A program made the translations under genes and the position numbers. From NCBI RefSeq assembly GCF_003253745.1, contig NZ_MZXV01000032.1, positions 248,001-312,000 of the forward strand: DNA of 64,000 nucleotides. Reading direction: 5' to 3'. Positions 1 through 64,000 of the stretch are shown here, in pieces (positions within the stretch are counted from its first letter, which is position 1; each line of letters starts with the position of its first letter). The notes under the pieces are model-generated. The model did not search any database and was not told the DNA's origin. It was given only the letters and a program-made list of their open reading frames with translations. The DNA is from Mesorhizobium kowhaii (GTDB lineage: Bacteria > Pseudomonadota > Alphaproteobacteria > Rhizobiales > Rhizobiaceae).

Positions 1-1
1 G

Positions 2-790
2 CCCAACATCCACAACGCCATCCACCTGATCGGCGGCGAGCCGCGGCCGTTTTCACTCGACTTCAACGGCGACTGGCATCTGGACCTCGACCGGTTGTTT
101 GCGACCTGCGATGCGCGCACGCGGGCGATCTTCCTGTCGACGCCGTCCAACCCGACCGGCTGGACCGCCTCAGATGAAGAAATGCGCGCGCTGCTCGACT
201 TCAGCCGGCGCACCGGCATCTGGATCATCTCCGACGAGGTCTACGGCCGGCTCTATTTCGACGGCGACGTTGCTCCCTCGATCCTGCAGATCGCCGAGGA
301 CGGCGACCGGGTGCTGTCGGTCAACAGCTTCTCCAAGGCCTGGGCGATGACCGGCTGGCGCATCGGCTGGCTGACGCATCCGTCCGGGGTGGCCGACCAG
401 CTCGGCGCCATGACGCAATATGTCAACAGCGGCACCGCCGCGCCAATCCAGGCCGGTGCGGTTGCAGCGATCCGCCAGGGCGAGCCGCTGGTCGAGGAGA
501 TCAGGCAACGGATCAGGACCGGCCTTGACCTCGCCTATGACAGGCTGGCGCAGATTCCAGGCGTCATCCTGCCTGCGAAACCGCGCGGCGGCATGTATGC
601 CTTCTTTGCCATGGAAGGCGAGAGCGATGCACGTCGCGCCTGCGCCAGGATTCTTGAGACGGCGCGCGTCGGGCTGGCACCCGGCCATCTCTTTGGAAGT
701 TCGGCAACGGCCTTCCTGCGGATGTGCGTGTGCCGAGAACGCGAAGAGATAGCGACCGCACTCGACCGCATGGTCGCGGCCATGAATTGA
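2..790 (+). CDS. PLP-dependent class I/II aminotransferase (5' end missing)
   Basis: C-terminal 262 residues of a fold-type I aminotransferase; the open frame runs in from the left edge, so the N-terminal part lies outside the window. Seen directly: the loop STPSNPTGW, the PLP-ring aspartate in SDEVYGRLYF, the Schiff-base lysine in SFSKAWAMTGWRIGW and a C-terminal FLRMCVC whose arginine would bind the substrate carboxylate. This pattern fits aspartate/aromatic-type aminotransferases; the exact amino acid cannot be read from sequence. It is followed 90 bp later by an amino-acid ABC binding protein and permease and then a class V aminotransferase, so it probably belongs to an amino-acid uptake/catabolism operon. 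Confidence 0.9.
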   Translation, partial: PNIHNAIHLIGGEPRPFSLDFNGDWHLDLDRLFATCDARTRAIFLSTPSNPTGWTASDEEMRALLDFSRRTGIWIISDEVYGRLYFDGDVAPSILQIAEDGDRVLSVNSFSKAWAMTGWRIGWLTHPSGVADQLGAMTQYVNSGTAAPIQAGAVAAIRQGEPLVEEIRQRIRTGLDLAYDRLAQIPGVILPAKPRGGMYAFFAMEGESDARRACARILETARVGLAPGHLFGSSATAFLRMCVCREREEIATALDRMVAAMN

Positions 791-851
791 CGCCCTGCCG
801 AAAAGTGAGGCGGCAAGAAACCGTGCGGGGCCAACCCCGCCCGATCAACAA

Positions 852-879
852 CCAGAGGGAACACCCCAGAGGGAACACC
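852..879 (+). repeat. Tandem duplication of a 14-bp Shine-Dalgarno unit
   Basis: The unit ccagagggaacacc occurs twice head to tail (852-865 and 866-879), immediately before the ATG at 881. Each copy carries an AGAGGGA ribosome-binding core; only the second is at a usable distance from the start. The duplication is exact, which suggests a recent slippage event. Confidence 0.8.
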
Positions 880-880
880 A

Positions 881-1678
881 ATGAACCTGAACCGTCGCAA
901 TCTCATTCTTCTCGCCGCCGCCATCGGCATCGCCGCTGGTCCTGCCGCCGCTTATGCCGCCGACGTGCTCAATGTCGGCGCCTACCCGACCAATCCGCCC
1001 TTCGAGTACAAGAACGAGAGCGGCACCTTCGAGGGCTTTGAAGTCGACATCGTCAACGAAGCGGCAAAGCGCGTCGGCATGACCACCGATATCGCCGACC
1101 TCGGCTTCCAGGCGCTGTTCGCCGCCACCACCTCGAAGCGCATCGATGTCGCCATCTCGTCGATCACCATCACGCCGGAGCGGCTGAAGTCGCAGTCGTT
1201 CACGCAGCCCTATTATGATTCCGACATGGGCATCGCCACCAAGACCGACAGCCCGATCAAGGCCGAAGCCGACCTCAAGGGCAAGATCGTCGGCGTGCTG
1301 TCCGGCTCGACCGGCGAAAGCTGGGTCAAGGCGCATCAGGAAGCCGACGGCTTCAGCGACGTGAAGGGCTACGACACGCAGCAGAACCTGCTGCTCGATC
1401 TCAGCGCCGGTCGCGTCGATGCGGCTGTCAGCGACATTCCGGGCATGCAGTATTCCTTCACCAAGATGAAGGACCTGACGGTCAAGGAGCGTATCAAGAC
1501 CGGTGAGCAGTACGGCCTGATGATGACCAAGGACCACCCGCTGCTCGGCAAGCTGAACGACGCGCTGACCGCGATGAAGAAGGACGGCACGCTGGCCGCC
1601 ATCCACAAGAAGTGGTTCGGCAGCGACGCGCCGGCCGATTCCTCGACCGTCAAGGAAATGCCATTGCCGAAGGCCTGA
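881..1678 (+). CDS. Amino-acid ABC transporter substrate-binding protein (family 3)
   Basis: A 265-residue periplasmic solute-binding protein of the polar amino-acid family (SBP_bac_3). The N-terminus has a twin-arginine-like start (NRRNLILL), a hydrophobic core and an AxA cleavage site near residue 27, so it should be exported. Family marks include the early VGAYPTNPPFEY ligand-binding stretch, GFEVDI, and the AVSDIPG / GLMMTKDHPLL segments of the second lobe. A duplicated Shine-Dalgarno precedes the ATG. A permease gene follows after a stem-loop at 1701-1735. The ligand is not determinable; flanking aminotransferases favour an amino acid or related amine. Confidence 0.9.
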   Translation: MNLNRRNLILLAAAIGIAAGPAAAYAADVLNVGAYPTNPPFEYKNESGTFEGFEVDIVNEAAKRVGMTTDIADLGFQALFAATTSKRIDVAISSITITPERLKSQSFTQPYYDSDMGIATKTDSPIKAEADLKGKIVGVLSGSTGESWVKAHQEADGFSDVKGYDTQQNLLLDLSAGRVDAAVSDIPGMQYSFTKMKDLTVKERIKTGEQYGLMMTKDHPLLGKLNDALTAMKKDGTLAAIHKKWFGSDAPADSSTVKEMPLPKA

Positions 1679-1700
1679 GCGGCGACTGACAGAACGCAGG

Positions 1701-1735
1701 CGTGCCGGCTCGAAAGGCCGGCACGTCCCGTTTTC
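1701..1735 (+). terminator. Stem-loop after the binding-protein gene
   Basis: A perfect 9-bp stem (CGTGCCGGC / GCCGGCACG, 1701-1709 with 1717-1725) with a 7-nt loop, followed by tcccgttttc. It sits between the binding protein and its permease. Such partial terminators or 3'-end stabilisers typically let the binding protein be made in excess over the membrane subunits; that role is inferred. Confidence 0.65.
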
Positions 1736-1839
1736 ATCGATGATCCTTCCCGGAGCCGCAGCCGATGCGGCGAAACCGATTTCGGTGTTCGGGTCTTGCT
1801 CTCGCGTCACGGGACGCAAAACGGTTCGGGAACGCTCCC

Positions 1840-2514
1840 ATGTCGCTGCTGGACACCTTCTTCAACCCCGATGTCATCATGTCCAGCCTGCCGGCGCTGC
1901 TGCGCGGCTTCCTGAACACGCTGCTGCTCGGCATCCTGAGCATCGGCATCGGCATCCCCATCGGCCTGGGAATCAGCCTGGTGCGGCTCTACGCGCCAAA
2001 GCCGCTGCGGTGGCTCGCAGTCGGCTACACCGACATCTTCCGTGCCTTACCGGTGCTGGTCGTGCTGATCCTGATCTACTACGCGCTGCCGTTCCTCGGC
2101 ATCCGCCTGTCGTCCTGGGCCTCCGCGGTGACGGCGTTCGCCTTCATCATGTCGGCCTATTCGGCCGAGGTGTTCCGCTCCGGCATCGAGAGCATCCCGC
2201 GCGGCCAGTTCGAGGCGTCGCAGGCGCTTGGCCTGCCGTTCCTGCTGACCTTGCGCAAGGTGGTGCTGCCGCAAGCGATCCGCGTGGTCATCCCGCCGAT
2301 GACAAGCAACTGCGTCTCGATGTTCAAGGACACCTCGCTCGCCTCGACCGTGGCGCTGCCGGAACTCCTGAAGGAAGCGACCAATGCGCAGTCGCTCTAC
2401 GCCAACCCGTCGCCGCTGATCGGCGCAGCACTTGTCTATCTCATCTTCCTCTGGCCGATGGTCCGCCTCGTCAGCCTGCTTGAGGAACGCTTCAAGACCG
2501 AGAAGACGCGCTGA
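1840..2514 (+). CDS. Amino-acid ABC transporter permease (HisM/GlnP type)
   Basis: A 224-residue inner-membrane permease of the polar amino-acid ABC family. It begins with the TM segment [20 protein letters not shown], has the family loop [20 protein letters not shown] (the EAA motif that docks on the ATPase), and ends with a hydrophobic segment and a basic tail. I chose the ATG at 1840 because the open frame upstream is unlike the family and lacks hydrophobic sequence; a GGGA lies about 7 bases upstream. Only one permease gene is present, so it would act as a homodimer or with a partner encoded elsewhere. No cognate ATPase gene is visible downstream; it may lie left of the window. Confidence 0.88.
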
Positions 2515-2561
2515 CCTCGCCAACCGATCCCACCCGCCAAGCACTTCGCAGGAGCCTGCCC

Positions 2562-3851
2562 GTGAACAAGCATCAAACCGACAATGCGAACGCCACCGCG
2601 TTCCCCGTCGACACCATCCGCGCCATGTTTCCAGCCCTGCAGCGGGCCGGCGATTTCATCTTCATGGACAATGCCGCCGGTGCGCAGATCCCGCAAAGCG
2701 TGCTCGACGCGGTGACCAACCATCTGGTTTCGCACAATGTGCAGCGCGGCGGCCGCTATGGCCGCAGCGTCACCGTCGACCAGTCGGTCGCCGATGCGCG
2801 CGAGAGCGTGGCGTTGCTGATCAATGCCACCAGCCCGGCCGAAATCTGCTTCGGCATGAACGCCACCTCGTTCATCCGCCTGGTCAGCCTCGGCATCGGT
2901 CAGATGCTTTCCAAACATCCAGATGAGGGGCGCGACGAGATTGTCATCACCGACATGGACCACGATGCCAACATCGCCACCTGGCTGGCGCTGGAGTCCG
3001 CCGGCGCCAAGTTCAAATGGTGGCGGATGCGCGAGGACGGCAATCTGCATGTCGACGATCTGCGGCCGCTGGTTTCCGACCGCACCCGCCTCGTCGCCTG
3101 CACGGTCACGGCGCATTCGATCGGCTCGATCGTCGACGTCGCTTCCGTTGCGGGGATCGCCCACGCGGCCGGCGCGGAGGTGTTCCTCGACTGCGTGCAT
3201 TACGGGCCGCACGGGCTGATCGACGTGCAGGCCTGGGACTGCGACTACCTCGTCTGTTCCGGTTACAAGAATTTCTCGCCGCATATGGGCTTCCTGTGGG
3301 GCCGCTTCGAAACGCTGAAGCGGCTGCCGACCTTCCGCGAGGATTTCATCCCCGACGAGCCACCCTACAAGGTTGAGGCCGGCACCTTCATCTACGAGAA
3401 CGTCTCGGGCATGGATGCGGCCGTGCAGTATCTCGAACTGATCGGCCGCAATCTCGCGCCATCCAACAACCGCTCGCGCCGCGACAACATCGTCGCCGGC
3501 ATGGGCGCCATCCGCGACTATGAGCTGGTGCTGGCGCGCGAGATGCTCGCCGTGCTCAAGGATTGCGGCGCGACGATCTACGGCGTTGCCGACGAAGCCC
3601 GCATCACCGAACGCGTACCGACCTTCTGCTTCAACATCGGCAAGCTGTCCCCGCAAAGGATCGTCGAGGAAATGGCCGACATGCAGATCGGCATCCGCGA
3701 CGGCCACATGTACGCGCCGCGGCTGATGAAGCGGCTCAACCTCTCGATGGGCAGCGGCGCCATCCGCGCCTCGCTGGTCCATTACAACACTGTCGAAGAG
3801 GTCAGGCGCTTCGGCGAGGCGCTGCGCGCCATCATCGCCAAGCTGTCGTAA
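2562..3851 (+). CDS. Class V aminotransferase / cysteine-desulfurase-like protein
   Basis: A 429-residue PLP enzyme of aminotransferase class V (SufS/CsdA superfamily). Visible marks: FMDNAAG near residue 35, the PLP-stacking His in [11 protein letters not shown] (H134), the PLP-N1 Asp in [13 protein letters not shown] (D210) and the Schiff-base Lys in [12 protein letters not shown] (K236). The SufS active-site cysteine loop (RxGxHCA) is not present near the C-terminus; the corresponding region reads [22 protein letters not shown], so a true cysteine desulfurase role is doubtful. It starts 47 bp after the permease and probably shares its operon, which suggests action on the imported amino compound. 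Confidence 0.85.
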
Positions 3852-3862
3852 GCGGCTTGGCC

Positions 3863-3966
3863 TAAAGCGCGTCGCGTCGAAACGGATTCATGCGACGCGC
3901 TTTAAGTCTTTGTTTCCATGCATGTCGTTGCCTCAAAACCGGGGCCAATTTTTGAGCGACATGAAT
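3863..3966. repeat. RIME-like palindromic intergenic repeat, two hairpins
   Basis: First hairpin: a perfect 13-bp stem TAAAGCGCGTCGC / GCGACGCGCTTTA (3863-3875 with 3892-3904). Second hairpin: an imperfect stem built from atgtcgttgcctcaaaa and tttttgagcgacat (about 3922-3963). This two-hairpin layout and wording match the dispersed palindromic elements common between genes in Mesorhizobium and other rhizobia. A diverged partial copy lies at 19025-19063. Confidence 0.75.
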
Positions 3967-3982
3967 TAGGGTGTGTTGAGAG

Positions 3983-4096
3983 TCAGGTCAGGCCGAGTCG
4001 AGAATGGTGGCTTCCGAGAACCGGAGCGGAGCGTACTTAAAGTACGTGAGCACCGGAAGCGCAGGAACCCGCCATTCGCAGGCCGGCCTCACCTGA
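3983..4096. repeat. Second long imperfect palindrome (about 114 bp)
   Basis: Outer arms tcaggtcaggccg (3983-3995) and cggcctcacctga (4084-4096) differ by one base from perfect inversion. Inner arms run from gaatggtgg (4002) to cgccattc (4077), with the apex near the complementary gtac/gtac around 4036. The whole unit would fold into one long hairpin in RNA. It abuts the preceding palindrome, so the 261-bp convergent gap between two operons is almost entirely repeat. It may end transcription from both sides. Confidence 0.7.
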
Positions 4097-4112
4097 ATAT
4101 CGACACGCCCGG

Positions 4113-4943
4113 TCAGGCGGCCTTCTTTTTGGCCAGCCTCGCCTTGATCGAGGCGACGTCGGCGCGTGGCGTCGCCGCGAAAAGCGTCCTGGTGTAGCTG
4201 TGCTTGGGGTCGGCGAAGACCTCCTCGCGCGAGCCGTATTCGACCGCCTCGCCGAAATACATCACCATCACATCGTCGGCGATATAGCGCACCACGGACA
4301 GGTCGTGGCTGATGAAGACATAGGTCAGCTGGAACTCGTCCTGCAGGTCGGCGAGCAGGTTCAGCACCTGCGCCTGCACCGACAGATCGAGCGCCGAGAC
4401 CGGCTCGTCGAGCACGAGCAGGCTTGGGTTGAGCATCAGCGCGCGGGCAATGGCGATGCGCTGCCGCTGGCCACCCGAGAACATGTGCGGATAGCGGTTG
4501 TAGTGCTCGGGTCCGAGACCGACCTTCTTCAGCATCTTCATGGCCAGGTCGCGCCGCTCGGCGGCCGGCTTGTCGGTGTTGATCAGCAGCGGTTCGCCGA
4601 GCACGTCGCCGATCTTCTGGCGCGGATTGAGCGATCCGTAGGGGTTCTGGAAGACGATCTGCACCTTGCGGCGCATTTCCTTCGTCAATCCGTTCTTGGC
4701 GATGTCGACCTTGTTGCCGTCGATGAACAGCTCGCCTGATGTTGCCGGATCGATCAGCGTGATGATGCGGGCAAGCGTCGACTTGCCACAGCCGCTTTCG
4801 CCGACGATGGCCAGCGTCTTGCCCTTGTCGACGCTGAAGGAGACGCCCTTGACCGCGTGCACCGTGCGCTGGCCGCGGAACAGGCCGCCACCGATATGGT
4901 AGTCGCGCACGATGTTCTTGCCTTCTACGACCTTGATGCTCAT
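4113..4943 (-). CDS. dppF: Dipeptide ABC transporter ATP-binding subunit DppF
   Basis: A 276-residue ABC ATPase of the oligopeptide/dipeptide class. Walker A is VGESGCGKST, the Q-loop is FQNPYGSLNPRQ, the signature is FSGGQRQRIAIARAL and Walker B is LLVLDEPVSALD, followed by the switch His in VFISHDLSVV. The C-terminus has the oligopeptide-type extension. The start overlaps the stop of dppD by ATGA, so the two ATPases are translationally coupled and should form the DppD/DppF heterodimer at the inner membrane. It is the last gene of dppABCDF; two palindromic repeats follow. Confidence 0.93.
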   Translation of the reverse strand: MSIKVVEGKNIVRDYHIGGGLFRGQRTVHAVKGVSFSVDKGKTLAIVGESGCGKSTLARIITLIDPATSGELFIDGNKVDIAKNGLTKEMRRKVQIVFQNPYGSLNPRQKIGDVLGEPLLINTDKPAAERRDLAMKMLKKVGLGPEHYNRYPHMFSGGQRQRIAIARALMLNPSLLVLDEPVSALDLSVQAQVLNLLADLQDEFQLTYVFISHDLSVVRYIADDVMVMYFGEAVEYGSREEVFADPKHSYTRTLFAATPRADVASIKARLAKKKAA

Positions 4944-5791
4944 GCGGCGGCTCCCGAGGGCGCCGGCTCGAAGAGCATGTCGGACACTGTTGGTAGCCGG
5001 TCGCCGACGGCATTTTCCGGCAGCGCCGACAAAAGCGCGCGCGTGTAATTACTCTTCGGCGATTCAAACAGCGACAACACGTCGGCCTCTTCCATCTTGC
5101 GGCCCTTGTACTGGACGATGACACGGTCGGCGGTCTCGGCCACCACGCCCATATTGTGGGTGATCATGATCAGGCCCATGCCGTATTTAGCCTGCAGCGA
5201 GACCAGCAGATCGAGGATCTGTTTCTGGATGGTGACGTCGAGCGCCGTCGTCGGCTCGTCGGCAATCAGCAGCTTCGGATTGCAGGCAATGGCGATGGCG
5301 ATCATGACGCGCTGGCACTGGCCGCCCGACATCTGGTGCGGGAACGAATTCAGCCGGTCGGCCGGCTCAGAAATGCCGACCTGCTGCAGAAGTTCGATGG
5401 CGCGGGCCCGGCGCTGCGCACCGTCCATACCCATATGGAAACGCAGCACCTCCTCGATCTGGAAGCCGATGGTGAAGCAGGGATTGAGGCTGGCCATCGG
5501 CTCCTGGAAGATCATCGACATGTCCTTACCGACGATCTTGCGGCGGTCGGCCGGGCTCATCTTCAGGAGATCGCGGCCATTGAAGCTCATGCGGTCGGCG
5601 GTGACCGTGGCCGTCCACGGCAGCAGGCCCATCACCGCCAGCATCGAGACCGACTTGCCGGAGCCGGATTCACCGACGATGGCCAGCACTTCGCGCTCGT
5701 CGACATGCAGCGAGACGCCGTCGACCGCCCGGAACGAACCTGACGCGGTCTGGAATTCGACGACGAGATTCTGGATCTCGAGCAGCGCCAT
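4940..5791 (-). CDS. dppD: Dipeptide ABC transporter ATP-binding subunit DppD
   Basis: A 283-residue ABC ATPase. It carries Walker A VGESGSGKS, the Q-loop FQEPMASLNP typical of the Dpp/Opp D subunit, the signature MSGGQCQRVMIAIAIA (GQC instead of the usual GQR/GQQ), Walker B LLIADEPTTALD and the switch His MITHNMGVV. The start at 5791 gives MALLEIQNLVVEF and overlaps the dppC stop (TGATG); the longer open frame upstream lies inside dppC and is rejected. It pairs with DppF to drive dipeptide import. Confidence 0.93.
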   Translation of the reverse strand: MALLEIQNLVVEFQTASGSFRAVDGVSLHVDEREVLAIVGESGSGKSVSMLAVMGLLPWTATVTADRMSFNGRDLLKMSPADRRKIVGKDMSMIFQEPMASLNPCFTIGFQIEEVLRFHMGMDGAQRRARAIELLQQVGISEPADRLNSFPHQMSGGQCQRVMIAIAIACNPKLLIADEPTTALDVTIQKQILDLLVSLQAKYGMGLIMITHNMGVVAETADRVIVQYKGRKMEEADVLSLFESPKSNYTRALLSALPENAVGDRLPTVSDMLFEPAPSGAAA

Positions 5792-6702
5792 CACGATCTC
5801 CTCAGTTTCGGATCGAGCGCGTCGCGCAGACCGTCGCCGATCAGATTGATGGCGAGCACGGTGATCAGGATCGCAAGGCCGGGGAAGGTCACCACCCACC
5901 AGGCGCGCAGGATGAATTCACGCGCCGAAGCGAGCATCGTGCCCCATTCCGGCGTCGGCGGCTGTGCACCGAGGCCGAGGAAGCCGAGGGCAGCCGCTTC
6001 GAGAATGGCGTTGGAGAACGACAAGGTGCCCTGGACGATCAGCGGTCCCAGGCAATTCGGCAGGATGGTGCGAAGCATCAGCCTGATATGGCCGGCGCCG
6101 GCAACCTTTGCCGCCACGACATATTCGCGGCTCTTCTCCGCCATCACGGCAGCGCGCACCAGCCGTGCGAAATGCGGCTGCAGGACAAGCGCAATAGCCA
6201 GCATCGCATTGAACAGGCCCGGGCCAAGGATGGTGACCAGGACGAGCGCCAGGAGCAGCGACGGGAACGCCAGGATGAGGTCCATCAAGCGCATGATCGC
6301 CACGTCGACCCAGCCGCGAAAATAGCCGGCCAGCAGACCGAGCGTGATGCCGCCGGTGAGCGCCAGCGTGACCACGACCGCGCCGATGAGCAGCGAAAAG
6401 CGCGCGCCGTAGAGCAGGCGCGAAAGGATGTCGCGGCCGACCGGATCGGTGCCGAGCAGATATTGCGCGCTGCCGCCGGCCTGCCAGGCCGGAGGCCTCA
6501 GAAACGCGGTCTTGTCCTGAATGTCGGGAGCATGGGGCGCGAGCAGCGGCGCAAACAGCGCCGCCAGCACCAGCAGGATGAAGACGAACAGGCCGATTAC
6601 GGCGCCACGATTGACCGAGAAATAGTGCCAGAAGGTCCTGAAGCCGGTCAGGCGGTCAGGGTTGCCGGCGGCCATTGGGGCGATTTCGGTCGACTGGCTC
6701 AT
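5791..6702 (-). CDS. dppC: Dipeptide ABC transporter permease DppC
   Basis: A 303-residue inner-membrane permease with a cytoplasmic N-terminus, a first TM segment (AVIGLFVFILLVLAALFAPL), the periplasmic LLGTDPVGRDILSRLLYGAR block diagnostic of DppC/OppC, and the EAA loop YVVAAKVAGAGHIRLMLRTI. Five to six TM segments are visible. The ATG at 6702 overlaps the dppB stop, and the longer frame upstream is inside dppB. It forms the translocation pore with DppB. Confidence 0.93.
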   Translation of the reverse strand: MSQSTEIAPMAAGNPDRLTGFRTFWHYFSVNRGAVIGLFVFILLVLAALFAPLLAPHAPDIQDKTAFLRPPAWQAGGSAQYLLGTDPVGRDILSRLLYGARFSLLIGAVVVTLALTGGITLGLLAGYFRGWVDVAIMRLMDLILAFPSLLLALVLVTILGPGLFNAMLAIALVLQPHFARLVRAAVMAEKSREYVVAAKVAGAGHIRLMLRTILPNCLGPLIVQGTLSFSNAILEAAALGFLGLGAQPPTPEWGTMLASAREFILRAWWVVTFPGLAILITVLAINLIGDGLRDALDPKLRRS

Positions 6703-7709
6703 CACGCGGCCCGTATGCGCGGGTTGATGACGGCGTAGAGCACGTCGACGATGAGGTTCACGGCCATGACGATGAGGGCGATCAAAAGCAAACCTGACTG
6801 CACGACGACATAGTCGCGCTTGAAGATGGAATCGACCATCCACTTGCCGATGCCCGGCCAGGCAAAGATGGTTTCGGTGAGGATGGCGCCGGCAAGCAGC
6901 GTGCCGACCTGCAGGCCGATGGTGGTGACCACAGGGATGAGCGCATTGCGCAACGCATGCAGGCCGACCACCCTCGACGGCGACAGGCCCTTGGCGCGCG
7001 CCGTGCGGACATAGTCCTCACCGAGAACTTCCAGCATGGCCGAACGCGTCTGGCGGGCGATCACCGCCAGCGGAATGGTGCCGAGCACGATCGCCGGCAG
7101 CACCAGGTGGCTCAACGCCGAGCGGAACGCATCCCATTTGCCATAGAGTAAGGTATCAATGGTCATGAAGCCGGTGATCGGCTTGAAGAAGAACTGCAGG
7201 CCGATGCGGCCCGAAACCGGTGTCCAGCCGAGGTAGCCGGAGAAGAAGATGATCAGCAGCAGGCCCCACCAGAAGATCGGCATGGAATAGCCGACGAGCG
7301 CCGTGCCCATGAGCGACTGATCGAACCACGAGCCGCGCTTGACCGCCGCGAAGATGCCGGCTGGAATGCCGAGCACCATGGCGAAAATCATGGCGAAGAA
7401 CGACAGTTCCATCGTTGCCGGAAAGAGGATCTTGAACTCTTCCATCACCGGGCGCTTGGACGAGATCGAGACCCCGAAATCACCGGTCACGACCTCACCG
7501 ACATAGCGTGCATATTGCTGCCAGATTGGCAGATTGTAGCCGAACTGTTCCTTGAGCTCCTCGTAACGCGCCGGCGCCACGCCGTGTTCGCCGGCCATGG
7601 CAAGGATGGGATCGCCAGGCAGCAGTCTGACGAAGGCGAAGGCACAGATGGTGATGCCGACAAGCGTCGGGATCAAAAGTGCAATTCTGTGGAGTATATA
7701 TTTGAGCAT
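6702..7709 (-). CDS. dppB: Dipeptide ABC transporter permease DppB
   Basis: A 335-residue permease beginning MLKYILHRIALLIPTLVGI, the classic DppB/OppB first TM helix, followed by the FVRLLPGDP motif. The EAA loop reads YVRTARAKGLSPSRVVGLHA and is followed by the ALIPVVTTIGLQVGTLLAG helix. Length and order match the family. It lies 43 bp downstream of dppA and its stop overlaps the start of dppC, so BCDF are one translationally coupled unit behind the binding protein. Confidence 0.93.
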   Translation of the reverse strand: MLKYILHRIALLIPTLVGITICAFAFVRLLPGDPILAMAGEHGVAPARYEELKEQFGYNLPIWQQYARYVGEVVTGDFGVSISSKRPVMEEFKILFPATMELSFFAMIFAMVLGIPAGIFAAVKRGSWFDQSLMGTALVGYSMPIFWWGLLLIIFFSGYLGWTPVSGRIGLQFFFKPITGFMTIDTLLYGKWDAFRSALSHLVLPAIVLGTIPLAVIARQTRSAMLEVLGEDYVRTARAKGLSPSRVVGLHALRNALIPVVTTIGLQVGTLLAGAILTETIFAWPGIGKWMVDSIFKRDYVVVQSGLLLIALIVMAVNLIVDVLYAVINPRIRAA

Positions 7710-7752
7710 GGCGAAGGGGGCGGCGCTCTATGGCGCCGCCCCACTCAATTTC

Positions 7753-9351
7753 TTATTCGGCTTTGTCGACGCCGTCGAAGCGGTGAATGCCGAGCGGGTC
7801 CATCATGAACCCGCTGACATTCTTGCGCACGACTGCGTAGACTTGGCTATGTGCCAGCAGGAAGGCCGGAGCCTGCTTCTGGAAGACCACCTGCGCCTGT
7901 TCGTAAAGCTTGGTGCGTTCAGCCTGGTCACTGGTCTTCTTGGCCTTCTGGATCAGGTCCTCGAAGTCCTTGTCGCACCAGCTCGAGTAGTTGGAGACAC
8001 CGATGGCGGAGCAGGCGAACAGGGTGGCGAAGAAGTTGTCCGGATCGCCATTGTCGCCGGTCCAGCCGATCTGGAAGGCGCCGGGACGGTCCTTCTTCTT
8101 GCCCTCAGAGCGATACTTGGTCCACTCGTAGTTGACGATCTCAGCCTTGACGCCGACCTTGGCCCAGTCGGCCTGGATCAGTTCGGCGGCACGCTGGAAG
8201 TTCGGGTTGTAGGGACGAACGCGATCGGAAGCCCAAAGCTGGATTTCCGTCAGCCCGGCAGCGGCCAGCACCTTCTTGGCCGCTTCCGGATCGTAGGAAT
8301 CGGACTTCACATCCTTGTCCCACGACCACATGGTCGGCGGGATCAGGTTTACGGCCGGCGTGGCGCCCGCATCCTGGAACAGCGACTTGATCAGCGATTC
8401 CCGATCGATGGCCTGATTGAGTGCATGGCGCACCTCAGGCTTGTCGAGTGGCGGGATGGTGGTGTTGTAGCTCATGTAGCCGATGTTCAGGCCGGCCTGA
8501 TCCATCAGGGTCACGTCCTGGCTGGCCTTGATCGTGCCGATGTCGGCAGGATTCGGATAGGGCGCGATGTCGCATTCGCCGGCAAGCACCTTCTGGATGC
8601 GCGCGGTCGCGTCAGGGGTGATGGCGAAGACGAGATCGTCGATCTTCTCCTTGCCCTTGAAATAGTCCGAGTTGGCCGCATAGCGGATGACCGAATCCAG
8701 CTGGTAATCGACGAACTGGAACGGACCGGTGCCGATCGGCTTGGTGGAGAAATCGGCCATCTTGCCGGACTTCTCCAGCTGGTCGGCATATTCCTTCGAC
8801 ACGATCGAGGCGAAGTCCATGCCGAGATTGGCCAGCATCGGTGCATTCGGCTCTGTCAGCGTCAGCTTGACGGTCAGGTCGTCGACCTTTTCCCACTTGG
8901 CGACGTATTTCGGCATGTCCATGCCGGTGTAGTAGTCCCAGGTCAGGTTGGGCAGATACTTGTCACCGTTCCAGGGATTCGCCTTGTTGAACTGACGATC
9001 GAACGAGAAGACCACGTCATCCGCATTGAGGTCGCGGGTCGGCTTGAAAAAATCGGTGGTCTGGAACTTAACGCCCGGATGCAGGTGGAAGGTATAGACC
9101 AGGCCGTCGTCGGAGATTTCCCACTTGTCGGCGAGACCGGGCTCGACCTCGGTGCCGCCATGCTTGAATTCGACCAAGCGCGAATAGACGGTACGCGACG
9201 AGGCATCGAAGTCGTTGCCGCCCGTCGTCGTACCCGGATCAAAATTGGCCGGCGACGCTTCCGAGCAATAGACAAGCGTCTTTGCATTGGCCATGCCGCC
9301 CAGGACGCTTGCGGCCAGCAACGCGGCCGCAAAAGCGAGTTTCTTTTTCAT
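7753..9351 (-). CDS. dppA: Periplasmic dipeptide-binding protein DppA
   Basis: A 532-residue family-5 solute-binding protein. The signal peptide MKKKLAFAAALLAASVLGG ends at ANA-KT; the mature protein starts KTLVYCSEASP, as in E. coli DppA. Other matches to DppA are LNADDVVFSFDRQ, MDFASIVSKEYAD, PIGTGPFQF, CDIAPYPNPADI, LIPPTMWSWDKDV and GWTGDNGDPDNFFATLF. This similarity throughout supports a true dipeptide receptor rather than a nickel or heme variant, although DppA proteins can also bind heme. The ATG at 9351 has an AGGGAG site upstream. First gene of the operon, so its promoter lies in 9352-9807. Confidence 0.93.
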   Translation of the reverse strand: MKKKLAFAAALLAASVLGGMANAKTLVYCSEASPANFDPGTTTGGNDFDASSRTVYSRLVEFKHGGTEVEPGLADKWEISDDGLVYTFHLHPGVKFQTTDFFKPTRDLNADDVVFSFDRQFNKANPWNGDKYLPNLTWDYYTGMDMPKYVAKWEKVDDLTVKLTLTEPNAPMLANLGMDFASIVSKEYADQLEKSGKMADFSTKPIGTGPFQFVDYQLDSVIRYAANSDYFKGKEKIDDLVFAITPDATARIQKVLAGECDIAPYPNPADIGTIKASQDVTLMDQAGLNIGYMSYNTTIPPLDKPEVRHALNQAIDRESLIKSLFQDAGATPAVNLIPPTMWSWDKDVKSDSYDPEAAKKVLAAAGLTEIQLWASDRVRPYNPNFQRAAELIQADWAKVGVKAEIVNYEWTKYRSEGKKKDRPGAFQIGWTGDNGDPDNFFATLFACSAIGVSNYSSWCDKDFEDLIQKAKKTSDQAERTKLYEQAQVVFQKQAPAFLLAHSQVYAVVRKNVSGFMMDPLGIHRFDGVDKAE

Positions 9352-9807
9352 TGAGCACTCCCTGATGTTCTTCCAAGCCCCTCTATCAGGCTCGCGAAGC
9401 GCGCATATAAGCACCGTTTTTCCGGCTTTGGAACACCCCGTTTGCTTACCCCGCGGGAAGCAGGAAAAAAATCCGCGATTTTGCTAAATGGCAGAAAAAA
9501 TTAGCAGTTTTTTCCATTCACGGGATTATTAACGACCGCATTTTTTTATTGATCGCCGATCTGGCGATATCGACGCCGCGCCGGCCTTCGCCCGGCCGAG
9601 GGTGCGGCAGGATACCGGCTCGCAATGTCGTCGGCAGGAAAGATTTTCGGCGGCAAATCTTTCGCCGCCTTGCCGCAAGGGCAAGACTTGCACCGCCGCC
9701 GATAGAGGCAATACATAGATGATAATCCAGGCAGCAGTGGAGGACGTCTCTGTCAATTCGGGGGCGAGCGCGGCACGGACGAACAAGAATTATCCAGGGA
9801 GGAACGG
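9352..9807. other. Divergent regulatory gap between dppA and fadD
   Basis: 456 bp without a convincing gene. The dppA-proximal half is AT-rich for this genome, with runs such as aaaaaaatcc and gcatttttttattg, and a GCTAA...TTAGC inverted repeat near 9484-9506. The fadD-proximal part holds a 26-bp inverted repeat (9638-9663). It must contain promoters for both directions; I cannot place -35/-10 pairs with confidence. Confidence 0.6.
9638..9663. promoter_or_regulatory. 26-bp inverted repeat, candidate operator
   Basis: GAAAGATTT (9638-9646) and AAATCTTTC (9655-9663) are a perfect 9-bp inverted repeat with an 8-nt spacer, overlapped by a second inverted repeat ggcggc/gccgcc. It lies about 145 bp upstream of the fadD start and 290 bp upstream of dppA. 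There is no T-run, so an operator is likelier than a terminator. Confidence 0.45.
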
Positions 9808-11847
9808 GTGGCAAAAGCATCAAAGACGATGGCGCCGGTGAAAGCGGGAGCCAAGGCGGCGCCCAAGGCAGCCGCCGCCGCGGTCAAGCCGAAAGCGCCC
9901 GTTGCCAAAGCCGCCGCGGCCAAGCCGAAGGCGGCCACCGTACCCGTGAAGGCAAGCACAAAGCCGGCGGTCAAAGCCCCGGCCAAGCCTGCCGCCGGAA
10001 AGACGACGTCCGCGGCAAAGCCCGCCACTGCCAAGCCCGCCACTGCCAAGCCCGTCACTGCCAAGGCCGCCGCCGCCGAGCCGGTGGCGGCGGCTGCAGC
10101 GGCGAAGGCCCCACCGGCAGCGAAGCCGGCCGTGGCCTCGCGATTGCCGAAGGTGCTGACGGCGCTTGCAGCCGGCCTGCCGGAAAAGCCATGGCTCAAA
10201 AGCTATCCGAAAAGCGTACCAGCTGAAATCGGCGCCTTGCCCTACAGCTCGATCGGCGATTTCCTGGTCGCCGCCTGCAAGCAATTTTCCGCCCAGCCCG
10301 CCTTCACCTGTATGGACAAGTCTATCAGCTATGCCGATGTCGAACGGCTGTCGGCGGCCTTCGGCGCATTTCTGCAATCGAAGGGACTGAAAAAGGGCGC
10401 ACGCGTTGCCCTGATGATGCCCAACGTGCTGCAATACCCGGTGGCGATGATGGCCGTCTTGCGCGCCGGCTATGTCGTGGTGAACATCAATCCGCTCTAC
10501 ACGCCGCGTGAATTGGAACATCAGCTTAAGGATTCCGGCGCACAAGCCATCGTCATCCTGGAGAATTTCGCCAACACCTTGCAGGCGGTGATCGCCAGGA
10601 CGGCGGTCAAGCATGTCGTGGTCGCCGCGATGGGCGACATGCTCGGCGGACTGAAGGGCACGATCGTCAATTTCGTCGTGCGCCGGGTGAAGAAAATGGT
10701 GCCGGCATGGTCGCTGCCCGGCCATGTCAAGTTCAACGCCGCCGTGAAGGCCGGCGGCGGCGTGGGCTTCAAGCCAGCCAAGGTGGCGGCCGACGATGTC
10801 GCCTTCCTGCAATATACGGGCGGCACCACGGGCGTCTCGAAGGGTGCAACGCTGCTGCACAGCAACGTGCTGGCCAATGTCGTGCAGAACGCGCAGTGGA
10901 TGGAAGACGCCTATACGATCAAGCCGAAACCGGCGCATCCGAACTTTATCTGCGCCCTGCCGCTCTATCATATCTTCGCGCTGACGGTGAACGCGCTGAT
11001 GGGCATGCAGCAAGGTGCGCGCAATGTGCTCATTCCCAACCCGCGCGATATTCCCGGCTTCGTCAAGGAACTGCAGAAATATCCGATCCACATCTTTCCG
11101 GGCTTGAACACGCTGTTCAACGCACTGCTCAACAATGAGGACTTCCGCAAGCTCGACTTCAAGCCGCTGGTGCTGACGCTGGGCGGCGGCATGGCGGTGC
11201 AGAAGGGCGTCGCCGAACGCTGGAAGGCGCTGACGGGCTGTCCGGTGACCGAAGGCTACGGGCTGTCGGAAACCTCGCCGGTGGCCACCGCCAACAAGTT
11301 CAGCGCCAGCGACTTCACCGGCACCATCGGCCTGCCGCTGCCGTCGACGGAGATCGCCATCCGCGACGACGACGGCAACAATCTGCCGCTCGGCGAGGTC
11401 GGCGAAATCTGCATCCGGGGGCCGCAAGTGATGGCGGGCTACTGGAACCGGCCGGACGAGACCGCCAAGGTGATGACCAAGGACGGCTATTTCAAATCCG
11501 GCGACATGGGCTTCATGGACGAGCGCGGCTACACCAAGATCGTCGACCGCAAGAAGGACATGATCCTGGTCTCGGGCTTCAACGTCTATCCGAACGAGCT
11601 CGAGGAAGTGGTGGCGATGCATCCGGGCGTGCTCGAAGTGGCGGCGATCGGCGTGCCGGACGAGCATTCGGGCGAAGTGCCGAAGCTGTTCGTCGTCAAG
11701 AAGGATCCGGCGCTGACCGCAGAGGCGCTTATCGCCTTTTGCCGCGAGAACCTGACCGGCTACAAGCGGCCCAAATACATCGAATTCAGGACCGAACTGC
11801 CGAAGACGCCGGTCGGCAAGATCCTGCGGCGGGCGCTGCGCGAATGA
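9808..11847 (+). CDS. fadD: Long-chain acyl-CoA ligase (FadD type) with Lys/Ala/Pro-rich N-terminal tail
   Basis: A 679-residue AMP-forming fatty-acid:CoA ligase. Residues about 127-679 match FadD end to end: PWLKSYPKSVPAEI, VALMMPNVLQYPVAMMAVLR, NPLYTPRELEHQLKDSGA, the P-loop YTGGTTGVSKGA, EGYGLSETSPV, the adenylate motif GYFKSGDMG, DRKKDMILVSGFNVYPNELE and the catalytic Lys in KTPVGKILRR. The first ~115 residues are unlike FadD: Lys, Ala, Pro and Thr only, in AKPAT/KAA repeats resembling histone H1 or AlgP. The GTG start has a strong AGGGAGGA site six to seven bases upstream, so the tail is part of the gene. It activates fatty acids for beta-oxidation; the gene after it overlaps by ATGA. 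Confidence 0.92.
   Translation: MAKASKTMAPVKAGAKAAPKAAAAAVKPKAPVAKAAAAKPKAATVPVKASTKPAVKAPAKPAAGKTTSAAKPATAKPATAKPVTAKAAAAEPVAAAAAAKAPPAAKPAVASRLPKVLTALAAGLPEKPWLKSYPKSVPAEIGALPYSSIGDFLVAACKQFSAQPAFTCMDKSISYADVERLSAAFGAFLQSKGLKKGARVALMMPNVLQYPVAMMAVLRAGYVVVNINPLYTPRELEHQLKDSGAQAIVILENFANTLQAVIARTAVKHVVVAAMGDMLGGLKGTIVNFVVRRVKKMVPAWSLPGHVKFNAAVKAGGGVGFKPAKVAADDVAFLQYTGGTTGVSKGATLLHSNVLANVVQNAQWMEDAYTIKPKPAHPNFICALPLYHIFALTVNALMGMQQGARNVLIPNPRDIPGFVKELQKYPIHIFPGLNTLFNALLNNEDFRKLDFKPLVLTLGGGMAVQKGVAERWKALTGCPVTEGYGLSETSPVATANKFSASDFTGTIGLPLPSTEIAIRDDDGNNLPLGEVGEICIRGPQVMAGYWNRPDETAKVMTKDGYFKSGDMGFMDERGYTKIVDRKKDMILVSGFNVYPNELEEVVAMHPGVLEVAAIGVPDEHSGEVPKLFVVKKDPALTAEALIAFCRENLTGYKRPKYIEFRTELPKTPVGKILRRALRE
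10021..10065 (+). repeat. Three tandem 15-bp repeats in the fadD tail
   Basis: The unit cccgccactgccaag occurs at 10021-10035 and 10036-10050, with a one-base variant at 10051-10065. It encodes PATAK-type pentads of the basic tail. Tandem slippage here would change tail length in steps of five residues without breaking the frame. Confidence 0.85.
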
Positions 11848-12581
11848 CGGCAGCCGACGGCCTGGGCGCCGTAGATGCACCTTGCCGTCCTGACCCGACT
11901 GAGTTCATCAGGGCGAACATGCGTATCGCCCCGGTGCCGTCGCTTCCCGAGATCAGGCTTTATACGGCTCATCCGGCGAGCGGCCTGAGGCGGCTTACCG
12001 ATCCGAAGCAAAGCTCCGACGCTGACGACGACACGGTCGAGGCGGACGAAGATGGACCCGAGCCGCAGCCGCCCTACTGGGCCTATACCTGGGCCGGCGG
12101 CGCCGTGCTTGCGCGCTATATACTCGACCATCCGCAAACCGTGGCCGGTCGCCGCGTGCTCGACCTCGGCGCCGGTTCCGGCCTTGTCGGCATTGCCGCG
12201 GCCAAGGCCGGGGCGAGCGCGGTGATCGCCGCCGAGATAGACCGCAACGGCGTTGCCGCTCTCGCTCTCAACGCGGCGGCGAACGGCGTCGCGATGTCGG
12301 TCATGGCGCAGGATATTACCGGCGGACCGCCGCCCACGGTCGATGTCGTGACCGCCGGCGACGTCTTTTATGGACAGGACGTCGCCGACCGCGTCATGCC
12401 TTTCCTCGAGCGCTGCCTTGGCGCCGGTATCGAGGTTCTGGTCGGCGACCCGGGCCGCGCCTATCTGCCACGCCAGCGGCTGCGCCTGCTTGCCGAATAC
12501 CAGGTGCCGGATTTCGGCCAGACGAAAGACAGCGCGCCGAAGAGCGGTGTCTTTCGTTTCGAGGGTATATCCGGCCGCTAG
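11844..12581 (+). CDS. Class I SAM methyltransferase, METTL20 / ETF-beta lysine methyltransferase-like
   Basis: A 245-residue protein with the Rossmann SAM motif VLDLGAGSGLVGIAAAKAGA and, just before it, PPYWAYTWAGGAVLARYIL, which is very close to the PYWAIYWPGGQAL signature of METTL20/ETFBKMT and of COG3897 proteins. The following AAEIDRNGVAALALNA and the DVFYGQ motif 4 also fit. Homologues in humans and Agrobacterium methylate the beta subunit of electron-transfer flavoprotein (and L7/L12). The ATG overlaps the fadD stop (ATGA), so it is made together with the acyl-CoA ligase; ETF accepts electrons in beta-oxidation, which makes the pairing sensible. Its TAG shares the CTAG with the convergent gene. 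Confidence 0.82.
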   Translation: MTAADGLGAVDAPCRPDPTEFIRANMRIAPVPSLPEIRLYTAHPASGLRRLTDPKQSSDADDDTVEADEDGPEPQPPYWAYTWAGGAVLARYILDHPQTVAGRRVLDLGAGSGLVGIAAAKAGASAVIAAEIDRNGVAALALNAAANGVAMSVMAQDITGGPPPTVDVVTAGDVFYGQDVADRVMPFLERCLGAGIEVLVGDPGRAYLPRQRLRLLAEYQVPDFGQTKDSAPKSGVFRFEGISGR

Positions 12582-13300
12582 ATCGTTTCCTTGACCCGTG
12601 CCGAAAGGAAGTCCGGCAGATCGGCAACGGAGTCCAGGATGACGTCAGCGATCCCGGCCAGCGATTCGCGGGTGCCGGTGCCGGAGAGCACGCCGATCGC
12701 CAGCCCGCAGCCGCCGGCCCTTGCCATTTCGAGATCATGGCGGTTGTCGCCGACCATGGCGATCGCCGATGGCGGCAAGCCGGTGAGATCGCTGAAGGCC
12801 AGGATGGTGTCGGGCGCCGGCTTCGGATTGGCGACCGCGTCGTAGCCATAGGCTGCGTCGAACAGCTGGGCGACGCCGAGCGTCACCAGCGTCTTTTCCG
12901 CGCCGCTGGTCGAATCGTTGGTGGCGACGCCAAGCCGGTAGGATTTCCTGTGCAGGGCAGTGAGCGTCTCGACGACGCCCGGCAGCGCCACCGCCATTGC
13001 CGACCCCTGCACCGAGGTGATCTCGTTGAAGCGGGCGACGGCAAGCATCTGGTCTTCGTCGGACAGCCGCGGAAACCACAGCTCGACGACATCCATGTTG
13101 GTGCCCGAGGCAAAGATCGAATCGGGCTTGAAGCGTCTGTTGGCGAAATCGAAGCCGGCCGCGGCCAGCAGCCTGTCGGCTTTCCAGCGATCGCCGTCGG
13201 ACGCATCCATGGCCATGAAATCGGCAATGCCAAGCCAGGTCGCGTTGAAGTCGACAAGTGTCCCGTCCTTGTCGAACAATATTCCCTTGATGTCTGCCAA
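12578..13300 (-). CDS. HAD-superfamily hydrolase (phosphoglycolate phosphatase-like)
   Basis: About 240 residues with HAD motif I FDKDGTLVDF (Asp nucleophile and acid two apart), motif II in LGVATNDS, motif III Lys in NPKPAPDTIL and motif IV GDNRHDLEMA. The insertion after motif I gives a C1 helical cap, as in Gph-type phosphatases. I favour the TTG at 13300 (product MADIKGILFDKDGTL) because GGAG lies eight bases upstream; a GTG at 13309 overlapping the pgi stop is the alternative. Downstream of and probably cotranscribed with pgi. The substrate is not readable; phosphoglycolate or a sugar phosphate is plausible. Confidence 0.85.
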   Translation of the reverse strand: MADIKGILFDKDGTLVDFNATWLGIADFMAMDASDGDRWKADRLLAAAGFDFANRRFKPDSIFASGTNMDVVELWFPRLSDEDQMLAVARFNEITSVQGSAMAVALPGVVETLTALHRKSYRLGVATNDSTSGAEKTLVTLGVAQLFDAAYGYDAVANPKPAPDTILAFSDLTGLPPSAIAMVGDNRHDLEMARAGGCGLAIGVLSGTGTRESLAGIADVILDSVADLPDFLSARVKETI

Positions 13301-13305
13301 ACTCT

Positions 13306-14949
13306 TCACTCCGATCCACGCAAATGCTGGATGTATCCCACCAGGCCAGCGGTCGAGGCATCCCGCTTCGCGGCACTTTCCTTGCCCTCCACGACAGGCA
13401 AGAGGCCGGTGGCCAGTTCCTTGCCGAGCTCGACGCCCCACTGGTCGAAGGAGTTGATGTTGAACAGCGTTCCCTCGACGAAGACGCGATGCTCGTAGAG
13501 CGCGATCAGCCGACCGAAGGTGCTCGGGTCGAGCTTGCGGTAAAGGATGGTCATCGAGGGCCGGTTGCCGGAGAAGACGCGGTGCGGGGCGATCTTGTCG
13601 ACCTCGGCCGGCTTCATGCCCTTGGCCAGCATCTGGGCGCGTGCCTCCTCCAGCGTGCGGCCCTTCATCAACGCTTCCGACTGCGCCAGGCAGTTGGCGA
13701 GCAGCAGATCATGCTGATGCTTGAGGTCCGGCTCGTGGCCGACGGCCGCGGCGAGGAATTCGACCGGGATGAAATCTGTGCCCTGGTGCAGCAGCTGGAA
13801 GAAGGCATGCTGGCCGTTGGTGCCGGGCTCGCCCCAGACCAACGGTCCGGTCGGCGTCGTCACCGCCACGCCTTCGAGGGTGACGCTCTTGCCGTTCGAT
13901 TCCATGTCGAGCTGCTGCAGATAGGCCGGCAGCCGGGACAGGCGCTGGTCATAGGGGATGACGGCGCGCGCCGGGTATCCGCAGATCACGCGATGCCACC
14001 AGCCGACCAGCCCCAGCAGCACCGGCAGGTTCTCCTGCACGGGCGCGGTGCGGAAATGCTCGTCCATCTCGTGCGCGCCATCGAGGAAGGCGCGAAAATT
14101 CCGCGGGCCGACGGCGATCATCACCGGCAGGCCGATAGCACCCCAGAGCGAATAGCGGCCGCCGACCCAGTCCCAGAAGCCGAAGACGCGGTCGGCCGCG
14201 ATGCCGAACCTGGCCACCAGGTCGAGCGCGGTCGAGACGGCGGCAAAATGCTTGCCGACCGCTTCCTTGCCGAGTGCTTCCTGGACCCATTTGCGCGCCG
14301 TCTCGGCATTGGTCATCGTCTCGACAGTGGTGAAGGTCTTGGAGGCGATGATGAAAAGCGTGGTTTCGGCCGACAGGCCCTTCAGCGTGTCGTGGATATG
14401 GGCGCCGTCGATGTTGGAGACGTAATGCGCGCGCGGCCCATCGTGATAGGGCGCCAGCGCCAGCGTCGCCATGGCCGGGCCGAGATCGGAGCCGCCGATG
14501 CCGATGTTGACGATGTCGGTGATCTTCTTGCCGGTGGCGCCGGCCGCCTTGCCGGAGCGCACGGCATCGGCAAAGGCGCCCATCGCGTCGAGCACGGCAG
14601 TGACGTCCGCCTTGACGTCCTGGCCATCGACGGTGACGCCCTTGCCGGTCAGGTTGCGCAGCGCCGTGTGCAGCACGGCGCGGTCTTCGGTGACGTTGAT
14701 CTTCTTGCCGGCGAACATCGCCGCCCGGCGACCGTCGAGATCGGCTGCCTTGGCGAGCTTGTCCAGCAGATCCATGGTGACCGCGTCGACCGCGCATTTC
14801 GACCAGTCGAGCAAAAGGTCGCCGTCGGTGGCGGAGAACGTCTTGAACCGCTGCGGATCGGCGACGAAGGCCTGGCGCATGCTGGCTGGCGCCGCGGCGC
14901 GATGATCGCGCAAGGCGGCGAGCTGTTTCTGGAAGGCTGACTGATCCAC
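13306..14949 (-). CDS. pgi: Glucose-6-phosphate isomerase
   Basis: A 547-residue protein of normal length for bacterial Pgi. Both PROSITE-type signatures are visible: the first around [21 protein letters not shown] and the second around FSGNRPSM through [14 protein letters not shown]. The catalytic region [19 protein letters not shown] and the C-terminal [12 protein letters not shown] are also present. It interconverts glucose-6-phosphate and fructose-6-phosphate in the cytoplasm. The start at 14949 is GTG. The stop overlaps the possible GTG of the HAD gene, so the two form a short operon divergent from the MocR regulator. Confidence 0.95.
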
Positions 14950-15272
14950 TGGCGGGACTCCTGGCGTTTTCGACGCACCATATCAGACCGGATGTTTCCG
15001 GCGCGTGTCGTCGCGCCAAAACTAGTGAGCCGAATTCTGTCCGGTCAATACGGAGGCGATGACGCGAATCGTCACGCGGGCGATGACGCAATCGCCACGC
15101 GGCGATGACGTACCCGCGTCACGCGGTGGGCGCAGTGCTGGATTTTCCGCCGAAGGATCACTGGCATAAATCCCAACGATCAGAAAAATTGATTGGCGCA
15201 ACCCCTTGTGCCACCGTTACATTCGACTGGTCCAGCCAAGCGAAAAAAGCTGGCCATCGAGGAACATCTTCC
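14950..15272. other. Divergent gap between pgi and the mocR-like gene
   Basis: 323 bp without a convincing gene. It contains a short tandem array (15055-15125) and, nearer the regulator, an AT-richer stretch with ttgattggcgcaacc. Promoters for pgi (minus) and the MocR regulator (plus) should lie here. Confidence 0.6.
15055..15125. repeat. Three degenerate tandem units, candidate MocR operator array
   Basis: The core gcgatgacg recurs at 15055, 15080 and 15102 (spacing 25 and 22 bp), each followed by a variable centre and then cgtcacgcg or cgccacgcg, so each unit is also a loose inverted repeat. Lying 150-220 bp upstream of a MocR gene, whose relatives bind direct repeats, it is a plausible autoregulatory site. 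Too short and irregular for CRISPR. Confidence 0.5.
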
Positions 15273-16766
15273 ATGCCACAGCGAAACGACACGGCGATAT
15301 GGTCCGGCCTGTTCCGGATTTCGGCCGAATCCGGCCAGACCCTGCAGGCACAGATCCGCCAAGCCATCGTGGCCGCCATTCTCGACCGCCAGATCGCTGC
15401 TTCGATGCCGCTTCCTTCCTGCCGGATCCTGGCCGAAAAACTCGGCGTGGCGCGCGGAACCGTGGTGCTGGCCTTCCAGCAGCTCGTCGACCAAGGCTTC
15501 CTGGTGGCACGCGAGCGGCGCGGTCATTTCGTCAATCCCGATGTGCTGGCAACACCGGCCAAGCCGCACCAGAAGGCGCCCGACCAGGCCAACGAGATCG
15601 ACTGGAAGGCACGCCGCAAGATCGCCGCCAGCGACATGCCGCCACCGGCCAAGCACGAGAACTGGATCAAGTCGTCCTACCCCTTCGTCTACGGCCAATT
15701 CGACCCGGCGCTGTTCCCGACCGCCGAGTGGCGTGAGTGCAACCGCATGGCGCTTGCCGTGCTCGAAATCCGCAACTGGGCGTCCGACATGGTCGATCGC
15801 GACGATCCACTGCTGATCGAGCAGATCCAGGCGCGGCTGTTGCCCAGGCGCGGCATCTTCGCCAATCCCGACGAGATCATAGTCACGCTGGGCGCCCAGA
15901 ACGCGCTCTATATGCTGGCGACGCTGCTGATGAGCAAGGGCTCCAAGGTGGCGATGGAGGACCCCGGCTACCCCGACGCACGCTCGATCTTCCGCCTTGC
16001 GGGCGCCGACATACAGCCGGTGCCTGTAGACCAGTCCGGCATCGTAACCGCTTCTATTGCTAATGATTCCGGGTTCGTCTTCGTCACGCCCAGCCATCAT
16101 TGCCCGACCATGGTGCCATTGTCGGCGGAACGAAGGCAGGATCTCCTGGCGCGGGCCAACCGCTACAACCAGATCATCATCGAGGACGGCTATGACAGCC
16201 AGCTTCTCGACGAGGCGCCGCAGCAGGCGCTGAAGAGCCTCGACCGCTCCGGCCGCGTCGTCTATGTCGGCTCGATGTCGAAGACGCTGGCTCCGGGCCT
16301 GCGGCTCGGCTACATCGTCGCTTCGGCTGGACTAATCTCCGAACTCAGGGCGCTGCGCCGCTTCATGCTGCGTCATCCGCCGGCCAACAACCAGCGCGCC
16401 GTCGCGCTGTTCCTGTCGCTTGGCCACCACGAGGCACTGGTGCGGCGGCTGTCGAGTGCCTTCGACGAGCGGCGCAAGCGCCTGGTCCATGCGATTTCCG
16501 CTTTCCTGCCGGAATGGCGTTCGACCGATTCGGCCGGCGGCACATCGCTGTGGCTCGAAGGGCCGCGCGGCACCGATGCGCGCGGACTGGCCGAGGCCGC
16601 CGCCTCGCGCAGCGTCATCATCGAGCCGGGCGACCGTTTCTTCGATCGCACTGAAAAGCCTTCACGTTTCATGCGGCTGGGCATTTCCTCGATCGCGTTG
16701 CAGCACATCGAGCCAGGCATCCGCGAACTGGCTACCGCCGCCGGACGCAGGCCGGCCGCCGCCTGA
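15273..16766 (+). CDS. MocR/GabR-type regulator (GntR helix-turn-helix fused to aminotransferase domain)
   Basis: A 497-residue chimeric regulator. Residues about 20-90 are a GntR winged helix: LQAQIRQAIVAAILDRQI, LPSCRILAEKLGVARGTVVLAF. Residues about 130-490 are a class I aminotransferase fold with VTLGAQNAL, EDPGYP, FVTPSHHCPT, EDGYDSQL and the PLP lysine K337 in GSMSKTLAPGLRLGY. Such proteins bind PLP plus an amino compound and switch a neighbouring catabolic or vitamin B6 gene. I chose the ATG at 15273 for its GAGGA site; the longer frame is not family-like. Its likely target is the mttB-like gene 190 bp downstream on the same strand, or itself through the upstream repeats. Confidence 0.9.
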   Translation: MPQRNDTAIWSGLFRISAESGQTLQAQIRQAIVAAILDRQIAASMPLPSCRILAEKLGVARGTVVLAFQQLVDQGFLVARERRGHFVNPDVLATPAKPHQKAPDQANEIDWKARRKIAASDMPPPAKHENWIKSSYPFVYGQFDPALFPTAEWRECNRMALAVLEIRNWASDMVDRDDPLLIEQIQARLLPRRGIFANPDEIIVTLGAQNALYMLATLLMSKGSKVAMEDPGYPDARSIFRLAGADIQPVPVDQSGIVTASIANDSGFVFVTPSHHCPTMVPLSAERRQDLLARANRYNQIIIEDGYDSQLLDEAPQQALKSLDRSGRVVYVGSMSKTLAPGLRLGYIVASAGLISELRALRRFMLRHPPANNQRAVALFLSLGHHEALVRRLSSAFDERRKRLVHAISAFLPEWRSTDSAGGTSLWLEGPRGTDARGLAEAAASRSVIIEPGDRFFDRTEKPSRFMRLGISSIALQHIEPGIRELATAAGRRPAAA

Positions 16767-16958
16767 TCCATCGCCCGACCCCTTGGTCGGAGCCGCACAG
16801 CGTGGCTCCGACTCCATTAGCCCTGGCATATGCAACCGGACCGTCTGGCTCATAGGCTGGGCCAATGCCGGCGGCATAGTCGGGGCACAAAGGGGAAGAA
16901 GCAGCCGATGGTGGACCAACCGCCGCGCCCTGCTTCTCGGAAAGGTGGAGTGTCTTCC

Positions 16959-18545
16959 ATGTCAGTTCTTGAAAAGCAGGAAGCGGCGGCGGATCAGCGT
17001 TCGCGCCGCTCCGGCGGGCGCGAAGCGCGCCGCGCCATGCGGGCGGCACCGTTGGCCGACGACATCAAGCCGGTGCGCGCCGGCCTCGAAGGCGGCAGCT
17101 ACGGACCGCTGACCCAGAACGACCAGGAACGCATCCACGAGGCTGTGCTAACCCTGTTGGAAACGGTTGGCTTCGCCAATGCCATTCCCTCCTGCATCGA
17201 AGCACTGACCGAGGCCGGCGCCAGCTATGGCGACGATGGCCGCGTCCGCTTCCCCCGCGCTCTCGTGCTCGACACGATCAAGAAAGCGGCACGGCATTTC
17301 ACGCTGCACGGCCAGGACCCCAAGCACGACATGCTGATCAAGGGCAAGCGCGTGCATTACGGCACGGCGGGCGCTGCCGTGCATCTGGTCGATGTCGAGA
17401 AGCGCGAATACCGCGAGTCGCTGCTGCAGGACATCTATGACGCCGCCCGCCTCGTCGAAGGGCTCGACAACATCCATTTCTTCCAGCGGCCGATGGTGCC
17501 GCGCGACATTCCCGATCCGCTCGATATGGATTTCAACACGCTCTATGCCTGCGTGATGGGCACATCGAAGCATGTCGGCACCTCCTTCACGGTGCGCGAG
17601 AACGTGCAGCCGGCGCTCGAAATGCTCTATGCCATTGCCGGCGGCGAGGAGAATTTCCGCGCCCGGCCGTTCGTCTCGAACTCCAACTGCTTCGTCGTGC
17701 CGCCGATGAAATTCGCCGAGGACGCCTGCGGCGTGCTCGAAGCCTGCGTCGAAGGCGGCATCCCGATCCTCTTGCTGTCAGCCGGACAGGCCGGTGCCAC
17801 GGCCCCGGCGGCGATTGCCGGCGCGGTGGTGCAGGCGGTGGCCGAAGTGCTGGCCGGTCTCGTCTATGTCAACGCCATCAAGCCGGGGCATCCGGCGATC
17901 TTCGGCACCTGGCCGTTCGTGTCGGATCTCAGGACCGGCGCCATGTCGGGCGGTTCGGCCGAGCAGGCGGTGCTGACCTCGGCCTGCGCGCAGATGGCGC
18001 AGTTCTACGACCTGCCGGGCGGCTCGGCCGCCGGCATGACGGATTCGAAACTGCCCGACATCCAGTCCGGCTATGAAAAGGGCATCACCGATGTGATGGC
18101 CGGCCTTGCCGGGCTCAACCTGGTCTACGAATCGGCCGGCATGCACGCCTCGCTGCTCGGTTTCTGCCTGGAAAGCCTGATCATCGACAATGACATGCTC
18201 GGCCACTGCCTGCGCTGCGTGCGCGGCATCGAGGTGACCGACGAGGCATTGTCGATCGACACCATCACCGATGTCTGCCTGAAGGGTCCGGGCCACTATC
18301 TCGGCAACGAGCAGACGCTGCGGCTGATGCAGACCGAATATTTCTATCCGGCCGTCGGCGACCGCTTTTCGCCCAAGGAATGGAACGAGAAGGGCCGGCC
18401 CGACATCCTGCAGCGGGCGATCATCGAGAAGAAACGCGTGCTTGCCGAGCGCTTTCCGCGCCATGTGCCCAAGCTGATCGACGACAGACTGCGCGCCCGC
18501 TTTGGCGAGATGATCAAGCTGCCGCGCGGCAGCATGGGCGGGTAG
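16959..18545 (+). CDS. MttB-family (non-pyrrolysine) trimethylamine/betaine:corrinoid methyltransferase homologue
   Basis: A 528-residue protein of the trimethylamine methyltransferase family: LTQNDQERIHEAVLTLLETVGF near the N-terminus, HYGTAGAAVHLVD, and the TIM-barrel core IPILLLSAGQAGATAPAAIAG with GHPAIFGTWPFVSDL and GGSAEQAVL. No in-frame TAG occurs before the true stop, so this is a pyrrolysine-free MttB superfamily member; characterised relatives (MtgB) demethylate glycine betaine or other quaternary amines. No corrinoid protein (MttC-like) gene is adjacent. The ATG at 16959 has a GGTGGAG site; an ATG at 16908 is possible. The MocR gene upstream suggests induction by an amine. Confidence 0.85.
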   Translation: MSVLEKQEAAADQRSRRSGGREARRAMRAAPLADDIKPVRAGLEGGSYGPLTQNDQERIHEAVLTLLETVGFANAIPSCIEALTEAGASYGDDGRVRFPRALVLDTIKKAARHFTLHGQDPKHDMLIKGKRVHYGTAGAAVHLVDVEKREYRESLLQDIYDAARLVEGLDNIHFFQRPMVPRDIPDPLDMDFNTLYACVMGTSKHVGTSFTVRENVQPALEMLYAIAGGEENFRARPFVSNSNCFVVPPMKFAEDACGVLEACVEGGIPILLLSAGQAGATAPAAIAGAVVQAVAEVLAGLVYVNAIKPGHPAIFGTWPFVSDLRTGAMSGGSAEQAVLTSACAQMAQFYDLPGGSAAGMTDSKLPDIQSGYEKGITDVMAGLAGLNLVYESAGMHASLLGFCLESLIIDNDMLGHCLRCVRGIEVTDEALSIDTITDVCLKGPGHYLGNEQTLRLMQTEYFYPAVGDRFSPKEWNEKGRPDILQRAIIEKKRVLAERFPRHVPKLIDDRLRARFGEMIKLPRGSMGG

Positions 18546-18560
18546 GCCTTCGCAAAACAA

Positions 18561-18959
18561 TCAGTCCGCGTTGAGCCCATAGCGCTCGACGACTGCGGCA
18601 CTGATCAGCTTGGCGTGCAGTGTCATCAGCACGATTTGCGCATCGAAACTGTCGCCGGTTTCAAGGGCGGCCTCGATCCGGCGCTCTGCATCCAGCCTGT
18701 TCCGAAGACCATTGGATCGCTCGAAGGCTTCCGGTCCGGCGATGCAATAGCTGAACAGTCGCGCCACGTCTGGATAGGCTTGGGCTGGCGGCTCGTCGGG
18801 CCAGCGATCCTTCATCAGATTGACGATGGTGAGTTTTACGCCCTCCGGCACAAGGGCGGGATGAAGGTCAGCGCCGCGCAATGCCGCATCGAGCTGTCTC
18901 AAGTCGCCCGAGCGGCCGAACATTCCGAGGAAGCCGAGGGAAGAGCGTCGTCCCGCCAT
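18561..18959 (-). CDS. Conserved-looking hypothetical protein downstream of chrA
   Basis: A 132-residue soluble protein I do not recognise: MAGRRSSLGFLGMFGRSG, then a helix-rich body with LVPEGVKLTIVNLMKDRW, PDVARLFSYCIAGPEAFE and a C-terminal IVLMTLHAKLISAAVVERYG. No signal peptide or TM segment. It is the third minus-strand gene behind chrB and chrA but is separated from chrA by a diverged palindromic repeat and by a 20-bp palindrome 18 bp before its ATG, so it may have its own promoter. The ATG at 18959 is chosen because the upstream frame runs into the repeat. Confidence 0.6.
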   Translation of the reverse strand: MAGRRSSLGFLGMFGRSGDLRQLDAALRGADLHPALVPEGVKLTIVNLMKDRWPDEPPAQAYPDVARLFSYCIAGPEAFERSNGLRNRLDAERRIEAALETGDSFDAQIVLMTLHAKLISAAVVERYGLNAD

Positions 18960-18976
18960 GATGTTCCAATCCGTTT

Positions 18977-18996
18977 CCAACCACTTAGGTGGTTGG
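18977..18996. promoter_or_regulatory. Perfect 20-bp palindrome upstream of the hypothetical gene
   Basis: CCAACCAC-ttag-GTGGTTGG (8-bp arms, 4-nt centre) lies 18 bp upstream of the 18959 start. It could be an operator, or a small hairpin in the 5' leader close to the ribosome-binding site. There is no T-run on either side. Confidence 0.5.
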
Positions 18997-19024
18997 CAAG
19001 CGGAATACAAAGCAGTGACTTGAC

Positions 19025-19063
19025 GTGCGTCGCGTCGAAACGCATTCACGCGACGCGCTTTAG
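19025..19063. repeat. Diverged partial copy of the 3863 palindromic repeat
   Basis: gtgcgtcgcgtcgaaacg, then cattcacgcgacgcgcttta, corresponds to the first hairpin of the repeat at 3863-3904 with a few changes; the second hairpin is reduced to ttgtcgttgtg. It sits just after the chrA stop, where it could stop or slow transcription into the next gene. Confidence 0.65.
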
Positions 19064-19083
19064 GTCTCTTGTCGTTGTGCCTG

Positions 19084-20469
19084 TCAGCCACTCGCCGCCA
19101 GCAGCAAGACACCGGCAAGAGCAGACCCGGCAAGCGTCGGCAGCATGCCGATTTTCAGCTTCAGGACGGCGATCATGGTGGCGCAGGAAAGCAGCGCAGC
19201 GCGCCAGTCGATCGACGAAAACACCGGCACATTCATGCCGAGGCCCAGCGCGTGCACCTCACGGAAAATGACGTGCAAGGCAAACCAAAGAGCCAGATTC
19301 GTGATCACCCCGACAACAGCGGCGGTGATCGCGCCAAGTGCTGCCGACAAGGCCTTGTTGCCGCGCAGGGCCTCGATATAGGGCGCGCCGAGGAATATCC
19401 AGAAGAAGCAGGGCGTGAACGTAACCCACAGGGTCAGCAACGCCCCCAGCGATCCGGCAAGCAGCGGGTCCAGCGAGCCAGAGTGGCGGAAGGCGGCGAT
19501 GAAGCCAACGAACTGCAACACCAGGATGAGCGGACCCGGCGTCGTTTCGGCAAGCCCAAGACCGTCGACCATTTCGCCGGGGGCGAGCCAGCCGAAGGAC
19601 TGGACGGCTGCCTGGGCGACATAGGCAAGCACCGCATAGGCGCCGCCGAAGGTGACGACCGCCATGAGACTGAAGAACCGGCCTATCTCGGTCCAGACGC
19701 TTGCAGAGCCGGTAAGCCACCAGATCAGCAGAACAGGCCCAAACCAGATCGGCAGCCAGATCGCAATCGTGCGTGGCGCATGCCATTTCGTCGGCCTGAG
19801 GTGGGCCAACTCGCCGCGCTCGAACATCAGGTCGACCGCTCCCTTGATGTCGGCAACATCGTCCTTGCCATGTGCCGAGCCGGAAAACAGCGCCGGAGCA
19901 ATGCGGTTTCCCAGCCATCCTGTCAGGCCCGCGAGCAGGATGATGAGCGGGAACGGCACATTCAACGCATAGATGGCGATGAAAGCCGAGACCGCGATCG
20001 ACACCATGACCCGGTTCTTCAGGGCACGCCGTCCGATCCGGATCACCGCCTGGATGACAATGGCAAGCACCGCCGCCTTCACCCCGAAAAACAGAGCCTC
20101 GACGAGCGGCACGTCGCCATAGAGCACGTAGAGGCTGCTCAGGACGAGCATGACGAGCGCGCCCGGTACGACGAACAGGATGCCGGCGACAAGGCCGCCG
20201 ATCGTCCTGTGCAGCAGCCAACCGATATAGATGGCGAGTTGCTGGGCCTCGGGGCCAGGCAGCAGCATGCAGTAGTTCAGCGCATGCAGGAAACGCTGCT
20301 CGCCGATCCAGCGCCGCTCCTCGACCAGTTCCTTGTGCATCAATGCGATCTGCCCGGCCGGCCCGCCGAAGCTGAGCAGTCCGATTTTTGCCCAGAGCTT
20401 CATGGCTTCGGAGAAGGTCGGTGCAGCCGGCGGCTGGACCACCGCATCTTGCGAGACAAGCGCGCTCAT
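19084..20469 (-). CDS. chrA: Chromate efflux transporter ChrA
   Basis: A 461-residue long-chain CHR-family membrane protein with two homologous halves. Each half starts with the family motif: KIGLLSFGGPAGQIALMHKE in the N half and FFSLMAVVTFGGAYAVLAYV in the C half. ALNYCMLLPGPEAQQLAIYIG and GLGLAETTPGPLILVLQFVG are the paired PGP motifs. About ten TM segments. It exports chromate from the cytoplasm. The start overlaps the stop of the rhodanese-ChrB gene by ATGA, so the pair is coupled. Confidence 0.93.
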   Translation of the reverse strand: MSALVSQDAVVQPPAAPTFSEAMKLWAKIGLLSFGGPAGQIALMHKELVEERRWIGEQRFLHALNYCMLLPGPEAQQLAIYIGWLLHRTIGGLVAGILFVVPGALVMLVLSSLYVLYGDVPLVEALFFGVKAAVLAIVIQAVIRIGRRALKNRVMVSIAVSAFIAIYALNVPFPLIILLAGLTGWLGNRIAPALFSGSAHGKDDVADIKGAVDLMFERGELAHLRPTKWHAPRTIAIWLPIWFGPVLLIWWLTGSASVWTEIGRFFSLMAVVTFGGAYAVLAYVAQAAVQSFGWLAPGEMVDGLGLAETTPGPLILVLQFVGFIAAFRHSGSLDPLLAGSLGALLTLWVTFTPCFFWIFLGAPYIEALRGNKALSAALGAITAAVVGVITNLALWFALHVIFREVHALGLGMNVPVFSSIDWRAALLSCATMIAVLKLKIGMLPTLAGSALAGVLLLAASG

Positions 20470-21290
20470 GACGGTTTACCCGCGCCTGCACTGGGCCAGT
20501 TGTGCGTTTCTTCCGTGGCGTCGCGACACCAACGGAAGAACGCATCGTAGAGCAGCATACCTGCTTCCAGTTGTTCCAGATCGTCGCGAAACATGCGCGA
20601 CAGGCCAAGCGAAGCAGCCAGGAAGCCGGCAGCCTGGGGAACAAGGTCGAGGCTTGCGGTATCGGCCGCACGCACGATCAGGGCAAGGCGATCGAGCGCC
20701 TCGGATTCCAGCCCGAACTCCTCGATCATCGTGTCGAAGGTGCAGCGTTCGCCGCGATGGCTCCAGAACACATTGTCGATGTCGAAAGGCACGGCCTGGA
20801 AGCGATCGGCCACGGCAGGCACTTCGGCCGGCTCGACAAACAGAAAGATCGCGTGAGGATCGACGAAACGTCGGATCAGCCAGGGGCAAGCGATCCGATC
20901 CACCTTTGGGCGGGCTCGCGTCACCCACACCGTGCGGCCCTTTTCGTCGCGCGAAGGCAAGGCGTCGGTGCGGACCAGAAGCCCCTTTGCATCGCGCCAG
21001 GCTTCGAACCCACCGTCGAGGCTTTCGGCGGAAATGCCCTCATGGCGCAGCCATGCGGCGACACCTTGCGAGAGTTTCAGCCCTTTCTGGCAAACGACCG
21101 CCACCGATTGGCCGGTGAACGCCGGTGCCCAGGTCGAAACGGTTTTGAAATCGCGCCGGCTCGAAGCCGGCAGCAGGCGCGGATCAGCGTCGAAGTCTTC
21201 ATCGATACGGACATCGATGATGACAGGCGCGCCTGGCAGACCGATCAGACGGGATAGTTGCGATACGGTAATAGCGGTTGTTGACGGCAT
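20466..21290 (-). CDS. chrB: Rhodanese domain fused to ChrB-type chromate resistance domain
   Basis: A 274-residue two-domain protein. Residues about 5-115 are a rhodanese-like domain with a candidate active-site cysteine C67 in VVCQKGLKLSQ, followed by RHEGISAESLDGGFEAW. Residues about 130-265 match the ChrB C-terminal (chromate resistance) domain: VWVTRARPKVDRIACPWLIRRFVDP, FVEPAEVPAVADRF, and RGERCTFDTMIEEFGL. Classical ChrB proteins regulate chrA and respond to chromate; here the N-terminal regulatory part is replaced by rhodanese, so the symbol is approximate. The ATG at 21290 has an excellent AGGAGGTGG site. First gene of a chrB-chrA operon. Confidence 0.85.
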   Translation of the reverse strand: MPSTTAITVSQLSRLIGLPGAPVIIDVRIDEDFDADPRLLPASSRRDFKTVSTWAPAFTGQSVAVVCQKGLKLSQGVAAWLRHEGISAESLDGGFEAWRDAKGLLVRTDALPSRDEKGRTVWVTRARPKVDRIACPWLIRRFVDPHAIFLFVEPAEVPAVADRFQAVPFDIDNVFWSHRGERCTFDTMIEEFGLESEALDRLALIVRAADTASLDLVPQAAGFLAASLGLSRMFRDDLEQLEAGMLLYDAFFRWCRDATEETHNWPSAGAGKPS

Positions 21291-21454
21291 GGCGTCCACC
21301 TCCTGGAAAGAGAAGCTTGGACGCGAACGTTGGGCTGACGCCTCACGGGGTCGTCGCGATGCACCCCTTGCCATCATGGTGGATACATCGCGCGGGCTTG
21401 TCAAGGATCGTGAGCGTTTCTCGACCTACCGGTCGGGGCGCGCCATGCTGAATG

Positions 21455-21492
21455 GAAAAACGACAGGCGGCCTAATTGATCGGCCGCCTGTC
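21455..21492 (-). terminator. Rho-independent terminator of the xylD-like gene
   Basis: On the minus strand, GACAGGCGGCC (21492-21482) pairs with GGCCGCCTGTC (21472-21462) around a 9-nt loop and is followed by GTTTTTCC. It lies 36 bp after the dehydratase stop, and isolates that gene from chrB. Confidence 0.85.
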
Positions 21493-21527
21493 CTCGATGC
21501 AGCATCAGGGTTTGTCCCTGAGAGCAA

Positions 21528-23333
21528 TCAGTGATTGTCTCTGGGGACACCGCTGGTGTGGGCGACGTCCTGGTATTTCACCGCCGGCTTCAGCACCATT
21601 CCCTCTGAAAACTGCGCGACCATGCCGCGCTGGATCTCCTGCCAGGGCGTCTGGTGCTTGGGATAGTGATAGCCGCCATTGTTCTGCAGTTCGGCACGGC
21701 GCCGGGTGATCTCGTCGTCGGTGACGAGGATGTCGGCCGTGCCCTTGCGCAGGTCAATGCGGACACGGTCGCCCGTCTTGAGCAGCGCCAGCCCGCCGCC
21801 GATCGCGGCTTCCGGCGAGGCGTTGAGGATCGACGGCGAACCCGAAGTGCCGGACTGGCGACCGTCACCTATGCAGGCGAGCGCATGGATGCCCTTCTTG
21901 ATCAGGTATGCCGGCGGCTGCATGTTGACGACCTCGGCGCCACCGGGATAGCCGATCGGGCCAGCGCCGCGCATGAACAGGATTGTATGTTCATCGATGC
22001 CTTGCGCCGGATCGTCGATGCGGGCGTGATAGTCTTCAGGCCCGTCGAAGACCATCGCATTGCCTTCGAAAGCCTCGGGATCCTTCGGGTTGGAGAGATA
22101 GCGCTCGCGAAATTCCGGCGAGATGCCGCTGGTCTTCATGATCGCGGAATCGAACAGATTGCCCCTGAGGTTGATGAAGCCGGCATTGGCCTTCAGCGGC
22201 TCGGCGACGGTGCGGATGACGTCGGTGTTCTCGTTGGCGACCCCCTTGCAGTTGTCGCCGATCGTCTTGCCGTTGACAGTCACGGCTTCGGGGAAAGGCA
22301 GCAATCCGGCCTTCATCAATTCCGCAACCACGGCTGGCACGCCGCCGGCATGGTGGTAATCCTCGCCGAGATATTCGCCCGATGGCTGCAGGTTGACGAT
22401 GAGCGGGATCTTGTGGCCGATCTTCTGCCAGTCGTCATTGTCGAGCGGCACGCCGAGATGGCGGGCAATCGCATTGAGATGGATCGGCGCGTTGGTCGAG
22501 CCGCCAATGGCCGAATTGACGACGATGGCATTCTCGAAGGCCTTGCGCGTCATGATGTCGGACGGCTTCAAATCCTCATGCACCATCTCGACGATACGCT
22601 TGCCGGTCTCATAAGAAATCTGGCCGCGCTCGCGATAGGGAGCGGGAATGGCAGCCGAACCCGGCAATTGCATGCCAAGCGCCTCGGCCAGCGAATTCAT
22701 CGTCGTGGCGGTGCCCATGGTGTTGCAATAACCGGTGGACGGCGCCGAAGAGGCGACGATGTCCATGAACTCGTCATAGTCGATCTCGCCGGCCGACAGG
22801 CGCTGGCGCGATTCCCAGACGATGGTGCCGGAGCCGGTGCGCTTGCCCTTATGCCAGCCGTTGAGCATCGGGCCGACCGACAGCGCGATCGCCGGGATGT
22901 TGACGGTGGCCGCCGCCATCAGCAGGGCTGGCGTTGTCTTGTCGCAGCCGATGGTGAGCACGACGCCGTCGAGCGGATAGCCGTAGAGCACCTCGACCAG
23001 GCTGAGATAGGCAAGGTTGCGGTCAAGAGCCGCGGTTGGACGCTTGCCGGTCTCCTGGATCGGATGGCACGGGAACTCGAACGGAATGCCGCCCATCGAG
23101 ACAATGCCTTCGCGCACGCGCTTGGCCAGCTCGATGTGATGGCGGTTGCAGGGCGAGAGATCCGAACCGGTCTGGGCGATGCCGATCAGCGGTTTGCCGG
23201 ACATCAGTTCGGCCCGCGTCAGGCCGTAATTCAGGTAGCGCTCCAGATAAAGCGCCGTCATGCCCGGGTTGTCGGGATTGTCGAACCACTCCTGCGAGCG
23301 AAATTTTTTCTTGTCTGTGGGGGCGCCTGCCAT
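21528..23333 (-). CDS. xylD: IlvD/Edd-family dehydratase, D-xylonate dehydratase-like
   Basis: A 601-residue sugar-acid dehydratase. It resembles Caulobacter XylD throughout: [102 protein letters not shown] and the end [18 protein letters not shown]. Cysteines in SPCNRH, IGCDKTT and YCNTMGT are the Fe-S cluster ligands of the family. The expected reaction is D-xylonate to 2-keto-3-deoxy-xylonate, but other aldonates are possible. The ATG at 23333 has a GGAGA site. No other Weimberg-pathway gene is nearby. Divergent from the coxG-like gene, with its own terminator. Confidence 0.85.
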
Positions 23334-23479
23334 CGTGGTCTCCGTATTTGTAAGACAAATCGATATGGCAACGCGCGGGAGCAGGCAAGAGGGCGCACGG
23401 TCGCAACCGGACTTTGGTGCGATAGACATGCACCCAGCCGTGCGTTACGGCTTCGATCAATCTTGTCAGGGAGGTTTTC

Positions 23480-23932
23480 ATGGCTTTGGTGATCGAAGGC
23501 GAGGAGCGCATTGCCGCGCCCCTGCAGAAAGTGTGGGAAGCGCTGAACGATCCCGAGGTCTTGAAGGCGACGATTCCCGGCTGCCAGAGCCTGGAGATGA
23601 AGTCGCCGACCGAGATGTCGGCGACCGTGGTGGTGAAGATCGGGCCGATCAAGGCGACGTTCAACGGCGAGGTGACGCTCAAGAACCTCAAGCCGCCGCA
23701 CTCCTACACTATCCAGGGCGAAGGCAAGGGCGGCATAGCCGGCTTCGCCAAGGGTGGTGCCGATGTGACGCTGACCGAAGATGGGCCGGGTACCACGGTG
23801 CTGAAATACGCGGCAAAGGCCGACGTCGGCGGCAAGATCGCCCAGCTTGGCAGCCGGCTGATCGAATCGACCTCAAAGAAACTGGCCGGGCAGTTTTTTT
23901 CCAGCTTCGGCGAGAAGGTCGGCGCGGCTTAG
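23480..23932 (+). CDS. coxG: CoxG-like SRPBCC protein (CO dehydrogenase subunit G family)
   Basis: A 150-residue SRPBCC-fold protein of the CoxG family: EGEERIAAPLQKVWEALNDPEVLKATIPGCQ at the N-terminus (read as the family start), KIGPIKATFNGEVTL and GIAGFAKGGADVTL in the middle, and GGKIAQLGSRLIESTSKKLA before the C-terminus. In Oligotropha CoxG takes part in membrane anchoring of CO dehydrogenase, but solo CoxG proteins are common and their role is unclear. No coxMSL genes are here. AGGGAGG precedes the ATG. Confidence 0.85.
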   Translation: MALVIEGEERIAAPLQKVWEALNDPEVLKATIPGCQSLEMKSPTEMSATVVVKIGPIKATFNGEVTLKNLKPPHSYTIQGEGKGGIAGFAKGGADVTLTEDGPGTTVLKYAAKADVGGKIAQLGSRLIESTSKKLAGQFFSSFGEKVGAA

Positions 23933-23998
23933 CTTACTTCCTCGCTTGAACGACGCCTGGCTTCTCTGGGGCTAGCGCCGCCTACCGAACGAAAAAAA

Positions 23999-25168
23999 CT
24001 ACTCGAACACGATGCTCGGCACGGCATCCGCGGCCGCACCACGCTCTTCATTGATCCGGTCCCAAACCTTCGAAGCGATATCCCGGTAGATCTTTGCCTC
24101 GGCGCCGTCAGGCTTCGAGACAACCACCGGCGTGCCGGCATCCGAGCTCTCGCGAATGCCCATCTCGAGCGGCACTTCGCCAAGGAAGGTGACGCCCAGA
24201 CGCTCGGCCTCGCGGCGGGCGCCGCCATGGCCGAAGATATCGTAGCGCTTTCCCGTATCCGGAGCGATGAAATAGCTCATGTTCTCGACGATGCCGAGCA
24301 GCGGCACGTCGACCTTCTTGAACATGTTGAGGCCCTTGCGGGCGTCGATCAGCGCCAGATCCTGCGGCGTCGAGACGATGACGGCGCCAGCCAATGGCAC
24401 CTGCTGGGCCATGGTCAGTTGCGCGTCGCCGGTGCCGGGCGGCATATCGACGACGAGCACGTCGAGCCGGCCCCATTCGACCTCGCGTAGCATCTGCGTC
24501 AGCGCCGACATCACCATCGGCCCGCGCCAGATCATCGGCGTCTCCTCATCGACGAGGAAGCCCATCGACATCACTTTAAGCCCATAATTTTCCATCGGTT
24601 TCAGGATCTTGCCGTCGACGGTCTGCGGCCGGCCGTGGATGTTGAGCAGCCGCGGCATGGAGGGGCCATAGATGTCGGCGTCGAGCACGCCGACGCGCAA
24701 ACCATTGGCGGCGAGGCCAAGAGCAATATTGACGGCAGTGGTCGACTTGCCGACACCGCCCTTGCCGGAAGCGACCGCGATGATCGCTTCGATGCCGGGC
24801 ACGCCACGCTTGCCCTGGCTGTGCGAAGCAGGAGCGTGCGGAGCGGCACGCGGCGCGGCGGCGGGCGGAGCCGGCCTGGGTGCCGGGCGCGATGGAACCG
24901 GCGCCTCCATGCCGCCGCCTTTCTTTTCCGCCGTCAGCGCCACGACGGCGCCGGCGACACCGGGGATAGCCTTGACGACGCGCTCGGCAGCCGCGCGCAG
25001 CGGTTCCATCTCCTGGGCGCGGGCAACGGGAACGGTAATCGAGAAGAAGACCTTGGAATCGGCGATGAAAATCTCGGAAACCATACCAAGGTCGACGATG
25101 TTGCCGGTGAAATCCGGCCCATTGACCGTCTTCAGGCGCTCGGTGACGATTTCCTTGGTAACGGACAT
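23999..25168 (-). CDS. apbC: Mrp/ApbC/NBP35-family P-loop ATPase, Fe-S carrier
   Basis: A 389-residue protein. Residues 1-85 are a MIP18/DUF59 domain; 90-120 is a Pro/Ala linker; 125-389 is the MRP ATPase with the deviant Walker A AVASGKGGVGKSTTAVNIAL (about 131-150), LDADIYGPSMPRL, IWRGPMVMSALTQMLREVEW and DMPPGTGDAQLT. Relatives carry and transfer Fe-S clusters. The usual CxxC after ENMSYF is absent: the sequence is ENMSYFIAPDTGKRYDIFGHGG, so cluster ligation must differ or be lost. The ATG at 25168 has an AGGAAGAA site. Convergent with coxG. Confidence 0.9.
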   Translation of the reverse strand: MSVTKEIVTERLKTVNGPDFTGNIVDLGMVSEIFIADSKVFFSITVPVARAQEMEPLRAAAERVVKAIPGVAGAVVALTAEKKGGGMEAPVPSRPAPRPAPPAAAPRAAPHAPASHSQGKRGVPGIEAIIAVASGKGGVGKSTTAVNIALGLAANGLRVGVLDADIYGPSMPRLLNIHGRPQTVDGKILKPMENYGLKVMSMGFLVDEETPMIWRGPMVMSALTQMLREVEWGRLDVLVVDMPPGTGDAQLTMAQQVPLAGAVIVSTPQDLALIDARKGLNMFKKVDVPLLGIVENMSYFIAPDTGKRYDIFGHGGARREAERLGVTFLGEVPLEMGIRESSDAGTPVVVSKPDGAEAKIYRDIASKVWDRINEERGAAADAVPSIVFE

Positions 25169-25370
25169 CAGTTCTTCCTTATGCAGGCTTTCGCTTGAGA
25201 TAGTGCAGTTTCCGGACAGAACCAAGCCGTGGAGCAATAGCTGCCTTGGTGTGCCCGCAAAAACGACGGGCGGTGTCGGAGCAGTCGGCATTTTGCAGAC
25301 CGGCGGTCGCCATTGAGCCCTCCTGATCTATTTCAAGGATCGACATGAGCAATCAGGGAAGGAGACGATC

Positions 25371-25748
25371 ATGCTCGCAAACAGCAATGCAACGGCCAAT
25401 GTCGCGGTGAAAGACCTGGCGAGGGCAAAGGCCTTTTATGAAGGGACCCTGGGCCTCAAGCAGGTGGATGATATGGGTGGCGAACTGATCGTCTACAAAA
25501 GCGGCGACACGCTGATCAATGTCTATCATTCGCAGTTCGCAGGCACCAACAAGGCGACGGCGGTGACCTGGACGGTCGGTGACGGGATCGAGTCCATCGT
25601 CAAGTCGTTGAAGTCGAAGGGTGTCGCCTTCGAGCACTATGAGATGCCCGGCCTGACGCTGGAGGGCGACGTCCATGTCGGCTACGGCATGAAGGTCGCA
25701 TGGTTCAAGGATCCCGACGGCAACATCCTCAATCTCGTGAGCCGGTAG
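25371..25748 (+). CDS. VOC-family (glyoxalase/bleomycin resistance-like) protein
   Basis: A 125-residue vicinal-oxygen-chelate protein with two beta-alpha-beta-beta-beta units: ATANVAVKDLARAKAFYEGTLGLK at the first and GIESIVKSLKSKGVAFEHYE at the second. The candidate metal ligand Glu in GGELIVYKSG and the FKDPDGNILNLV end are present. No substrate can be assigned. AGGGAAGGAG precedes the ATG. It is transcribed away from apbC and convergently with pit. Confidence 0.8.
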   Translation: MLANSNATANVAVKDLARAKAFYEGTLGLKQVDDMGGELIVYKSGDTLINVYHSQFAGTNKATAVTWTVGDGIESIVKSLKSKGVAFEHYEMPGLTLEGDVHVGYGMKVAWFKDPDGNILNLVSR

Positions 25749-25793
25749 ACAGTAGCCGCGATTGCCGGCGCTCCACGCGCCGCGAGGTTCACC

Positions 25794-26798
25794 TCACCCT
25801 ACCAGGCCAACCGCGAGGTAGGTGAGCGCGGAAATGGCGGCGGTGGCCGGCAAAGTGACAATCCAGGCAACAACGATGTTGCCGGCAAGACCCCAGCGCA
25901 CGGCCGAGACGCGGCGAGCGGCGCCAACGCCGATGATGGCGCCGGTGATGGTGTGGGTGGTCGAAACGGGAACGCCGAGCCATGTGGCGGCGAACAGCGT
26001 GATGGCGCCACCGGTTTCGGCACAGAAGCCCTGCATCGGGTTCAGCCGGGTGATCTTCGAGCCCATCGTGTGGACGATGCGCCAGCCGCCAAACAAGGTG
26101 CCGAGCGCCAGCGCCGACTGGCAGGTGAGGACGACCCAAAGCGGTACGTAGAATTTCTCGCCGAGCATGCCTTGCGAATAGAGCAGCACGGCGATGATGC
26201 CCATGGTCTTCTGGGCGTCGTTGCCGCCGTGCCCGAGGGAATAGAGCGAGGCGGAAAAGAACTGCATGACGCGGAAAGTGCTGTCGACCGCGAACGGTGT
26301 CTGGCGCACGAACAGCCAAGAAACGGCAAGAATCAGGACAAGCGCCAGGACAAACCCGGTCGCCGGCGACAGGACGATTGCGGCGACCGTCTTGCCAAGG
26401 CCCGTCCAGACGATGGCGCCCGCGCCCGCCTTCGCAACGCCGGCGCCGACCAGCCCACCGATCAGCGCATGCGAGCTGCTCGACGGGATGCCGGCAATCC
26501 AGGTGACGACATTCCAGACAATGGCGCCGACGAGCGCTGAAAAGATCACCGCCGGCGTGACGATGCTGACGTCGACAATGCCTTTTCCCACTGTCTCCGC
26601 GACATGGAGGCCGAAGAACATGAAGGCGATGAAATTGAAGAAGGCCGCCCATAGCACCGCGTATTGCGGCCTGAGCACGCGCGTGGAGACGATGGTGGCA
26701 ATGGAATTGGCGGCATCGTGCAGGCCGTTGAGAAAATCGAAGAACAGCGCGACGGCAACAAGGCCGACCAGCACGGGAAAGGCGATGGTTGCTTCCAT
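25794..26798 (-). CDS. pit: Low-affinity inorganic phosphate transporter (Pit family)
   Basis: A 334-residue PiT transporter with about ten TM segments. The two family signatures are visible: FFDFLNGLHDAANSIAT in the N-terminal half and GGNDAQKTMGIIAVLLYSQG with PVSTTHTITGAIIGVGAARR in the C-terminal half. It moves neutral metal-phosphate with protons. It lies 3 bp after the DUF47 gene on the same strand; the same orfA-pit arrangement was described in Sinorhizobium meliloti, where it is repressed by PhoB when phosphate is low. Confidence 0.93.
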   Translation of the reverse strand: MEATIAFPVLVGLVAVALFFDFLNGLHDAANSIATIVSTRVLRPQYAVLWAAFFNFIAFMFFGLHVAETVGKGIVDVSIVTPAVIFSALVGAIVWNVVTWIAGIPSSSSHALIGGLVGAGVAKAGAGAIVWTGLGKTVAAIVLSPATGFVLALVLILAVSWLFVRQTPFAVDSTFRVMQFFSASLYSLGHGGNDAQKTMGIIAVLLYSQGMLGEKFYVPLWVVLTCQSALALGTLFGGWRIVHTMGSKITRLNPMQGFCAETGGAITLFAATWLGVPVSTTHTITGAIIGVGAARRVSAVRWGLAGNIVVAWIVTLPATAAISALTYLAVGLVG

Positions 26799-26801
26799 CG
26801 C

Positions 26802-27443
26802 CTATACATTCTCGATGACGATGCCGCTGATCTCATTGGCGACGTCTTCGAAGCGGTCGACCACCTTTTCCAGCTCACCATAGATCTCGCTGCCGATCAG
26901 GTAGGCCATCGGGTCGCTGCGGCCATGCTTTTTGAAGAGATCCTTCAGCCCTTGCTCGTGCAGATCGTCGGCCCGGCCTTCGGCGCGCATGACCTCCTCG
27001 GCGATGGCGTTGAGGCGTACGCTGTTGGCGCCAACCTTGCCGAGCAGCGGGATCGCTTCCGCGACCAGCTTGGCGGCAGCGACGATGACGCCGCCCATTT
27101 CCTGCATCAGCGGGTCGAATTCCTTCTTCTCGAACAGCTTCACGGTCTTGACGGTCTTGTGCATCATGTCGATGGCGTCATCCATCGACTGGATCAGGTC
27201 CTTGATGTCACCGCGATCGAAAGGCGTGATGAAGGAGCGTCGCACCGCCAGCAGGACTTCCGCGGTGATATGGTCGGCCTCGTCTTCGAGATCGATGATT
27301 TTCTGACACCAGCGATCGATGTCCTTCCCCTGGAGAAGCTGCTCCAGCGCCTCGGCGCCACCGACCACGGTGCGGGAATGTCGTTCGAACAGCTCAAAGA
27401 AGCGATCTTCGCGCGGCAAAAGCTTGCGGAACCAGCCCAGCAT
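26802..27443 (-). CDS. DUF47/PhoU-like phosphate transport accessory protein (OrfA)
   Basis: A 213-residue helical protein of the DUF47 (TIGR00153) family, a PhoU relative: MLGWFRKLLPREDRFFELFERHS at the start, a body of long helices with conserved acidic EDEADHITAE and DRGDIKDLIQSMDDAIDMM, and a YLIGSEIYGELEKVVDRFEDVANEI C-terminus. In PhoU such acidic motifs bind metal clusters. It is the first gene of the orfA-pit pair and probably tunes Pit. Sites of metal binding here are inferred from the family. Confidence 0.88.
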   Translation of the reverse strand: MLGWFRKLLPREDRFFELFERHSRTVVGGAEALEQLLQGKDIDRWCQKIIDLEDEADHITAEVLLAVRRSFITPFDRGDIKDLIQSMDDAIDMMHKTVKTVKLFEKKEFDPLMQEMGGVIVAAAKLVAEAIPLLGKVGANSVRLNAIAEEVMRAEGRADDLHEQGLKDLFKKHGRSDPMAYLIGSEIYGELEKVVDRFEDVANEISGIVIENV

Positions 27444-27593
27444 GGTCGACCTCCCGTTTCATCCACATAACGCCGCATTGCGTCGCAGGGAACAGTAAGC
27501 CGGCTGAAAGATGTGGATGCGACGCGATTGCGCATACCGCTTGCGGCGAAAGACGATTTCCCCGACCTTGCGCGGAACGAGCGGAAGGATGGC

Positions 27594-28493
27594 ATGATCG
27601 ACAAGCTGGAATTCTTCATCGCACTGGCCCGGGAGGAACATTTCGGCCGGGCAGCGGAAGTGTGCGGCGTCACCCAGCCGACGCTGTCGGCCGGCATCAA
27701 GCAGCTCGAGGGCCAGCTCGGCGTGATGCTGGTGCTGCGCGGCTCGCGCTTCCAGGGGCTGACGCCGGAAGGCAAGCAGGTGCTGGTCTGGGCGCGCCGC
27801 ATCGTTGGCGATACCCGCACCATGCGCGAGGAGATGCGGGCAGCGCGCCACGGTCTTTCCGGCCGCATCCGCATCGCCGCCATCCCGACGGCGCTGGCCA
27901 TGGTGGCGCGGCTGACGACGCCGTTTCGGGCAAAACATCCCGGCGTCACCTTCTCGGTGCTGTCGCGGACCTCGATCGAAGTGCTGTCCCTGCTCGGCAA
28001 TTTCGACATCGATGCCGGCATCACCTATCTCGACAACGAGCCGCTGGGGCGGGTGACCAGCGTGCCGCTCTATGACGAGCGCTATCAACTGATCACCGCG
28101 ATGGGAAATCCCTATTCCGACCGCGACAAAGTGACATGGGCGGAACTCAGCAGCTTGCCGCTCTGCCTGCTGACGCCGGATATGCAGAACCGCCGCATCA
28201 TCGACCAGCACCTGGCCGAGGCCGGCGTGCAGGTGCGGCCGACGCTCGAATCCAATTCGATGATCGTGCTGTTTTCGCACATCCGCACCGGCAAATGGTC
28301 GTCGATCATGCCGCTCAACCTTGCGGAAACGTTCGGCTTTTCCGAACCGATCCGGGCCATTCCGATCGTCGAGCCGGACGCCAGCCACACGGTCGGGCTG
28401 GTGGCGGCCCGGCGCGAGCCACACACGCCGCTGGTTTCGGCGCTGCTGGACGAGGCGATGGCGCTGGCGGACGATTTCCACGCCCGCCGCTAG
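27594..28493 (+). CDS. LysR-family regulator next to the formate dehydrogenase operon (FdsR-like)
   Basis: A 299-residue LysR-type regulator. The winged helix is at residues 1-60 (KLEFFIALAREEHFGRAAE, VTQPTLSAGIKQLEGQLG), followed by the co-inducer domain with IRIAAIPTALAMVARLTTPF and a C-terminal lobe. The ATG at 27594 has a GGAAGGA site; the longer frame upstream is not family-like. It precedes fdsGBACD on the same strand, and two palindromes with LysR-type T-N11-A symmetry lie in the 134-bp gap, so it is very likely the regulator of the fds genes, responding to formate or a related acid (inferred). Confidence 0.88.
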   Translation: MIDKLEFFIALAREEHFGRAAEVCGVTQPTLSAGIKQLEGQLGVMLVLRGSRFQGLTPEGKQVLVWARRIVGDTRTMREEMRAARHGLSGRIRIAAIPTALAMVARLTTPFRAKHPGVTFSVLSRTSIEVLSLLGNFDIDAGITYLDNEPLGRVTSVPLYDERYQLITAMGNPYSDRDKVTWAELSSLPLCLLTPDMQNRRIIDQHLAEAGVQVRPTLESNSMIVLFSHIRTGKWSSIMPLNLAETFGFSEPIRAIPIVEPDASHTVGLVAARREPHTPLVSALLDEAMALADDFHARR

Positions 28494-28516
28494 GCTAGAC
28501 AATGCTGGAAGACCAA

Positions 28517-28541
28517 GCTCGATAGAAGATTTCTATCGAGC
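28517..28541. promoter_or_regulatory. 25-bp perfect palindrome, candidate LysR operator of fds
   Basis: GCTCGATAGAA-gat-TTCTATCGAGC has 11-bp perfect arms. Within it, T28523 and A28535 are separated by 11 bases inside an inverted repeat, the LysR consensus box. It lies 87 bp before the fdsG start, as expected for a recognition-binding site. Confidence 0.75.
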
Positions 28542-28595
28542 AACGAAACAGCTTTATTGATTCCGAGGGTTTCCTCTGATTTTGTAAAGACTTAG

Positions 28596-28610
28596 CGATA
28601 AAAGCTATCG
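28596..28610. promoter_or_regulatory. Second, weaker palindrome before fdsG, candidate activation site
   Basis: CGATA-aaagc-TATCG repeats the CGATA/TATCG half-sites of the upstream palindrome and lies 18 bp before the fdsG ATG. LysR regulators often bind a strong distal and a weak proximal site; the proximal one here overlaps or follows the promoter. Confidence 0.55.
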
Positions 28611-28627
28611 ACCAGGGAGGGCGCTGC

Positions 28628-29107
28628 ATGACGATGCAGCCTGCAAGTACCGAGATCACATCGCGCACGGCCGCGATCGTCCAGGAGTTGAAAGGCCTCG
28701 AAGGCCCGCTGCTGCCGATCCTGCACGGCATCCAGGAAGAGTTCGGCCATGTGCCGCAGGATGCACTGCTTGTCATCGCCGAAGCGCTGAACATCTCTCG
28801 GGCCGAGGTGCATGGTGTCGTCACCTTCTATCACGATTACCGCAGCCGTCCGGCCGGCCGGCATGTTCTGAAGGTCTGCCAGGCAGAATCCTGCCAGTCG
28901 ATGGGTTCTGACGCCATCGCCGCCAAGCTCAAGCAGTTGCTGGGCATCGGCTTCCATGAGACGACCCGAGACGGTTCGGTGACGCTGGAGCCGGTCTATT
29001 GTCTCGGCCTGTGCGCCTGTTCGCCCGCCGCCATGCTCGATGGCGAGGTGATCGGGCGGCTCGATGGCGAAAAGCTCGACGAGATCGTTGCCGAGGTGCG
29101 CTCATGA
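28628..29107 (+). CDS. fdsG: NAD-dependent formate dehydrogenase gamma subunit
   Basis: A 159-residue NuoE-like protein. The thioredoxin-like [2Fe-2S] domain has ligands C84 and C89 in KVCQAESCQSMG and C125 and C129 in YCLGLCACSPAA. The N-terminal helical part includes LPILHGIQEEFGHVP and VVTFYHDYR. In FdsGBA this subunit passes electrons to the flavin subunit. AGGGAGGG lies upstream of the ATG. The stop overlaps the fdsB start by ATGA. Confidence 0.95.
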   Translation: MTMQPASTEITSRTAAIVQELKGLEGPLLPILHGIQEEFGHVPQDALLVIAEALNISRAEVHGVVTFYHDYRSRPAGRHVLKVCQAESCQSMGSDAIAAKLKQLLGIGFHETTRDGSVTLEPVYCLGLCACSPAAMLDGEVIGRLDGEKLDEIVAEVRS

Positions 29108-30660
29108 TCCCGCGTATCTACATTCCCGCCGATTCCGGCGCACTGGCACTTGGCGCCGAAAAGGTCGCCAAGGCGATCGCCAGTGAACTGGCAGAGCGCG
29201 GCATCGAGGCCAAGATCGTGCGCAACGGTTCGCGCGGCGCCTATTTCCTCGAACCGATGGTCGAAGTTGCGACAGCCAACGGCCGCGTTGCCTATGGCCC
29301 GGTCAAGCCATCCGACGTCAAAAGCCTGTTCGACAGCGGCTTCCTCACCGGCGGCCCTCACAAGCGCTGGCTCGGCGCCCCGGACAAAATTCCCTTCCTG
29401 GCCAAGCAGACGCGGCTGACCTTCGCGCGCTGCGGCGTCATAGATCCGCTGTCACTCGAATCCTACAAGAAGCATGGCGGGTTGAACGGACTGAAGAACG
29501 CGTTGGAATTGACGCCCGCCGCCATTGTCGCCCAAGTGACCGAGTCCGGACTGCGCGGACGCGGTGGCGCGGGCTTCCCGACCGGCATCAAGTGGAAGAC
29601 GGTGCTCGATACCGCTGCCGACCGCAAATACATCGTCTGCAACGCCGACGAAGGCGACTCGGGCACCTTCGCCGACCGCATGATCATGGAGGGTGACCCC
29701 TTCGTGCTGATCGAAGGCATGACGATCGCCGGAATCGCCACGGCTGCGACCAAAGGCTTTGTCTATATCCGCTCGGAATATCCGCATGCGGTGGCGATGA
29801 TGCAGAAAGCCGTCGAAGTCGCCCGCAAGGCCGGTGTGCTTGGCGCCAGTGTGCTGGGTTCGCCCTACGCTTTCGACATGGAGATCCGGGTCGGCGCGGG
29901 CGCCTATGTCTGCGGCGAGGAGACGGCGCTGCTCGACTCGCTCGAAGGCAAGCGCGGCATGGTACGGGCAAAGCCGCCGCTGCCGGCTCACAAGGGGCTG
30001 TTCGGCAAGCCGACGGTGATCAACAACGTCATCTCGCTGGCCTCGGTGCCTGTCATCATGGACAGGGGTGCGGCCTTCTACAAGGATTTCGGCATGGGTC
30101 GCTCGCGTGGCACCATCCCGATCCAGATCGCCGGCAACGTCAGATATGCCGGCCTGTTCGAAGCGGCCTTCGGCATGACGCTGGGCGAGATCGTCGACGA
30201 GATCGGCGGCGGCACGGCGACAGGACGTCCGGTAAAGGCGGTGCAGGTCGGCGGACCGCTCGGCGCCTATTTCCCGCGCGCGCTGTTCGACACGCCATTC
30301 GATTATGAAGCCTTCGCGGCCAAGGACGGGCTGATCGGCCATGCCGGCATCGTGGTGTTCGACGACACTGCCGACATGCTGAAACAGGCGCGCTTTGCCA
30401 TGGAGTTCTGCGCCATCGAAAGTTGCGGCAAGTGCACGCCCTGCCGCATTGGCTCGACGCGCGGTGTCGAGACCATCGACAAGCTCGCCGCGGGCATCGA
30501 GCCGGAGAAGAACCTCGCTCTGGTCACCGACCTCTGCAACACGATGAAATTCGGCTCGCTCTGTGCGCTGGGCGGCTTCACGCCTTATCCTGTTATGAGC
30601 TCGATCACCCATTTCCCCGACGACTTCAAGCCTGCGCCCGTGCGCGTGGCTGCTGAATAG
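29104..30660 (+). CDS. fdsB: NAD-dependent formate dehydrogenase beta subunit (FMN, NAD-binding)
   Basis: A 518-residue NuoF-like flavoprotein. An N-terminal extension of about 120 residues precedes the FMN/NADH domain with SGLRGRGGAGFPTGIKW, CNADEGDSGTFADR, YIRSEYPHAVAMMQKA and GAYVCGEETALLDSLEG. The C-terminal 4Fe-4S ligands are in ESCGKCTPCRIGSTRG plus a downstream Cys in TDLCNTMKFGSLCALGG. It transfers electrons from the Fe-S chain to NAD+. The start at 29104 is fixed by the ATGA overlap with fdsG. Confidence 0.95.
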   Translation: MIPRIYIPADSGALALGAEKVAKAIASELAERGIEAKIVRNGSRGAYFLEPMVEVATANGRVAYGPVKPSDVKSLFDSGFLTGGPHKRWLGAPDKIPFLAKQTRLTFARCGVIDPLSLESYKKHGGLNGLKNALELTPAAIVAQVTESGLRGRGGAGFPTGIKWKTVLDTAADRKYIVCNADEGDSGTFADRMIMEGDPFVLIEGMTIAGIATAATKGFVYIRSEYPHAVAMMQKAVEVARKAGVLGASVLGSPYAFDMEIRVGAGAYVCGEETALLDSLEGKRGMVRAKPPLPAHKGLFGKPTVINNVISLASVPVIMDRGAAFYKDFGMGRSRGTIPIQIAGNVRYAGLFEAAFGMTLGEIVDEIGGGTATGRPVKAVQVGGPLGAYFPRALFDTPFDYEAFAAKDGLIGHAGIVVFDDTADMLKQARFAMEFCAIESCGKCTPCRIGSTRGVETIDKLAAGIEPEKNLALVTDLCNTMKFGSLCALGGFTPYPVMSSITHFPDDFKPAPVRVAAE

Positions 30661-30670
30661 GAGCTGGCAG

Positions 30671-33583
30671 ATGAACATCAAGGCCGACTTCCCATCACTC
30701 GTCGAAGAGATCGACTACGGAACCCCGCAATCGAAGGCGCAGAAGCAGGTCACGCTGAGCGTCGACGGCCGCAGCATCAGCGTACCGGAAGGCACCTCGA
30801 TCATGCGTGCCGCGATGGAAGGCGGGGTCGAGATCCCGAAGCTTTGCGCCACCGACATGCTGGACTCTTTCGGTTCGTGTCGTGTCTGCCTTGTCGAGAT
30901 CGAAGGGCGTGGCGGCACGCCAGCGTCCTGTACGACACCTGTCGGCGAGGGTATGGTGGTGCGCACGCAGTCCGAGCGGCTCGACGCCATTCGCCGCGGC
31001 GTCATGGAGCTTTACGTCTCCGACCATCCGACCGGCTGGAATGAGAAGGCCGGAACCGGCGCCAGCGAGTTCGACGCGGTGGCAAAGTCGATCGGCTTGA
31101 CCGAGAACCGCTACGGCATCGAGGGCCGCAACCACGTCAAGCAGGAAAACGGCGTAGCGCCCGGCCATGGCTCGCTGACGGTCGATTACATCGCACGCGA
31201 CGAGTCCAATCCCTATTTCACCTACGATCCCACGCAATGCATCGTCTGCTCGCGCTGCGTGAGGGCCTGCGAAGAGGTGCAGGGCACCTTCGCGCTGACT
31301 ATCGAAGGACGTGGCTTCGAATCCAGGGTCTCGGCGGGAATGCACGAGGCGTTCATCGATTCGGAATGCGTGTCCTGCGGCGCCTGCGTGCAGGCCTGTC
31401 CGACCGATGCGCTGCGCGAGAAAGCGGTCCTTGCCAAGGGTCTGCCGGAGCGCTCGGTCGTCACCACCTGCGCTTATTGCGGCGTCGGCTGCTCGTTCAA
31501 GGCCGAAGCGAAGGATGACGAGGTCATTCGCATGATGCCCTACAAGGAGGGCAAGGCGAACCACGGTCATTCCTGTGTGAAGGGCCGTTTCGCTTATGGC
31601 TACGCCACCCACAAGGACCGTATCTTGTCGCCGATGATCCGGGAAAAGATCACCGACCCATGGCGCGAGGTGACCTGGGAAGAGGCTATCTCCCACACGG
31701 CCCAGGAATTCCGCCGTATCCAGTATCAGTACGGTCGCACCGCGATTGGCGGCATCACTTCGTCGCGCTGCACCAACGAGGAAACCTACCTCGTCCAGAA
31801 GATGGTGCGGCAGGGCTTCCGCAACAACAATGTCGACACCTGCGCGCGCGTCTGCCACTCGCCGACGGGCTACGGGCTCGGCCAGACCTATGGCACCTCG
31901 GCTGGCACGCAGGATTTCGACTCCGTCGATTACACCGACGTTGCCGTCATTATCGGTGCCAATCCCGTTTCAGCCCATCCGGTGTTCGCCTCGCGGCTGA
32001 AGAAGCGGCTGCGTCAGGGCGCCAAGCTGATCGTGCTCGATCCACGTCGCACCGAGATGGTCAAGTCGACGCATGTCGAAGCGGATTATCACCTGCCGCT
32101 GAAGCCCGGCACCAACGTGGCTGTGCTGACGGCGCTGGCGCATGTGATCGTCACCGAGGGTCTTTTCAACGAAGCCTTCATCCGCGAACGCTGCGACTGG
32201 GCGGAGTTCCAGGATTGGGCATCGTTCGTCGCCTTGCCGGAAAACAGCCCCGAAACCGTCGGCAAGTTGTCCGGCGTCGATCCCGAGTTGATCCGCGGCG
32301 CGGCGCGGCTCTACGCTACCGGGGGCAACGGCGCGATCTATTACGGCCTCGGGGTGACGGAACACAGCCAGGGTTCGACCACGGTGATGGCGATCGCCAA
32401 TCTCGCCATGGCCACCGGCAATATCGGCCGGCCAGGCGTCGGGGTGAACCCGCTGCGTGGCCAGAACAATGTGCAGGGTTCCTGCGACATGGGTTCGTTC
32501 CCGCACGAACTGCCCGGCTACCGCCATATCTCCGGCGAAGCCGTGCGCGACATCTATGAGAGCCTGTGGGGCGTGAAGCTGGACGACGAACCCGGCCTGC
32601 GCATTCCCAACATGCTGGATGCCGCGGTCGACGGCACTTTCAAGGGCATCTACATCCAGGGCGAAGACATTCTGCAGTCCGATCCCGACACCAAGCATGT
32701 CGCCGCCGGTCTGGCCGCCATGGAATGCGTCGTCGTGCATGACCTCTTCCTCAACGAGACGGCAAACTACGCGCATGTCTTCCTGCCGGGCTCGACCTTC
32801 CTGGAGAAAGACGGCACCTTCACCAACGCAGAGCGCCGCATCAACATGGTGCGCAAGGTTCTGAAGCCGAAGGCGCGCTACGCCGATTGGGAAGCGACGC
32901 AGGAGCTTGCCCGCGCGATCGGGCTGGACTGGAACTACCAGCATCCCTCCGAGATCATGGACGAGATCGCCCAGACGACGCCGAGCTTCGCCGGCGTTTC
33001 CTTCGAGTTGCTCGACCGTGTCGGATCCGTACAATGGCCCTGCAACGAGAAGGCGCCGCTCGGCACCCCGATCATGCATGTCGATGGTTTCGTGCGCGGC
33101 AAGGGCAAGTTCATCCGCACCGAATATGTGGCGACGGACGAGAGGACCGGGCCGCGCTTCCCGCTGCTGCTCACCACCGGCCGCATCCTGTCGCAATACA
33201 ATGTCGGCGCTCAGACCAGGCGCACCGACAACGTCATGTGGCACAGCGAGGACCGGCTGGAGATCCACCCGCACGATGCGGAGAATCGCGGACTGCGCGA
33301 CGGCGACTGGGTCCGTCTGACCAGCCGCTCGGGCGAGACGACGCTGCGCGCGCTGATCACCGATCGGGTGTCACCCGGCGTGGTCTACACGACGTTCCAT
33401 CATCCGGACACGCAGGCCAACGTGATCACGACCGACTTCTCCGACTGGGCGACCAACTGTCCGGAATACAAGGTGACGGCGGTGCAGGTCGGCGCCTCCA
33501 ACGGGCCATCGGAATGGCAGCGCGACTATGACGAGCAGGCGCGCAACAGCCGTCGCATCGCGAAGCTGGAAGCGGCGGAGTAG
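30671..33583 (+). CDS. fdsA: NAD-dependent formate dehydrogenase alpha subunit (Mo-bis-MGD)
   Basis: A 970-residue catalytic subunit. Order: N-terminal [2Fe-2S] domain (FGSCRVCLVEIEG), a region with extra ligands, a 2x[4Fe-4S] ferredoxin domain (CIVCSRCVRACEE, CVSCGACVQACP), the proximal [4Fe-4S] (TTCAYCGVGCSFK) and then the molybdopterin domain. The Mo ligand is Cys rather than selenocysteine: C395 in CARVCHSPTGYGL, followed by the conserved H396. The C-terminal dinucleotide-binding domain ends with TTFHHPDTQANVITTD. It oxidises formate to CO2 in the cytoplasm and, in relatives, can also run in reverse. It starts 10 bp after fdsB. Confidence 0.96.
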   Translation: MNIKADFPSLVEEIDYGTPQSKAQKQVTLSVDGRSISVPEGTSIMRAAMEGGVEIPKLCATDMLDSFGSCRVCLVEIEGRGGTPASCTTPVGEGMVVRTQSERLDAIRRGVMELYVSDHPTGWNEKAGTGASEFDAVAKSIGLTENRYGIEGRNHVKQENGVAPGHGSLTVDYIARDESNPYFTYDPTQCIVCSRCVRACEEVQGTFALTIEGRGFESRVSAGMHEAFIDSECVSCGACVQACPTDALREKAVLAKGLPERSVVTTCAYCGVGCSFKAEAKDDEVIRMMPYKEGKANHGHSCVKGRFAYGYATHKDRILSPMIREKITDPWREVTWEEAISHTAQEFRRIQYQYGRTAIGGITSSRCTNEETYLVQKMVRQGFRNNNVDTCARVCHSPTGYGLGQTYGTSAGTQDFDSVDYTDVAVIIGANPVSAHPVFASRLKKRLRQGAKLIVLDPRRTEMVKSTHVEADYHLPLKPGTNVAVLTALAHVIVTEGLFNEAFIRERCDWAEFQDWASFVALPENSPETVGKLSGVDPELIRGAARLYATGGNGAIYYGLGVTEHSQGSTTVMAIANLAMATGNIGRPGVGVNPLRGQNNVQGSCDMGSFPHELPGYRHISGEAVRDIYESLWGVKLDDEPGLRIPNMLDAAVDGTFKGIYIQGEDILQSDPDTKHVAAGLAAMECVVVHDLFLNETANYAHVFLPGSTFLEKDGTFTNAERRINMVRKVLKPKARYADWEATQELARAIGLDWNYQHPSEIMDEIAQTTPSFAGVSFELLDRVGSVQWPCNEKAPLGTPIMHVDGFVRGKGKFIRTEYVATDERTGPRFPLLLTTGRILSQYNVGAQTRRTDNVMWHSEDRLEIHPHDAENRGLRDGDWVRLTSRSGETTLRALITDRVSPGVVYTTFHHPDTQANVITTDFSDWATNCPEYKVTAVQVGASNGPSEWQRDYDEQARNSRRIAKLEAAE

Positions 33584-33585
33584 TC

Positions 33586-34416
33586 TTGAGCGAGCGCCGC
33601 AAAGCCACGACGCAGGTATCGCGGCTGGCGCGTCGCGCAGGCGGAACGACGGCTGCCAACCGGATGGTGCCGGAAGAGACGCCGGTGGCGTTTTCCTTCG
33701 CCGGCACCACGCATGCGGTGATGATGGCAAGCCCGGCCGATTTCGAGGATTTCGCGCTCGGCTTCTCGCTGACCGAAGGCATCATTGCCTTGCCTGAAGA
33801 GATCGAGGCCATCGAGGTCGAGGATCATGGCGCCGGCATCGACATCCAGATCCGGCTGAAGGACAGCGCCAACACGCGCTTCGAAGCGCGGCGCCGACGA
33901 CTGGCCGGACCGGTCGGTTGCGGATTGTGCGGCATCGAATCGATCGAGGAAGCGATGCGCTCGGTCGATGCAGTTGGTGCGTCAAAGCTTACGCTTGAGG
34001 CCGACGATATCGTCCGCTCGGTCAAGCTGTTGTCGAAAGTTCAGCCGCTTCACACCGAGACCGGAGCCGTGCACGCCGCCGGCTTCTATATCCCGGGCAA
34101 GGGCATCGTCATGGCGCGCGAGGATGTCGGCCGCCACAATGCGCTCGACAAGCTGGCGGGCGCGCTGGCCAAGGCCGACATCGATGGCGCATCTGGTGCT
34201 GTCGTGGTGACATCGCGGGTCTCGGTCGAGATGGTGCAGAAGTCGGCGGCGATCGGGTCGGCTTTCATCATTGCCGTTTCGGCGCCGACGGCACTGGCCA
34301 TCCGAACGGCGCAAGAGGCTGGCATGACGCTGGTGGCGCTGGTGCGCGGCGATGATTTCGATATTTTCACCCACCCCGACCGGGTGGTTTGCGGAGTTGC
34401 CAAGCATGTCGCATGA
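33586..34416 (+). CDS. fdhD: FdhD/FdsC sulfurtransferase for formate dehydrogenase maturation
   Basis: A 276-residue FdhD family protein. The catalytic cysteine loop is GPVGCGLCGIES (C112, C115); other marks are FEDFALGFSLTEGII, the HTETGAVHAAGF cofactor-binding motif, AREDVGRHNALDKL and VVTSRVSVEMVQKSA. It delivers sulfur to the Mo-bis-MGD cofactor of FdsA. The start is TTG at 33586, two bases after the fdsA stop, with GGAG at the end of fdsA as ribosome-binding site. In this operon type it is also called fdsC. Confidence 0.93.
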   Translation: MSERRKATTQVSRLARRAGGTTAANRMVPEETPVAFSFAGTTHAVMMASPADFEDFALGFSLTEGIIALPEEIEAIEVEDHGAGIDIQIRLKDSANTRFEARRRRLAGPVGCGLCGIESIEEAMRSVDAVGASKLTLEADDIVRSVKLLSKVQPLHTETGAVHAAGFYIPGKGIVMAREDVGRHNALDKLAGALAKADIDGASGAVVVTSRVSVEMVQKSAAIGSAFIIAVSAPTALAIRTAQEAGMTLVALVRGDDFDIFTHPDRVVCGVAKHVA

Positions 34417-34717
34417 CGAAGAACACATCATGAGCACGAGTGAGAAGCTGGTGCGCATGGCAAACCAGATCGCCGATTTTTTCCATTCCAAGCCGCGCGA
34501 GGAAGGCATTGCCGGCGTCGCCGAGCATATCAACAAGTTCTGGGAGCCGAGGATGCGGCGGCAGTTGTTCGATATGCTGGACGGCGGCACGGAGAACTTC
34601 AACGAGTTGGTGGTGGCCGCCTCGGCCAAGATCAGGCGACCGATCACGCCGGCTGAGGCCGACCTCCGACTCGGGCTCGAGGCTTCCCCGGCCGACGTCG
34701 CCGCTTCGCAAAAATAG
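34406..34717 (+). CDS. fdsD: NAD-dependent formate dehydrogenase delta subunit
   Basis: A 103-residue helical protein of the FdsD family: SEKLVRMANQIADFFHSKP, GIAGVAEHINKFWEPRMRRQL and a C-terminal SAKIRRPIT. FdsD is the small subunit of FdsABGD-type complexes and is needed for assembly. The start at 34406 overlaps fdhD by 11 bp with GCGGAG upstream; an ATG at 34430 is possible. It closes a complete fdsGBACD operon. Confidence 0.9.
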   Translation: MSHDEEHIMSTSEKLVRMANQIADFFHSKPREEGIAGVAEHINKFWEPRMRRQLFDMLDGGTENFNELVVAASAKIRRPITPAEADLRLGLEASPADVAASQK

Positions 34718-34829
34718 CCGCAGAGCCAAGCGGGCTTATGTTTTCCAACGCTAAAGTTTGAGATGCCGCAGTCGGCGCTGCTCTGCTATGATTGGCGATC
34801 AGAAATCGTCAGGCCGGGGCGGAAACCTC

Positions 34830-36383
34830 GTGAGGCCGATCGAGACCCGATATGCCCGTAGCGGCGATGTGCGGATCGCCTATCAGGTGGTCGGGCAGGG
34901 ATCGCTCGACCTCGTCTTCGTGCCGGGCTTCATTTCCAATCTCGACCTGCACTGGGAAGACCAAGGCTACAGCCGGCTGCTGAAGCGGCTTTCGGCGTTC
35001 TCGCGGCTGATCCTGTTCGACAAGCGCGGCACGGGTCTGTCCGACCGTGTCGATGCGCACCACCTGCCCAGCCTTGAAACGCGCATGGACGATGTGCGTG
35101 CGGTGATGGACGCCGCCGGCAGCGGCCGCGCGGCACTGCTTGGCGCCTCGGAAGGCGCGCCGATGGCGATGCTGTTCGCCGCCACCTATCCGGAACGGAC
35201 GCGGGCGCTGGCGCTCTATGGCGGCTATGCGCATTTCCACAAATGGGTGATGTCGCCCGAACGCCTCGACGCCTTCATCGAGATGGCGGAGACGGCCTGG
35301 GGTACCGGCGCCACCCTGCCCCATTTCGCGCCGAGCCGGGTCGACGACGCGCATTTTAGCCAGTGGTGGGCACGTTTCGAACGATTATCGGCCAGCCCGA
35401 CGGCGGCAGCGGCACTGGCGCGCATGAACGCCGGGATCGACGTGCGCGGCGTGCTGGCCGCGATCAGCGCACCGACGCTGCTCATTCATCGCCATAACGA
35501 CGCACGGGTCGACCCGGACGCCAGCCGCTTCCTGGCCAGGAAGATTCCCAATTCACTACTGGTCGAGATTCCCGGACGCGACCACCCGATCTGGACCGGC
35601 GACGTCGACCGGGTGGCCGACCTGATCGAGGAATTCCTGACCGGCGAGCGTGCCGTGGCCGAGGTGGACCGCGTGCTGGCGGCACTCCTGGCGACACGCA
35701 TCTACGACACGGCGCGGATGGGCGATCGCATGTGGAGCGAACGCAGCCAGCGCTTCCAGGAAACCTGGCGGCTGCTTGTCGGTCGCCATGGCGGCCGCGC
35801 GGTGGGTACGCATGGCGAGATGATGATTTCGCGCTTCGATGGGCCTGCGCGCGCCATACGCTGCGCTGCGGCGCTGCGCGAGGCGGCAAAAGGCATTGGC
35901 GTGGCCAGCGCGCAGGGCGCGCATGTCGGCGAGATCGAACTGCGTGGGCCGCCGGTGGGGCTGACGGCGCGGGTGACGATGCAGCTTGCCGCGCACGCCA
36001 GCCGCGGCGACATAATCGCTTCGCGGCTGGTCGCCGACCTCGCAACCGGCTCGGGCCTGCATTTCACTGACGCCAGCCGGATCACGCTGGACGATCTGGA
36101 CGAGCCGCTGGCGCTGGTGCGGGCGATGTCTGAACAGCATCTGGAGCCCGATTGCCGCGCCAGGACCCGAACGGCCGAACCGGCCGTGCTGACGGCACGC
36201 GAAAGCGAAGTGGTGAGCCTGATTGCCGACGGCAAGAGCAATGCCGCGATTGCCGCCGAGCTCAGGCTGAGCGAACACACGGTCAAGCGTCACGTCGCCA
36301 ACATACTGCTCAAGCTGGATCTGCCGTCGCGAGCGGCGGCAGCGGCATTTTCCGCCAGGCATACTGGCCCGGACGGGCCATAG
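34830..36383 (+). CDS. Three-domain regulator: alpha/beta-hydrolase, degenerate class III cyclase domain, LuxR helix-turn-helix
   Basis: A 517-residue protein. Residues 1-270 are an alpha/beta-hydrolase: GQGSLDLVFVPGF, FDKRGTGLSD, nucleophile S107 in LLGASEGAPM, D224 in HRHNDARVDP and H252 in GRDHPIW. Residues about 285-435 resemble the nucleotidyl-cyclase half seen fused to such hydrolases (RFDGPARAIRCAAALREA, GAHVGEIELRGPPVGLTARV), but the metal-binding Asp motifs (FTDIVGS and GDG) are missing, so catalysis is unlikely. Residues 451-515 are a LuxR/GerE DNA-binding domain (LTARESEVVSLIADGKSNAAI, LSEHTVKRHVANILLKL). I chose the GTG at 34830; ATG 34788 is possible. Ligand and target genes are unknown. 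Confidence 0.85.
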   Translation: MRPIETRYARSGDVRIAYQVVGQGSLDLVFVPGFISNLDLHWEDQGYSRLLKRLSAFSRLILFDKRGTGLSDRVDAHHLPSLETRMDDVRAVMDAAGSGRAALLGASEGAPMAMLFAATYPERTRALALYGGYAHFHKWVMSPERLDAFIEMAETAWGTGATLPHFAPSRVDDAHFSQWWARFERLSASPTAAAALARMNAGIDVRGVLAAISAPTLLIHRHNDARVDPDASRFLARKIPNSLLVEIPGRDHPIWTGDVDRVADLIEEFLTGERAVAEVDRVLAALLATRIYDTARMGDRMWSERSQRFQETWRLLVGRHGGRAVGTHGEMMISRFDGPARAIRCAAALREAAKGIGVASAQGAHVGEIELRGPPVGLTARVTMQLAAHASRGDIIASRLVADLATGSGLHFTDASRITLDDLDEPLALVRAMSEQHLEPDCRARTRTAEPAVLTARESEVVSLIADGKSNAAIAAELRLSEHTVKRHVANILLKLDLPSRAAAAAFSARHTGPDGP

Positions 36384-36493
36384 CAGCCATGGCGCTTTCG
36401 GGCGAAGCGGCGCGAGACATGCAAGCGCTATCAATTCTCTCCATGCAGGCCGGGCGGATGTCGCCGGGAAAAGGCGCTGCGAGGGAGGATGAA

Positions 36494-36973
36494 ATGCTGA
36501 AGTCAAACCGGACACTCAAAGTGTTGGTGATAGCGGCGAGTGTTGGAGCGTTGTTCGCTATCGCTCCCGCAAAGGCCGAGGACGCGTCTGCGACGGCTGC
36601 CTACAAGGACATCCAGGCGACACTCGGCTCAGTACCAGACATGTTCAAGACTTTGCCGGATGTGGCCGTTGCCGGCGCCTGGGCCGAGATCAAGGGCGTG
36701 CAGCTCAACCCAAAGACCGCGCTCGACGGCAAGACCAAGGAACTGTTGGGGCTCGCCGTCGCGGCGCAGATCCCATGCCAATACTGCATCTATTTCCATA
36801 CCGAGGCGGCCAAGCTCAACGGCGCCAGCGACGAGGAGATCAAGGAGGCGGTGGCGATGGCCGCGATCGTGCGCCACTGGTCGACGATGCTCAACGGCAG
36901 CCAGATCGATCTCGCGACCTTCAAGAAGCAGACCGACGACGTGTTCGCGGCCGTCAAGGCGAAGTCGCAGTGA
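36494..36973 (+). CDS. Exported carboxymuconolactone decarboxylase/AhpD-like protein
   Basis: A 159-residue protein with a Sec signal peptide (LKVLVIAASVGALFAIAPAKA, shown in part; cleavage near residue 28) followed by a CMD/AhpD domain. The redox motif is C95-x-x-C98 with H102 in IPCQYCIYFHTEA, as in AhpD-type disulfide reductases. Most family members are cytoplasmic; export is notable. GGGAGGAT lies upstream of the ATG. A 10-bp stem-loop (36982-37006) follows the stop, and an NTF2-like gene starts 85 bp later on the same strand. Confidence 0.82.
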   Translation: MLKSNRTLKVLVIAASVGALFAIAPAKAEDASATAAYKDIQATLGSVPDMFKTLPDVAVAGAWAEIKGVQLNPKTALDGKTKELLGLAVAAQIPCQYCIYFHTEAAKLNGASDEEIKEAVAMAAIVRHWSTMLNGSQIDLATFKKQTDDVFAAVKAKSQ

Positions 36974-37058
36974 AGAAATCCCTGCCCGGCGATGAGCGCC
37001 GGGCAGCACTCATGATCATCAATCGCCCGAACGCGAAGACGGGCATATGGAGGATAAA

Positions 37059-37421
37059 ATGCTGACCAAGACACAGACCGTGGACGGCGCGGCGATCAAG
37101 AAGGCAATCGAAACCCGTGATGGAAAGATGCTGTCTAGCTTCTATGCCGACGACGCGCTGGTGCGGGTGATCGACCGCAACAACCCACCGAGCAAGCCGC
37201 GCGAAATCCGCGGGCGCGCAGCGATCGCCACCTTCTGGGACGACATCTGCAGCCGGGCGATGACCCACAAGGTCGACACCACGATCGCCGACGGCGACAG
37301 CTTGGCCTTCACTCAGGCCTGCGCCTATCCGGACGGGACGAAAGTGTTCGCCGCGGCGATGCTGGAGCTGAAGAACGGGCGGATCGCACGGCAGACCGTC
37401 GTGCAGGCCTGGGACGAGTGA
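37059..37421 (+). CDS. SnoaL/NTF2-like small protein
   Basis: A 120-residue cytoplasmic protein of the NTF2-like superfamily: AIKKAIETRDGKMLSSFYADDALVRV, IRGRAAIATFWDDIC and the C-terminal ELKNGRIARQTVVQAWDE. Such domains bind small hydrophobic molecules or act as isomerases/cyclases; no catalytic set is certain. The ATG at 37059 is preferred over that at 37047 because a GGAGGA sits five bases upstream of it. Eight bp separate it from the next gene, so they are probably cotranslated. Confidence 0.75.
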   Translation: MLTKTQTVDGAAIKKAIETRDGKMLSSFYADDALVRVIDRNNPPSKPREIRGRAAIATFWDDICSRAMTHKVDTTIADGDSLAFTQACAYPDGTKVFAAAMLELKNGRIARQTVVQAWDE

Positions 37422-37428
37422 GGCGGCC

Positions 37429-37743
37429 ATGTTCAGCGCCAGATGGCAGATCGACGCCGAGTTCGGGCACAAGCAGACCGTGCTCGAACTGCTGAAGAAA
37501 TGGGAACGCGAGATCGGCTCGCAGGTCGGTATCGCCGACCTCAACTTCCAGATCATGACCGGATCGATCGGCGCGCGGGAGGCGACGGTCGAATCGCATC
37601 ACGAGGTCGAAAGCCTGGCCCAGTTGGAGGCGTTCTTCGCCAAGATCGGCAAGATCGACGCCCACGCCAAATGGGGCAAGGAGATGGAGCCCTATGTCGT
37701 GTCGGGCACCAGCCTGTGGAACATCTATCGCATCGTGGAGTAG
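37429..37743 (+). CDS. Small hypothetical protein, possible dimeric alpha/beta-barrel fold
   Basis: A 104-residue protein I do not recognise. It begins MFSARWQIDAEFGHKQTVLELLKKW, followed by GSQVGIADLNFQIMTGSIGA, a central helix (LAQLEAFFAKIG) and an aromatic C-terminus (GTSLWNIYRIVE). The strand-helix-strand-strand-helix-strand pattern resembles ferredoxin-like dimeric barrels (NIPSNAP/ABM-type), which is inference. It follows the NTF2-like gene by 7 bp with a GAGGCGG site. Confidence 0.65.
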   Translation: MFSARWQIDAEFGHKQTVLELLKKWEREIGSQVGIADLNFQIMTGSIGAREATVESHHEVESLAQLEAFFAKIGKIDAHAKWGKEMEPYVVSGTSLWNIYRIVE

Positions 37744-37752
37744 TGGCCGACG

Positions 37753-37780
37753 CCCTTCTCCCCTGCAACGGGGAGAAGGG
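37753..37780. repeat. Perfect 11-bp hairpin between convergent genes
   Basis: CCCTTCTCCCC (37753-37763) and GGGGAGAAGGG (37770-37780) flank a 6-nt loop. The same arm words recur in the larger elements at 42593-42718 and 62096-62150. Located between convergent genes, it can act as a bidirectional terminator. Confidence 0.8.
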
Positions 37781-37795
37781 AAGCAGACGGCGCTG

Positions 37796-38281
37796 CTACA
37801 TCAGGCCAAGCTGCTTGTAGAAGCCGAGCGCATCGTAATAGTCGCTCTGGGTGGCGATCTTGCCGTCCTTGATCGAGAACATCGAGGCGCCGGTGAAGGA
37901 GAACTTCTTGCCAGTAGCGGCGGTGCCGTCAGCCCAGGGGCCGGTATTGGTGCCGGAAAATTCCCATTCGAACGAGACACGGTCGCCCTCTACGACGGGC
38001 GCGCCCTTCATCGTCCACACCGCGTCGGGGACTGCTTTCAGGAAATTGTCGATGACTCCGGTTTTGGCGGCTTCCTTGCCCTTGACCGGTTTGCCGACAG
38101 AAGCGTCGTAGTAGGTAACGTCGTCGGCGAAGTAGCCGGCCGCCTTGGCCGAGTCATGGGCGTTCCAGGCGGCGACATAGGCTTCGACCACCGATTGCGC
38201 GGTGTCGGCAGCAAAGGACGGCGCCGCGACGAAGAGCGCGGCGGCGACAGCTGCGGATGTCAGAAATTGGCGGCGATGCAT
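37796..38281 (-). CDS. Tat-exported SnoaL/NTF2-like protein
   Basis: A 161-residue protein with a twin-arginine signal (MHRRQFLTSAAVAAALFVAA; cleavage after AAPSFAA) and an NTF2-like domain: VVEAYVAAWNAHDSAKAAGYFADDV, TYYDASVGKPVKG, FEWEFSGTNTG and SIKDGKIATQSDYYDA. This is the layout of SnoaL-like polyketide-cyclase or steroid-isomerase-fold proteins. Tat export implies folding before secretion. It lies upstream-separate from patD, whose stop is 44 bp from this start on the same strand. AGGGAGGAAAG precedes the ATG. Confidence 0.78.
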   Translation of the reverse strand: MHRRQFLTSAAVAAALFVAAPSFAADTAQSVVEAYVAAWNAHDSAKAAGYFADDVTYYDASVGKPVKGKEAAKTGVIDNFLKAVPDAVWTMKGAPVVEGDRVSFEWEFSGTNTGPWADGTAATGKKFSFTGASMFSIKDGKIATQSDYYDALGFYKQLGLM

Positions 38282-38324
38282 GGTTCTTTCCTCCCTTGTT
38301 GAATGCTTGCCTTCCTTCCGCGCG

Positions 38325-39752
38325 CTAGCCGTGAGCAACCATCACATGGCGCACGGCGGTGTAGTCTTCCAGCGCATAGAGCGACATGTCCTTGCCGTAG
38401 CCGGATTGCTTCAACCCGCCATGCGGCATCTCATTGGTCAGCATGAAATGGGTGTTGATCCAGGTGCAGCCATATTGCAGGCGGGCGGCCGTCGCCATGG
38501 CGCGCGAGACATCCTTGGTCCACACGGATGACGCCAGGCCATAGTCGCTGTCGTTGGCCCAGTTCACCGCTTCGTCGACCTCGGAAAAACGGGTGACCGA
38601 GACGACCGGGCCGAACACTTCGCGGCGCACGATCTCGTCTTCCTGCAACGCGCCGGCAACGACGGTCGGCTGGTAATAGAAGCCCGAGCCCTCGCCCGGC
38701 TTGCCGCCGGTGGTGATTTCGATGTGCTTCAATTCTGAGGCCCGCTCGACGAAGCTCGAGACGCGGTCGCGCTGGCGGCGGGAGATCAGCGGCCCGATCT
38801 CGTTTTCGGTGTCGTCGGGGCGATTGTATTTGATGGTCGAGACAGCCGATGAAAGGTCAGCGACGAGCTTGTCGTAGATCTTCTTGCCGGCATAGATGCG
38901 GCAGGCGGCGGTGCAGTCCTGCCCGGCATTGTAATAGCCGAAGGCGCGCAGGCCGTTCACCACCGCGCCTAGGTCGGCGTCGTCGAAGACGATGACCGGC
39001 GCCTTGCCGCCGAGTTCGAGATGCGTGCGCTTGACCGACTTGGCGGCTGCCTGCAGCACCTTCTTGCCGGTGGCGACATCGCCGGTGATCGAGATCATGT
39101 TGACCTTTGGATGGTTGATCAGCGTGTTGCCGACGCTGTCGCCGCGGCCGAGCACGACGTTGACGACGCCTTCCGGCAGGATTTCGGCAAGGATCTTGGC
39201 CAGCTTCAGCGCCGTCAGCGGCGTCTGTTCCGACGGCTTGAAGACCACGGTGTTGCCACCGGCGATCGCCGGCGCCAGCTTCCAGGCCATCATCATCAGC
39301 GGATAATTCCACGGCGCGATCGAAGCGACGATGCCGATGGCGTCGCGGCGCACCATCGAGGTGTGGCCGGGAATGTATTCGCCTGCGACCACGCCTGGCA
39401 TCGAGCGAACGGCGCCGGCAAAGAAGCGGTAGCAGTCGACGATCGCCGGGATCTCGTCGTTGAGCACCGCTTTGATCGGCTTGCCGCAGTTCAGTGCCTC
39501 GAGTGTCGCGAACTCCTTCGCCTCGGCCTCGATGCGGTCGGCGATCTTCAGGAGATAGCCGGAACGCTGCGCCGGCGTGGTGCGCGACCAGGTGACGAAC
39601 GCCTTTTCGGCCGCCAGCACCGCCGCCTCGATCTGCGCCTGGCTGGCTTCGGGCAGGTTGAGGATGGTCGCCCCGGTCTTTGGATTGAGGATCGGCTCCT
39701 CGGTTTCGGTGCCCTTCTCGAATTTCGAGCCGATCAGCATCTGGGTGTCCAT
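38325..39752 (-). CDS. patD: Gamma-aminobutyraldehyde dehydrogenase
   Basis: A 475-residue NAD(P)-aldehyde dehydrogenase. General base E246 ([18 protein letters not shown]) and nucleophile C280 ([13 protein letters not shown]) are intact. It resembles E. coli PatD/YdcW over its whole length: [44 protein letters not shown] and the end [18 protein letters not shown]. It oxidises 4-aminobutyraldehyde to GABA in putrescine breakdown; betaine aldehyde is an alternative. It is the last gene of a ydcSTUV-patD cluster with the same gene order as E. coli ydcSTUVW. Confidence 0.92.
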
Positions 39753-39782
39753 GGAAGTCTCTCCCTTATGAACTCTTTGAAT

Positions 39783-40598
39783 TTATTTGCCCGAACCGGC
39801 GATCTGGTCGCCGTCGCGGGTCAGGTAATAGGCAGCAAGGATCGGCAGCAGCGTCACCAGCACGACGACCATCGCGACAACATTGGTGACCGGGCGCTGG
39901 CGCGGTCGGATCAGCTCTTCCAACATCCAGATCGGCAGCGTCTGCTGCTGGCCGGCGGTGAAGGTGGTGACGATGACCTCGTCAAACGAGAGCGCGAAGG
40001 CCAGCATGCCGCCGGCGAGCAGCGCGGTGGCGATGTTGGGCAGCACGACATGGCGGAAGGTCTGGAAACCGTCGGCGCCGAGATCCATCGATGCCTCGAT
40101 CATCGAACCCGAGGTGCGGCGGAAACGGGCGACGGCATTGTTGTAGACGACGACGACGCAGAAGGTGGCGTGGCCGAGCACGATCGTCCAGAACGAGAAC
40201 GGGATGTCGGCCAGCGAAAAGGCCGAGCGCAGCGCGATGCCGGTGATGATGCCGGGCAGCGCGATCGGCAGGATGACCAGCAGCGAGATGGTCTCGCGGC
40301 CGAAGAATTTGGTCCGCGACACCGCCGCCGAACACAGCGTGCCGAGGATCAGCGCGATCGCCGTCGAGATCGCGGCAACCCTGACGGACAGCGACAGCGC
40401 CTGCCAGACATCGGGCCGGTTCCAGGTGACGGCGAACCACTGCGTCGTCAGGCCGGGCGGCGGCCAAACAAAACTCTTCTCCTCCGTCGTGAAGGCGTAG
40501 ACGAAGATCAGCAGGATCGGCAAATGCAGGAACAGCAGCCCGCAAGCGGCGGCGACCTTCAGGCCGAGCGGAGCCGACTGGGAGCCATCAGAGCGCAT
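39783..40598 (-). CDS. ydcV: Polyamine-type ABC transporter permease YdcV/PotC
   Basis: A 271-residue permease with six TM segments. It starts with a TM segment ([16 protein letters not shown]), has a periplasmic loop [21 protein letters not shown] typical of PotC-type subunits, and the EAA loop [20 protein letters not shown]. It overlaps ydcU by 11 bp, so translation is coupled. It pairs with YdcU to make the pore. The substrate is probably a polyamine or similar cation, judged from patD. Confidence 0.9.
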
Positions 40599-41556
40599 CG
40601 AATGCCCCCATGCGCTTGGCGCCCCAGAGATAGAAGCCCATGATGACGATCGGCACGACGGTGAAGGCGGCGGCGAGCGGGATGTTGCCGGCGGTGCCTT
40701 GCTGCGAATAGACGGCCTGGCCGATGAACAGGCGCGAGGTGCCGATGATCTGCGGGATGATGTAGTCGCCGAGCGTCAGCGAGAAGGTGAAGATCGAGCC
40801 GGCGACGATGCCCGGCAGGGCCAGCGGAAACAGCACGTTGCGGAAGGTCTGTCCCGGCGAAGCTCCCAAATCGGACGAGGCCTCGACCAGATTGCCTGGG
40901 ACGCGCTCGAGCGCCGCCTGTACCGGCAGGATCATGAACGGCAGCCAGACATAGACGAAGACAATGAAGGTGCCGGTGAACGACACCGACAGCGAATTGC
41001 CGCCGACGACCGGCAGTGACAGCCAGGCGTCGAGCACCCACAACAGATGCAGCTTGGCGAGCAGCCAGGTGAGGATGCCTTCCTTGGCTAGGATCAGCTT
41101 CCAGGCGTAGATCTTGACCAGGTAGCTCGACCACAGCGGCAGCATGATGCCGAGATAGAACAGCGCCTTCCAGCGGCCGCGGGCATAGCGCGCCGCATAA
41201 TAGGCGATCGGGAAGGCGACGGCGACCGAGGCCAGCGTGACCAGAGCCGCCATCGTCACCGTGCGCAGGATGATGTCGAGATTGGCCGCCTGGAACAGGT
41301 CGCCATAAGTCTTCAACGTGAACTGGCGGTTGATGAGGCCGGAAAACTCGTCGATGGAGAAAAAACTCTGTGCCAGCAGCGCGAACAGCGAGCCGATATA
41401 GACGATGCCGAGCCACAGCACCGGCGGCAGCAGCATGAGGAGCAGCAGCACCTTGGGTCTGCGCCAGAAAAGGTCCGACAGCGTACCGCGCAGCCCGCCG
41501 CTGCCCGGCAGGATGGCGGGGGCTGTGGCGCGTGGCATGGCGGCGTCGAGGCTCAT
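40588..41556 (-). CDS. ydcU: Polyamine-type ABC transporter permease YdcU/PotB
   Basis: A 322-residue permease with a long cytoplasmic N-terminus (about 40 residues), a first TM segment with [20 protein letters not shown], and the EAA loop [20 protein letters not shown]. Loops such as [20 protein letters not shown] match PotB-type proteins. Its start overlaps the ydcT stop by ATGA. It should form a heterodimer with YdcV. Confidence 0.9.
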
Positions 41557-42551
41557 ACCGGTTCGTCCATCAGATGCAGGTACTCGCGGTTGAAGGTGAG
41601 CATGACTGTCTCGCCTTCCACGGGCAGGGCGGTGCCGGCCGGCACGATGGCGTGCAGCTTCAATCCGTCGGCATCGAGCGCCAGTTTTGTCGTGGCGCCG
41701 AGATAGTTGGTCGAGACGAGGCGGGCGGAAACGCCTTCGCCACTCGCCGTGCGGCCGACGCGAATGGATTCAGGGCGCAGGCTGCCCCAGCGATGCTGGC
41801 CGGAATAGCGCTGGACAAAGTCCGGCGGCAGCACGTTGGACGAGCCAACGAAATCGGCGACGAAGCGGGTCTTTGGCCGCTGATAGATATCCTCCGGCGT
41901 GCCGATCTGCATGATCTTGCCGTCGTTGAAGACGGCGACGCGGTCGGCCATCGACAGCGCCTCGCCCTGGTCGTGGGTGACGAAGACGAAGGTGATGCCG
42001 AGCGCCTTCTGCAGCGACTTCAGCTCCTCCTGCATGTTTTCACGCAGTTTCAGATCGAGCGCGCCGAGCGGCTCGTCGAGCAACAGCACCTTGGGCTGGT
42101 TGACCAGCGCACGGGCGAGCGCGACGCGCTGGCGCTGGCCGCCGGAAAGCTGGCCGGGGCGGCGGGCGCCATAGCCGGGCAGCCGCACCAGCGACAGCGC
42201 CTCTTTCGCTGCCTTGTGCCGTTCAGCCTTGCCGATGCCCTTGACCATCAGGCCATAGGCAACATTGTCGAGCACGCTCAGGTGCGGGAACAGCGCATAG
42301 TCCTGGAACACGGTGTTGACGTTGCGGCGATAGGGCGGCACGCCCTCGGCGCGTTCGCCGAAGATCGAGATCGAGCCCGATGTCGGCTGCTCGAAGCCGG
42401 CGATGAGGCGCAGGCACGTGGTCTTGCCGGAACCGGACGGCCCGAGCATGGCGAAGAACTCGCCCGGCGCGATGTCGAGATCGACAGCGTCGACGGCGCG
42501 AACGCTGCCGAAATGGCGCGAGGCTTTCTGAAAGGAGACGGCGGAGGTCAT
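41553..42551 (-). CDS. ydcT: Polyamine-type ABC transporter ATP-binding protein YdcT/PotA
   Basis: A 332-residue ATPase: Walker A LGPSGSGKTT, Q-loop VFQDYALFPHLSVLDNVAYG, signature LSGGQRQRVALARALV, Walker B VLLLDEPLGALD and switch H in FVTHDQGEALSM. The C-terminal ~95 residues form the TOBE domain (SLRPESIRVG, GATTKLALD). This is the PotA/FbpC class. It is 189 bp downstream of ydcS; the gap contains a 126-bp palindromic repeat. Confidence 0.92.
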   Translation of the reverse strand: MTSAVSFQKASRHFGSVRAVDAVDLDIAPGEFFAMLGPSGSGKTTCLRLIAGFEQPTSGSISIFGERAEGVPPYRRNVNTVFQDYALFPHLSVLDNVAYGLMVKGIGKAERHKAAKEALSLVRLPGYGARRPGQLSGGQRQRVALARALVNQPKVLLLDEPLGALDLKLRENMQEELKSLQKALGITFVFVTHDQGEALSMADRVAVFNDGKIMQIGTPEDIYQRPKTRFVADFVGSSNVLPPDFVQRYSGQHRWGSLRPESIRVGRTASGEGVSARLVSTNYLGATTKLALDADGLKLHAIVPAGTALPVEGETVMLTFNREYLHLMDEPV

Positions 42552-42592
42552 GGGCTGTCCTGATCTGTCAGGCTCGTCAAATTCAAGCGGCT

Positions 42593-42718
42593 GCGCTGCC
42601 CCTCATCCGCCTGCCGGCACCTTCTCCCCGTATAGTGACGGGGAGAAGAAAGCGCTCCAACGCTGGCGACCCCTCTCCCCGTTCTTCACGGGGGGAGGGT
42701 AAGGGTGAGGGGCAGCGC
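42593..42718. repeat. 126-bp palindromic repeat between ydcS and ydcT
   Basis: Outer arms gcgctgcccctca (42593-42605) and tgaggggcagcgc (42706-42718) are a perfect 13-bp inverted repeat. Inside are two hairpins: CTTCTCCCCGT/ACGGGGAGAAG (42621-42648, 11-bp stem) and a weaker cctctccccgt/acggggggagg near 42671-42699. The same modules recur at 62096-62150, as a solo arm at 59364-59377 and as a core hairpin at 37753-37780. Confidence 0.85.
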
Positions 42719-42740
42719 CGAGCTCGGCAAAGAGGCGAAA

Positions 42741-43898
42741 TCACCTCCCGCCGATGACGCCGATATAGTCCGACACCCAGCGGTAGTAGGGCACGCATTG
42801 ATCGTTCTGGGTGGCGCATTTCGACACCGGCGTCTTCCAGAACTTGATCTTGTCGAAATTGTCGTAGCCGTTGGTCTTGCAGCCTTCGTCGGTCAACAGT
42901 TCGTCACCCTTGCAGGCGGCGGGCACGACCGGCAGCGAACCGAACCAGGCCGAGACGTCGCCCTGCACTTTCGGCGACAGCGAATGTTCCATCCACATAT
43001 AGGCGCAGTTGGGATTGGCCGAGTCGGCCTCCATCATCGTGGTGTCGGCCCAACCGGTCGCGCCCTCCTCCGGAATGGTGGAAGCGATCGGCTTCTTGGC
43101 GGCGACCAGTGTGTTGACCTGATAGGGCCATGAGCCTGAAGCGACGACGCCTTCGTTCTGGAAATCGTCGACCTGGATGGCGGCGTCATGCCAGTAGCGG
43201 CCGACCAGCGTGCGCTGGACGCGCAGCAATTCGAGCGCTGCCTTGTACTGGTCCTCGTTCAGCTCGTAGGGATCCTTGATGCCGAGCTCCGGCTTGTGAA
43301 ACATCAGGTAGTTGGCGGCATCGGCGATATGGATCGGCCCGTCATAGGCCTGGACGCGGCCCTTGTTGGACTTGCCGTCCGGCAGCTTCATTTCCTCGAA
43401 GACGATGTTCCAGCTCTTGGGCGCTTCCTTGAACACCCCGGTGTTGTACATCAGGACGTTCGGACCCCACTGGTAGGGAACTCCGTAGTGGACGCCGCCG
43501 ACGGTGAACCACGGGGCATCCTTCAGGCGTTCGTCGACCGTCTTCCAGCTCGGGATAAGATCGGTATTGATCGGCTGCACGCGCTTGCCGGCAACCAGGC
43601 GCAGCGACGCATCGCCCGAAGCGGTGACGAGATCAAAGCCGCCCTCGTTCATCAGCGAGACCATCTCGTCGGAGGTGTTGGCGGTCTTGACCTTGACCTT
43701 GCAGCCGGTCTCCTTCTCGAAGGAGGTCACCCAGTCATAGCCCTTGTCGGTTTCGCCGCGTTCGATGTAGCCCGGCCAGGCAACGATGTTGACCTGGCCT
43801 TCGCCCTTGCCAAGCTCCTTGACCTGGGCGACGGCCTGGCCGGAGAAGGTCAGCGCGACCGTCAAAGCAGTGCATGACTTGAGGAATGAATTCATCAT
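42741..43898 (-). CDS. ydcS: Polyamine-type periplasmic binding protein YdcS
   Basis: A 385-residue solute-binding protein of the PotD/PotF superfamily (SBP_bac_8). Signal peptide: MNSFLKSCTALTVALTFSG, cleaved after AVAQ. Mature marks: VNIVAWPGYIERGE, the ligand-cleft YGVPYQWGPNVLMYN, and four C-terminal cysteines (ACKGDE, EGCKTNG, SKCATQNDQCVP). In E. coli YdcS is both a binding protein and a polyhydroxybutyrate synthase; that second role is not visible here. ATG 43898 or 43895 are both possible with GGGAG upstream. First gene of the cluster, so its promoter lies in 43899-44111. Confidence 0.9.
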   Translation of the reverse strand: MMNSFLKSCTALTVALTFSGQAVAQVKELGKGEGQVNIVAWPGYIERGETDKGYDWVTSFEKETGCKVKVKTANTSDEMVSLMNEGGFDLVTASGDASLRLVAGKRVQPINTDLIPSWKTVDERLKDAPWFTVGGVHYGVPYQWGPNVLMYNTGVFKEAPKSWNIVFEEMKLPDGKSNKGRVQAYDGPIHIADAANYLMFHKPELGIKDPYELNEDQYKAALELLRVQRTLVGRYWHDAAIQVDDFQNEGVVASGSWPYQVNTLVAAKKPIASTIPEEGATGWADTTMMEADSANPNCAYMWMEHSLSPKVQGDVSAWFGSLPVVPAACKGDELLTDEGCKTNGYDNFDKIKFWKTPVSKCATQNDQCVPYYRWVSDYIGVIGGR

Positions 43899-43918
43899 CG
43901 ATCTCCCATTTTGGCGCC

Positions 43919-43956
43919 TGACCCCGAAAGCCGGTTTCCGTCTTCGCTAGGGGTCA
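43919..43956. repeat. Short palindromic element (TGACCCC...GGGGTCA)
   Basis: Perfect 7-bp ends TGACCCC (43919-43925) and GGGGTCA (43950-43956) flank gaaagccggtttccg, the same kind of centre as in the element at 57253-57301. This looks like another dispersed rhizobial mini-palindrome. It lies 21 bp upstream of the ydcS start, inside its leader or promoter. Confidence 0.6.
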
Positions 43957-44081
43957 CGCGCGGACTGAAAAACTGTCAGTTCGTGCGTTGGACGCATGTC
44001 GCTCTGGTGGCGGCTTTGGTCCCTGAACCGAAAGGTGCTTTGAAAATTCCGGTTTCGCAAATTCATTTATCAGAAAGGCGA

Positions 44082-44098
44082 TATCGGTTTTTCCGATA
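44082..44098. promoter_or_regulatory. TATCGG-N5-CCGATA palindrome, candidate LysR-type site
   Basis: Perfect 6-bp arms with a ttttt centre; T44084 and A44096 are 11 bases apart within the inverted repeat (T-N11-A). It is 184 bp upstream of ydcS and 14 bp beyond the stop of the methyltransferase gene. A LysR gene lies 1.4 kb to the right. It could also serve as a weak terminator stem for the methyltransferase. Confidence 0.45.
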
Positions 44099-44111
44099 GC
44101 CGGCCGCTCCT

Positions 44112-44957
44112 TCAAGCCAGCGCCGTCACCAGCCAGCAGGCGGCATTGAAGCGAGCCTCGCCGTCCTCCACGAAAGGCGCGAACGCAGCAGGCAACACAG
44201 CAGTGATTTTTTCGGCCGTTGCCCGGTCAACCTCGCGCAGCGCGGCGCCGACCGGCCCTAGCCGGGTGACAAACGTCATCAGATCGCCTTCGGCGATCTG
44301 ACACAGGATGTCCGCCTGTTCGACTTCGATTGACGACCAGCCGCTCGCTTCAAGGATCCGCTTCACCTTGGCGCCGTCGGCAAAGGCAAACTGCCCTGGC
44401 GCATCGGGGTCTGGCGCGGGTGCGGGCGGCAGGAAAGGCGCAGCCGCTCGCGCAGCGGTCGTCATGAAATCATTCTCGACCGGACTGCGCCAACAAACAA
44501 AGGCGAGTTTGCCACCGCGCCTTGCGGCCTGCCTTATGTTGGCGAACGCGGCCACGGGATCATCGAAGAACATGACACCAAAGCGCGAGACAATAGCGTC
44601 GAAGTGCCCGGATTCGAGCGCATACGCCTGGGCATCGCCCACCTCAAAACTTGCGTTTGCTACTTCTTCCACCCGCGTGCGCTCCGTCGCCAGGGCGACA
44701 AGCGGCTGCGAGATGTCGAGCCCAACACAACGTCCGTCGTCGCCCACGCGACGCGCCATCGCCAGAGTTGTGGCGCCGGCGCCGCAGCCGATGTCCAGGA
44801 CATTGCCCCCTTCTCCGGGATAGCCAGCATCGACTACCAGCCGCTCGAACGGCGCCAGTATCTCGTCGAGGATCGGCTGCATCTCGACCCAGGCCTTTCC
44901 GCTGGCGTCGTTCCAGAGCGCGGCTTGCCGTGTGTTTGGCTGCGCGGATTGCGGCAT
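44112..44957 (-). CDS. Class I SAM-dependent methyltransferase (UbiE/COQ5-like fold)
   Basis: A 281-residue methyltransferase. SAM motif I is VLDIGCGAGATTLAMARRVG, motif II GLDISQPLVALA, then FEVGDAQAYAL and FDAIVSRFGVMFFDDPVAAF. The N-terminal AALWNDASGKAWVEMQPILDEIL is a common pattern of methyltransferases acting on small molecules. The substrate is unknown. It is divergent from a MerR-type regulator with 75 bp between starts, so the regulator probably controls this gene. Confidence 0.85.
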   Translation of the reverse strand: MPQSAQPNTRQAALWNDASGKAWVEMQPILDEILAPFERLVVDAGYPGEGGNVLDIGCGAGATTLAMARRVGDDGRCVGLDISQPLVALATERTRVEEVANASFEVGDAQAYALESGHFDAIVSRFGVMFFDDPVAAFANIRQAARRGGKLAFVCWRSPVENDFMTTAARAAAPFLPPAPAPDPDAPGQFAFADGAKVKRILEASGWSSIEVEQADILCQIAEGDLMTFVTRLGPVGAALREVDRATAEKITAVLPAAFAPFVEDGEARFNAACWLVTALA

Positions 44958-45009
44958 AACGGACCTCGCTTTCTGTTGCTCTCACCGATTGTCGCGAGCA
45001 CTCTACAAG

Positions 45010-45031
45010 TTCAAGCCGACTTGAGGTCAAG
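45010..45031. promoter_or_regulatory. Overlapping inverted repeats between merR-like gene and methyltransferase
   Basis: TTCAAG-ccga-CTTGAG (45010-45025) and, overlapping it, CTTGA-gg-TCAAG (45020-45031). The first resembles the CTCAAG-N4-CTTGAG SoxR-type operator; MerR proteins bind such dyads between promoter elements. It directly precedes the MerR-like ATG at 45033. Confidence 0.6.
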
Positions 45032-45032
45032 C

Positions 45033-45515
45033 ATGAAAGATATGGACATTGCCGAAGTGTCGCGCCGCACCGGCGTGCCCGCCTCGACACTTCGCTACTA
45101 CGAGGAGAAGGGCCTCATCGCCTCGATCGGCCGTCGCGGCCTGCGCCGCTTGTTCGACCCGGCCGTCCTGGACCGGCTCGCCTTGATCGCGCTTGGACGC
45201 GCCGGTGGATTCGCACTGGACGAAATTTCCGCGATGCTGGGGCCCGACGGCATGCCGAAAATGGATCGAGGGCGCCTGCATGCCAAAGCGAACGAACTGG
45301 ACCACACCATCCAGCGCCTGACCACGATCCGAGAGGCTTTGCGTCACGCTGCCCGATGTCCGGCCGCCCAGCCGATGGAGTGTCCGACGTTCCGCCGCGC
45401 CGTCAGGCTTGCCGGCGCCGGCCGCTTCGAGGTTGCTCCGATCGGGCCGTTCAAGGCGGAGGCGGTTTCCGTCACAAGGCGCAAGCGCCAGACTGGCGAC
45501 GTCAGCCTGGAGTAG
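45033..45515 (+). CDS. MerR-family transcriptional regulator
   Basis: A 160-residue regulator: HTH DIAEVSRRTGVPASTLRYYEEKGLI at residues about 4-28, the wing GRRGLRRLFDPAVLDRL, ALGRAGGFALDEISAML, and a dimerisation helix around NELDHTIQRLTTIREALRH. Cysteines occur as RCPAAQPMECPTF (seven residues between them), not the CxxCxxxxxC of SoxR, so a [2Fe-2S] sensor is unlikely. It is divergent from the methyltransferase, and the dyad at 45010-45031 is its probable operator. The ATG at 45033 has GAGG upstream; the longer open frame overlaps the divergent gene. Confidence 0.85.
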   Translation: MKDMDIAEVSRRTGVPASTLRYYEEKGLIASIGRRGLRRLFDPAVLDRLALIALGRAGGFALDEISAMLGPDGMPKMDRGRLHAKANELDHTIQRLTTIREALRHAARCPAAQPMECPTFRRAVRLAGAGRFEVAPIGPFKAEAVSVTRRKRQTGDVSLE

Positions 45516-45521
45516 GACACA

Positions 45522-46427
45522 CTAGCGGCGGACCGTGCGCTGCGACTGGGCAAGGCCGATGAAATCGCGCGCCGCCTGCGGCAGGCCGGAACCGCGCCGC
45601 CAGACCATGCCGACCTGGACCACCGGCAAGGAGCCGGAAATATCGCGCGATTCGATGCGGTCGCCTTCCAGCGACCAGGGCCGGTAGACGAGGTCGGGCA
45701 GCAGCGCCACGCCGGCGCCGGTGGCGACAAGGCTGCGCACGGCTTCCACGGAACGGGTGCGGAAGGCGACATGCGGCTTGGCGCCGATCGCCGTCAGCAG
45801 CTTGCCGGTGTTCTCCTCGATCTCGTCGACGGTCAGCATGATCAGCGGCTCCGACGCGATGTCGCCAATGCTGATGATGTCGGCACCGGCTAGCGAATGG
45901 CCGAGCGGCAACCACAGGCGATAGGCCGAGACCTCGAGGATTTCCGACTGCAGCGCCGTGCGGTCGCGCAGGTTGGACGTCACCATGACGGCAATGTCCA
46001 GCTTGCCGCCGATCAAGAGATGTTCGAGATAGTCGCCATTGTCCTCGATGGCCGAGACCTCGACGCCCGGATAGGCGCGGCGGTAGCGGGCAAGCAGATC
46101 CGACAGCACATAGCCGGCGACCAGCGAGGTGACGCCCAGCTGCAGCCGCCCACCCACTGCCGCCTGTTCGCCGGAGAAAGAGCGGCGCGCATCGGAAACG
46201 TCGGCAAGGATCTTTGTCGCATGGCGCAGGAACTGGTGGCCCTTGTGGGTGATGTTGAGGCCGCGCGGATGGCGTTCGAACAGTTCGACGCCGAGATCGC
46301 TTTCGAGTTCCTTGATCGCTTCGGTGACCGATGATTGCGAGATCGAGAGGTTCTGCGCGGCGCCCGACACCGTGCCTTGCTCGGCAACGGCGATGAAGAA
46401 CTGCAGCTGGCGGATGGTGAAAGCCAT
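45522..46427 (-). CDS. LysR-family transcriptional regulator
   Basis: A 301-residue LysR protein: HTH FTIRQLQFFIAVAEQGTVSG and LSISQSSVTEAIKELESDLG, then the effector domain with LQLGVTSLVAGYVLSDLLAR and GGKLDIAVMVTSNL. The start at 46427 (MAFTIRQLQFF) matches the family start; a GTG at 46442 is possible. It is convergent with the MerR gene (6-bp gap) and next to dedA on the same strand. Its regulon is not evident; the ydc cluster with a T-N11-A palindrome is a candidate. Confidence 0.85.
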   Translation of the reverse strand: MAFTIRQLQFFIAVAEQGTVSGAAQNLSISQSSVTEAIKELESDLGVELFERHPRGLNITHKGHQFLRHATKILADVSDARRSFSGEQAAVGGRLQLGVTSLVAGYVLSDLLARYRRAYPGVEVSAIEDNGDYLEHLLIGGKLDIAVMVTSNLRDRTALQSEILEVSAYRLWLPLGHSLAGADIISIGDIASEPLIMLTVDEIEENTGKLLTAIGAKPHVAFRTRSVEAVRSLVATGAGVALLPDLVYRPWSLEGDRIESRDISGSLPVVQVGMVWRRGSGLPQAARDFIGLAQSQRTVRR

Positions 46428-46502
46428 GGCCGGACTAAACACCGGCCCGCAAGCGAAGGAAAGCCGACGGCTGAGCTTATCCAGTGGCTGGAGAGCTGGC
46501 GC

Positions 46503-47120
46503 TCAGCCGAGCACCAGCTTGATGCGCCGCCGCCATGCCGGGCCATAGCGCAGCGCAAGCATGAATGCCGTCTCCAGCGCCACGACGATGACAATGATGC
46601 GCAAGCCCACCGTGAAGGAATCCCGGCCGCTGCCGCGCATCAGATAGCCGGTGGTGAGAAAGCCTGCGTTCCAGAGCGTGGCTCCGAGCAGCGTCGCGGT
46701 CGTAAAGGGCAAGGCAGGCAGACAGAGCGCGCCGGCCGCGATCGGCAGGTAGTTGCGCACCGTGGGGATGAACTGCGCCAGCAAGGAGACCCGGAGATGA
46801 TTGCGGCGATAGGCCTGGCCGAGCCGGCGATAGGTCGCATGGCGCAGGAAGACATATTTGCCGAAGCGTTCAACAAGCCTGTCGACGCGGTCAAATCCGA
46901 TCCGGCGACCCACCGCATACCAGACAAGACAGCCGGTGGTGGAGGCGAGTGTCGTCACCATCAGCAAGATCGCGAGTGTGGGACCATTGGGGGCCGCCGT
47001 CATGCCGAGAAACAGCAGCATCGCATGCGACGGCGGCACCGGCAGTATCTTTTCCGTGAGAGCCAGACAGAAGACACCGAACAGACCGAAGCCGAGTATG
47101 GTCGACAGAGGGCCAGTCAT
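46503..47120 (-). CDS. DedA-family membrane protein
   Basis: A 205-residue VTT-domain protein with four to five hydrophobic segments. The family core is AQFIPTVRNYLPIAAGAL; the first Arg of the usual RF-IP-x-x-R motif is replaced by Gln. The N-terminal re-entrant part is LALTEKILPVPPSHAMLLFL. DedA/VTT proteins act in phospholipid flipping and envelope maintenance. Its start overlaps the stop of the PmtA-like methyltransferase by ATGA, a suggestive pairing for two lipid-related proteins. Confidence 0.85.
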   Translation of the reverse strand: MTGPLSTILGFGLFGVFCLALTEKILPVPPSHAMLLFLGMTAAPNGPTLAILLMVTTLASTTGCLVWYAVGRRIGFDRVDRLVERFGKYVFLRHATYRRLGQAYRRNHLRVSLLAQFIPTVRNYLPIAAGALCLPALPFTTATLLGATLWNAGFLTTGYLMRGSGRDSFTVGLRIIVIVVALETAFMLALRYGPAWRRRIKLVLG

Positions 47121-47716
47121 GCGAAGCGCCAGTCGTAGCTCTTGGCAGCCTCGATTTTGGCGATGCGATAGACGGTAGCAGGTGGAAGATTGCGAAGGGT
47201 ATGGCCGACTCGCGTGGCTTCCAGGTCCAGCCTGTCAAGCAGCGATTGGTTGATCGGGCAGCGCCTGCCGTAGGTGAACTGATACAGCACGCCGCCGGGC
47301 CGAAGATTGGCAAAGACGCCTTCGAGAATAGCCTGGGTCTTACGCGGCGGTATCGACAAGAAGGGCAGGCCGCTAACCGCGGCGCCGACGACCGGGCCCT
47401 CGAAGAGCGGTAGGTGGCGCAGGCCTGATGCATCCATTTCGAACGTGCGGGCCTTCGGAAAGCGTTGTTTGAGCAAGGCGGCAAAATCGGCACCGAACTC
47501 GATCAGCGTCAAATCCTCTTCCTTGACGCCGCGCGCCAACAGCGCACGTGTGAACGGTCCGGTGCCGGGACCAAGCTCAAGCACGGGACCGGTGTCGGGG
47601 CCAATGTCGCGCGTCATTAACGCCGCCAGGCTGGCGCTGGACGGTGTGATAGAAGCAACGCGGAGCGGCGCAGCGACCCACGCCAGGAGAAAAGACAAAG
47701 CATCACTTGCAGGCAT
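47117..47716 (-). CDS. pmtA: Phospholipid N-methyltransferase (PmtA-like)
   Basis: A 199-residue soluble methyltransferase of the rhizobial/Rhodobacter PmtA class. SAM motif PVLELGPGTGPFTRALLARG, LIEFGADFAALLKQRFP, AAVSGLPFLSIPPRKTQAIL and VLYQFTYGRRCP are characteristic. PmtA methylates phosphatidylethanolamine toward phosphatidylcholine at the membrane surface. The start at 47716 (MPASDALSF) has GAGG upstream. Rhizobia often carry several paralogues with overlapping specificity, so the precise lipid substrate is uncertain. Coupled to dedA; divergent from the two-component system. Confidence 0.82.
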   Translation of the reverse strand: MPASDALSFLLAWVAAPLRVASITPSSASLAALMTRDIGPDTGPVLELGPGTGPFTRALLARGVKEEDLTLIEFGADFAALLKQRFPKARTFEMDASGLRHLPLFEGPVVGAAVSGLPFLSIPPRKTQAILEGVFANLRPGGVLYQFTYGRRCPINQSLLDRLDLEATRVGHTLRNLPPATVYRIAKIEAAKSYDWRFA

Positions 47717-47917
47717 ATCCAACCTCGATTCTGATGCCAGCGAATCGCTCGCCGGCATTCGATGGGCGCTGTTTGCTGCGGCTGAATTGCATAGACATTG
47801 CGAAATTCCGGGCTTTGCGAAAGAACCTCTGTCCGCCGCCAGGTTTCGACCTCGCCATGTCTGCGCAATGTTGACGCTGTAGCGCCCGGAGCAACTGATC
47901 TCCTCAAGGGATGATGG

Positions 47918-48592
47918 ATGCGTATCTTGCTGGTCGAAGACGAACCCGAAATGGTCTCGGCCTTGCGTGCCGCCTTGAAGCGCCACGACATGGTCGTCGA
48001 TCACGCCGGCTCGCTGCTCGAGGCGGAGGGCTTCGTTGCCGTCGACAGCTACGACGCCATCCTGCTCGATCGGCAGTTGCCGGATGGCGACGGGCTGGCG
48101 CTGGTGCCCAGACTGCGTTCGGCGAAGAACACCACGCCCGTGTTGATGCTGACCGCGAAGGGCGACACGTCGGACAAGGTCGATGGGCTGGACATGGGAG
48201 CGGACGACTATCTGGCGAAGCCGTTCGCCTTCGAGGAGTTGCTGGCCCGGTTGCGCGCGCTGCTCAGGCGCCCGGTGCCGATGCAGTCGCAGTTCATCCG
48301 CGCCGGCCATCTGGTGCTCGATGTCGGGCATCGCGAGGTGTCGATCCGTGGCGAGCCGCTCAGCCTGCCGCGCCGTGAGCTTCTGGTGCTGGAGGCGCTG
48401 ATGCGGCGCACCGGCCGCATGGTGCAGCGTGAGGCGCTGATGGAGGCGGTGTTCGGCCTCGACGACGAGATCCAGTCCAACGCCCTCGACACCCACGTCT
48501 CGCGCCTGCGCCGCAAGCTCGCCGACGCGAACAGCGGCGTGACGATCAACGGCATTCGCGGCGTCGGCTATCTCTTGCGCGAGACAACATGA
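47918..48592 (+). CDS. OmpR/PhoB-family response regulator
   Basis: A 224-residue regulator. Receiver at 1-115 with acidic pocket E7-D8, phospho-acceptor D51 (AILLDRQLPDGDG), T79 (LMLTAKG) and K101 (DDYLAKPF). The C-terminal winged helix (about 130-222) has LSLPRRELLVLEALMRRTG, NALDTHVSRLRRKL and GVTINGIRGVGYLL. It overlaps the kinase gene by ATGA, so the pair is made together. The gene is divergent from pmtA-dedA, which may be a target (inferred). Confidence 0.92.
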   Translation: MRILLVEDEPEMVSALRAALKRHDMVVDHAGSLLEAEGFVAVDSYDAILLDRQLPDGDGLALVPRLRSAKNTTPVLMLTAKGDTSDKVDGLDMGADDYLAKPFAFEELLARLRALLRRPVPMQSQFIRAGHLVLDVGHREVSIRGEPLSLPRRELLVLEALMRRTGRMVQREALMEAVFGLDDEIQSNALDTHVSRLRRKLADANSGVTINGIRGVGYLLRETT

Positions 48593-49950
48593 GCATCGGG
48601 CGCCCACGCTCGCTCAAATGGAGCCTGGTGCTGCGCATCGCGTTGCTGCAGTGCGCGATGCTGACGCTGATCATCGTCGGCATTCTCGGCACCATGCTGG
48701 CCACCGGGCTCATTCCGCATGACTACGAGGACGGCACATTGGACGTGCTGGCGGACGCGGTGGCGCGCGATGCAAGCGGCAAGCTTGTCCTCAACGAAAC
48801 GCCTGACATGACGACGCTGCGATCGAACGTTGCGGACCTCTGGTTCATCATCCGCGACAAGCAGGGGCAGCGGCTGCAGGAGGGAACGGTGCCTGCCACC
48901 TTCCAGCCCTTTGTCGGGTTGCTGGACAACATCAGCGACGCCCGCATCGACCACGCCCTCGGGCAAGCCGCGCCGCCGGCGGGAAAGATACGCTGGACCG
49001 ATACGGCCGCCGGCAATGTCCAGATCATGACCGGCACCAAGGGCGGACTTTCGCTCCTGCGCCTGCTCGGGCAGGCGCCACAATTTTTCCTGCAGGGGAT
49101 ATTGCCGCTTGCCGGGCTGATGGCGCTGGCAACGCTGTTTGCGACGCCCTGGGTGGTGCGCGGCGCACTCTCTGGCCTTGGCCATGCAGCCGCCGAGGCC
49201 GAGCGCATCGATATCGACCAGCGCGGCGTGCAGTTGCCGCTGAAGGACGTGCCGATGGAAGTGACGCCGTTGGTGAAGGCGGTGAATGCCGCGCTCGCGC
49301 GCCTCGACAAGGGCTATGAGCGCCACAAGCGTTTCCTGACCGACGCGGCACATGAGCTCCGAACGCCGGTCGCCATCCTCAATACGCGCCTTGCCTCATT
49401 GCCGGCGACACCGGAGCGGGCGCGGCTGCTGCAGGATGCAGCCAGGCTTTCGACGCTGACCGACCAGCTGCTCGACCTGCAGCGCCTCGACCGGCAGCCG
49501 GCGGCTTTCGAGAAGGTCGACCTGGTGGCGATCGCCCGCGGCGTCATTGTCGACCTTGCGCCGACGGCGTTTTCGGCCGGATACGAGATGTCGTTCGAAC
49601 CGGCGAGAGAGACAGTTTTCGCCACCGGCGACCGCACCGCGATCGAACGCGCCATCACCAATCTCGTCCAGAACGCCATCGAGCATGGCGGGCGGGCCGG
49701 AAAGATCACCGTCGGCGTCACGGCCCCAGCCCTCATCGAGGTGCGGGACGAGGGCGGCGGCGTGCCACTGGGCGAGCGGGAGCGCATCTTCGAGCCCTTC
49801 TACCGGCTGCGTCCGCAGGATCACGGCGCCGGGCTCGGCCTTAACCTGGTGCAGGAAATCATGCAATTGCATGGCGGACGCATCGAGATCCTCGACGGCC
49901 AGTTGAGCGGCGCCTGCTTCAGGATGACTTTTCGCGCTCTGCCAGCATAG
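48589..49950 (+). CDS. Sensor histidine kinase
   Basis: A 453-residue membrane kinase. TM1 at about 17-40 (IALLQCAMLTLIIVGILGT), a periplasmic domain of about 130 residues, TM2 at about 168-192, a HAMP-like linker, then the DHp with H255 in TDAAHELRTPVAI and the catalytic domain with N-box ITNLVQNAIEHG, G1 VRDEGGGVP and G2 GAGLGLNLVQEI. The periplasmic sensor has no recognisable ligand motif. It should phosphorylate the coupled OmpR-type regulator. Confidence 0.92.
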   Translation: MSIGRPRSLKWSLVLRIALLQCAMLTLIIVGILGTMLATGLIPHDYEDGTLDVLADAVARDASGKLVLNETPDMTTLRSNVADLWFIIRDKQGQRLQEGTVPATFQPFVGLLDNISDARIDHALGQAAPPAGKIRWTDTAAGNVQIMTGTKGGLSLLRLLGQAPQFFLQGILPLAGLMALATLFATPWVVRGALSGLGHAAAEAERIDIDQRGVQLPLKDVPMEVTPLVKAVNAALARLDKGYERHKRFLTDAAHELRTPVAILNTRLASLPATPERARLLQDAARLSTLTDQLLDLQRLDRQPAAFEKVDLVAIARGVIVDLAPTAFSAGYEMSFEPARETVFATGDRTAIERAITNLVQNAIEHGGRAGKITVGVTAPALIEVRDEGGGVPLGERERIFEPFYRLRPQDHGAGLGLNLVQEIMQLHGGRIEILDGQLSGACFRMTFRALPA

Positions 49951-49983
49951 GGCATTTCAGCAAGCGCGAAACGATGAGCCGCT

Positions 49984-50760
49984 CTAGAATCCGGCTGCGT
50001 CGCCGGCAATGCTGAGCCGCGCGCCGGCTTGCGAAAGGGCGGCGGCAATGTCGCGCGATGGCGACCGGTCGGTGGCGAGTTCGGAAAACCCGTCGAAGCC
50101 GCAGACCTGGACCAGGCCCAGGCGGCCGAACTTGCTGTGATCGGTGATGACGAGCGAACGCTGGCCGCGCGACAGCACCATGCGGGCGAACTCGGCCTCT
50201 TCCAGATCGTAGTCCATGACACCCATCACCGCATCGATGGCGCCGGTGGAGATGATGGCATGGCTGACCGAGAAACGGCTGACGAAGTCGATGGCCGAGG
50301 CCCCGAAGGCGGCGCCTGAATCGCTGCGCAATTCGCCGCCGGCCATATAGACCTTGTTGCCGTTGACGGTGGCTAGCGTGCGGGCGATGTCCGACGAGTT
50401 GGTGACGACCGTCAGGCGCCGGTGGCCGAGCAGCTCACGGGCCAGGAACGAGGTCGTCGTGCCGGTATCGAGCATGATCGATTCACCGTCGCGGATGGTG
50501 GCGGCGACCATATGGGCAATGACGCGCTTGGCTTCGGCATTCTCGCGCATGCGCCGTTCGAACGGCGCTTCGCCGATCATCGACGGCAGGCCGATGGCGC
50601 CATGCATCTTGAGGACGGAACCGTCGCTGGTGAGCGGCTTGACGTCACGGCGCACGGTCTCGAGTGAAACGCCCAGCCGGTCGGCCAGGCTGGCGATGGT
50701 GACTGTCCCCTCTTCCTGCAGCAGCCGCAGGATCTCGCCGTGTCGTTTTGAATGGACCAT
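49984..50760 (-). CDS. DeoR/GlpR-family transcriptional regulator
   Basis: A 258-residue DeoR repressor-type protein. HTH at residues 6-55 (RHGEILRLLQEEGTVTIASLA, LGVSLETVRRDVKPL) followed by the DeoR sugar-phosphate sensor domain: IMLDTGTTTSFLARELLG, VVTNSSDIARTLA, YMAGGELR and LVITDHSKFGRLG. Members usually bind phosphorylated sugars or polyols. It is divergent from the kinase/demethylase-like operon starting near 51162 and is the natural candidate to control it. Confidence 0.88.
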   Translation of the reverse strand: MVHSKRHGEILRLLQEEGTVTIASLADRLGVSLETVRRDVKPLTSDGSVLKMHGAIGLPSMIGEAPFERRMRENAEAKRVIAHMVAATIRDGESIMLDTGTTTSFLARELLGHRRLTVVTNSSDIARTLATVNGNKVYMAGGELRSDSGAAFGASAIDFVSRFSVSHAIISTGAIDAVMGVMDYDLEEAEFARMVLSRGQRSLVITDHSKFGRLGLVQVCGFDGFSELATDRSPSRDIAAALSQAGARLSIAGDAAGF

Positions 50761-50869
50761 TTGGGTTTCCCGGACTTAGCCTTTGCCCGCTTCTAAGCTA
50801 ATTCGAGAGGTTTTAAAGGAATTGCCTATGGTTTCGGGCAAAATACCCAAAAAAAGTCACAGCTTTTTG

Positions 50870-50898
50870 TTGACAACCGGGCAACCCTGGCGTGAAAT
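50870..50898 (+). promoter_or_regulatory. Candidate sigma-70 promoter for the kinase/demethylase operon
   Basis: TTGACA (50870-50875), a 17-bp spacer, and TGAAAT (50893-50898). A transcript starting near 50905 would carry a leader of about 255 nt before the GTG at 51162. A TTTGCCC (50782) and GGGCAAA (50836) pair lies upstream and could be half-sites for DeoR. Confidence 0.6.
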
Positions 50899-51161
50899 CC
50901 AAACCGTGACAAAGAGTTCGGAGCAGCCACGGGAGGGTGATGGCAGAGCCGCGACTCAATGACCAGGCAGTTTTTGAACGTGTCTGGCGCAAGGAATTTT
51001 CAGATCCGCGGGGGCGGATGCCGGGGGTCAAAAACCTGGCCAAGGGGCTCGTCGGTGCGGTGCGGGATACCGATCCTGGCATCCCGCACCGACGAGATTT
51101 TGCGTTTCTCCTCGCTGTCCATGGCGCCCTTGTCGAAGCTCAGCAAACCAGGGATGATTCC
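50899..51161 (+). promoter_or_regulatory. Structured 5' leader with terminator-like hairpin (51048-51103)
   Basis: About 260 nt between the promoter and the kinase start, not convincingly coding. Stem-loop 1: ATCCGC-gggg-GCGGAT (51004-51019). Stem-loop 2: 16 nt of ctcgtcggtgcgggat complementarity between 51048-51068 (with a 5-nt bulge) and 51081-51096, around a 12-nt loop, followed by attttgcgttt. This looks like an intrinsic terminator inside a leader, as expected for attenuation or a riboswitch. It does not match a riboswitch class I know. Confidence 0.5.
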
Positions 51162-52049
51162 GTGATTGCCGAAGACCGCATCCGCGCCCTGCCCTGCTGG
51201 ACCGGCAATATCGAGATCGCGCCGCTGCCCGGCGGCCTCAGCAATGCCAATTATGTGGTCAAGGACGCGGCCGGAAAGCATGTCGTGCGCTTCGGCAAGG
51301 ACTATCCGTTCCACCATGTCTTTCGCGAACGCGAGGTGATGACCGCGCGGGCGGCATATGCCGCCGGTTTCGCACCGGCCGTCCTCCATGCCGAACCGGG
51401 CATCCTGGTGACGGAGTTCCTTGGTGCGAAAACCTATCTTGCGGAGGACGTGCGCGCCAATCTTGGCCGAGTCGCAGCCCTGATGCGCGGCTTCCACCGG
51501 GAGATGCCCAATCACGTCTCCGGCGCCGGCTTCATGTTCTGGGTGTTCCATGTCATTCGCGACTATGCGCGCACGCTTGAAGAGGGCGGCAGCCGCAAGC
51601 GCAGCGAATTGCCGCGCCTGCTGACGCTGGCCGACGAATTGGAGCGCGCGCAGAAATTGCTGCCGATCGTCTTTGGTCATAATGATCTTTTGCCGGCTAA
51701 TATTCTCGACGACGGCAGCAGGCTGTGGCTGATCGACTTCGAGTATGCCGGCTTCAACACGGCGATGTTCGACCTCGCCGGCGTCGCCTCGAATGCCGGC
51801 ATGAGCGACGAGGAATCCTTTGCCTTCCTGACCGCCTATTTCATGAAGGAACCGGACCAGGCGATCCGCCGCTCGCACGCGGCCATGCAATGCGCCTCGC
51901 TGCTGCGCGAGGCGATGTGGAGCATGGTGTCCGAACTCTACCTCGACGCGCCCGGCATCGACTACGTCGCCTACACCGAGGAAAACCTGATGCGACTCGA
52001 TGCGGCGCTGGAAAACTACAGAACAAAATACGGGATACAAAAATCATGA
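51162..52049 (+). CDS. Choline/aminoglycoside kinase-fold phosphotransferase
   Basis: A 295-residue protein of the APH/choline kinase family: IAPLPGGLSNANYVVKD (nucleotide loop), the catalytic Brenner motif VFGHNDLLPANILDD (H-N-D....N) and the metal Asp in LWLIDFEYAG. The GTG at 51162 with AGGGA eight bases upstream gives a family-like start; the frame continues upstream to 50937 but those 75 codons run through the leader hairpins and look non-coding. The stop overlaps the next gene by ATGA. By family it phosphorylates a small alcohol such as choline, ethanolamine or an amino alcohol; the real substrate is unknown. Confidence 0.82.
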   Translation: MIAEDRIRALPCWTGNIEIAPLPGGLSNANYVVKDAAGKHVVRFGKDYPFHHVFREREVMTARAAYAAGFAPAVLHAEPGILVTEFLGAKTYLAEDVRANLGRVAALMRGFHREMPNHVSGAGFMFWVFHVIRDYARTLEEGGSRKRSELPRLLTLADELERAQKLLPIVFGHNDLLPANILDDGSRLWLIDFEYAGFNTAMFDLAGVASNAGMSDEESFAFLTAYFMKEPDQAIRRSHAAMQCASLLREAMWSMVSELYLDAPGIDYVAYTEENLMRLDAALENYRTKYGIQKS

Positions 52050-54487
52050 CATTGCCCAGCCAGGCCGCGATCGTCGTCATCGGCGGCGGCATCATCGGCT
52101 GTTCGACGGCCTATCATCTGGCGCGTGACCACAAGGCCGACGTGGTGCTGCTCGAACAGGGCAAGCTGACCTCGGGCTCGACCTGGCATGCCGCCGGCCT
52201 TGTCGGCCAGTTGCGCTCATCCGCCTCGATCACCCGCGTGCTCAAATACTCCGTCGACCTCTACAAGGGGCTGGAGGCCGAAACGGGCCTTGCCACCGGC
52301 TGGAAGATGACCGGCTGCCTGCGGCTCGCCACCAATGCCGACCGGTGGACCGAGTACAAAAGGCTGGCGACGACGGCGAAGAGCTTCGGCATGGACATGC
52401 AATTGCTGTCGCCGGCGCAGGTCAAGGCCATGTGGCCGCTCCTGGAAATCGGCGATTTGGTGGGCGCTTCCTGGCTGCCGACCGACGGCCAGGCGAGCCC
52501 TTCCGACATCACGCAGTCGCTGGCGAAAGGCGCGCGCATGCATGGCGCCAAACTGTTCGAGGATGTGCGCGTCACCGGCTTCGAGATGAAGGACGGCCGC
52601 ATCACGATGGTGAGGACCAGCAAGGGCGACATCGCCTGCGACAAGGTGGTCAACTGCGCCGGGCAATGGGCGCGGCAGGTCGGCGTGATGGCCGGCATCA
52701 ACGTGCCGCTGCAGCCGGTGAAGCACCAGTACATCATCACCGAGAAGATCGACGGGCTGGCGACCGACGCGCCGACCATCCGCGACCCCGACCGGCGAAC
52801 CTATTTCAAGGAAGAGGTCGGCGGGCTGGTGATGGGCGGTTATGAGCCCAACCCGCAGGCCTGGACGACCGGGGATGTGCCCAACGATTGGGAGTTCCGG
52901 CTGTTTGACGACGACTACGACCATTTCGAGCAGCACATGCGCCAAGCGATCACGCGCGTGCCGGCGCTGGAGACCGTCGGCGTCAAGCAGATGATCAACG
53001 GGCCGGAGAGCTTTACGCCGGACGGCAATTTCATCCTCGGCGCAGCGCCCGAATGCGCCAACATGTTCGTCGGCGCCGGCTTCAACGCCTTCGGCATCGC
53101 CTCGGGTGGCGGCGCCGGCTGGGTGCTGGCGCAGTGGGTGGTCGACGGCGAGGCGCCGCTCGACCTGTGGGTGGTCGATATCAGGCGCTTTTCCAAACTG
53201 CACCGCGACCGGCAATGGGTCTGCGACCGCACGCTGGAAGCCTATGGCAAGCACTATACGATCGGCTTCCCGCATGAGGAGTACGCCAGCGGGCGGCCAC
53301 GCATCGTCTCGCCGCTTTACAACAGGCTGAAACAGCAGCGCGCCGTGTTCGGCTCGAAGCTCGGCTGGGAACGGTCAAACTGGTTCGCGCCCGAAGGCGT
53401 CGAGCCGCAGGATGTCTATTCGATGGGCCGGCAGAACTGGTTTGCGGCGGTCGGCGACGAGCACCGGCATGTGCGTGAGAAGGTCGGCATCTTCGATCAA
53501 TCCTCCTTCGCCAAATACGAACTGAGCGGGCCTGACGCGCCGAAGGCGCTGGACTGGATCTGCGCCAATGACGTCAGCAAGCCGGTCGGCCGGCTGACCT
53601 ACACGCAGCTTCTCAACACGCGCGGCGGCATCGAGGCCGACCTGACCGTGGCGCGGCTGGCCGAGGAGAAATTCTACATCGTCACCGGAACCGGGTTCCG
53701 CACGCATGATCTGTCATGGATCGGCGACCATATCGGCGACGGCCTCGATGCCACGCTTGTCGATGTCACCGAAGATTTCGGCACGCTGTCGCTGATGGGT
53801 CCTCGGGCGCGCGACGTGCTTTCGGCCGTGACCGAAGCCGACGTGTCGAACACCAGCTTCCCGTTCGGCCATGTGCGCGAGATTGCCATTGCCGGCCATA
53901 CAGTTCGGGCGCTGCGCGTTACCTATGTCGGCGAACTCGGCTGGGAACTGCATGTGCCAATCGCGGCGACAGGCGAAGTCTTCGATGCACTGATGGCGGC
54001 AGGCAACAAGCACGGCATCCGCCCGGTCGGCTATCGCGCCTTGGAATCGCTGCGGCTGGAAAAGGGCTATCGCGCCTGGGGCTCCGACATCACGCCGAAC
54101 GACACGCCGCAGGAAGCCGGCTTGAGCTGGGCGGTCAAGCTGCGCAAGAACACGGATTTCGTCGGACGGCGCGCACTCGAGAAGATCAACGGCGGGGCCT
54201 TGAAGAAACGCTTTGCCGGCTTCACGGTCGATGACTCGGAGATCGTGCTGCTCGGCCGCGAGACCATCCTGCGCAATGGCGAGCCGGTCGGTTATCTCAC
54301 CAGCGGCGGCTATGGCTACACGGTGGGCCGGAACATCGGCTACGGCTATGTGCGCAACGCCGACGGGGTGAGTGACGATTTTCTCGCCTCGGGCGACTAT
54401 GAACTGGTTGTGGCGATGGAGCCGACGCCGGCCAAAATCCATCTCGAGCCGATGTACGACCCGGCAGCCGCTAGGGTCAAAGCGTAG
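52046..54487 (+). CDS. Dimethylglycine/sarcosine dehydrogenase-like flavoprotein with GcvT domain
   Basis: An 813-residue protein. Residues 1-380: FAD-dependent DAO domain with VVIGGGIIGCSTAYHLA; H48 in SGSTWHAAGL is the position of covalent FAD attachment in dimethylglycine and sarcosine dehydrogenases. Then an FAO_M linker, and a folate-binding GcvT domain with NDVSKPVGRLTYTQLLNTRGG, GELGWELHVP and RALESLRLEKGYRAWG and its C-terminal barrel. The family oxidatively demethylates N-methyl amino acids and hands formaldehyde to tetrahydrofolate. It is coupled by ATGA to the upstream kinase, an uncommon partner. Confidence 0.88.
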   Translation: MTLPSQAAIVVIGGGIIGCSTAYHLARDHKADVVLLEQGKLTSGSTWHAAGLVGQLRSSASITRVLKYSVDLYKGLEAETGLATGWKMTGCLRLATNADRWTEYKRLATTAKSFGMDMQLLSPAQVKAMWPLLEIGDLVGASWLPTDGQASPSDITQSLAKGARMHGAKLFEDVRVTGFEMKDGRITMVRTSKGDIACDKVVNCAGQWARQVGVMAGINVPLQPVKHQYIITEKIDGLATDAPTIRDPDRRTYFKEEVGGLVMGGYEPNPQAWTTGDVPNDWEFRLFDDDYDHFEQHMRQAITRVPALETVGVKQMINGPESFTPDGNFILGAAPECANMFVGAGFNAFGIASGGGAGWVLAQWVVDGEAPLDLWVVDIRRFSKLHRDRQWVCDRTLEAYGKHYTIGFPHEEYASGRPRIVSPLYNRLKQQRAVFGSKLGWERSNWFAPEGVEPQDVYSMGRQNWFAAVGDEHRHVREKVGIFDQSSFAKYELSGPDAPKALDWICANDVSKPVGRLTYTQLLNTRGGIEADLTVARLAEEKFYIVTGTGFRTHDLSWIGDHIGDGLDATLVDVTEDFGTLSLMGPRARDVLSAVTEADVSNTSFPFGHVREIAIAGHTVRALRVTYVGELGWELHVPIAATGEVFDALMAAGNKHGIRPVGYRALESLRLEKGYRAWGSDITPNDTPQEAGLSWAVKLRKNTDFVGRRALEKINGGALKKRFAGFTVDDSEIVLLGRETILRNGEPVGYLTSGGYGYTVGRNIGYGYVRNADGVSDDFLASGDYELVVAMEPTPAKIHLEPMYDPAAARVKA

Positions 54488-54506
54488 TTCAGGGTCAAAG
54501 CGTAGA

Positions 54507-55154
54507 TCAGGTGACGCGCAGGGCGAGACCGCGACTTGGCACGGTGTCGGCCTCGCCCGGCATGGAGACGTAAGGACGCGTTTCCTCGACGCGGGTGATG
54601 AGGCCTTGCGCCTCGAGTTCGGCAATGCGCGCGGCAAAGCCGGCTTCCCACAACGTGTTCTTGACCGTCAGCACGATGATGCCACCCGGCCTGCAGATGC
54701 GGATCAGTTCGTCCAGCCCCTCAGCGCCGACATGGCCGGAGGTGAAGACGCCGGCCGAAATGATTCCGGCATAGGCATCGTCGGCAAACGGCAACTTGCC
54801 GCCGAGCGCCAGGCAATGAAGCGCCGAATAGACCCCCTTGCGGGCAGCCTGCGCCAGCATGCCTTCCGAAATGTCGAGCGCCTCGACCTGGGGATAGCCT
54901 GTTATATCAAGCCATTCGCCGATCAGCCCGGTGCCGGCTCCCGCATCGAGCAGCGGTGCGGCACCGCGCGGCAGATGGCGGGCCAGCAGCGCAAGGCAGA
55001 TCGTCGGGTGACGGTAACCAGCGGCCGACATGTCGGCGTCATAGGTCTGCGACCAGCGGTCGTAGAGTGCGGCGACGTCCTCCGGCCGCTTCGCCGCGTA
55101 GGCTGCGGCAAGGGGGCCTTGCTGTTTGCTGTCCGCCACTTTTGTCCTGTCCAT
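54507..55154 (-). CDS. Class I SAM-dependent methyltransferase
   Basis: A 215-residue methyltransferase: YDRWSQTYDADMSAAGYRHP before the SAM motif PLLDAGAGTGLIGEWLDITG, then VEALDISEGMLAQAARKGVY and RICRPGGIIVLTVKNTLW. This resembles Williams-Beuren/METTL27-like and UbiE-like proteins. I prefer the ATG at 55154 because an AAGGA precedes it; an ATG at 55172 is possible. It is convergent with the flavoprotein gene and divergent from a second kinase-fold gene, so it may be part of the same functional unit. The substrate is unknown. Confidence 0.8.
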   Translation of the reverse strand: MDRTKVADSKQQGPLAAAYAAKRPEDVAALYDRWSQTYDADMSAAGYRHPTICLALLARHLPRGAAPLLDAGAGTGLIGEWLDITGYPQVEALDISEGMLAQAARKGVYSALHCLALGGKLPFADDAYAGIISAGVFTSGHVGAEGLDELIRICRPGGIIVLTVKNTLWEAGFAARIAELEAQGLITRVEETRPYVSMPGEADTVPSRGLALRVT

Positions 55155-55236
55155 CAATCCTTGGTCTCGCATGATAGCCAAAGCACGAAAATTGTGGAAC
55201 CGTCGCCGCGACAAATAACAGCGTGGGGGCGCAGGC

Positions 55237-56139
55237 ATGATGACAGACGAGGCACGTGCAACACTTGCCGCCATTCCCATGCTGGCCGGCTACACCGGGC
55301 CGCTCGAACGGCTCGGCGGCCTCACCAATCTGGTTTTCAAGGCTGGCGAATTCTGCCTGCGCATTCCCGGCAAGGGCACCGAGGAATATATCAACCGGGC
55401 TAACGAAGCGGTGGCCGCGCGCGAAGCGGCAAAGGCGGGGGTCAGTCCCGAGGTGCTGCATGTCGATCCCGCCACCGGGGTCATGGTGACGCGTTTCATC
55501 GCCGGCGCGGAGACCATGTCGCCGGAAAAATTCAGGACGCGATCAGGCAGCCCGGCGCGCGCCGGCGAGGCTTTCCGCAAGCTGCACAATTCCGGCGCGG
55601 TGTTTCCCTTCCGCTTCGAACTGTTTGCGATGATCGACGATTATCTCAAGGTGCTGTCGACCAAGGATGTCGCCCCACCCGCCGGCTATCATGACGTGGT
55701 GCGCGAGGCCGAGACCGTTCGGTCGGCGCTTGCCGCCCATACCTTGCCCCTCGCCGCCTGCCACTGCGATCCGCTGTGCGAGAACTTTCTCGATGCCGGC
55801 GACAGGATGTGGATCGTCGACTGGGAATATTCGGGCATGAACGATCCGCTCTGGGATCTTGGCGACCTCAGCGTGGAAGGAAAATTCGACACGGCGCAGG
55901 ATGAAGAGATGATGCGCGCCTATTTCGGCGGCGAGGTGAGGCCGGCCGAACGCGGCCGCATCGTCATCTACAAGGCGATGTGCGACCTGTTGTGGACGCT
56001 GTGGGGGCTGATCCAGCTCGCCAACAACAACCCGGTCGATGATTTCCGCGCCTATGCCGACGGGCGATTTGCGCGCTGTAAGGAACTGATGGAGACGCCG
56101 GAATTTTCACGGCACCTGGCGGCGATACGCCGGGGTTAG
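55237..56139 (+). CDS. Second choline/thiamine kinase-like phosphotransferase
   Basis: A 300-residue APH/choline-kinase-fold protein: ERLGGLTNLVFKAGEFCLRIPGKGTEEY (start of N-lobe), the catalytic loop ACHCDPLCENFLD (H-x-D....N with cysteines inside), and the metal motif MWIVDWEYSGMNDPLWDLG. It resembles LicA-type bacterial choline kinases more than the first kinase at 51162. A DMT-family exporter gene lies convergent downstream. Substrate likely an amino alcohol (inferred). Confidence 0.82.
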   Translation: MMTDEARATLAAIPMLAGYTGPLERLGGLTNLVFKAGEFCLRIPGKGTEEYINRANEAVAAREAAKAGVSPEVLHVDPATGVMVTRFIAGAETMSPEKFRTRSGSPARAGEAFRKLHNSGAVFPFRFELFAMIDDYLKVLSTKDVAPPAGYHDVVREAETVRSALAAHTLPLAACHCDPLCENFLDAGDRMWIVDWEYSGMNDPLWDLGDLSVEGKFDTAQDEEMMRAYFGGEVRPAERGRIVIYKAMCDLLWTLWGLIQLANNNPVDDFRAYADGRFARCKELMETPEFSRHLAAIRRG

Positions 56140-56157
56140 GTACCAGAAATCTGGACC

Positions 56158-57081
56158 CTAATTCACGCCCTTCGGCACGTTTTCGGGCGGCACCGTGGTG
56201 TCGACCACTTTCTGGCGGTGGAAGATGAACAGGCCAGCGAGAACGACGATGCCCGAACCGATCAGGATGCGCGGGCCGGGAACGTCACCGAAGAACACCA
56301 GCCCGAAGACGACCGCCCACAGGAGCAGTGTGTAGTGCAGCGGTGCCAGCGTCGAGGCCGGCGCCAGCTTAAGCGCCCTGGTGATCATCAGATGCGCGCC
56401 GCAAGAGACGATGCCGAGCAGCAGCATGGCGCCGAAATCGAGCGCTGACGGCGTCTGCCAGGCGCCAATGGTCAGCACGCCGCCGACCACCATCGTGCCG
56501 ATGGTCTGCCATGTCACCAGATTGGTGTCGCTGGTGCCGCGCAGCCGACGGTTGAGGATGATGGCGAAGGCGAAGGCAATGCTGCCGGCGAGCGCGAAGC
56601 TCGACGACAGCGAGAACGCCGCCGAGGACGGTTTCAGCATGATCAGCACGCCGCAGAAGCCGAGCAGGATCGCCATCCAGCGGCGCCAGCCGACCTTTTC
56701 GCCAAGCAACAGGTGCGACAGTGCTGCGACATAGATCGGCCCGGCCATGTAGAAGCTCATCACGTCCGCAAGCGGCAGGTAGACGACGGCGGCGTAGAAC
56801 AGTGCCGTGTCGAGCGTCGTCATCACGACACGCAGCAGCTGCAGCTCGAGGCGCTCCATGCGAAACAGCCTGGCCGTGCCCTGATGGGCGATCATCGGGC
56901 CAAGCACGAAGAAGGCGCCGATGGAGCGGATCAGCACCACCTGGCCAACGGAGAAGCTGGCGACCAGCCATTTGCCCATGGCGTCGTTCAGCGCAAACAG
57001 GAAGTCGCCGGCCAGCATCAGCAGGATGCCGGCCAGAAGCACGTTCCTGATTGTGGAATTCTGGATGGCAGGCTGCGCCAT
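56158..57081 (-). CDS. DMT-superfamily transporter (EamA/RhaT type)
   Basis: A 307-residue membrane protein with ten TM helices in two EamA repeats: MLAGDFLFALNDAMGKWLVA, VLIRSIGAFFVLGPM and VGWRRWMAILLGFCGVLIML in the first; ATNL-like TNLVTWQTIGTMVVGGVL and LAPLHYTLLLWAVVFGLVFF in the second. Such proteins export metabolites or amino acids. The ATG at 57081 is chosen; a TTG at 57093 is also open. It converges on the second kinase gene. Confidence 0.85.
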   Translation of the reverse strand: MAQPAIQNSTIRNVLLAGILLMLAGDFLFALNDAMGKWLVASFSVGQVVLIRSIGAFFVLGPMIAHQGTARLFRMERLELQLLRVVMTTLDTALFYAAVVYLPLADVMSFYMAGPIYVAALSHLLLGEKVGWRRWMAILLGFCGVLIMLKPSSAAFSLSSSFALAGSIAFAFAIILNRRLRGTSDTNLVTWQTIGTMVVGGVLTIGAWQTPSALDFGAMLLLGIVSCGAHLMITRALKLAPASTLAPLHYTLLLWAVVFGLVFFGDVPGPRILIGSGIVVLAGLFIFHRQKVVDTTVPPENVPKGVN

Positions 57082-57123
57082 GGCCGGTGTCAAATCCTTC
57101 CGGACGGTGGCTCGGGTTACGGC

Positions 57124-57210
57124 GTGTTAAAGGACTATCATTCGTTTGACGAGGAGATTTACCACCAAGGCAGGGGCCACAACCGCAAATTCGCTGGACC
57201 CAGAGCCTGA
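57124..57210 (+). CDS. Possible 28-codon small ORF ahead of an orphan terminator
   Basis: A GTG-initiated frame (VLKDYHSFDEEIYHQGRGHN...) of 28 codons whose TGA lies in the left arm of the terminator hairpin at 57202. An overlapping TTG frame (57145) is also open for about 25 codons. No strong ribosome-binding site is seen. It is listed because an intrinsic terminator follows with no known plus-strand gene upstream; it may equally be a non-coding RNA. Confidence 0.25.
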   Translation: MLKDYHSFDEEIYHQGRGHNRKFAGPRA

Positions 57211-57252
57211 TCCATCCCGATAAAACCGGGATGGGGCTCTATCTTCTTCTTT
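57202..57252 (+). terminator. Orphan intrinsic terminator on the plus strand
   Basis: AGAGCC...CATCCCG / CGGGATG.GGCTCT forms a long stem (57202-57240) with a 7-nt loop and a small internal bulge, followed by atcttcttcttt. No plus-strand gene ends here: the neighbours on both sides are minus-strand. It implies an unannotated short plus-strand transcript from within 57090-57200. Confidence 0.65.
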
Positions 57253-57301
57253 GACCATGATCTTGTCCGAAAACCGGATTCCACTTTTCAGGATCATGGT
57301 C
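57253..57301. repeat. Dispersed rhizobial palindrome (GACCATGATC...GATCATGGTC)
   Basis: Perfect 10-bp ends with the centre ttgtccgaaaaccggattccacttttcag (quoted in part: tccgaaaaccgg, ccacttttcag). This wording is typical of a mini-palindrome found many times in rhizobial intergenic regions. Located just after the stop of the membrane-protein gene. Confidence 0.75.
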
Positions 57302-57325
57302 TAACGAGTGCTGCAGACGATCTGC

Positions 57326-57976
57326 CTAAGTCTCTCGGCGGGTCGGTGGCGACCCATCGTACGAGGGCGCAAGCTCGCGAATGCGCCATTGCTGGTAGAC
57401 GAAAAACAGCGCGAACAGGGCAATCGCAACGGCAATCCCAATTGTCAGCGCCCCGACAATTCCGATCCCCATCCATCGACTCATCAGGATAATACCGGCG
57501 CCGGCAACCATGGCGTTTACGGTCGCGATCATCATGGCTGCGGTCGTCAGATAACCGGCAAGCGCACCGATCCTCAGCGCAGGCTCTGCCCGGCCCTCTG
57601 GCCAGCGTCCGCGTTCGGCAGCGAAACAGGCCTCTGCTTGCGGCCCAAGCGATCGATAGAAGGAACGGATCCGGGCGATTGCGATATGTGCCTGCATGTT
57701 CTCCACGGCGATGTCGACCATTCTCAGCGTGGTCAGGACTCCAAGCAGGAAAATGACCGGCAGAACCGTCGCCACGAACGGCAGGAAGGCCAGCGTCGAA
57801 TTGGCGGCAAAGCCCATTGCCACCAGAGAACTGGAAAGCGCCATGACATAGATGGTAGCGCGCGAGCCGGCTTCGCTGATTGTCGTGCCGATGGCCGCCT
57901 GCATCACAAAGTGCTCGGTGGTTATCGCCGACATGAGTGCCGGGTTCGGTTCCCTCGCATTCTTCTCGTCGCTCAC
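57326..57976 (-). CDS. Membrane protein of unknown function
   Basis: A 216-residue protein with four predicted TM segments: around IYVMALSSSLVAMGFAAN, LAFLPFVATVLPVIFLLGVL, the GYLTTAAMMIATVNAMVAGA stretch, and GIGIVGALTIGIAVAIALFA. The N-terminal soluble part (PNPALMSAITTEHFVMQAA) and a middle loop with SFYRSLGPQAEACFAAERGRW are cytoplasmic by the positive-inside rule. I recognise no family. I chose the GTG at 57976, seven bases after GAGG; the ATG at 57982 has its GAGG too close, and still longer frames overlap the deaminase gene. Confidence 0.7.
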   Translation of the reverse strand: MSDEKNAREPNPALMSAITTEHFVMQAAIGTTISEAGSRATIYVMALSSSLVAMGFAANSTLAFLPFVATVLPVIFLLGVLTTLRMVDIAVENMQAHIAIARIRSFYRSLGPQAEACFAAERGRWPEGRAEPALRIGALAGYLTTAAMMIATVNAMVAGAGIILMSRWMGIGIVGALTIGIAVAIALFALFFVYQQWRIRELAPSYDGSPPTRRET

Positions 57977-57995
57977 GGCCATACCTCGAAGGCAG

Positions 57996-59285
57996 TCATC
58001 GGACTTGCGGCGCGACATGCCGGCGGTTGACGGAGGCGGGCCGGCCATCGATGGACAGCCTGGTATCCTGCTTCGTCCGCTCCGCCACCACCTTGCCCCT
58101 GGCGATGACGCACAGGCGTTCGGCGCGTAGGCGCAAGGCCTCTATCGGATTGCCGGCATCGAGAATGACCAGGCTGGCGCGCTTGCCGACCGCCAGGCCG
58201 AGATGATCGAGCCCCATGATCGACGCGTTGATATTGGTGACCATGTCGAAGCAGCGCGCCATGTCGGCCGGGCTCGACATCTGGGCCACGTGCAGGCCCA
58301 TGAAGGCGACATCGAGCATGTCGGCCGTGCCCAGCGAATACCAGGGATCCAGCACGCAATCCTGGCCCCAGCCGACGCGGATGCCGAGGGCCTGCATCTC
58401 CTTGACCCGGGTCATACCCCGGCGCTTGGGAAAGGTGTCGTGACGGCCCTGCAGCATGATGTTGATCAGCGGGTTGGGGATCGCCGAAACGCCCGCCTCG
58501 GCGATCAGCGGCAGCAATTTCGAGACATAGTAATTGTCCATCGAATGCATCGAGGTGAGGTGCGAGCCGGCGACCTTGCCCTGCAGGCCGAGGCGATGCG
58601 TCTCATAGGCAAGCTGCTCGATATGACGCGACAGCGGATCGTCGGTCTCGTCGCAATGCAGGTCGACCATCAGGCCGCGCCTGGCTGCGATCTCGCACAG
58701 CTCCGTCACCGAGCGCGTACCATCGGCCATGGTGCGCTCGAAATGCGGGATGCCGCCGACGATGTCGACGCCCATGTCGAGCGCGCGGATGGAGTTTTCC
58801 CGCGCCTTCGGCGAGCGATAGAAGCCGTCCTGGGGGAAGGCGACTAGCTGCAGGTCGATACAGGGGGCGATCGTCTTCTTGACATCGAGCAAAGCCTCGA
58901 CCGCCAGCAGCCTGTCATCGCAGACATCGACATGGGTGCGGATGGCGAGCAGGCCCATCGACACCGCCCAGTCGCAATAGGCAAGCGCGCGGTCGCGCAC
59001 CGCTTCATGGGTCAGCAGCGGCTTCAACTCGCCCCACAGCGAAATGCCTTCGAGCAGCGTGCCCGACACGTTGATGCGCGGAATACCGTAGGAGAGCGTT
59101 GCATCCATGTGGAAATGCGGATCGACGAAGGGCGGCGAGACCAGATTGCCACTGGCATCGATCGTCGTGCCGGCGCTGACATCGAGCTTCGGCTCGATCG
59201 CCGCGATCGTCTCGTCGATGATGCCGATGTCGGCGACCCTGCCATCAGGCAGCGTGCCGCCGCGAACGATAAGGTCGAAATCCAT
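57996..59285 (-). CDS. CodA-like amidohydrolase (cytosine deaminase family), variant active site
   Basis: A 429-residue metal-dependent amidohydrolase. It matches E. coli CodA with a constant offset of four: metal ligands H57 and H59 (FVDPHFHMD), H210 and E213 (VDLHCDETDD), H242 (GSHLTSMHS) and D309 (GWGQDCVLDPW). The Asp next to the metal ligand in CodA (D314), which shapes base specificity, is Cys here (C310), and the preceding His is Gln. LQGRHDTFPKRRGMTRVKEM is conserved. It probably deaminates or hydrolyses a ring such as a cytosine analogue, but canonical cytosine deaminase activity is uncertain. Confidence 0.85.
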   Translation of the reverse strand: MDFDLIVRGGTLPDGRVADIGIIDETIAAIEPKLDVSAGTTIDASGNLVSPPFVDPHFHMDATLSYGIPRINVSGTLLEGISLWGELKPLLTHEAVRDRALAYCDWAVSMGLLAIRTHVDVCDDRLLAVEALLDVKKTIAPCIDLQLVAFPQDGFYRSPKARENSIRALDMGVDIVGGIPHFERTMADGTRSVTELCEIAARRGLMVDLHCDETDDPLSRHIEQLAYETHRLGLQGKVAGSHLTSMHSMDNYYVSKLLPLIAEAGVSAIPNPLINIMLQGRHDTFPKRRGMTRVKEMQALGIRVGWGQDCVLDPWYSLGTADMLDVAFMGLHVAQMSSPADMARCFDMVTNINASIMGLDHLGLAVGKRASLVILDAGNPIEALRLRAERLCVIARGKVVAERTKQDTRLSIDGRPASVNRRHVAPQVR

Positions 59286-59363
59286 GTCGTCATCCCGCTT
59301 GAAGAATCAGCGTTCTATCGTGGCGCAAACACACCCTCCCGCAAAGCGGCTGATGTCGGACGA

Positions 59364-59377
59364 TGAGGGGCAGCGCC
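59364..59377. repeat. Solo arm of the 42593-type palindromic repeat
   Basis: tgaggggcagcgcc equals the right outer arm of the element at 42593-42718 and the complement of ggcgctgcccctca at 62096. No second arm or inner hairpin is nearby, so it looks like a remnant. It lies in the 112-bp gap between ilvD and the deaminase gene. Confidence 0.6.
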
Positions 59378-59397
59378 AACCTGGTCGGATTCGAGCC

Positions 59398-61242
59398 CTA
59401 CTCCGGCACGAACCTGACCGCGCCCTTGGCCGCGCTGGTCGCCATCGCGGCATAGGCACGCAAGGCTGTTGTCACCTTGCGCTTGCGCTTTTCCTCGGGC
59501 TTCCAGGCAGCAACTCCCTTGGCCTCCATCGCCGCCCGGCGGCTGGCGAGTTCAGCATCGCTGACGGCGAGGCGAATGCTCCGGTTCGGGATGTCGATCT
59601 CGACCGTATCGCCCTCCTGCACCAGCCCGATCAAACCGCCCTCGGCGGCTTCCGGTGAGACATGGCCGATCGACAGGCCTGAGGTGCCGCCGGAGAAGCG
59701 GCCGTCGGTGACCAGCGCGCAGGCTTTGCCCAACCCCTTCGACTTCAGATAGCTGGTCGGGTAGAGCATTTCCTGCATGCCGGGGCCGCCGCGCGGCCCC
59801 TCATAGCGGATGACGACGACATCGCCGGCCTTGATCTCGTTGGACAGGATCGCCTTGACGCTGGCATCCTGGCTTTCGAACACGCGGGCCGGGCCGGTGA
59901 ATTTCAGGATCGATTCATCGACGCCGGCGGTCTTCACGATGCAGCCGTCGAGCGCCAGATTGCCTTTCAGCACGGCAAGGCCGCCATCCTTTGAGAAGGG
60001 GTGCTGGGCTGAACGGATGACACCCTTTTCGCGGTCGAGATCGAGTTCGTCCCAGCGGCGGTCCTGGCTGAAGGCAACCTGTGTCGGCACGCCACCAGGG
60101 GCGGCGAGGAAGAAATCGCGTACGCTCTGGCTGGTCGAGCGCGAAATATCCCAATGGTCAAGCGCTTCACCAAGCGTGCGCGTGTGCACGGTCGGCAGGT
60201 CGCGGTTGATCAAGCCGGCATTGTCGAGCTGGCCGAGGATCGCCATGATGCCGCCGGCGCGGTGGACGTCTTCCATATGCACATCCGCCTTGGCGGGAGC
60301 CACCTTGCACAGCACCGGCACCTTGCGTGACAGCGCGTCGATGTCATCCTGATCGAAGTTGATCTCGCCCTCATGCGCGGCGGCCAGGATATGCAGCACG
60401 GTGTTGGTCGAGCCACCCATGGCGATGTCGAGCGTCATGGCGTTCTCGAAGGCGCCCTTCGAGGCGATGTTGCGCGGCAATGCGGTCTCGTCGTCCTGCT
60501 CGTAGTAACGCTGGGCGAGATCGACGATCAGGTGGCCGGCTTCGACGAACAGCCGCTTGCGGTCGGCATGCGTGGCCAGCGTCGAGCCGTTGCCCGGCAG
60601 CGAAAGGCCAAGCGCCTCGGTCAAACAATTCATCGAATTGGCGGTGAACATGCCCGAGCAGGAACCGCAGGTCGGGCAGGCCGAACGCTCGATGACCTTG
60701 ACGTCCTCATCGGAGATCTTGTCGTCGGCGGCCGCCACCATGGCATCGACCAGGTCGAGCGCCTGCGTCTTGCCGGCGAGCACCACCTTGCCGGCTTCCA
60801 TCGGGCCGCCGGAAACGAAGACGGTCGGGATGTTGAGGCGCAGCGACGCCATCAGCATGCCGGGCGTGATCTTGTCGCAATTGGAGATGCAGACCATGGC
60901 GTCGGCGCAGTGTGCGTTGACCATGTACTCGACGGAATCGGCGATCAGCTCGCGCGACGGCAGCGAATAGAGCATGCCGTCATGACCCATGGCGATGCCG
61001 TCATCGACGGCGATGGTGTTGAATTCCTTGGCGACGCCGCCGGCCTTCTCGATCTCGCGCGCGACCAGCTGGCCGAGATCCTTCAGATGGACATGGCCCG
61101 GCACGAACTGGGTGAAGGAGTTGACCACCGCGATGATCGGCTTGCCGAAATCGGAATCCTTCATGCCGGTGGCGCGCCAGAGGCCGCGGGCGCCGGCCAT
61201 GTTGCGGCCATGGGTGGTGGTGCGGGAGCGATAGGCAGGCAT
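59398..61242 (-). CDS. ilvD: Dihydroxy-acid dehydratase
   Basis: A 614-residue IlvD of normal length. Fe-S cysteines are in [12 protein letters not shown] and [18 protein letters not shown]; other signatures are [32 protein letters not shown] and the C-terminal [21 protein letters not shown]. It converts 2,3-dihydroxy-isovalerate (or methylvalerate) to the 2-keto acid in valine/isoleucine synthesis. The start at 61242 ([20 protein letters not shown]) is the family start with AAGGA upstream. A second IlvD/Edd family gene in this window (21528) has a sugar-acid pattern. Confidence 0.95.
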
Positions 61243-61442
61243 GAATTTTCCTTGGCTGGCTGGCTGCGCTCTATGCGGAGCGTGGCGGCGCTGAATTCGG
61301 ACCGCAGGCGTTATAGACGCGCAAGCCTGGTCTGGCCACAATTTTGCAATGCGCCAGATTCTCCGAAAAACCGGCCCTTGCGAAAAAATTGCGCACCACT
61401 GTCGGATCGCGTGCCGCCCGCCCGTCCTTGGGCAAACGGCAA

Positions 61443-61460
61443 GGGAATGGCACCATTCCC
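61443..61460. promoter_or_regulatory. 18-bp palindrome upstream of a VOC gene
   Basis: GGGAATGG-ca-CCATTCCC, perfect 8-bp arms, 52 bp before the ATG at 61513 and 200 bp upstream of ilvD on the other side. It is a candidate operator in the 270-bp divergent gap; no other strong signal is seen there. Confidence 0.45.
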
Positions 61461-61512
61461 GGATTGAGCCGTTTTGCCGTGACAGCAACCGAAACAGCGC
61501 GAGGAGCACGAC

Positions 61513-61983
61513 ATGCAAAAGATAACCACCTGCCTGTGGTTCGATGGCCAGGCCGAAGAGGCAATGAACCATTACACCTCCATCTTCAAGAATTCGAAGG
61601 TGCTGAGCGTGATGCGCTGGCCCAAGGGCAACGCTCTTGAAGGCAAGGTATTGGTGGCCTCGTTCGAGCTCGACGGCGTGCCGTTCCAGGCGCTCAACGG
61701 CGGGCCGCAATACAAGTTCACCGAGGCGATGTCACAGTCGATCGACTGCAAGACGCAGGAAGAGGTCGACCATTTCTGGACCAAGCTCACTGAGGGCGGC
61801 GGCGAGCCGGGCCCATGCGGCTGGCTGAAGGACAAGTTCGGCGTCTCCTGGCAAGTCGTGCCGGAACAACTGCCCAGGCTGCTTCAGGATCCGGACCAGG
61901 CCAAGGCCGGCCGGGTGATGGCGGCGATGATGCAGATGGGCAAGATCGACATCGCCAAGATCGAAGAGGCAGCGAAGGGGTGA
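61513..61983 (+). CDS. VOC-family protein of the PhnB/3-demethylubiquinone-like type
   Basis: A 156-residue protein: [22 protein letters not shown] at the N-terminus, [22 protein letters not shown] and [20 protein letters not shown] are typical of the PF06983 family. These are small VOC-fold proteins of mostly unknown function. The C-terminal extension with [22 protein letters not shown] is common in the family. GAGGAGC precedes the ATG. A strong hairpin terminator follows. Confidence 0.85.
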
Positions 61984-62003
61984 GAAGCGGTTCGCGCAGC
62001 GAA

Positions 62004-62035
62004 CGAAAAGCCAATTGCTTGGCTTTTCGAGCTTC
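62004..62035 (+). terminator. Hairpin terminator of the VOC gene
   Basis: CGAAAAGCCAA (62004-62014) and TTGGCTTTTCG (62019-62029) form a perfect 11-bp stem with a ttgc loop 21 bp after the stop; the stem itself ends in TTTT. An adjoining GTTCGC-gca-GCGAAC dyad lies just upstream. Confidence 0.7.
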
Positions 62036-62095
62036 GAACGCCCGGAGCCTGCGACGGGCCGGGTGGCTCATTGGAGCAGATTGATCATCGAGGAC

Positions 62096-62150
62096 GGCGC
62101 TGCCCCTCATCCGCCCTTCGGGCACCTTCTCCCCGTGAACGGGGAGAAGG
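62096..62150. repeat. Copy of the 42593-type repeat between convergent genes
   Basis: It begins with ggcgctgcccctca (62096-62109), continues with a ccgcccttcgggc segment and ends in a 12-bp hairpin CCTTCTCCCCGT-ga-ACGGGGAGAAGG (62125-62150). Relative to 42593-42718 it has the left arm and first hairpin only. It lies 12 bp past the prfC stop and can terminate prfC on the minus strand. Confidence 0.8.
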
Positions 62151-62162
62151 GAAAGCGGCGCA

Positions 62163-63755
62163 TCAAGCCGCCTTGTCGCGGACCTGATAGTCCTTGATCG
62201 TGGCGAAGCGGATCGCCTTCCAGCGTTCCGCTTCGTAGTTCAGCGAGAAGGCGTGCTGGGCGAGGAACACCGGATCATTGTCGAGATCGCGGGCGATGTC
62301 GCCGCGATGCGCCTCGATGAAACGCAGAACCTCGGCCTTGTCGTCGGCCGAGATCCAGCGGCAGACCGAAAAGCGCGACATCTCGAATTCGACGGGCAGC
62401 GTGTATTCGAAGTTCAGCCGCTCTTTCAGGACGTCGAGCTGCAGCGCGCCGACGACGCCGACGATGGCCGGCGAGCCGTCCTCGGGCGAAAACAGCTGCA
62501 CGACGCCTTCCTCGGCCATCTGGTGCAGCGCTTCCTTGAGCTTCTTGGCCTTCATCGCGTCGCCCAGGCGGACACGGCGCAGGATTTCAGGCGCGAAGTT
62601 CGGCACGCCGCGGAACAGGATTTCCTCGCCCTCGGTCAGCGTGTCGCCGATGCGCAGCGTACCGTGGTTGGGGATGCCGACGACATCGCCTGCAAACGCC
62701 TCGTCGGCAGTGACGCGGGTGCGGGCAAAGAAGAACTGCGGCGCCGACAGCGACATCGGCTTGCCGGTGCGCACCAGCTTGGCCTTCATGCCGCGCTCGA
62801 GCTTGCCAGAGCAGACGCGGACGAAGGCGATGCGGTCGCGGTGGTTGGGGTCCATGTTGGCCTGGATCTTGAAGACGAAGGACGTCATCTTGTCCTCGGT
62901 CGCCTCGACCTTGCGGATATCGGCCTCCTGCGCGCGCGGCGGCGGGCCGAAGGCACCAAGCGCCTCGATCAGGTCGCGGACGCCATAATTACGCAACGCC
63001 GAGCCAAAATAGACCGGCGTCAGATGACCCTCGCGAAAAGCGTCGATGTCGAGCGGACGGCAGGCTTCGCGCGCCAGTTCCAGCTCTTCGATGAAGGCCT
63101 CGCGCTCGTTCTCCGGCAACAGGCCGGCGACGCGATTGGAATCGGGACCGTTGACCGGCGTGCGTTCCTTCTCGTCGTCGCCCCTACGCACCGCGTTTAG
63201 TGCCAGATGATAGGTGCCCGAAAACGTCTTGCCGCGGCCGATCGGCCAGGTGATGGGTGCAGTATCCAGCGCCAGCTTCTGTTCGATCTCGTCGAGAATC
63301 TCGAACGGATCGCGGCTTTCACGGTCCATCTTGTTGACGAAGGTGATGATCGGGATGTCGCGCAGCCGGCAAACCTCGAACAGTTTGAGCGTGCGCGGCT
63401 CGATGCCCTTGGCGGCGTCGATGACCATGACGGCGCTGTCGACCGCCGACAGCGTGCGGTAGGTGTCGTCGGCGAAATCCTCGTGGCCGGGCGTGTCGAG
63501 CAGGTTGAAGACATTGTCCTCATATTCGAACGTCATCACCGAGGTGACGACCGAAATGCCGCGCTCACGCTCGATCTTCATCCAGTCGGACCGGGTCTGG
63601 ATCTTGTCCTTCTTGGCCTTGACCTCGCCGGCAAGCTGAATGGCGCCGCCGAACAGCAGCAGCTTTTCGGTGAGCGTCGTTTTGCCGGCGTCCGGGTGCG
63701 CGATGATCGCGAAGGTGCGGCGGCGGGATACCGCTTGTTCGATGTCTTCAGCCAA
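62163..63755 (-). CDS. prfC: Peptide chain release factor 3
   Basis: A 530-residue GTPase matching RF3. G1 AHPDAGKTTLTEKLLLFGGAI, switch I around RGISVVTSVMTFEY, G3 LLDTPGHEDFADDTYRTL, G4 FVNKMDRE; then domains II and III with GSALRNYGVRDLIEAL, FKIQANMDPNHRDRIAFVRVCSG (quoted in part) and the C-terminal VGALQLDVLKERLNFEY. It recycles RF1 and RF2 after termination. The start at 63755 gives MAEDIEQAVSRRRTFAIIAH. Single gene, ended by the repeat hairpin. Confidence 0.95.
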   Translation of the reverse strand: MAEDIEQAVSRRRTFAIIAHPDAGKTTLTEKLLLFGGAIQLAGEVKAKKDKIQTRSDWMKIERERGISVVTSVMTFEYEDNVFNLLDTPGHEDFADDTYRTLSAVDSAVMVIDAAKGIEPRTLKLFEVCRLRDIPIITFVNKMDRESRDPFEILDEIEQKLALDTAPITWPIGRGKTFSGTYHLALNAVRRGDDEKERTPVNGPDSNRVAGLLPENEREAFIEELELAREACRPLDIDAFREGHLTPVYFGSALRNYGVRDLIEALGAFGPPPRAQEADIRKVEATEDKMTSFVFKIQANMDPNHRDRIAFVRVCSGKLERGMKAKLVRTGKPMSLSAPQFFFARTRVTADEAFAGDVVGIPNHGTLRIGDTLTEGEEILFRGVPNFAPEILRRVRLGDAMKAKKLKEALHQMAEEGVVQLFSPEDGSPAIVGVVGALQLDVLKERLNFEYTLPVEFEMSRFSVCRWISADDKAEVLRFIEAHRGDIARDLDNDPVFLAQHAFSLNYEAERWKAIRFATIKDYQVRDKAA

Positions 63756-63895
63756 TGTCTGGAATCCTGTCTGTGGCGCGGGCTTCTAGCAGCGCATTTC
63801 CGGCCTGTCGAACAGATTTGACCGGATTGGCCTACTGGCTATTGAGATAGGCGCTCCGCGATGGCATCAAAAGACCGGTTCGGTAGAGGTCCAGC

Positions 63896-64000
63896 ATGAG
63901 CGCAGCCAAACAAGTAATCGTCATCGGTGCCGGGATCATCGGTGCCTCCATCGCCTGGCATCTGAGCAAGTCGGGGGCGCAGGTGACGGTTATCGCCGAC
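63896..64000 (+). CDS. FAD-dependent oxidoreductase, N-terminus only
   Basis: The first 35 codons before the window ends: MSAAKQVIVIGAGIIGASIA, then WHLSKSGAQVTVIAD. The Rossmann GxGxxG with a following Ala/Ser helix is the ADP-binding start of DAO/glycine-oxidase-type flavoproteins. AGAGG lies six to seven bases upstream. The specific enzyme cannot be told from this fragment. Confidence 0.75.
   Translation, partial: MSAAKQVIVIGAGIIGASIAWHLSKSGAQVTVIAD

Follow-up and report, generated by a model that had tools for sequence, protein, structure and literature searches.

The gene at 34830–36383 of the analysed DNA (a stretch of 64,000 nucleotides from Mesorhizobium kowhaii, here called the window) specifies what is probably a one-component activator, in which an alpha/beta hydrolase domain is the receptor, a pseudo-cyclase relays the signal and a LuxR-type domain acts on two adjacent dyads, O1 and O2, the target being a CMD-NTF2 operon that lies immediately downstream. 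We infer DNA binding, activation, dimerisation of the pseudo-cyclase, a ligand and the role of the operon; the arrangement of genes and domains is as follows, all features being on the forward strand (+).

34787–34792 (+): probable −10 box (TATGAT) in the promoter of the regulator gene itself, deduced from aligned loci
34830–36383 (+): regulator gene (alpha/beta hydrolase, pseudo-cyclase, LuxR), from the open reading frame, Pfam and NCBIfam
34842–35642 (+): alpha/beta hydrolase domain, residues 5–271, triad S107, D224 and H252, from Pfam and triad columns
35661–36131 (+): class III cyclase-homology domain, residues 278–434, from the LipJ model, the 1ybt match, the 1ybu fold and alignment columns
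36186–36347 (+): LuxR (GerE) DNA-binding domain, residues 453–506, from Pfam (GerE, 6.7e-17)
36365–36380 (+): predicted operator O1, TGGCCC-N4-GGGCCA, overlapping the last regulator codons, from a 17-locus alignment and profile tests
36390–36405 (+): predicted operator O2, TGGCGC-N4-GGGCGA, centred near −43, from the alignment and profile tests
36429–36434 (+): probable −10 box (TATCAA), 23 bp after O2, from its spacing in aligned loci
36494–36973 (+): AhpD-like CMD protein, secreted and bearing a CxxC motif, from Pfam (CMD 5.8e-15) and NCBIfam (ahpD_dom 1.2e-13)
37047–37421 (+): NTF2/SnoaL-like protein, the most constant neighbour (SnoaL_2 8.1e-10)
37429–37743 (+): small protein of no Pfam family, in 76 of 80 loci

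The regulator and its hydrolase domain

The open reading frame (517 aa from a GTG start, in a genome of 8.06 Mb) is a real gene. Its product is 93% identical to counterparts in named Mesorhizobium loci, a full-length copy occurs in 73 of the 99 genomes drawn from the genus (a hand count that includes the window's genome), and the gene is under purifying selection, the median dN/dS across 69 loci (short, cut or non-collinear ones being left out) amounting to 0.094 in the hydrolase and 0.174 in the cyclase-like domain. The GTG start is less certain, as an in-frame ATG at 34788 would extend the protein by 14 residues. A TGCTA-type hexamer 5' of the start is kept in many aligned loci, including those that have no ATG (by eye), and the orthologs thus suggest that the conserved bases at 34788 are a −10 box rather than a start codon.

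The protein has three domains. Abhydrolase_1 matches residues 28–252 (Pfam, E 3e-14), and a LuxR domain follows the cyclase-like region, as a preliminary description had claimed, GerE matching residues 453–506 at 61.3 bits, above the cut-off of 23.5. Pfam's cyclase model gave no match to the region in between, which is covered by the NCBIfam model of LipJ (NF058673, hydrolase plus cyclase; residues 5–418, 7.5e-80) with 268.8 bits, under the equivalog cut-off of 800 bits, and by the cyclase domain of Rv1900c (1ybt), which matches residues 279–416 at 1.7e-10 in a PDB search. Neither an autoinducer-binding nor a receiver domain was found in the regulator by Pfam at E up to 1, and the identities of an AHL-type regulator or a response regulator were dropped on these grounds. 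At the same limit no PAS family was detected in the regulator or in five co-scanned neighbours.

S107, D224 and H252, put forward earlier as a candidate hydrolase triad, all fall in the triad columns of an alpha/beta hydrolase alignment. The Mesorhizobium and Aminobacter type is represented by 91 distinct sequences, and the Ser-Asp-His triad is invariant in all of them. Ten distant LuxR-bearing orthologs (L045–L050, L136, L137, L164 from Shinella and L165 from Phyllobacterium) all possess the Asp and the His, while the catalytic Ser is replaced by Ala in three of them, on two branches (L046 with its sister L165, and L136), and by Phe in a LuxR-less sister protein, L051. With the Ser missing in three of ten distant orthologs, hydrolysis is not required in every ortholog, and where it is missing binding may carry the signal instead.

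These data bear on the idea that the regulator is a trigger enzyme, that is, a working esterase or lactonase that binds DNA and whose turnover either is the signal or removes an inducer. The invariance of the triad in the 91 sequences and the strong conservation of the hydrolase (dN/dS 0.094) would agree with it, but L046, L165 and L136, which have lost the Ser, still possess the same operon and the same upstream element, and we regard a trigger enzyme as a minor possibility.

The downstream operon and its candidate operator

The gene that follows the regulator codes for an AhpD-like CMD protein, whose secretion and CxxC motif were read from the sequence. Next is the NTF2 gene, for which the orthologs suggest a true start at 37059, and in most Mesorhizobium and Aminobacter loci the small protein comes after it. 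In a set of 80 loci (Mesorhizobium, Aminobacter and a few other or metagenomic records) the NTF2 gene comes after the regulator in 78 (in the remaining two the contig stops within the regulator gene) and CMD does so in 69. The association extends to all ten distant LuxR-bearing orthologs, where the NTF2 gene is downstream and on the same strand; between it and the regulator there is an intact CMD gene in five, a CMD fragment in one and no CMD match in four. A PNPOx-like protein, a cupin-like protein (below the cut-off) and a DoxX protein are other neighbours in the distant loci. By comparison, the plain hydrolase-cyclase relatives L154–L158 have neither CMD nor NTF2 beside them, and neither was found next to L153, the contig of which ends just past the gene.

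At the level of the family, NTF2 was found in 16 of 247 genomes: in 12 of the 12 with a LuxR-bearing regulator as against four of the 235 others. The searches for the regulator and for NTF2 each drew 247 family genomes, which we take as one draw, and weaker homologs of the regulator were possibly missed at the E-value limit used. In two of the four NTF2 genomes lacking the regulator, a divergent LysR gene adjoins the operon, which there consists of CMD, NTF2 and a small gene with a weak resemblance to ABM (below the cut-off); in the other two, neither LysR nor the regulator was matched beside NTF2. The CMD-NTF2 operon thus often lies beside a regulator gene, and one regulator appears to have been swapped for another.

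A functional link to formate dehydrogenase was also considered, given that fdsD occurs on the same strand in all of the 80 loci described above. It was set aside because neither fdsD nor fdhD was matched in the locus of any of the ten distant orthologs, in each of which NTF2 is present; L152 has a 28% match to fdsA only.

Three further observations concern the surroundings of these genes. Between CMD and NTF2, at 36982–37006, there is a perfect 10-bp stem with a 5-base loop that is not followed by a run of T. Its two 9-base arms both occur somewhere in 55 of the 80 related loci, and it is perhaps an RNA processing or stabilising hairpin. Just past the operon, the reverse strand (37796–38338, −) encodes another SnoaL-like protein, which matches a TAT signal weakly and was matched in only some of the related loci. 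Two Azospirillum plasmids (L166, L167) carry a 50% relative of NTF2 divergent to a gene for an SBP56-type selenium-binding protein.

The sequence between the regulator and the operon contains a conserved element, which was found in all 17 aligned loci, 3' of the regulator. It consists of O1, nine bases (eight in L152), a second dyad of the form TGG-type N4 GGGCGA (O2) and AGCG, with some variation in each part. Its conservation is independent of reading frame, O1 lying over the last regulator codons in Mesorhizobium and Aminobacter and elsewhere at or after the stop codon. When whole clades were held out from the profile, the true site still ranked first in seven of seven test loci, with low scores for L146 (−7.6) and L165 (8.2). 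The scores of a profile built from 12 representatives did not exceed 0.3 anywhere in 82 other loci (496 kb), among them the two LysR-linked loci, in which the element was not found, as against at least 39 at 15 ungapped sites, 12 of which had trained it. With a profile made from eight non-Mesorhizobium loci, the element was detected wherever the 3' end of the regulator is present (115 of 115 loci, a number that includes two of the training loci, L113 and L116 from Aminobacter, and may count some genomes twice) and in none of six others, of which two are contigs that stop within the gene and four have a truncated regulator.

A probable promoter follows at a nearly fixed distance. In 11 of 14 loci (a set from which the Mesorhizobium rows L012, L064 and L091 had been left out) O2 is followed at 22–23 bp by the hexamer [TC]ANNNT, a pattern picked after the alignment had been seen; the best of 2000 shuffles reached five. 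The window's own hexamer at 36429, TATCAA, departs from the pattern in its last base. We infer a transcription start near 36441, about seven bases past the hexamer, and relative to this start the centre of O2 would be near −43 and that of O1 near −68. LuxR-type proteins usually activate from a site centred near −43, so that direct activation is predicted from the lower dyad. The proposal that the protein had been converted to direct transcription control is thereby supported by an operator-like element linked to the regulator and by the conserved operon behind it.

Elsewhere in the genome the pattern is less informative. O2 alone, with up to two mismatches, occurs at 23 sites as against 11 for a reversed control pattern, and the sole site with zero mismatches is that in the window, so that a genome-wide regulon drawn from O2 is unconvincing. 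Autoregulation through an element of this type is likewise unsupported, as no similar site was evident upstream of the regulator in the aligned loci (by eye).

Four Mesorhizobium genomes retain only the start of the regulator gene (65, 84, 142 and 211 codons in L245, L244, L246 and L247, respectively). In three of these loci the deletion takes away the element, together with the whole or the greater part of CMD, and ends in or before NTF2, which is spared together with the next gene; at the fourth, neither CMD nor NTF2 was matched in the stretch fetched. The joint loss of regulator and element fits a regulator-operator pair, but it also follows from their adjacency. That three strains kept NTF2 without regulator or element means that persistence of the operon does not need the regulator, and in the truncated-regulator strains it may be driven from an upstream promoter.

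The same observations have to be weighed for a repressor, where unliganded dimers on O1 and O2 would block RNA polymerase at the −35 position until the hydrolase met its ligand. O2 does occupy the place of a −35 box, and survival of NTF2 in strains devoid of regulator and element would be expected if expression needed no regulator. However, the promoter was also deleted in those strains, no good −35 hexamer is seen by eye at the right spacing before the −10 box, which favours dependence on an activator, and the location of O2 is the one from which LuxR-type proteins usually activate. For these reasons we consider repression unlikely and retain direct activation as the preferred reading.

Changed cyclase residues and the probable origin of DNA-binding fusions

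The middle region is predicted to have a cyclase fold by both the domain search and structure modelling. Modelled alone (pLDDT 75.9, pTM 0.74; the full-length model is weak, with a pLDDT of 64.7), it has chain 1ybu_B of Rv1900c as its best fold match (Z 20.0, rmsd 2.7 Å, 156 residues), Foldseek places 1ybt_B at 8.2e-13, and among the structure matches listed every one is a cyclase chain, which has no bearing on other folds. Its metal-binding aspartates, described earlier as lost, are indeed replaced in the corresponding alignment columns, the first by Arg290 (TDI to TRI) and the second by Glu330 (GDG to GEM). Over 99 distinct orthologs the first column contains Arg in 98 and His in one, and the second Glu in 91, Asp in seven and Gln in one. 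The first metal ligand is thus lost throughout while the second position is usually acidic; since Glu330 is still acidic, that position is altered rather than erased. By its residues the domain would be a dead enzyme, yet one that is constrained and not simply decaying DNA. It is the fastest changing of the three domains, with 39% identity between the window's protein and eight distant orthologs, compared with 66% for the hydrolase and 68% for the LuxR domain.

A domain of this kind might still bind a nucleotide, and perhaps one metal, so coupling the switch to energy or second messengers. This would be compatible with the retained fold and the purifying selection on the domain, with an acidic residue at the second position in 13 of 14 LuxR-bearing rows of our homolog table and in 98 of the 99 distinct orthologs, and with an Arg of the former active site that is kept in six of the 14 rows. 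On the other hand, the first aspartate is gone in every ortholog, the lysine position is lost in all 14 rows, and no other part of the protein diverges as quickly, so that we find nucleotide binding quite doubtful.

Loss of the cyclase residues extends to other proteins in which this type of hydrolase is joined to a DNA-binding domain. A table of 77 homologs, counted by alignment column and without L144 (broken frame), comprises 14 proteins with LuxR, 35 with an N-terminal SARP/BTAD-type extension, three with an N-terminal winged helix and 25 that stand alone. The SARP and winged-helix labels denote N-terminal extensions that are in frame and longer than 75 residues; six of these 38 were checked by Pfam, five being clear and one (L011) below the BTAD cut-off, and in L187, L197 and L205 the SARP region is only partly present. 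L226 is counted as stand-alone because the annotated gene begins at the match, its open frame extending 89 codons further up. Both metal aspartates are kept in 24 of the 25 stand-alone proteins, the exception being L051, which has lost both. Among the 52 fused proteins, both are retained by one (the SARP protein L204) and one of the two by seven, neither is present in 27, and 17 have no cyclase domain.

The three fusion types differ in detail. All 14 LuxR rows have lost the first aspartate, the second position being Glu in eight, Asp in five and another residue in one. In the 35 SARP rows both aspartates are lost in 16, the first is kept in two, both are kept in one and the cyclase is absent from 16; in the three winged-helix rows both are lost in two and the cyclase is absent from one. 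The SARP rows come mostly from one genus, towards which the sample leans, and the cyclase-less SARP proteins may never have had a cyclase domain.

Several SARP proteins deserve mention for their own sake. L204 keeps both aspartate columns (with ADG for GDG), and L191 and L200 (SARP-hydrolase) keep the first only; judged by these residues, the three are possible intermediates or still active cyclases. Mesorhizobium genomes are rich in SARP/BTAD-hydrolase proteins with or without a changed cyclase (L161 and, in part, L186–L225), and one, L011, is encoded in the window's own genome (contig C1:994202-995005).

In a tree of the hydrolase domain, 17 LuxR-bearing rows lie on one side of a branch (91/96). 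Their neighbour (95/97) is L051, whose cyclase is dead and which carries no LuxR domain. Either the decay of the cyclase preceded the LuxR fusion or L051 has lost its LuxR domain. Beyond L051 the nearest outgroups are relatives with an intact cyclase, a placement with an SH-aLRT of 90 in a second tree, made without eleven near copies, and weak in the hydrolase-domain tree. In the second tree, the LuxR, SARP-with-cyclase and winged-helix groups each adjoin stand-alone relatives with an intact cyclase, for which at least three conversions to DNA-binding fusions are the simplest reading that the branching suggests. A contrast test that treated L204 and the cyclase-less proteins as dead found four independent pairs on starred branches, of which three to four agree and none is against (median p 0.125).

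We therefore put forward, while holding the chances for and against it to be even, a general scheme for this group of proteins. A LipJ-type hydrolase-cyclase receptor would have become a one-component transcription factor at least three times independently, on becoming joined to a LuxR domain, a SARP/BTAD domain or a winged helix of the OmpR type; each lineage would have given up second-messenger synthesis, through loss of the catalytic residues or of the whole cyclase, and where a dead cyclase is kept it would be the dimerising, signal-passing part.

Proposed mechanism, precedents and significance

For the regulator in the window, we envisage the following sequence of events. The hydrolase domain would be the receptor, which binds a small molecule (the preliminary description had suggested an ester or lactone) and, in Mesorhizobium, may also cleave it. 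The cyclase domain, without its catalytic aspartates, would have been retained as a module for dimerisation and for passing on the signal; relatives of the pseudo-cyclase function as dimers. In the dimer switched by the ligand, the LuxR domains would bind the tandem 16-bp dyads at 36365–36380 and 36390–36405, just 5' of the next gene, and would recruit RNA polymerase to a promoter in which the lower site, O2, takes the place of a −35 box. The CMD-NTF2 operon would be the target and plausibly protects against a reactive small molecule. That the element works instead as RNA, as a leader or attenuator unrelated to DNA binding by the regulator, is very improbable: a hairpin could be formed by O1, which is placed between the regulator and the downstream genes, but the −10-like hexamer at fixed spacing puts the element upstream of the RNA start, the would-be stem is broken on one side in several loci (by eye), no Rfam family matches, and in the loci analysed the element was found only with the regulator and not in the 82 others, LysR-linked operons included.

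The closest relative in composition is LipJ (Rv1900c; NF058673; 1ybt, 1ybu), which has the same core of hydrolase and cyclase fold over residues 5–418 of the regulator. The regulator differs from it in having replaced the catalytic aspartates and added a LuxR domain, and it scores 268.8 against the cut-off of 800. Mycobacterial cyclase-ATPase-LuxR proteins such as Rv0386 combine a cyclase-homology domain, an ATPase and a LuxR domain and are not known to contain a hydrolase; they resemble the regulator in placing a cyclase-homology domain in a LuxR-domain protein and differ from it in the ATPase and in the order of domains. The SARP- and winged-helix-hydrolase proteins L161, L162 and L206 share the hydrolase module, with the cyclase changed or missing, and have another DNA-binding domain, which is N-terminal and belongs to other families; they also occupy separate places in the tree.

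The nearest concept in the literature searched, as far as the accessible part of that report goes, is the RsbQ-PAS module, where a separate hydrolase signals via PAS to a phosphatase, a kinase or a diguanylate cyclase (PMC3183031). There, too, the input to signalling comes from an alpha/beta hydrolase and the outputs are of several types, according to the portion consulted (PMC3183031); unlike in that system, the hydrolase of the regulator forms one polypeptide with a pseudo-cyclase and a DNA-binding domain, and no PAS domain was found. For the operon, a parallel is offered by RclX, a member of the AhpD/CMD family that Pseudomonas aeruginosa needs against hypochlorous acid and that is induced by its neighbour RclR (PMC7950407, in the part available). 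In both cases an activator would turn on an adjacent gene of the AhpD/CMD family, which in RclX is peroxiredoxin-like and serves in oxidant stress. Since RclR is another type of regulator, and the portion of PMC7950407 consulted makes no mention of an NTF2 gene, RclR-RclX is a precedent by analogy only for what a CMD gene can do.

One paper records cyclase domains that adjoin either a hydrolase or a helix-turn-helix, mainly in two-domain proteins, and in the part consulted the three together are not described (PMC4886424). The preliminary description knew of no function described for the architecture, and in agreement with this we found none for the hydrolase-cyclase-LuxR arrangement in open-licence PMC papers; nor did those papers yield a report of the signal of LipJ-type hydrolases.

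The regulator represents a traceable case in which a second-messenger enzyme would have been turned into a direct gene switch, with close relatives that are still in the ancestral state. As the cyclase is changed in nearly all fused relatives that still have one, the prediction is that the output was changed and not the input. Since the predictions name a precise operator, promoter and target operon, a reporter screen in harmless soil bacteria would be a simple way of searching for the ligand of a LipJ-type hydrolase.
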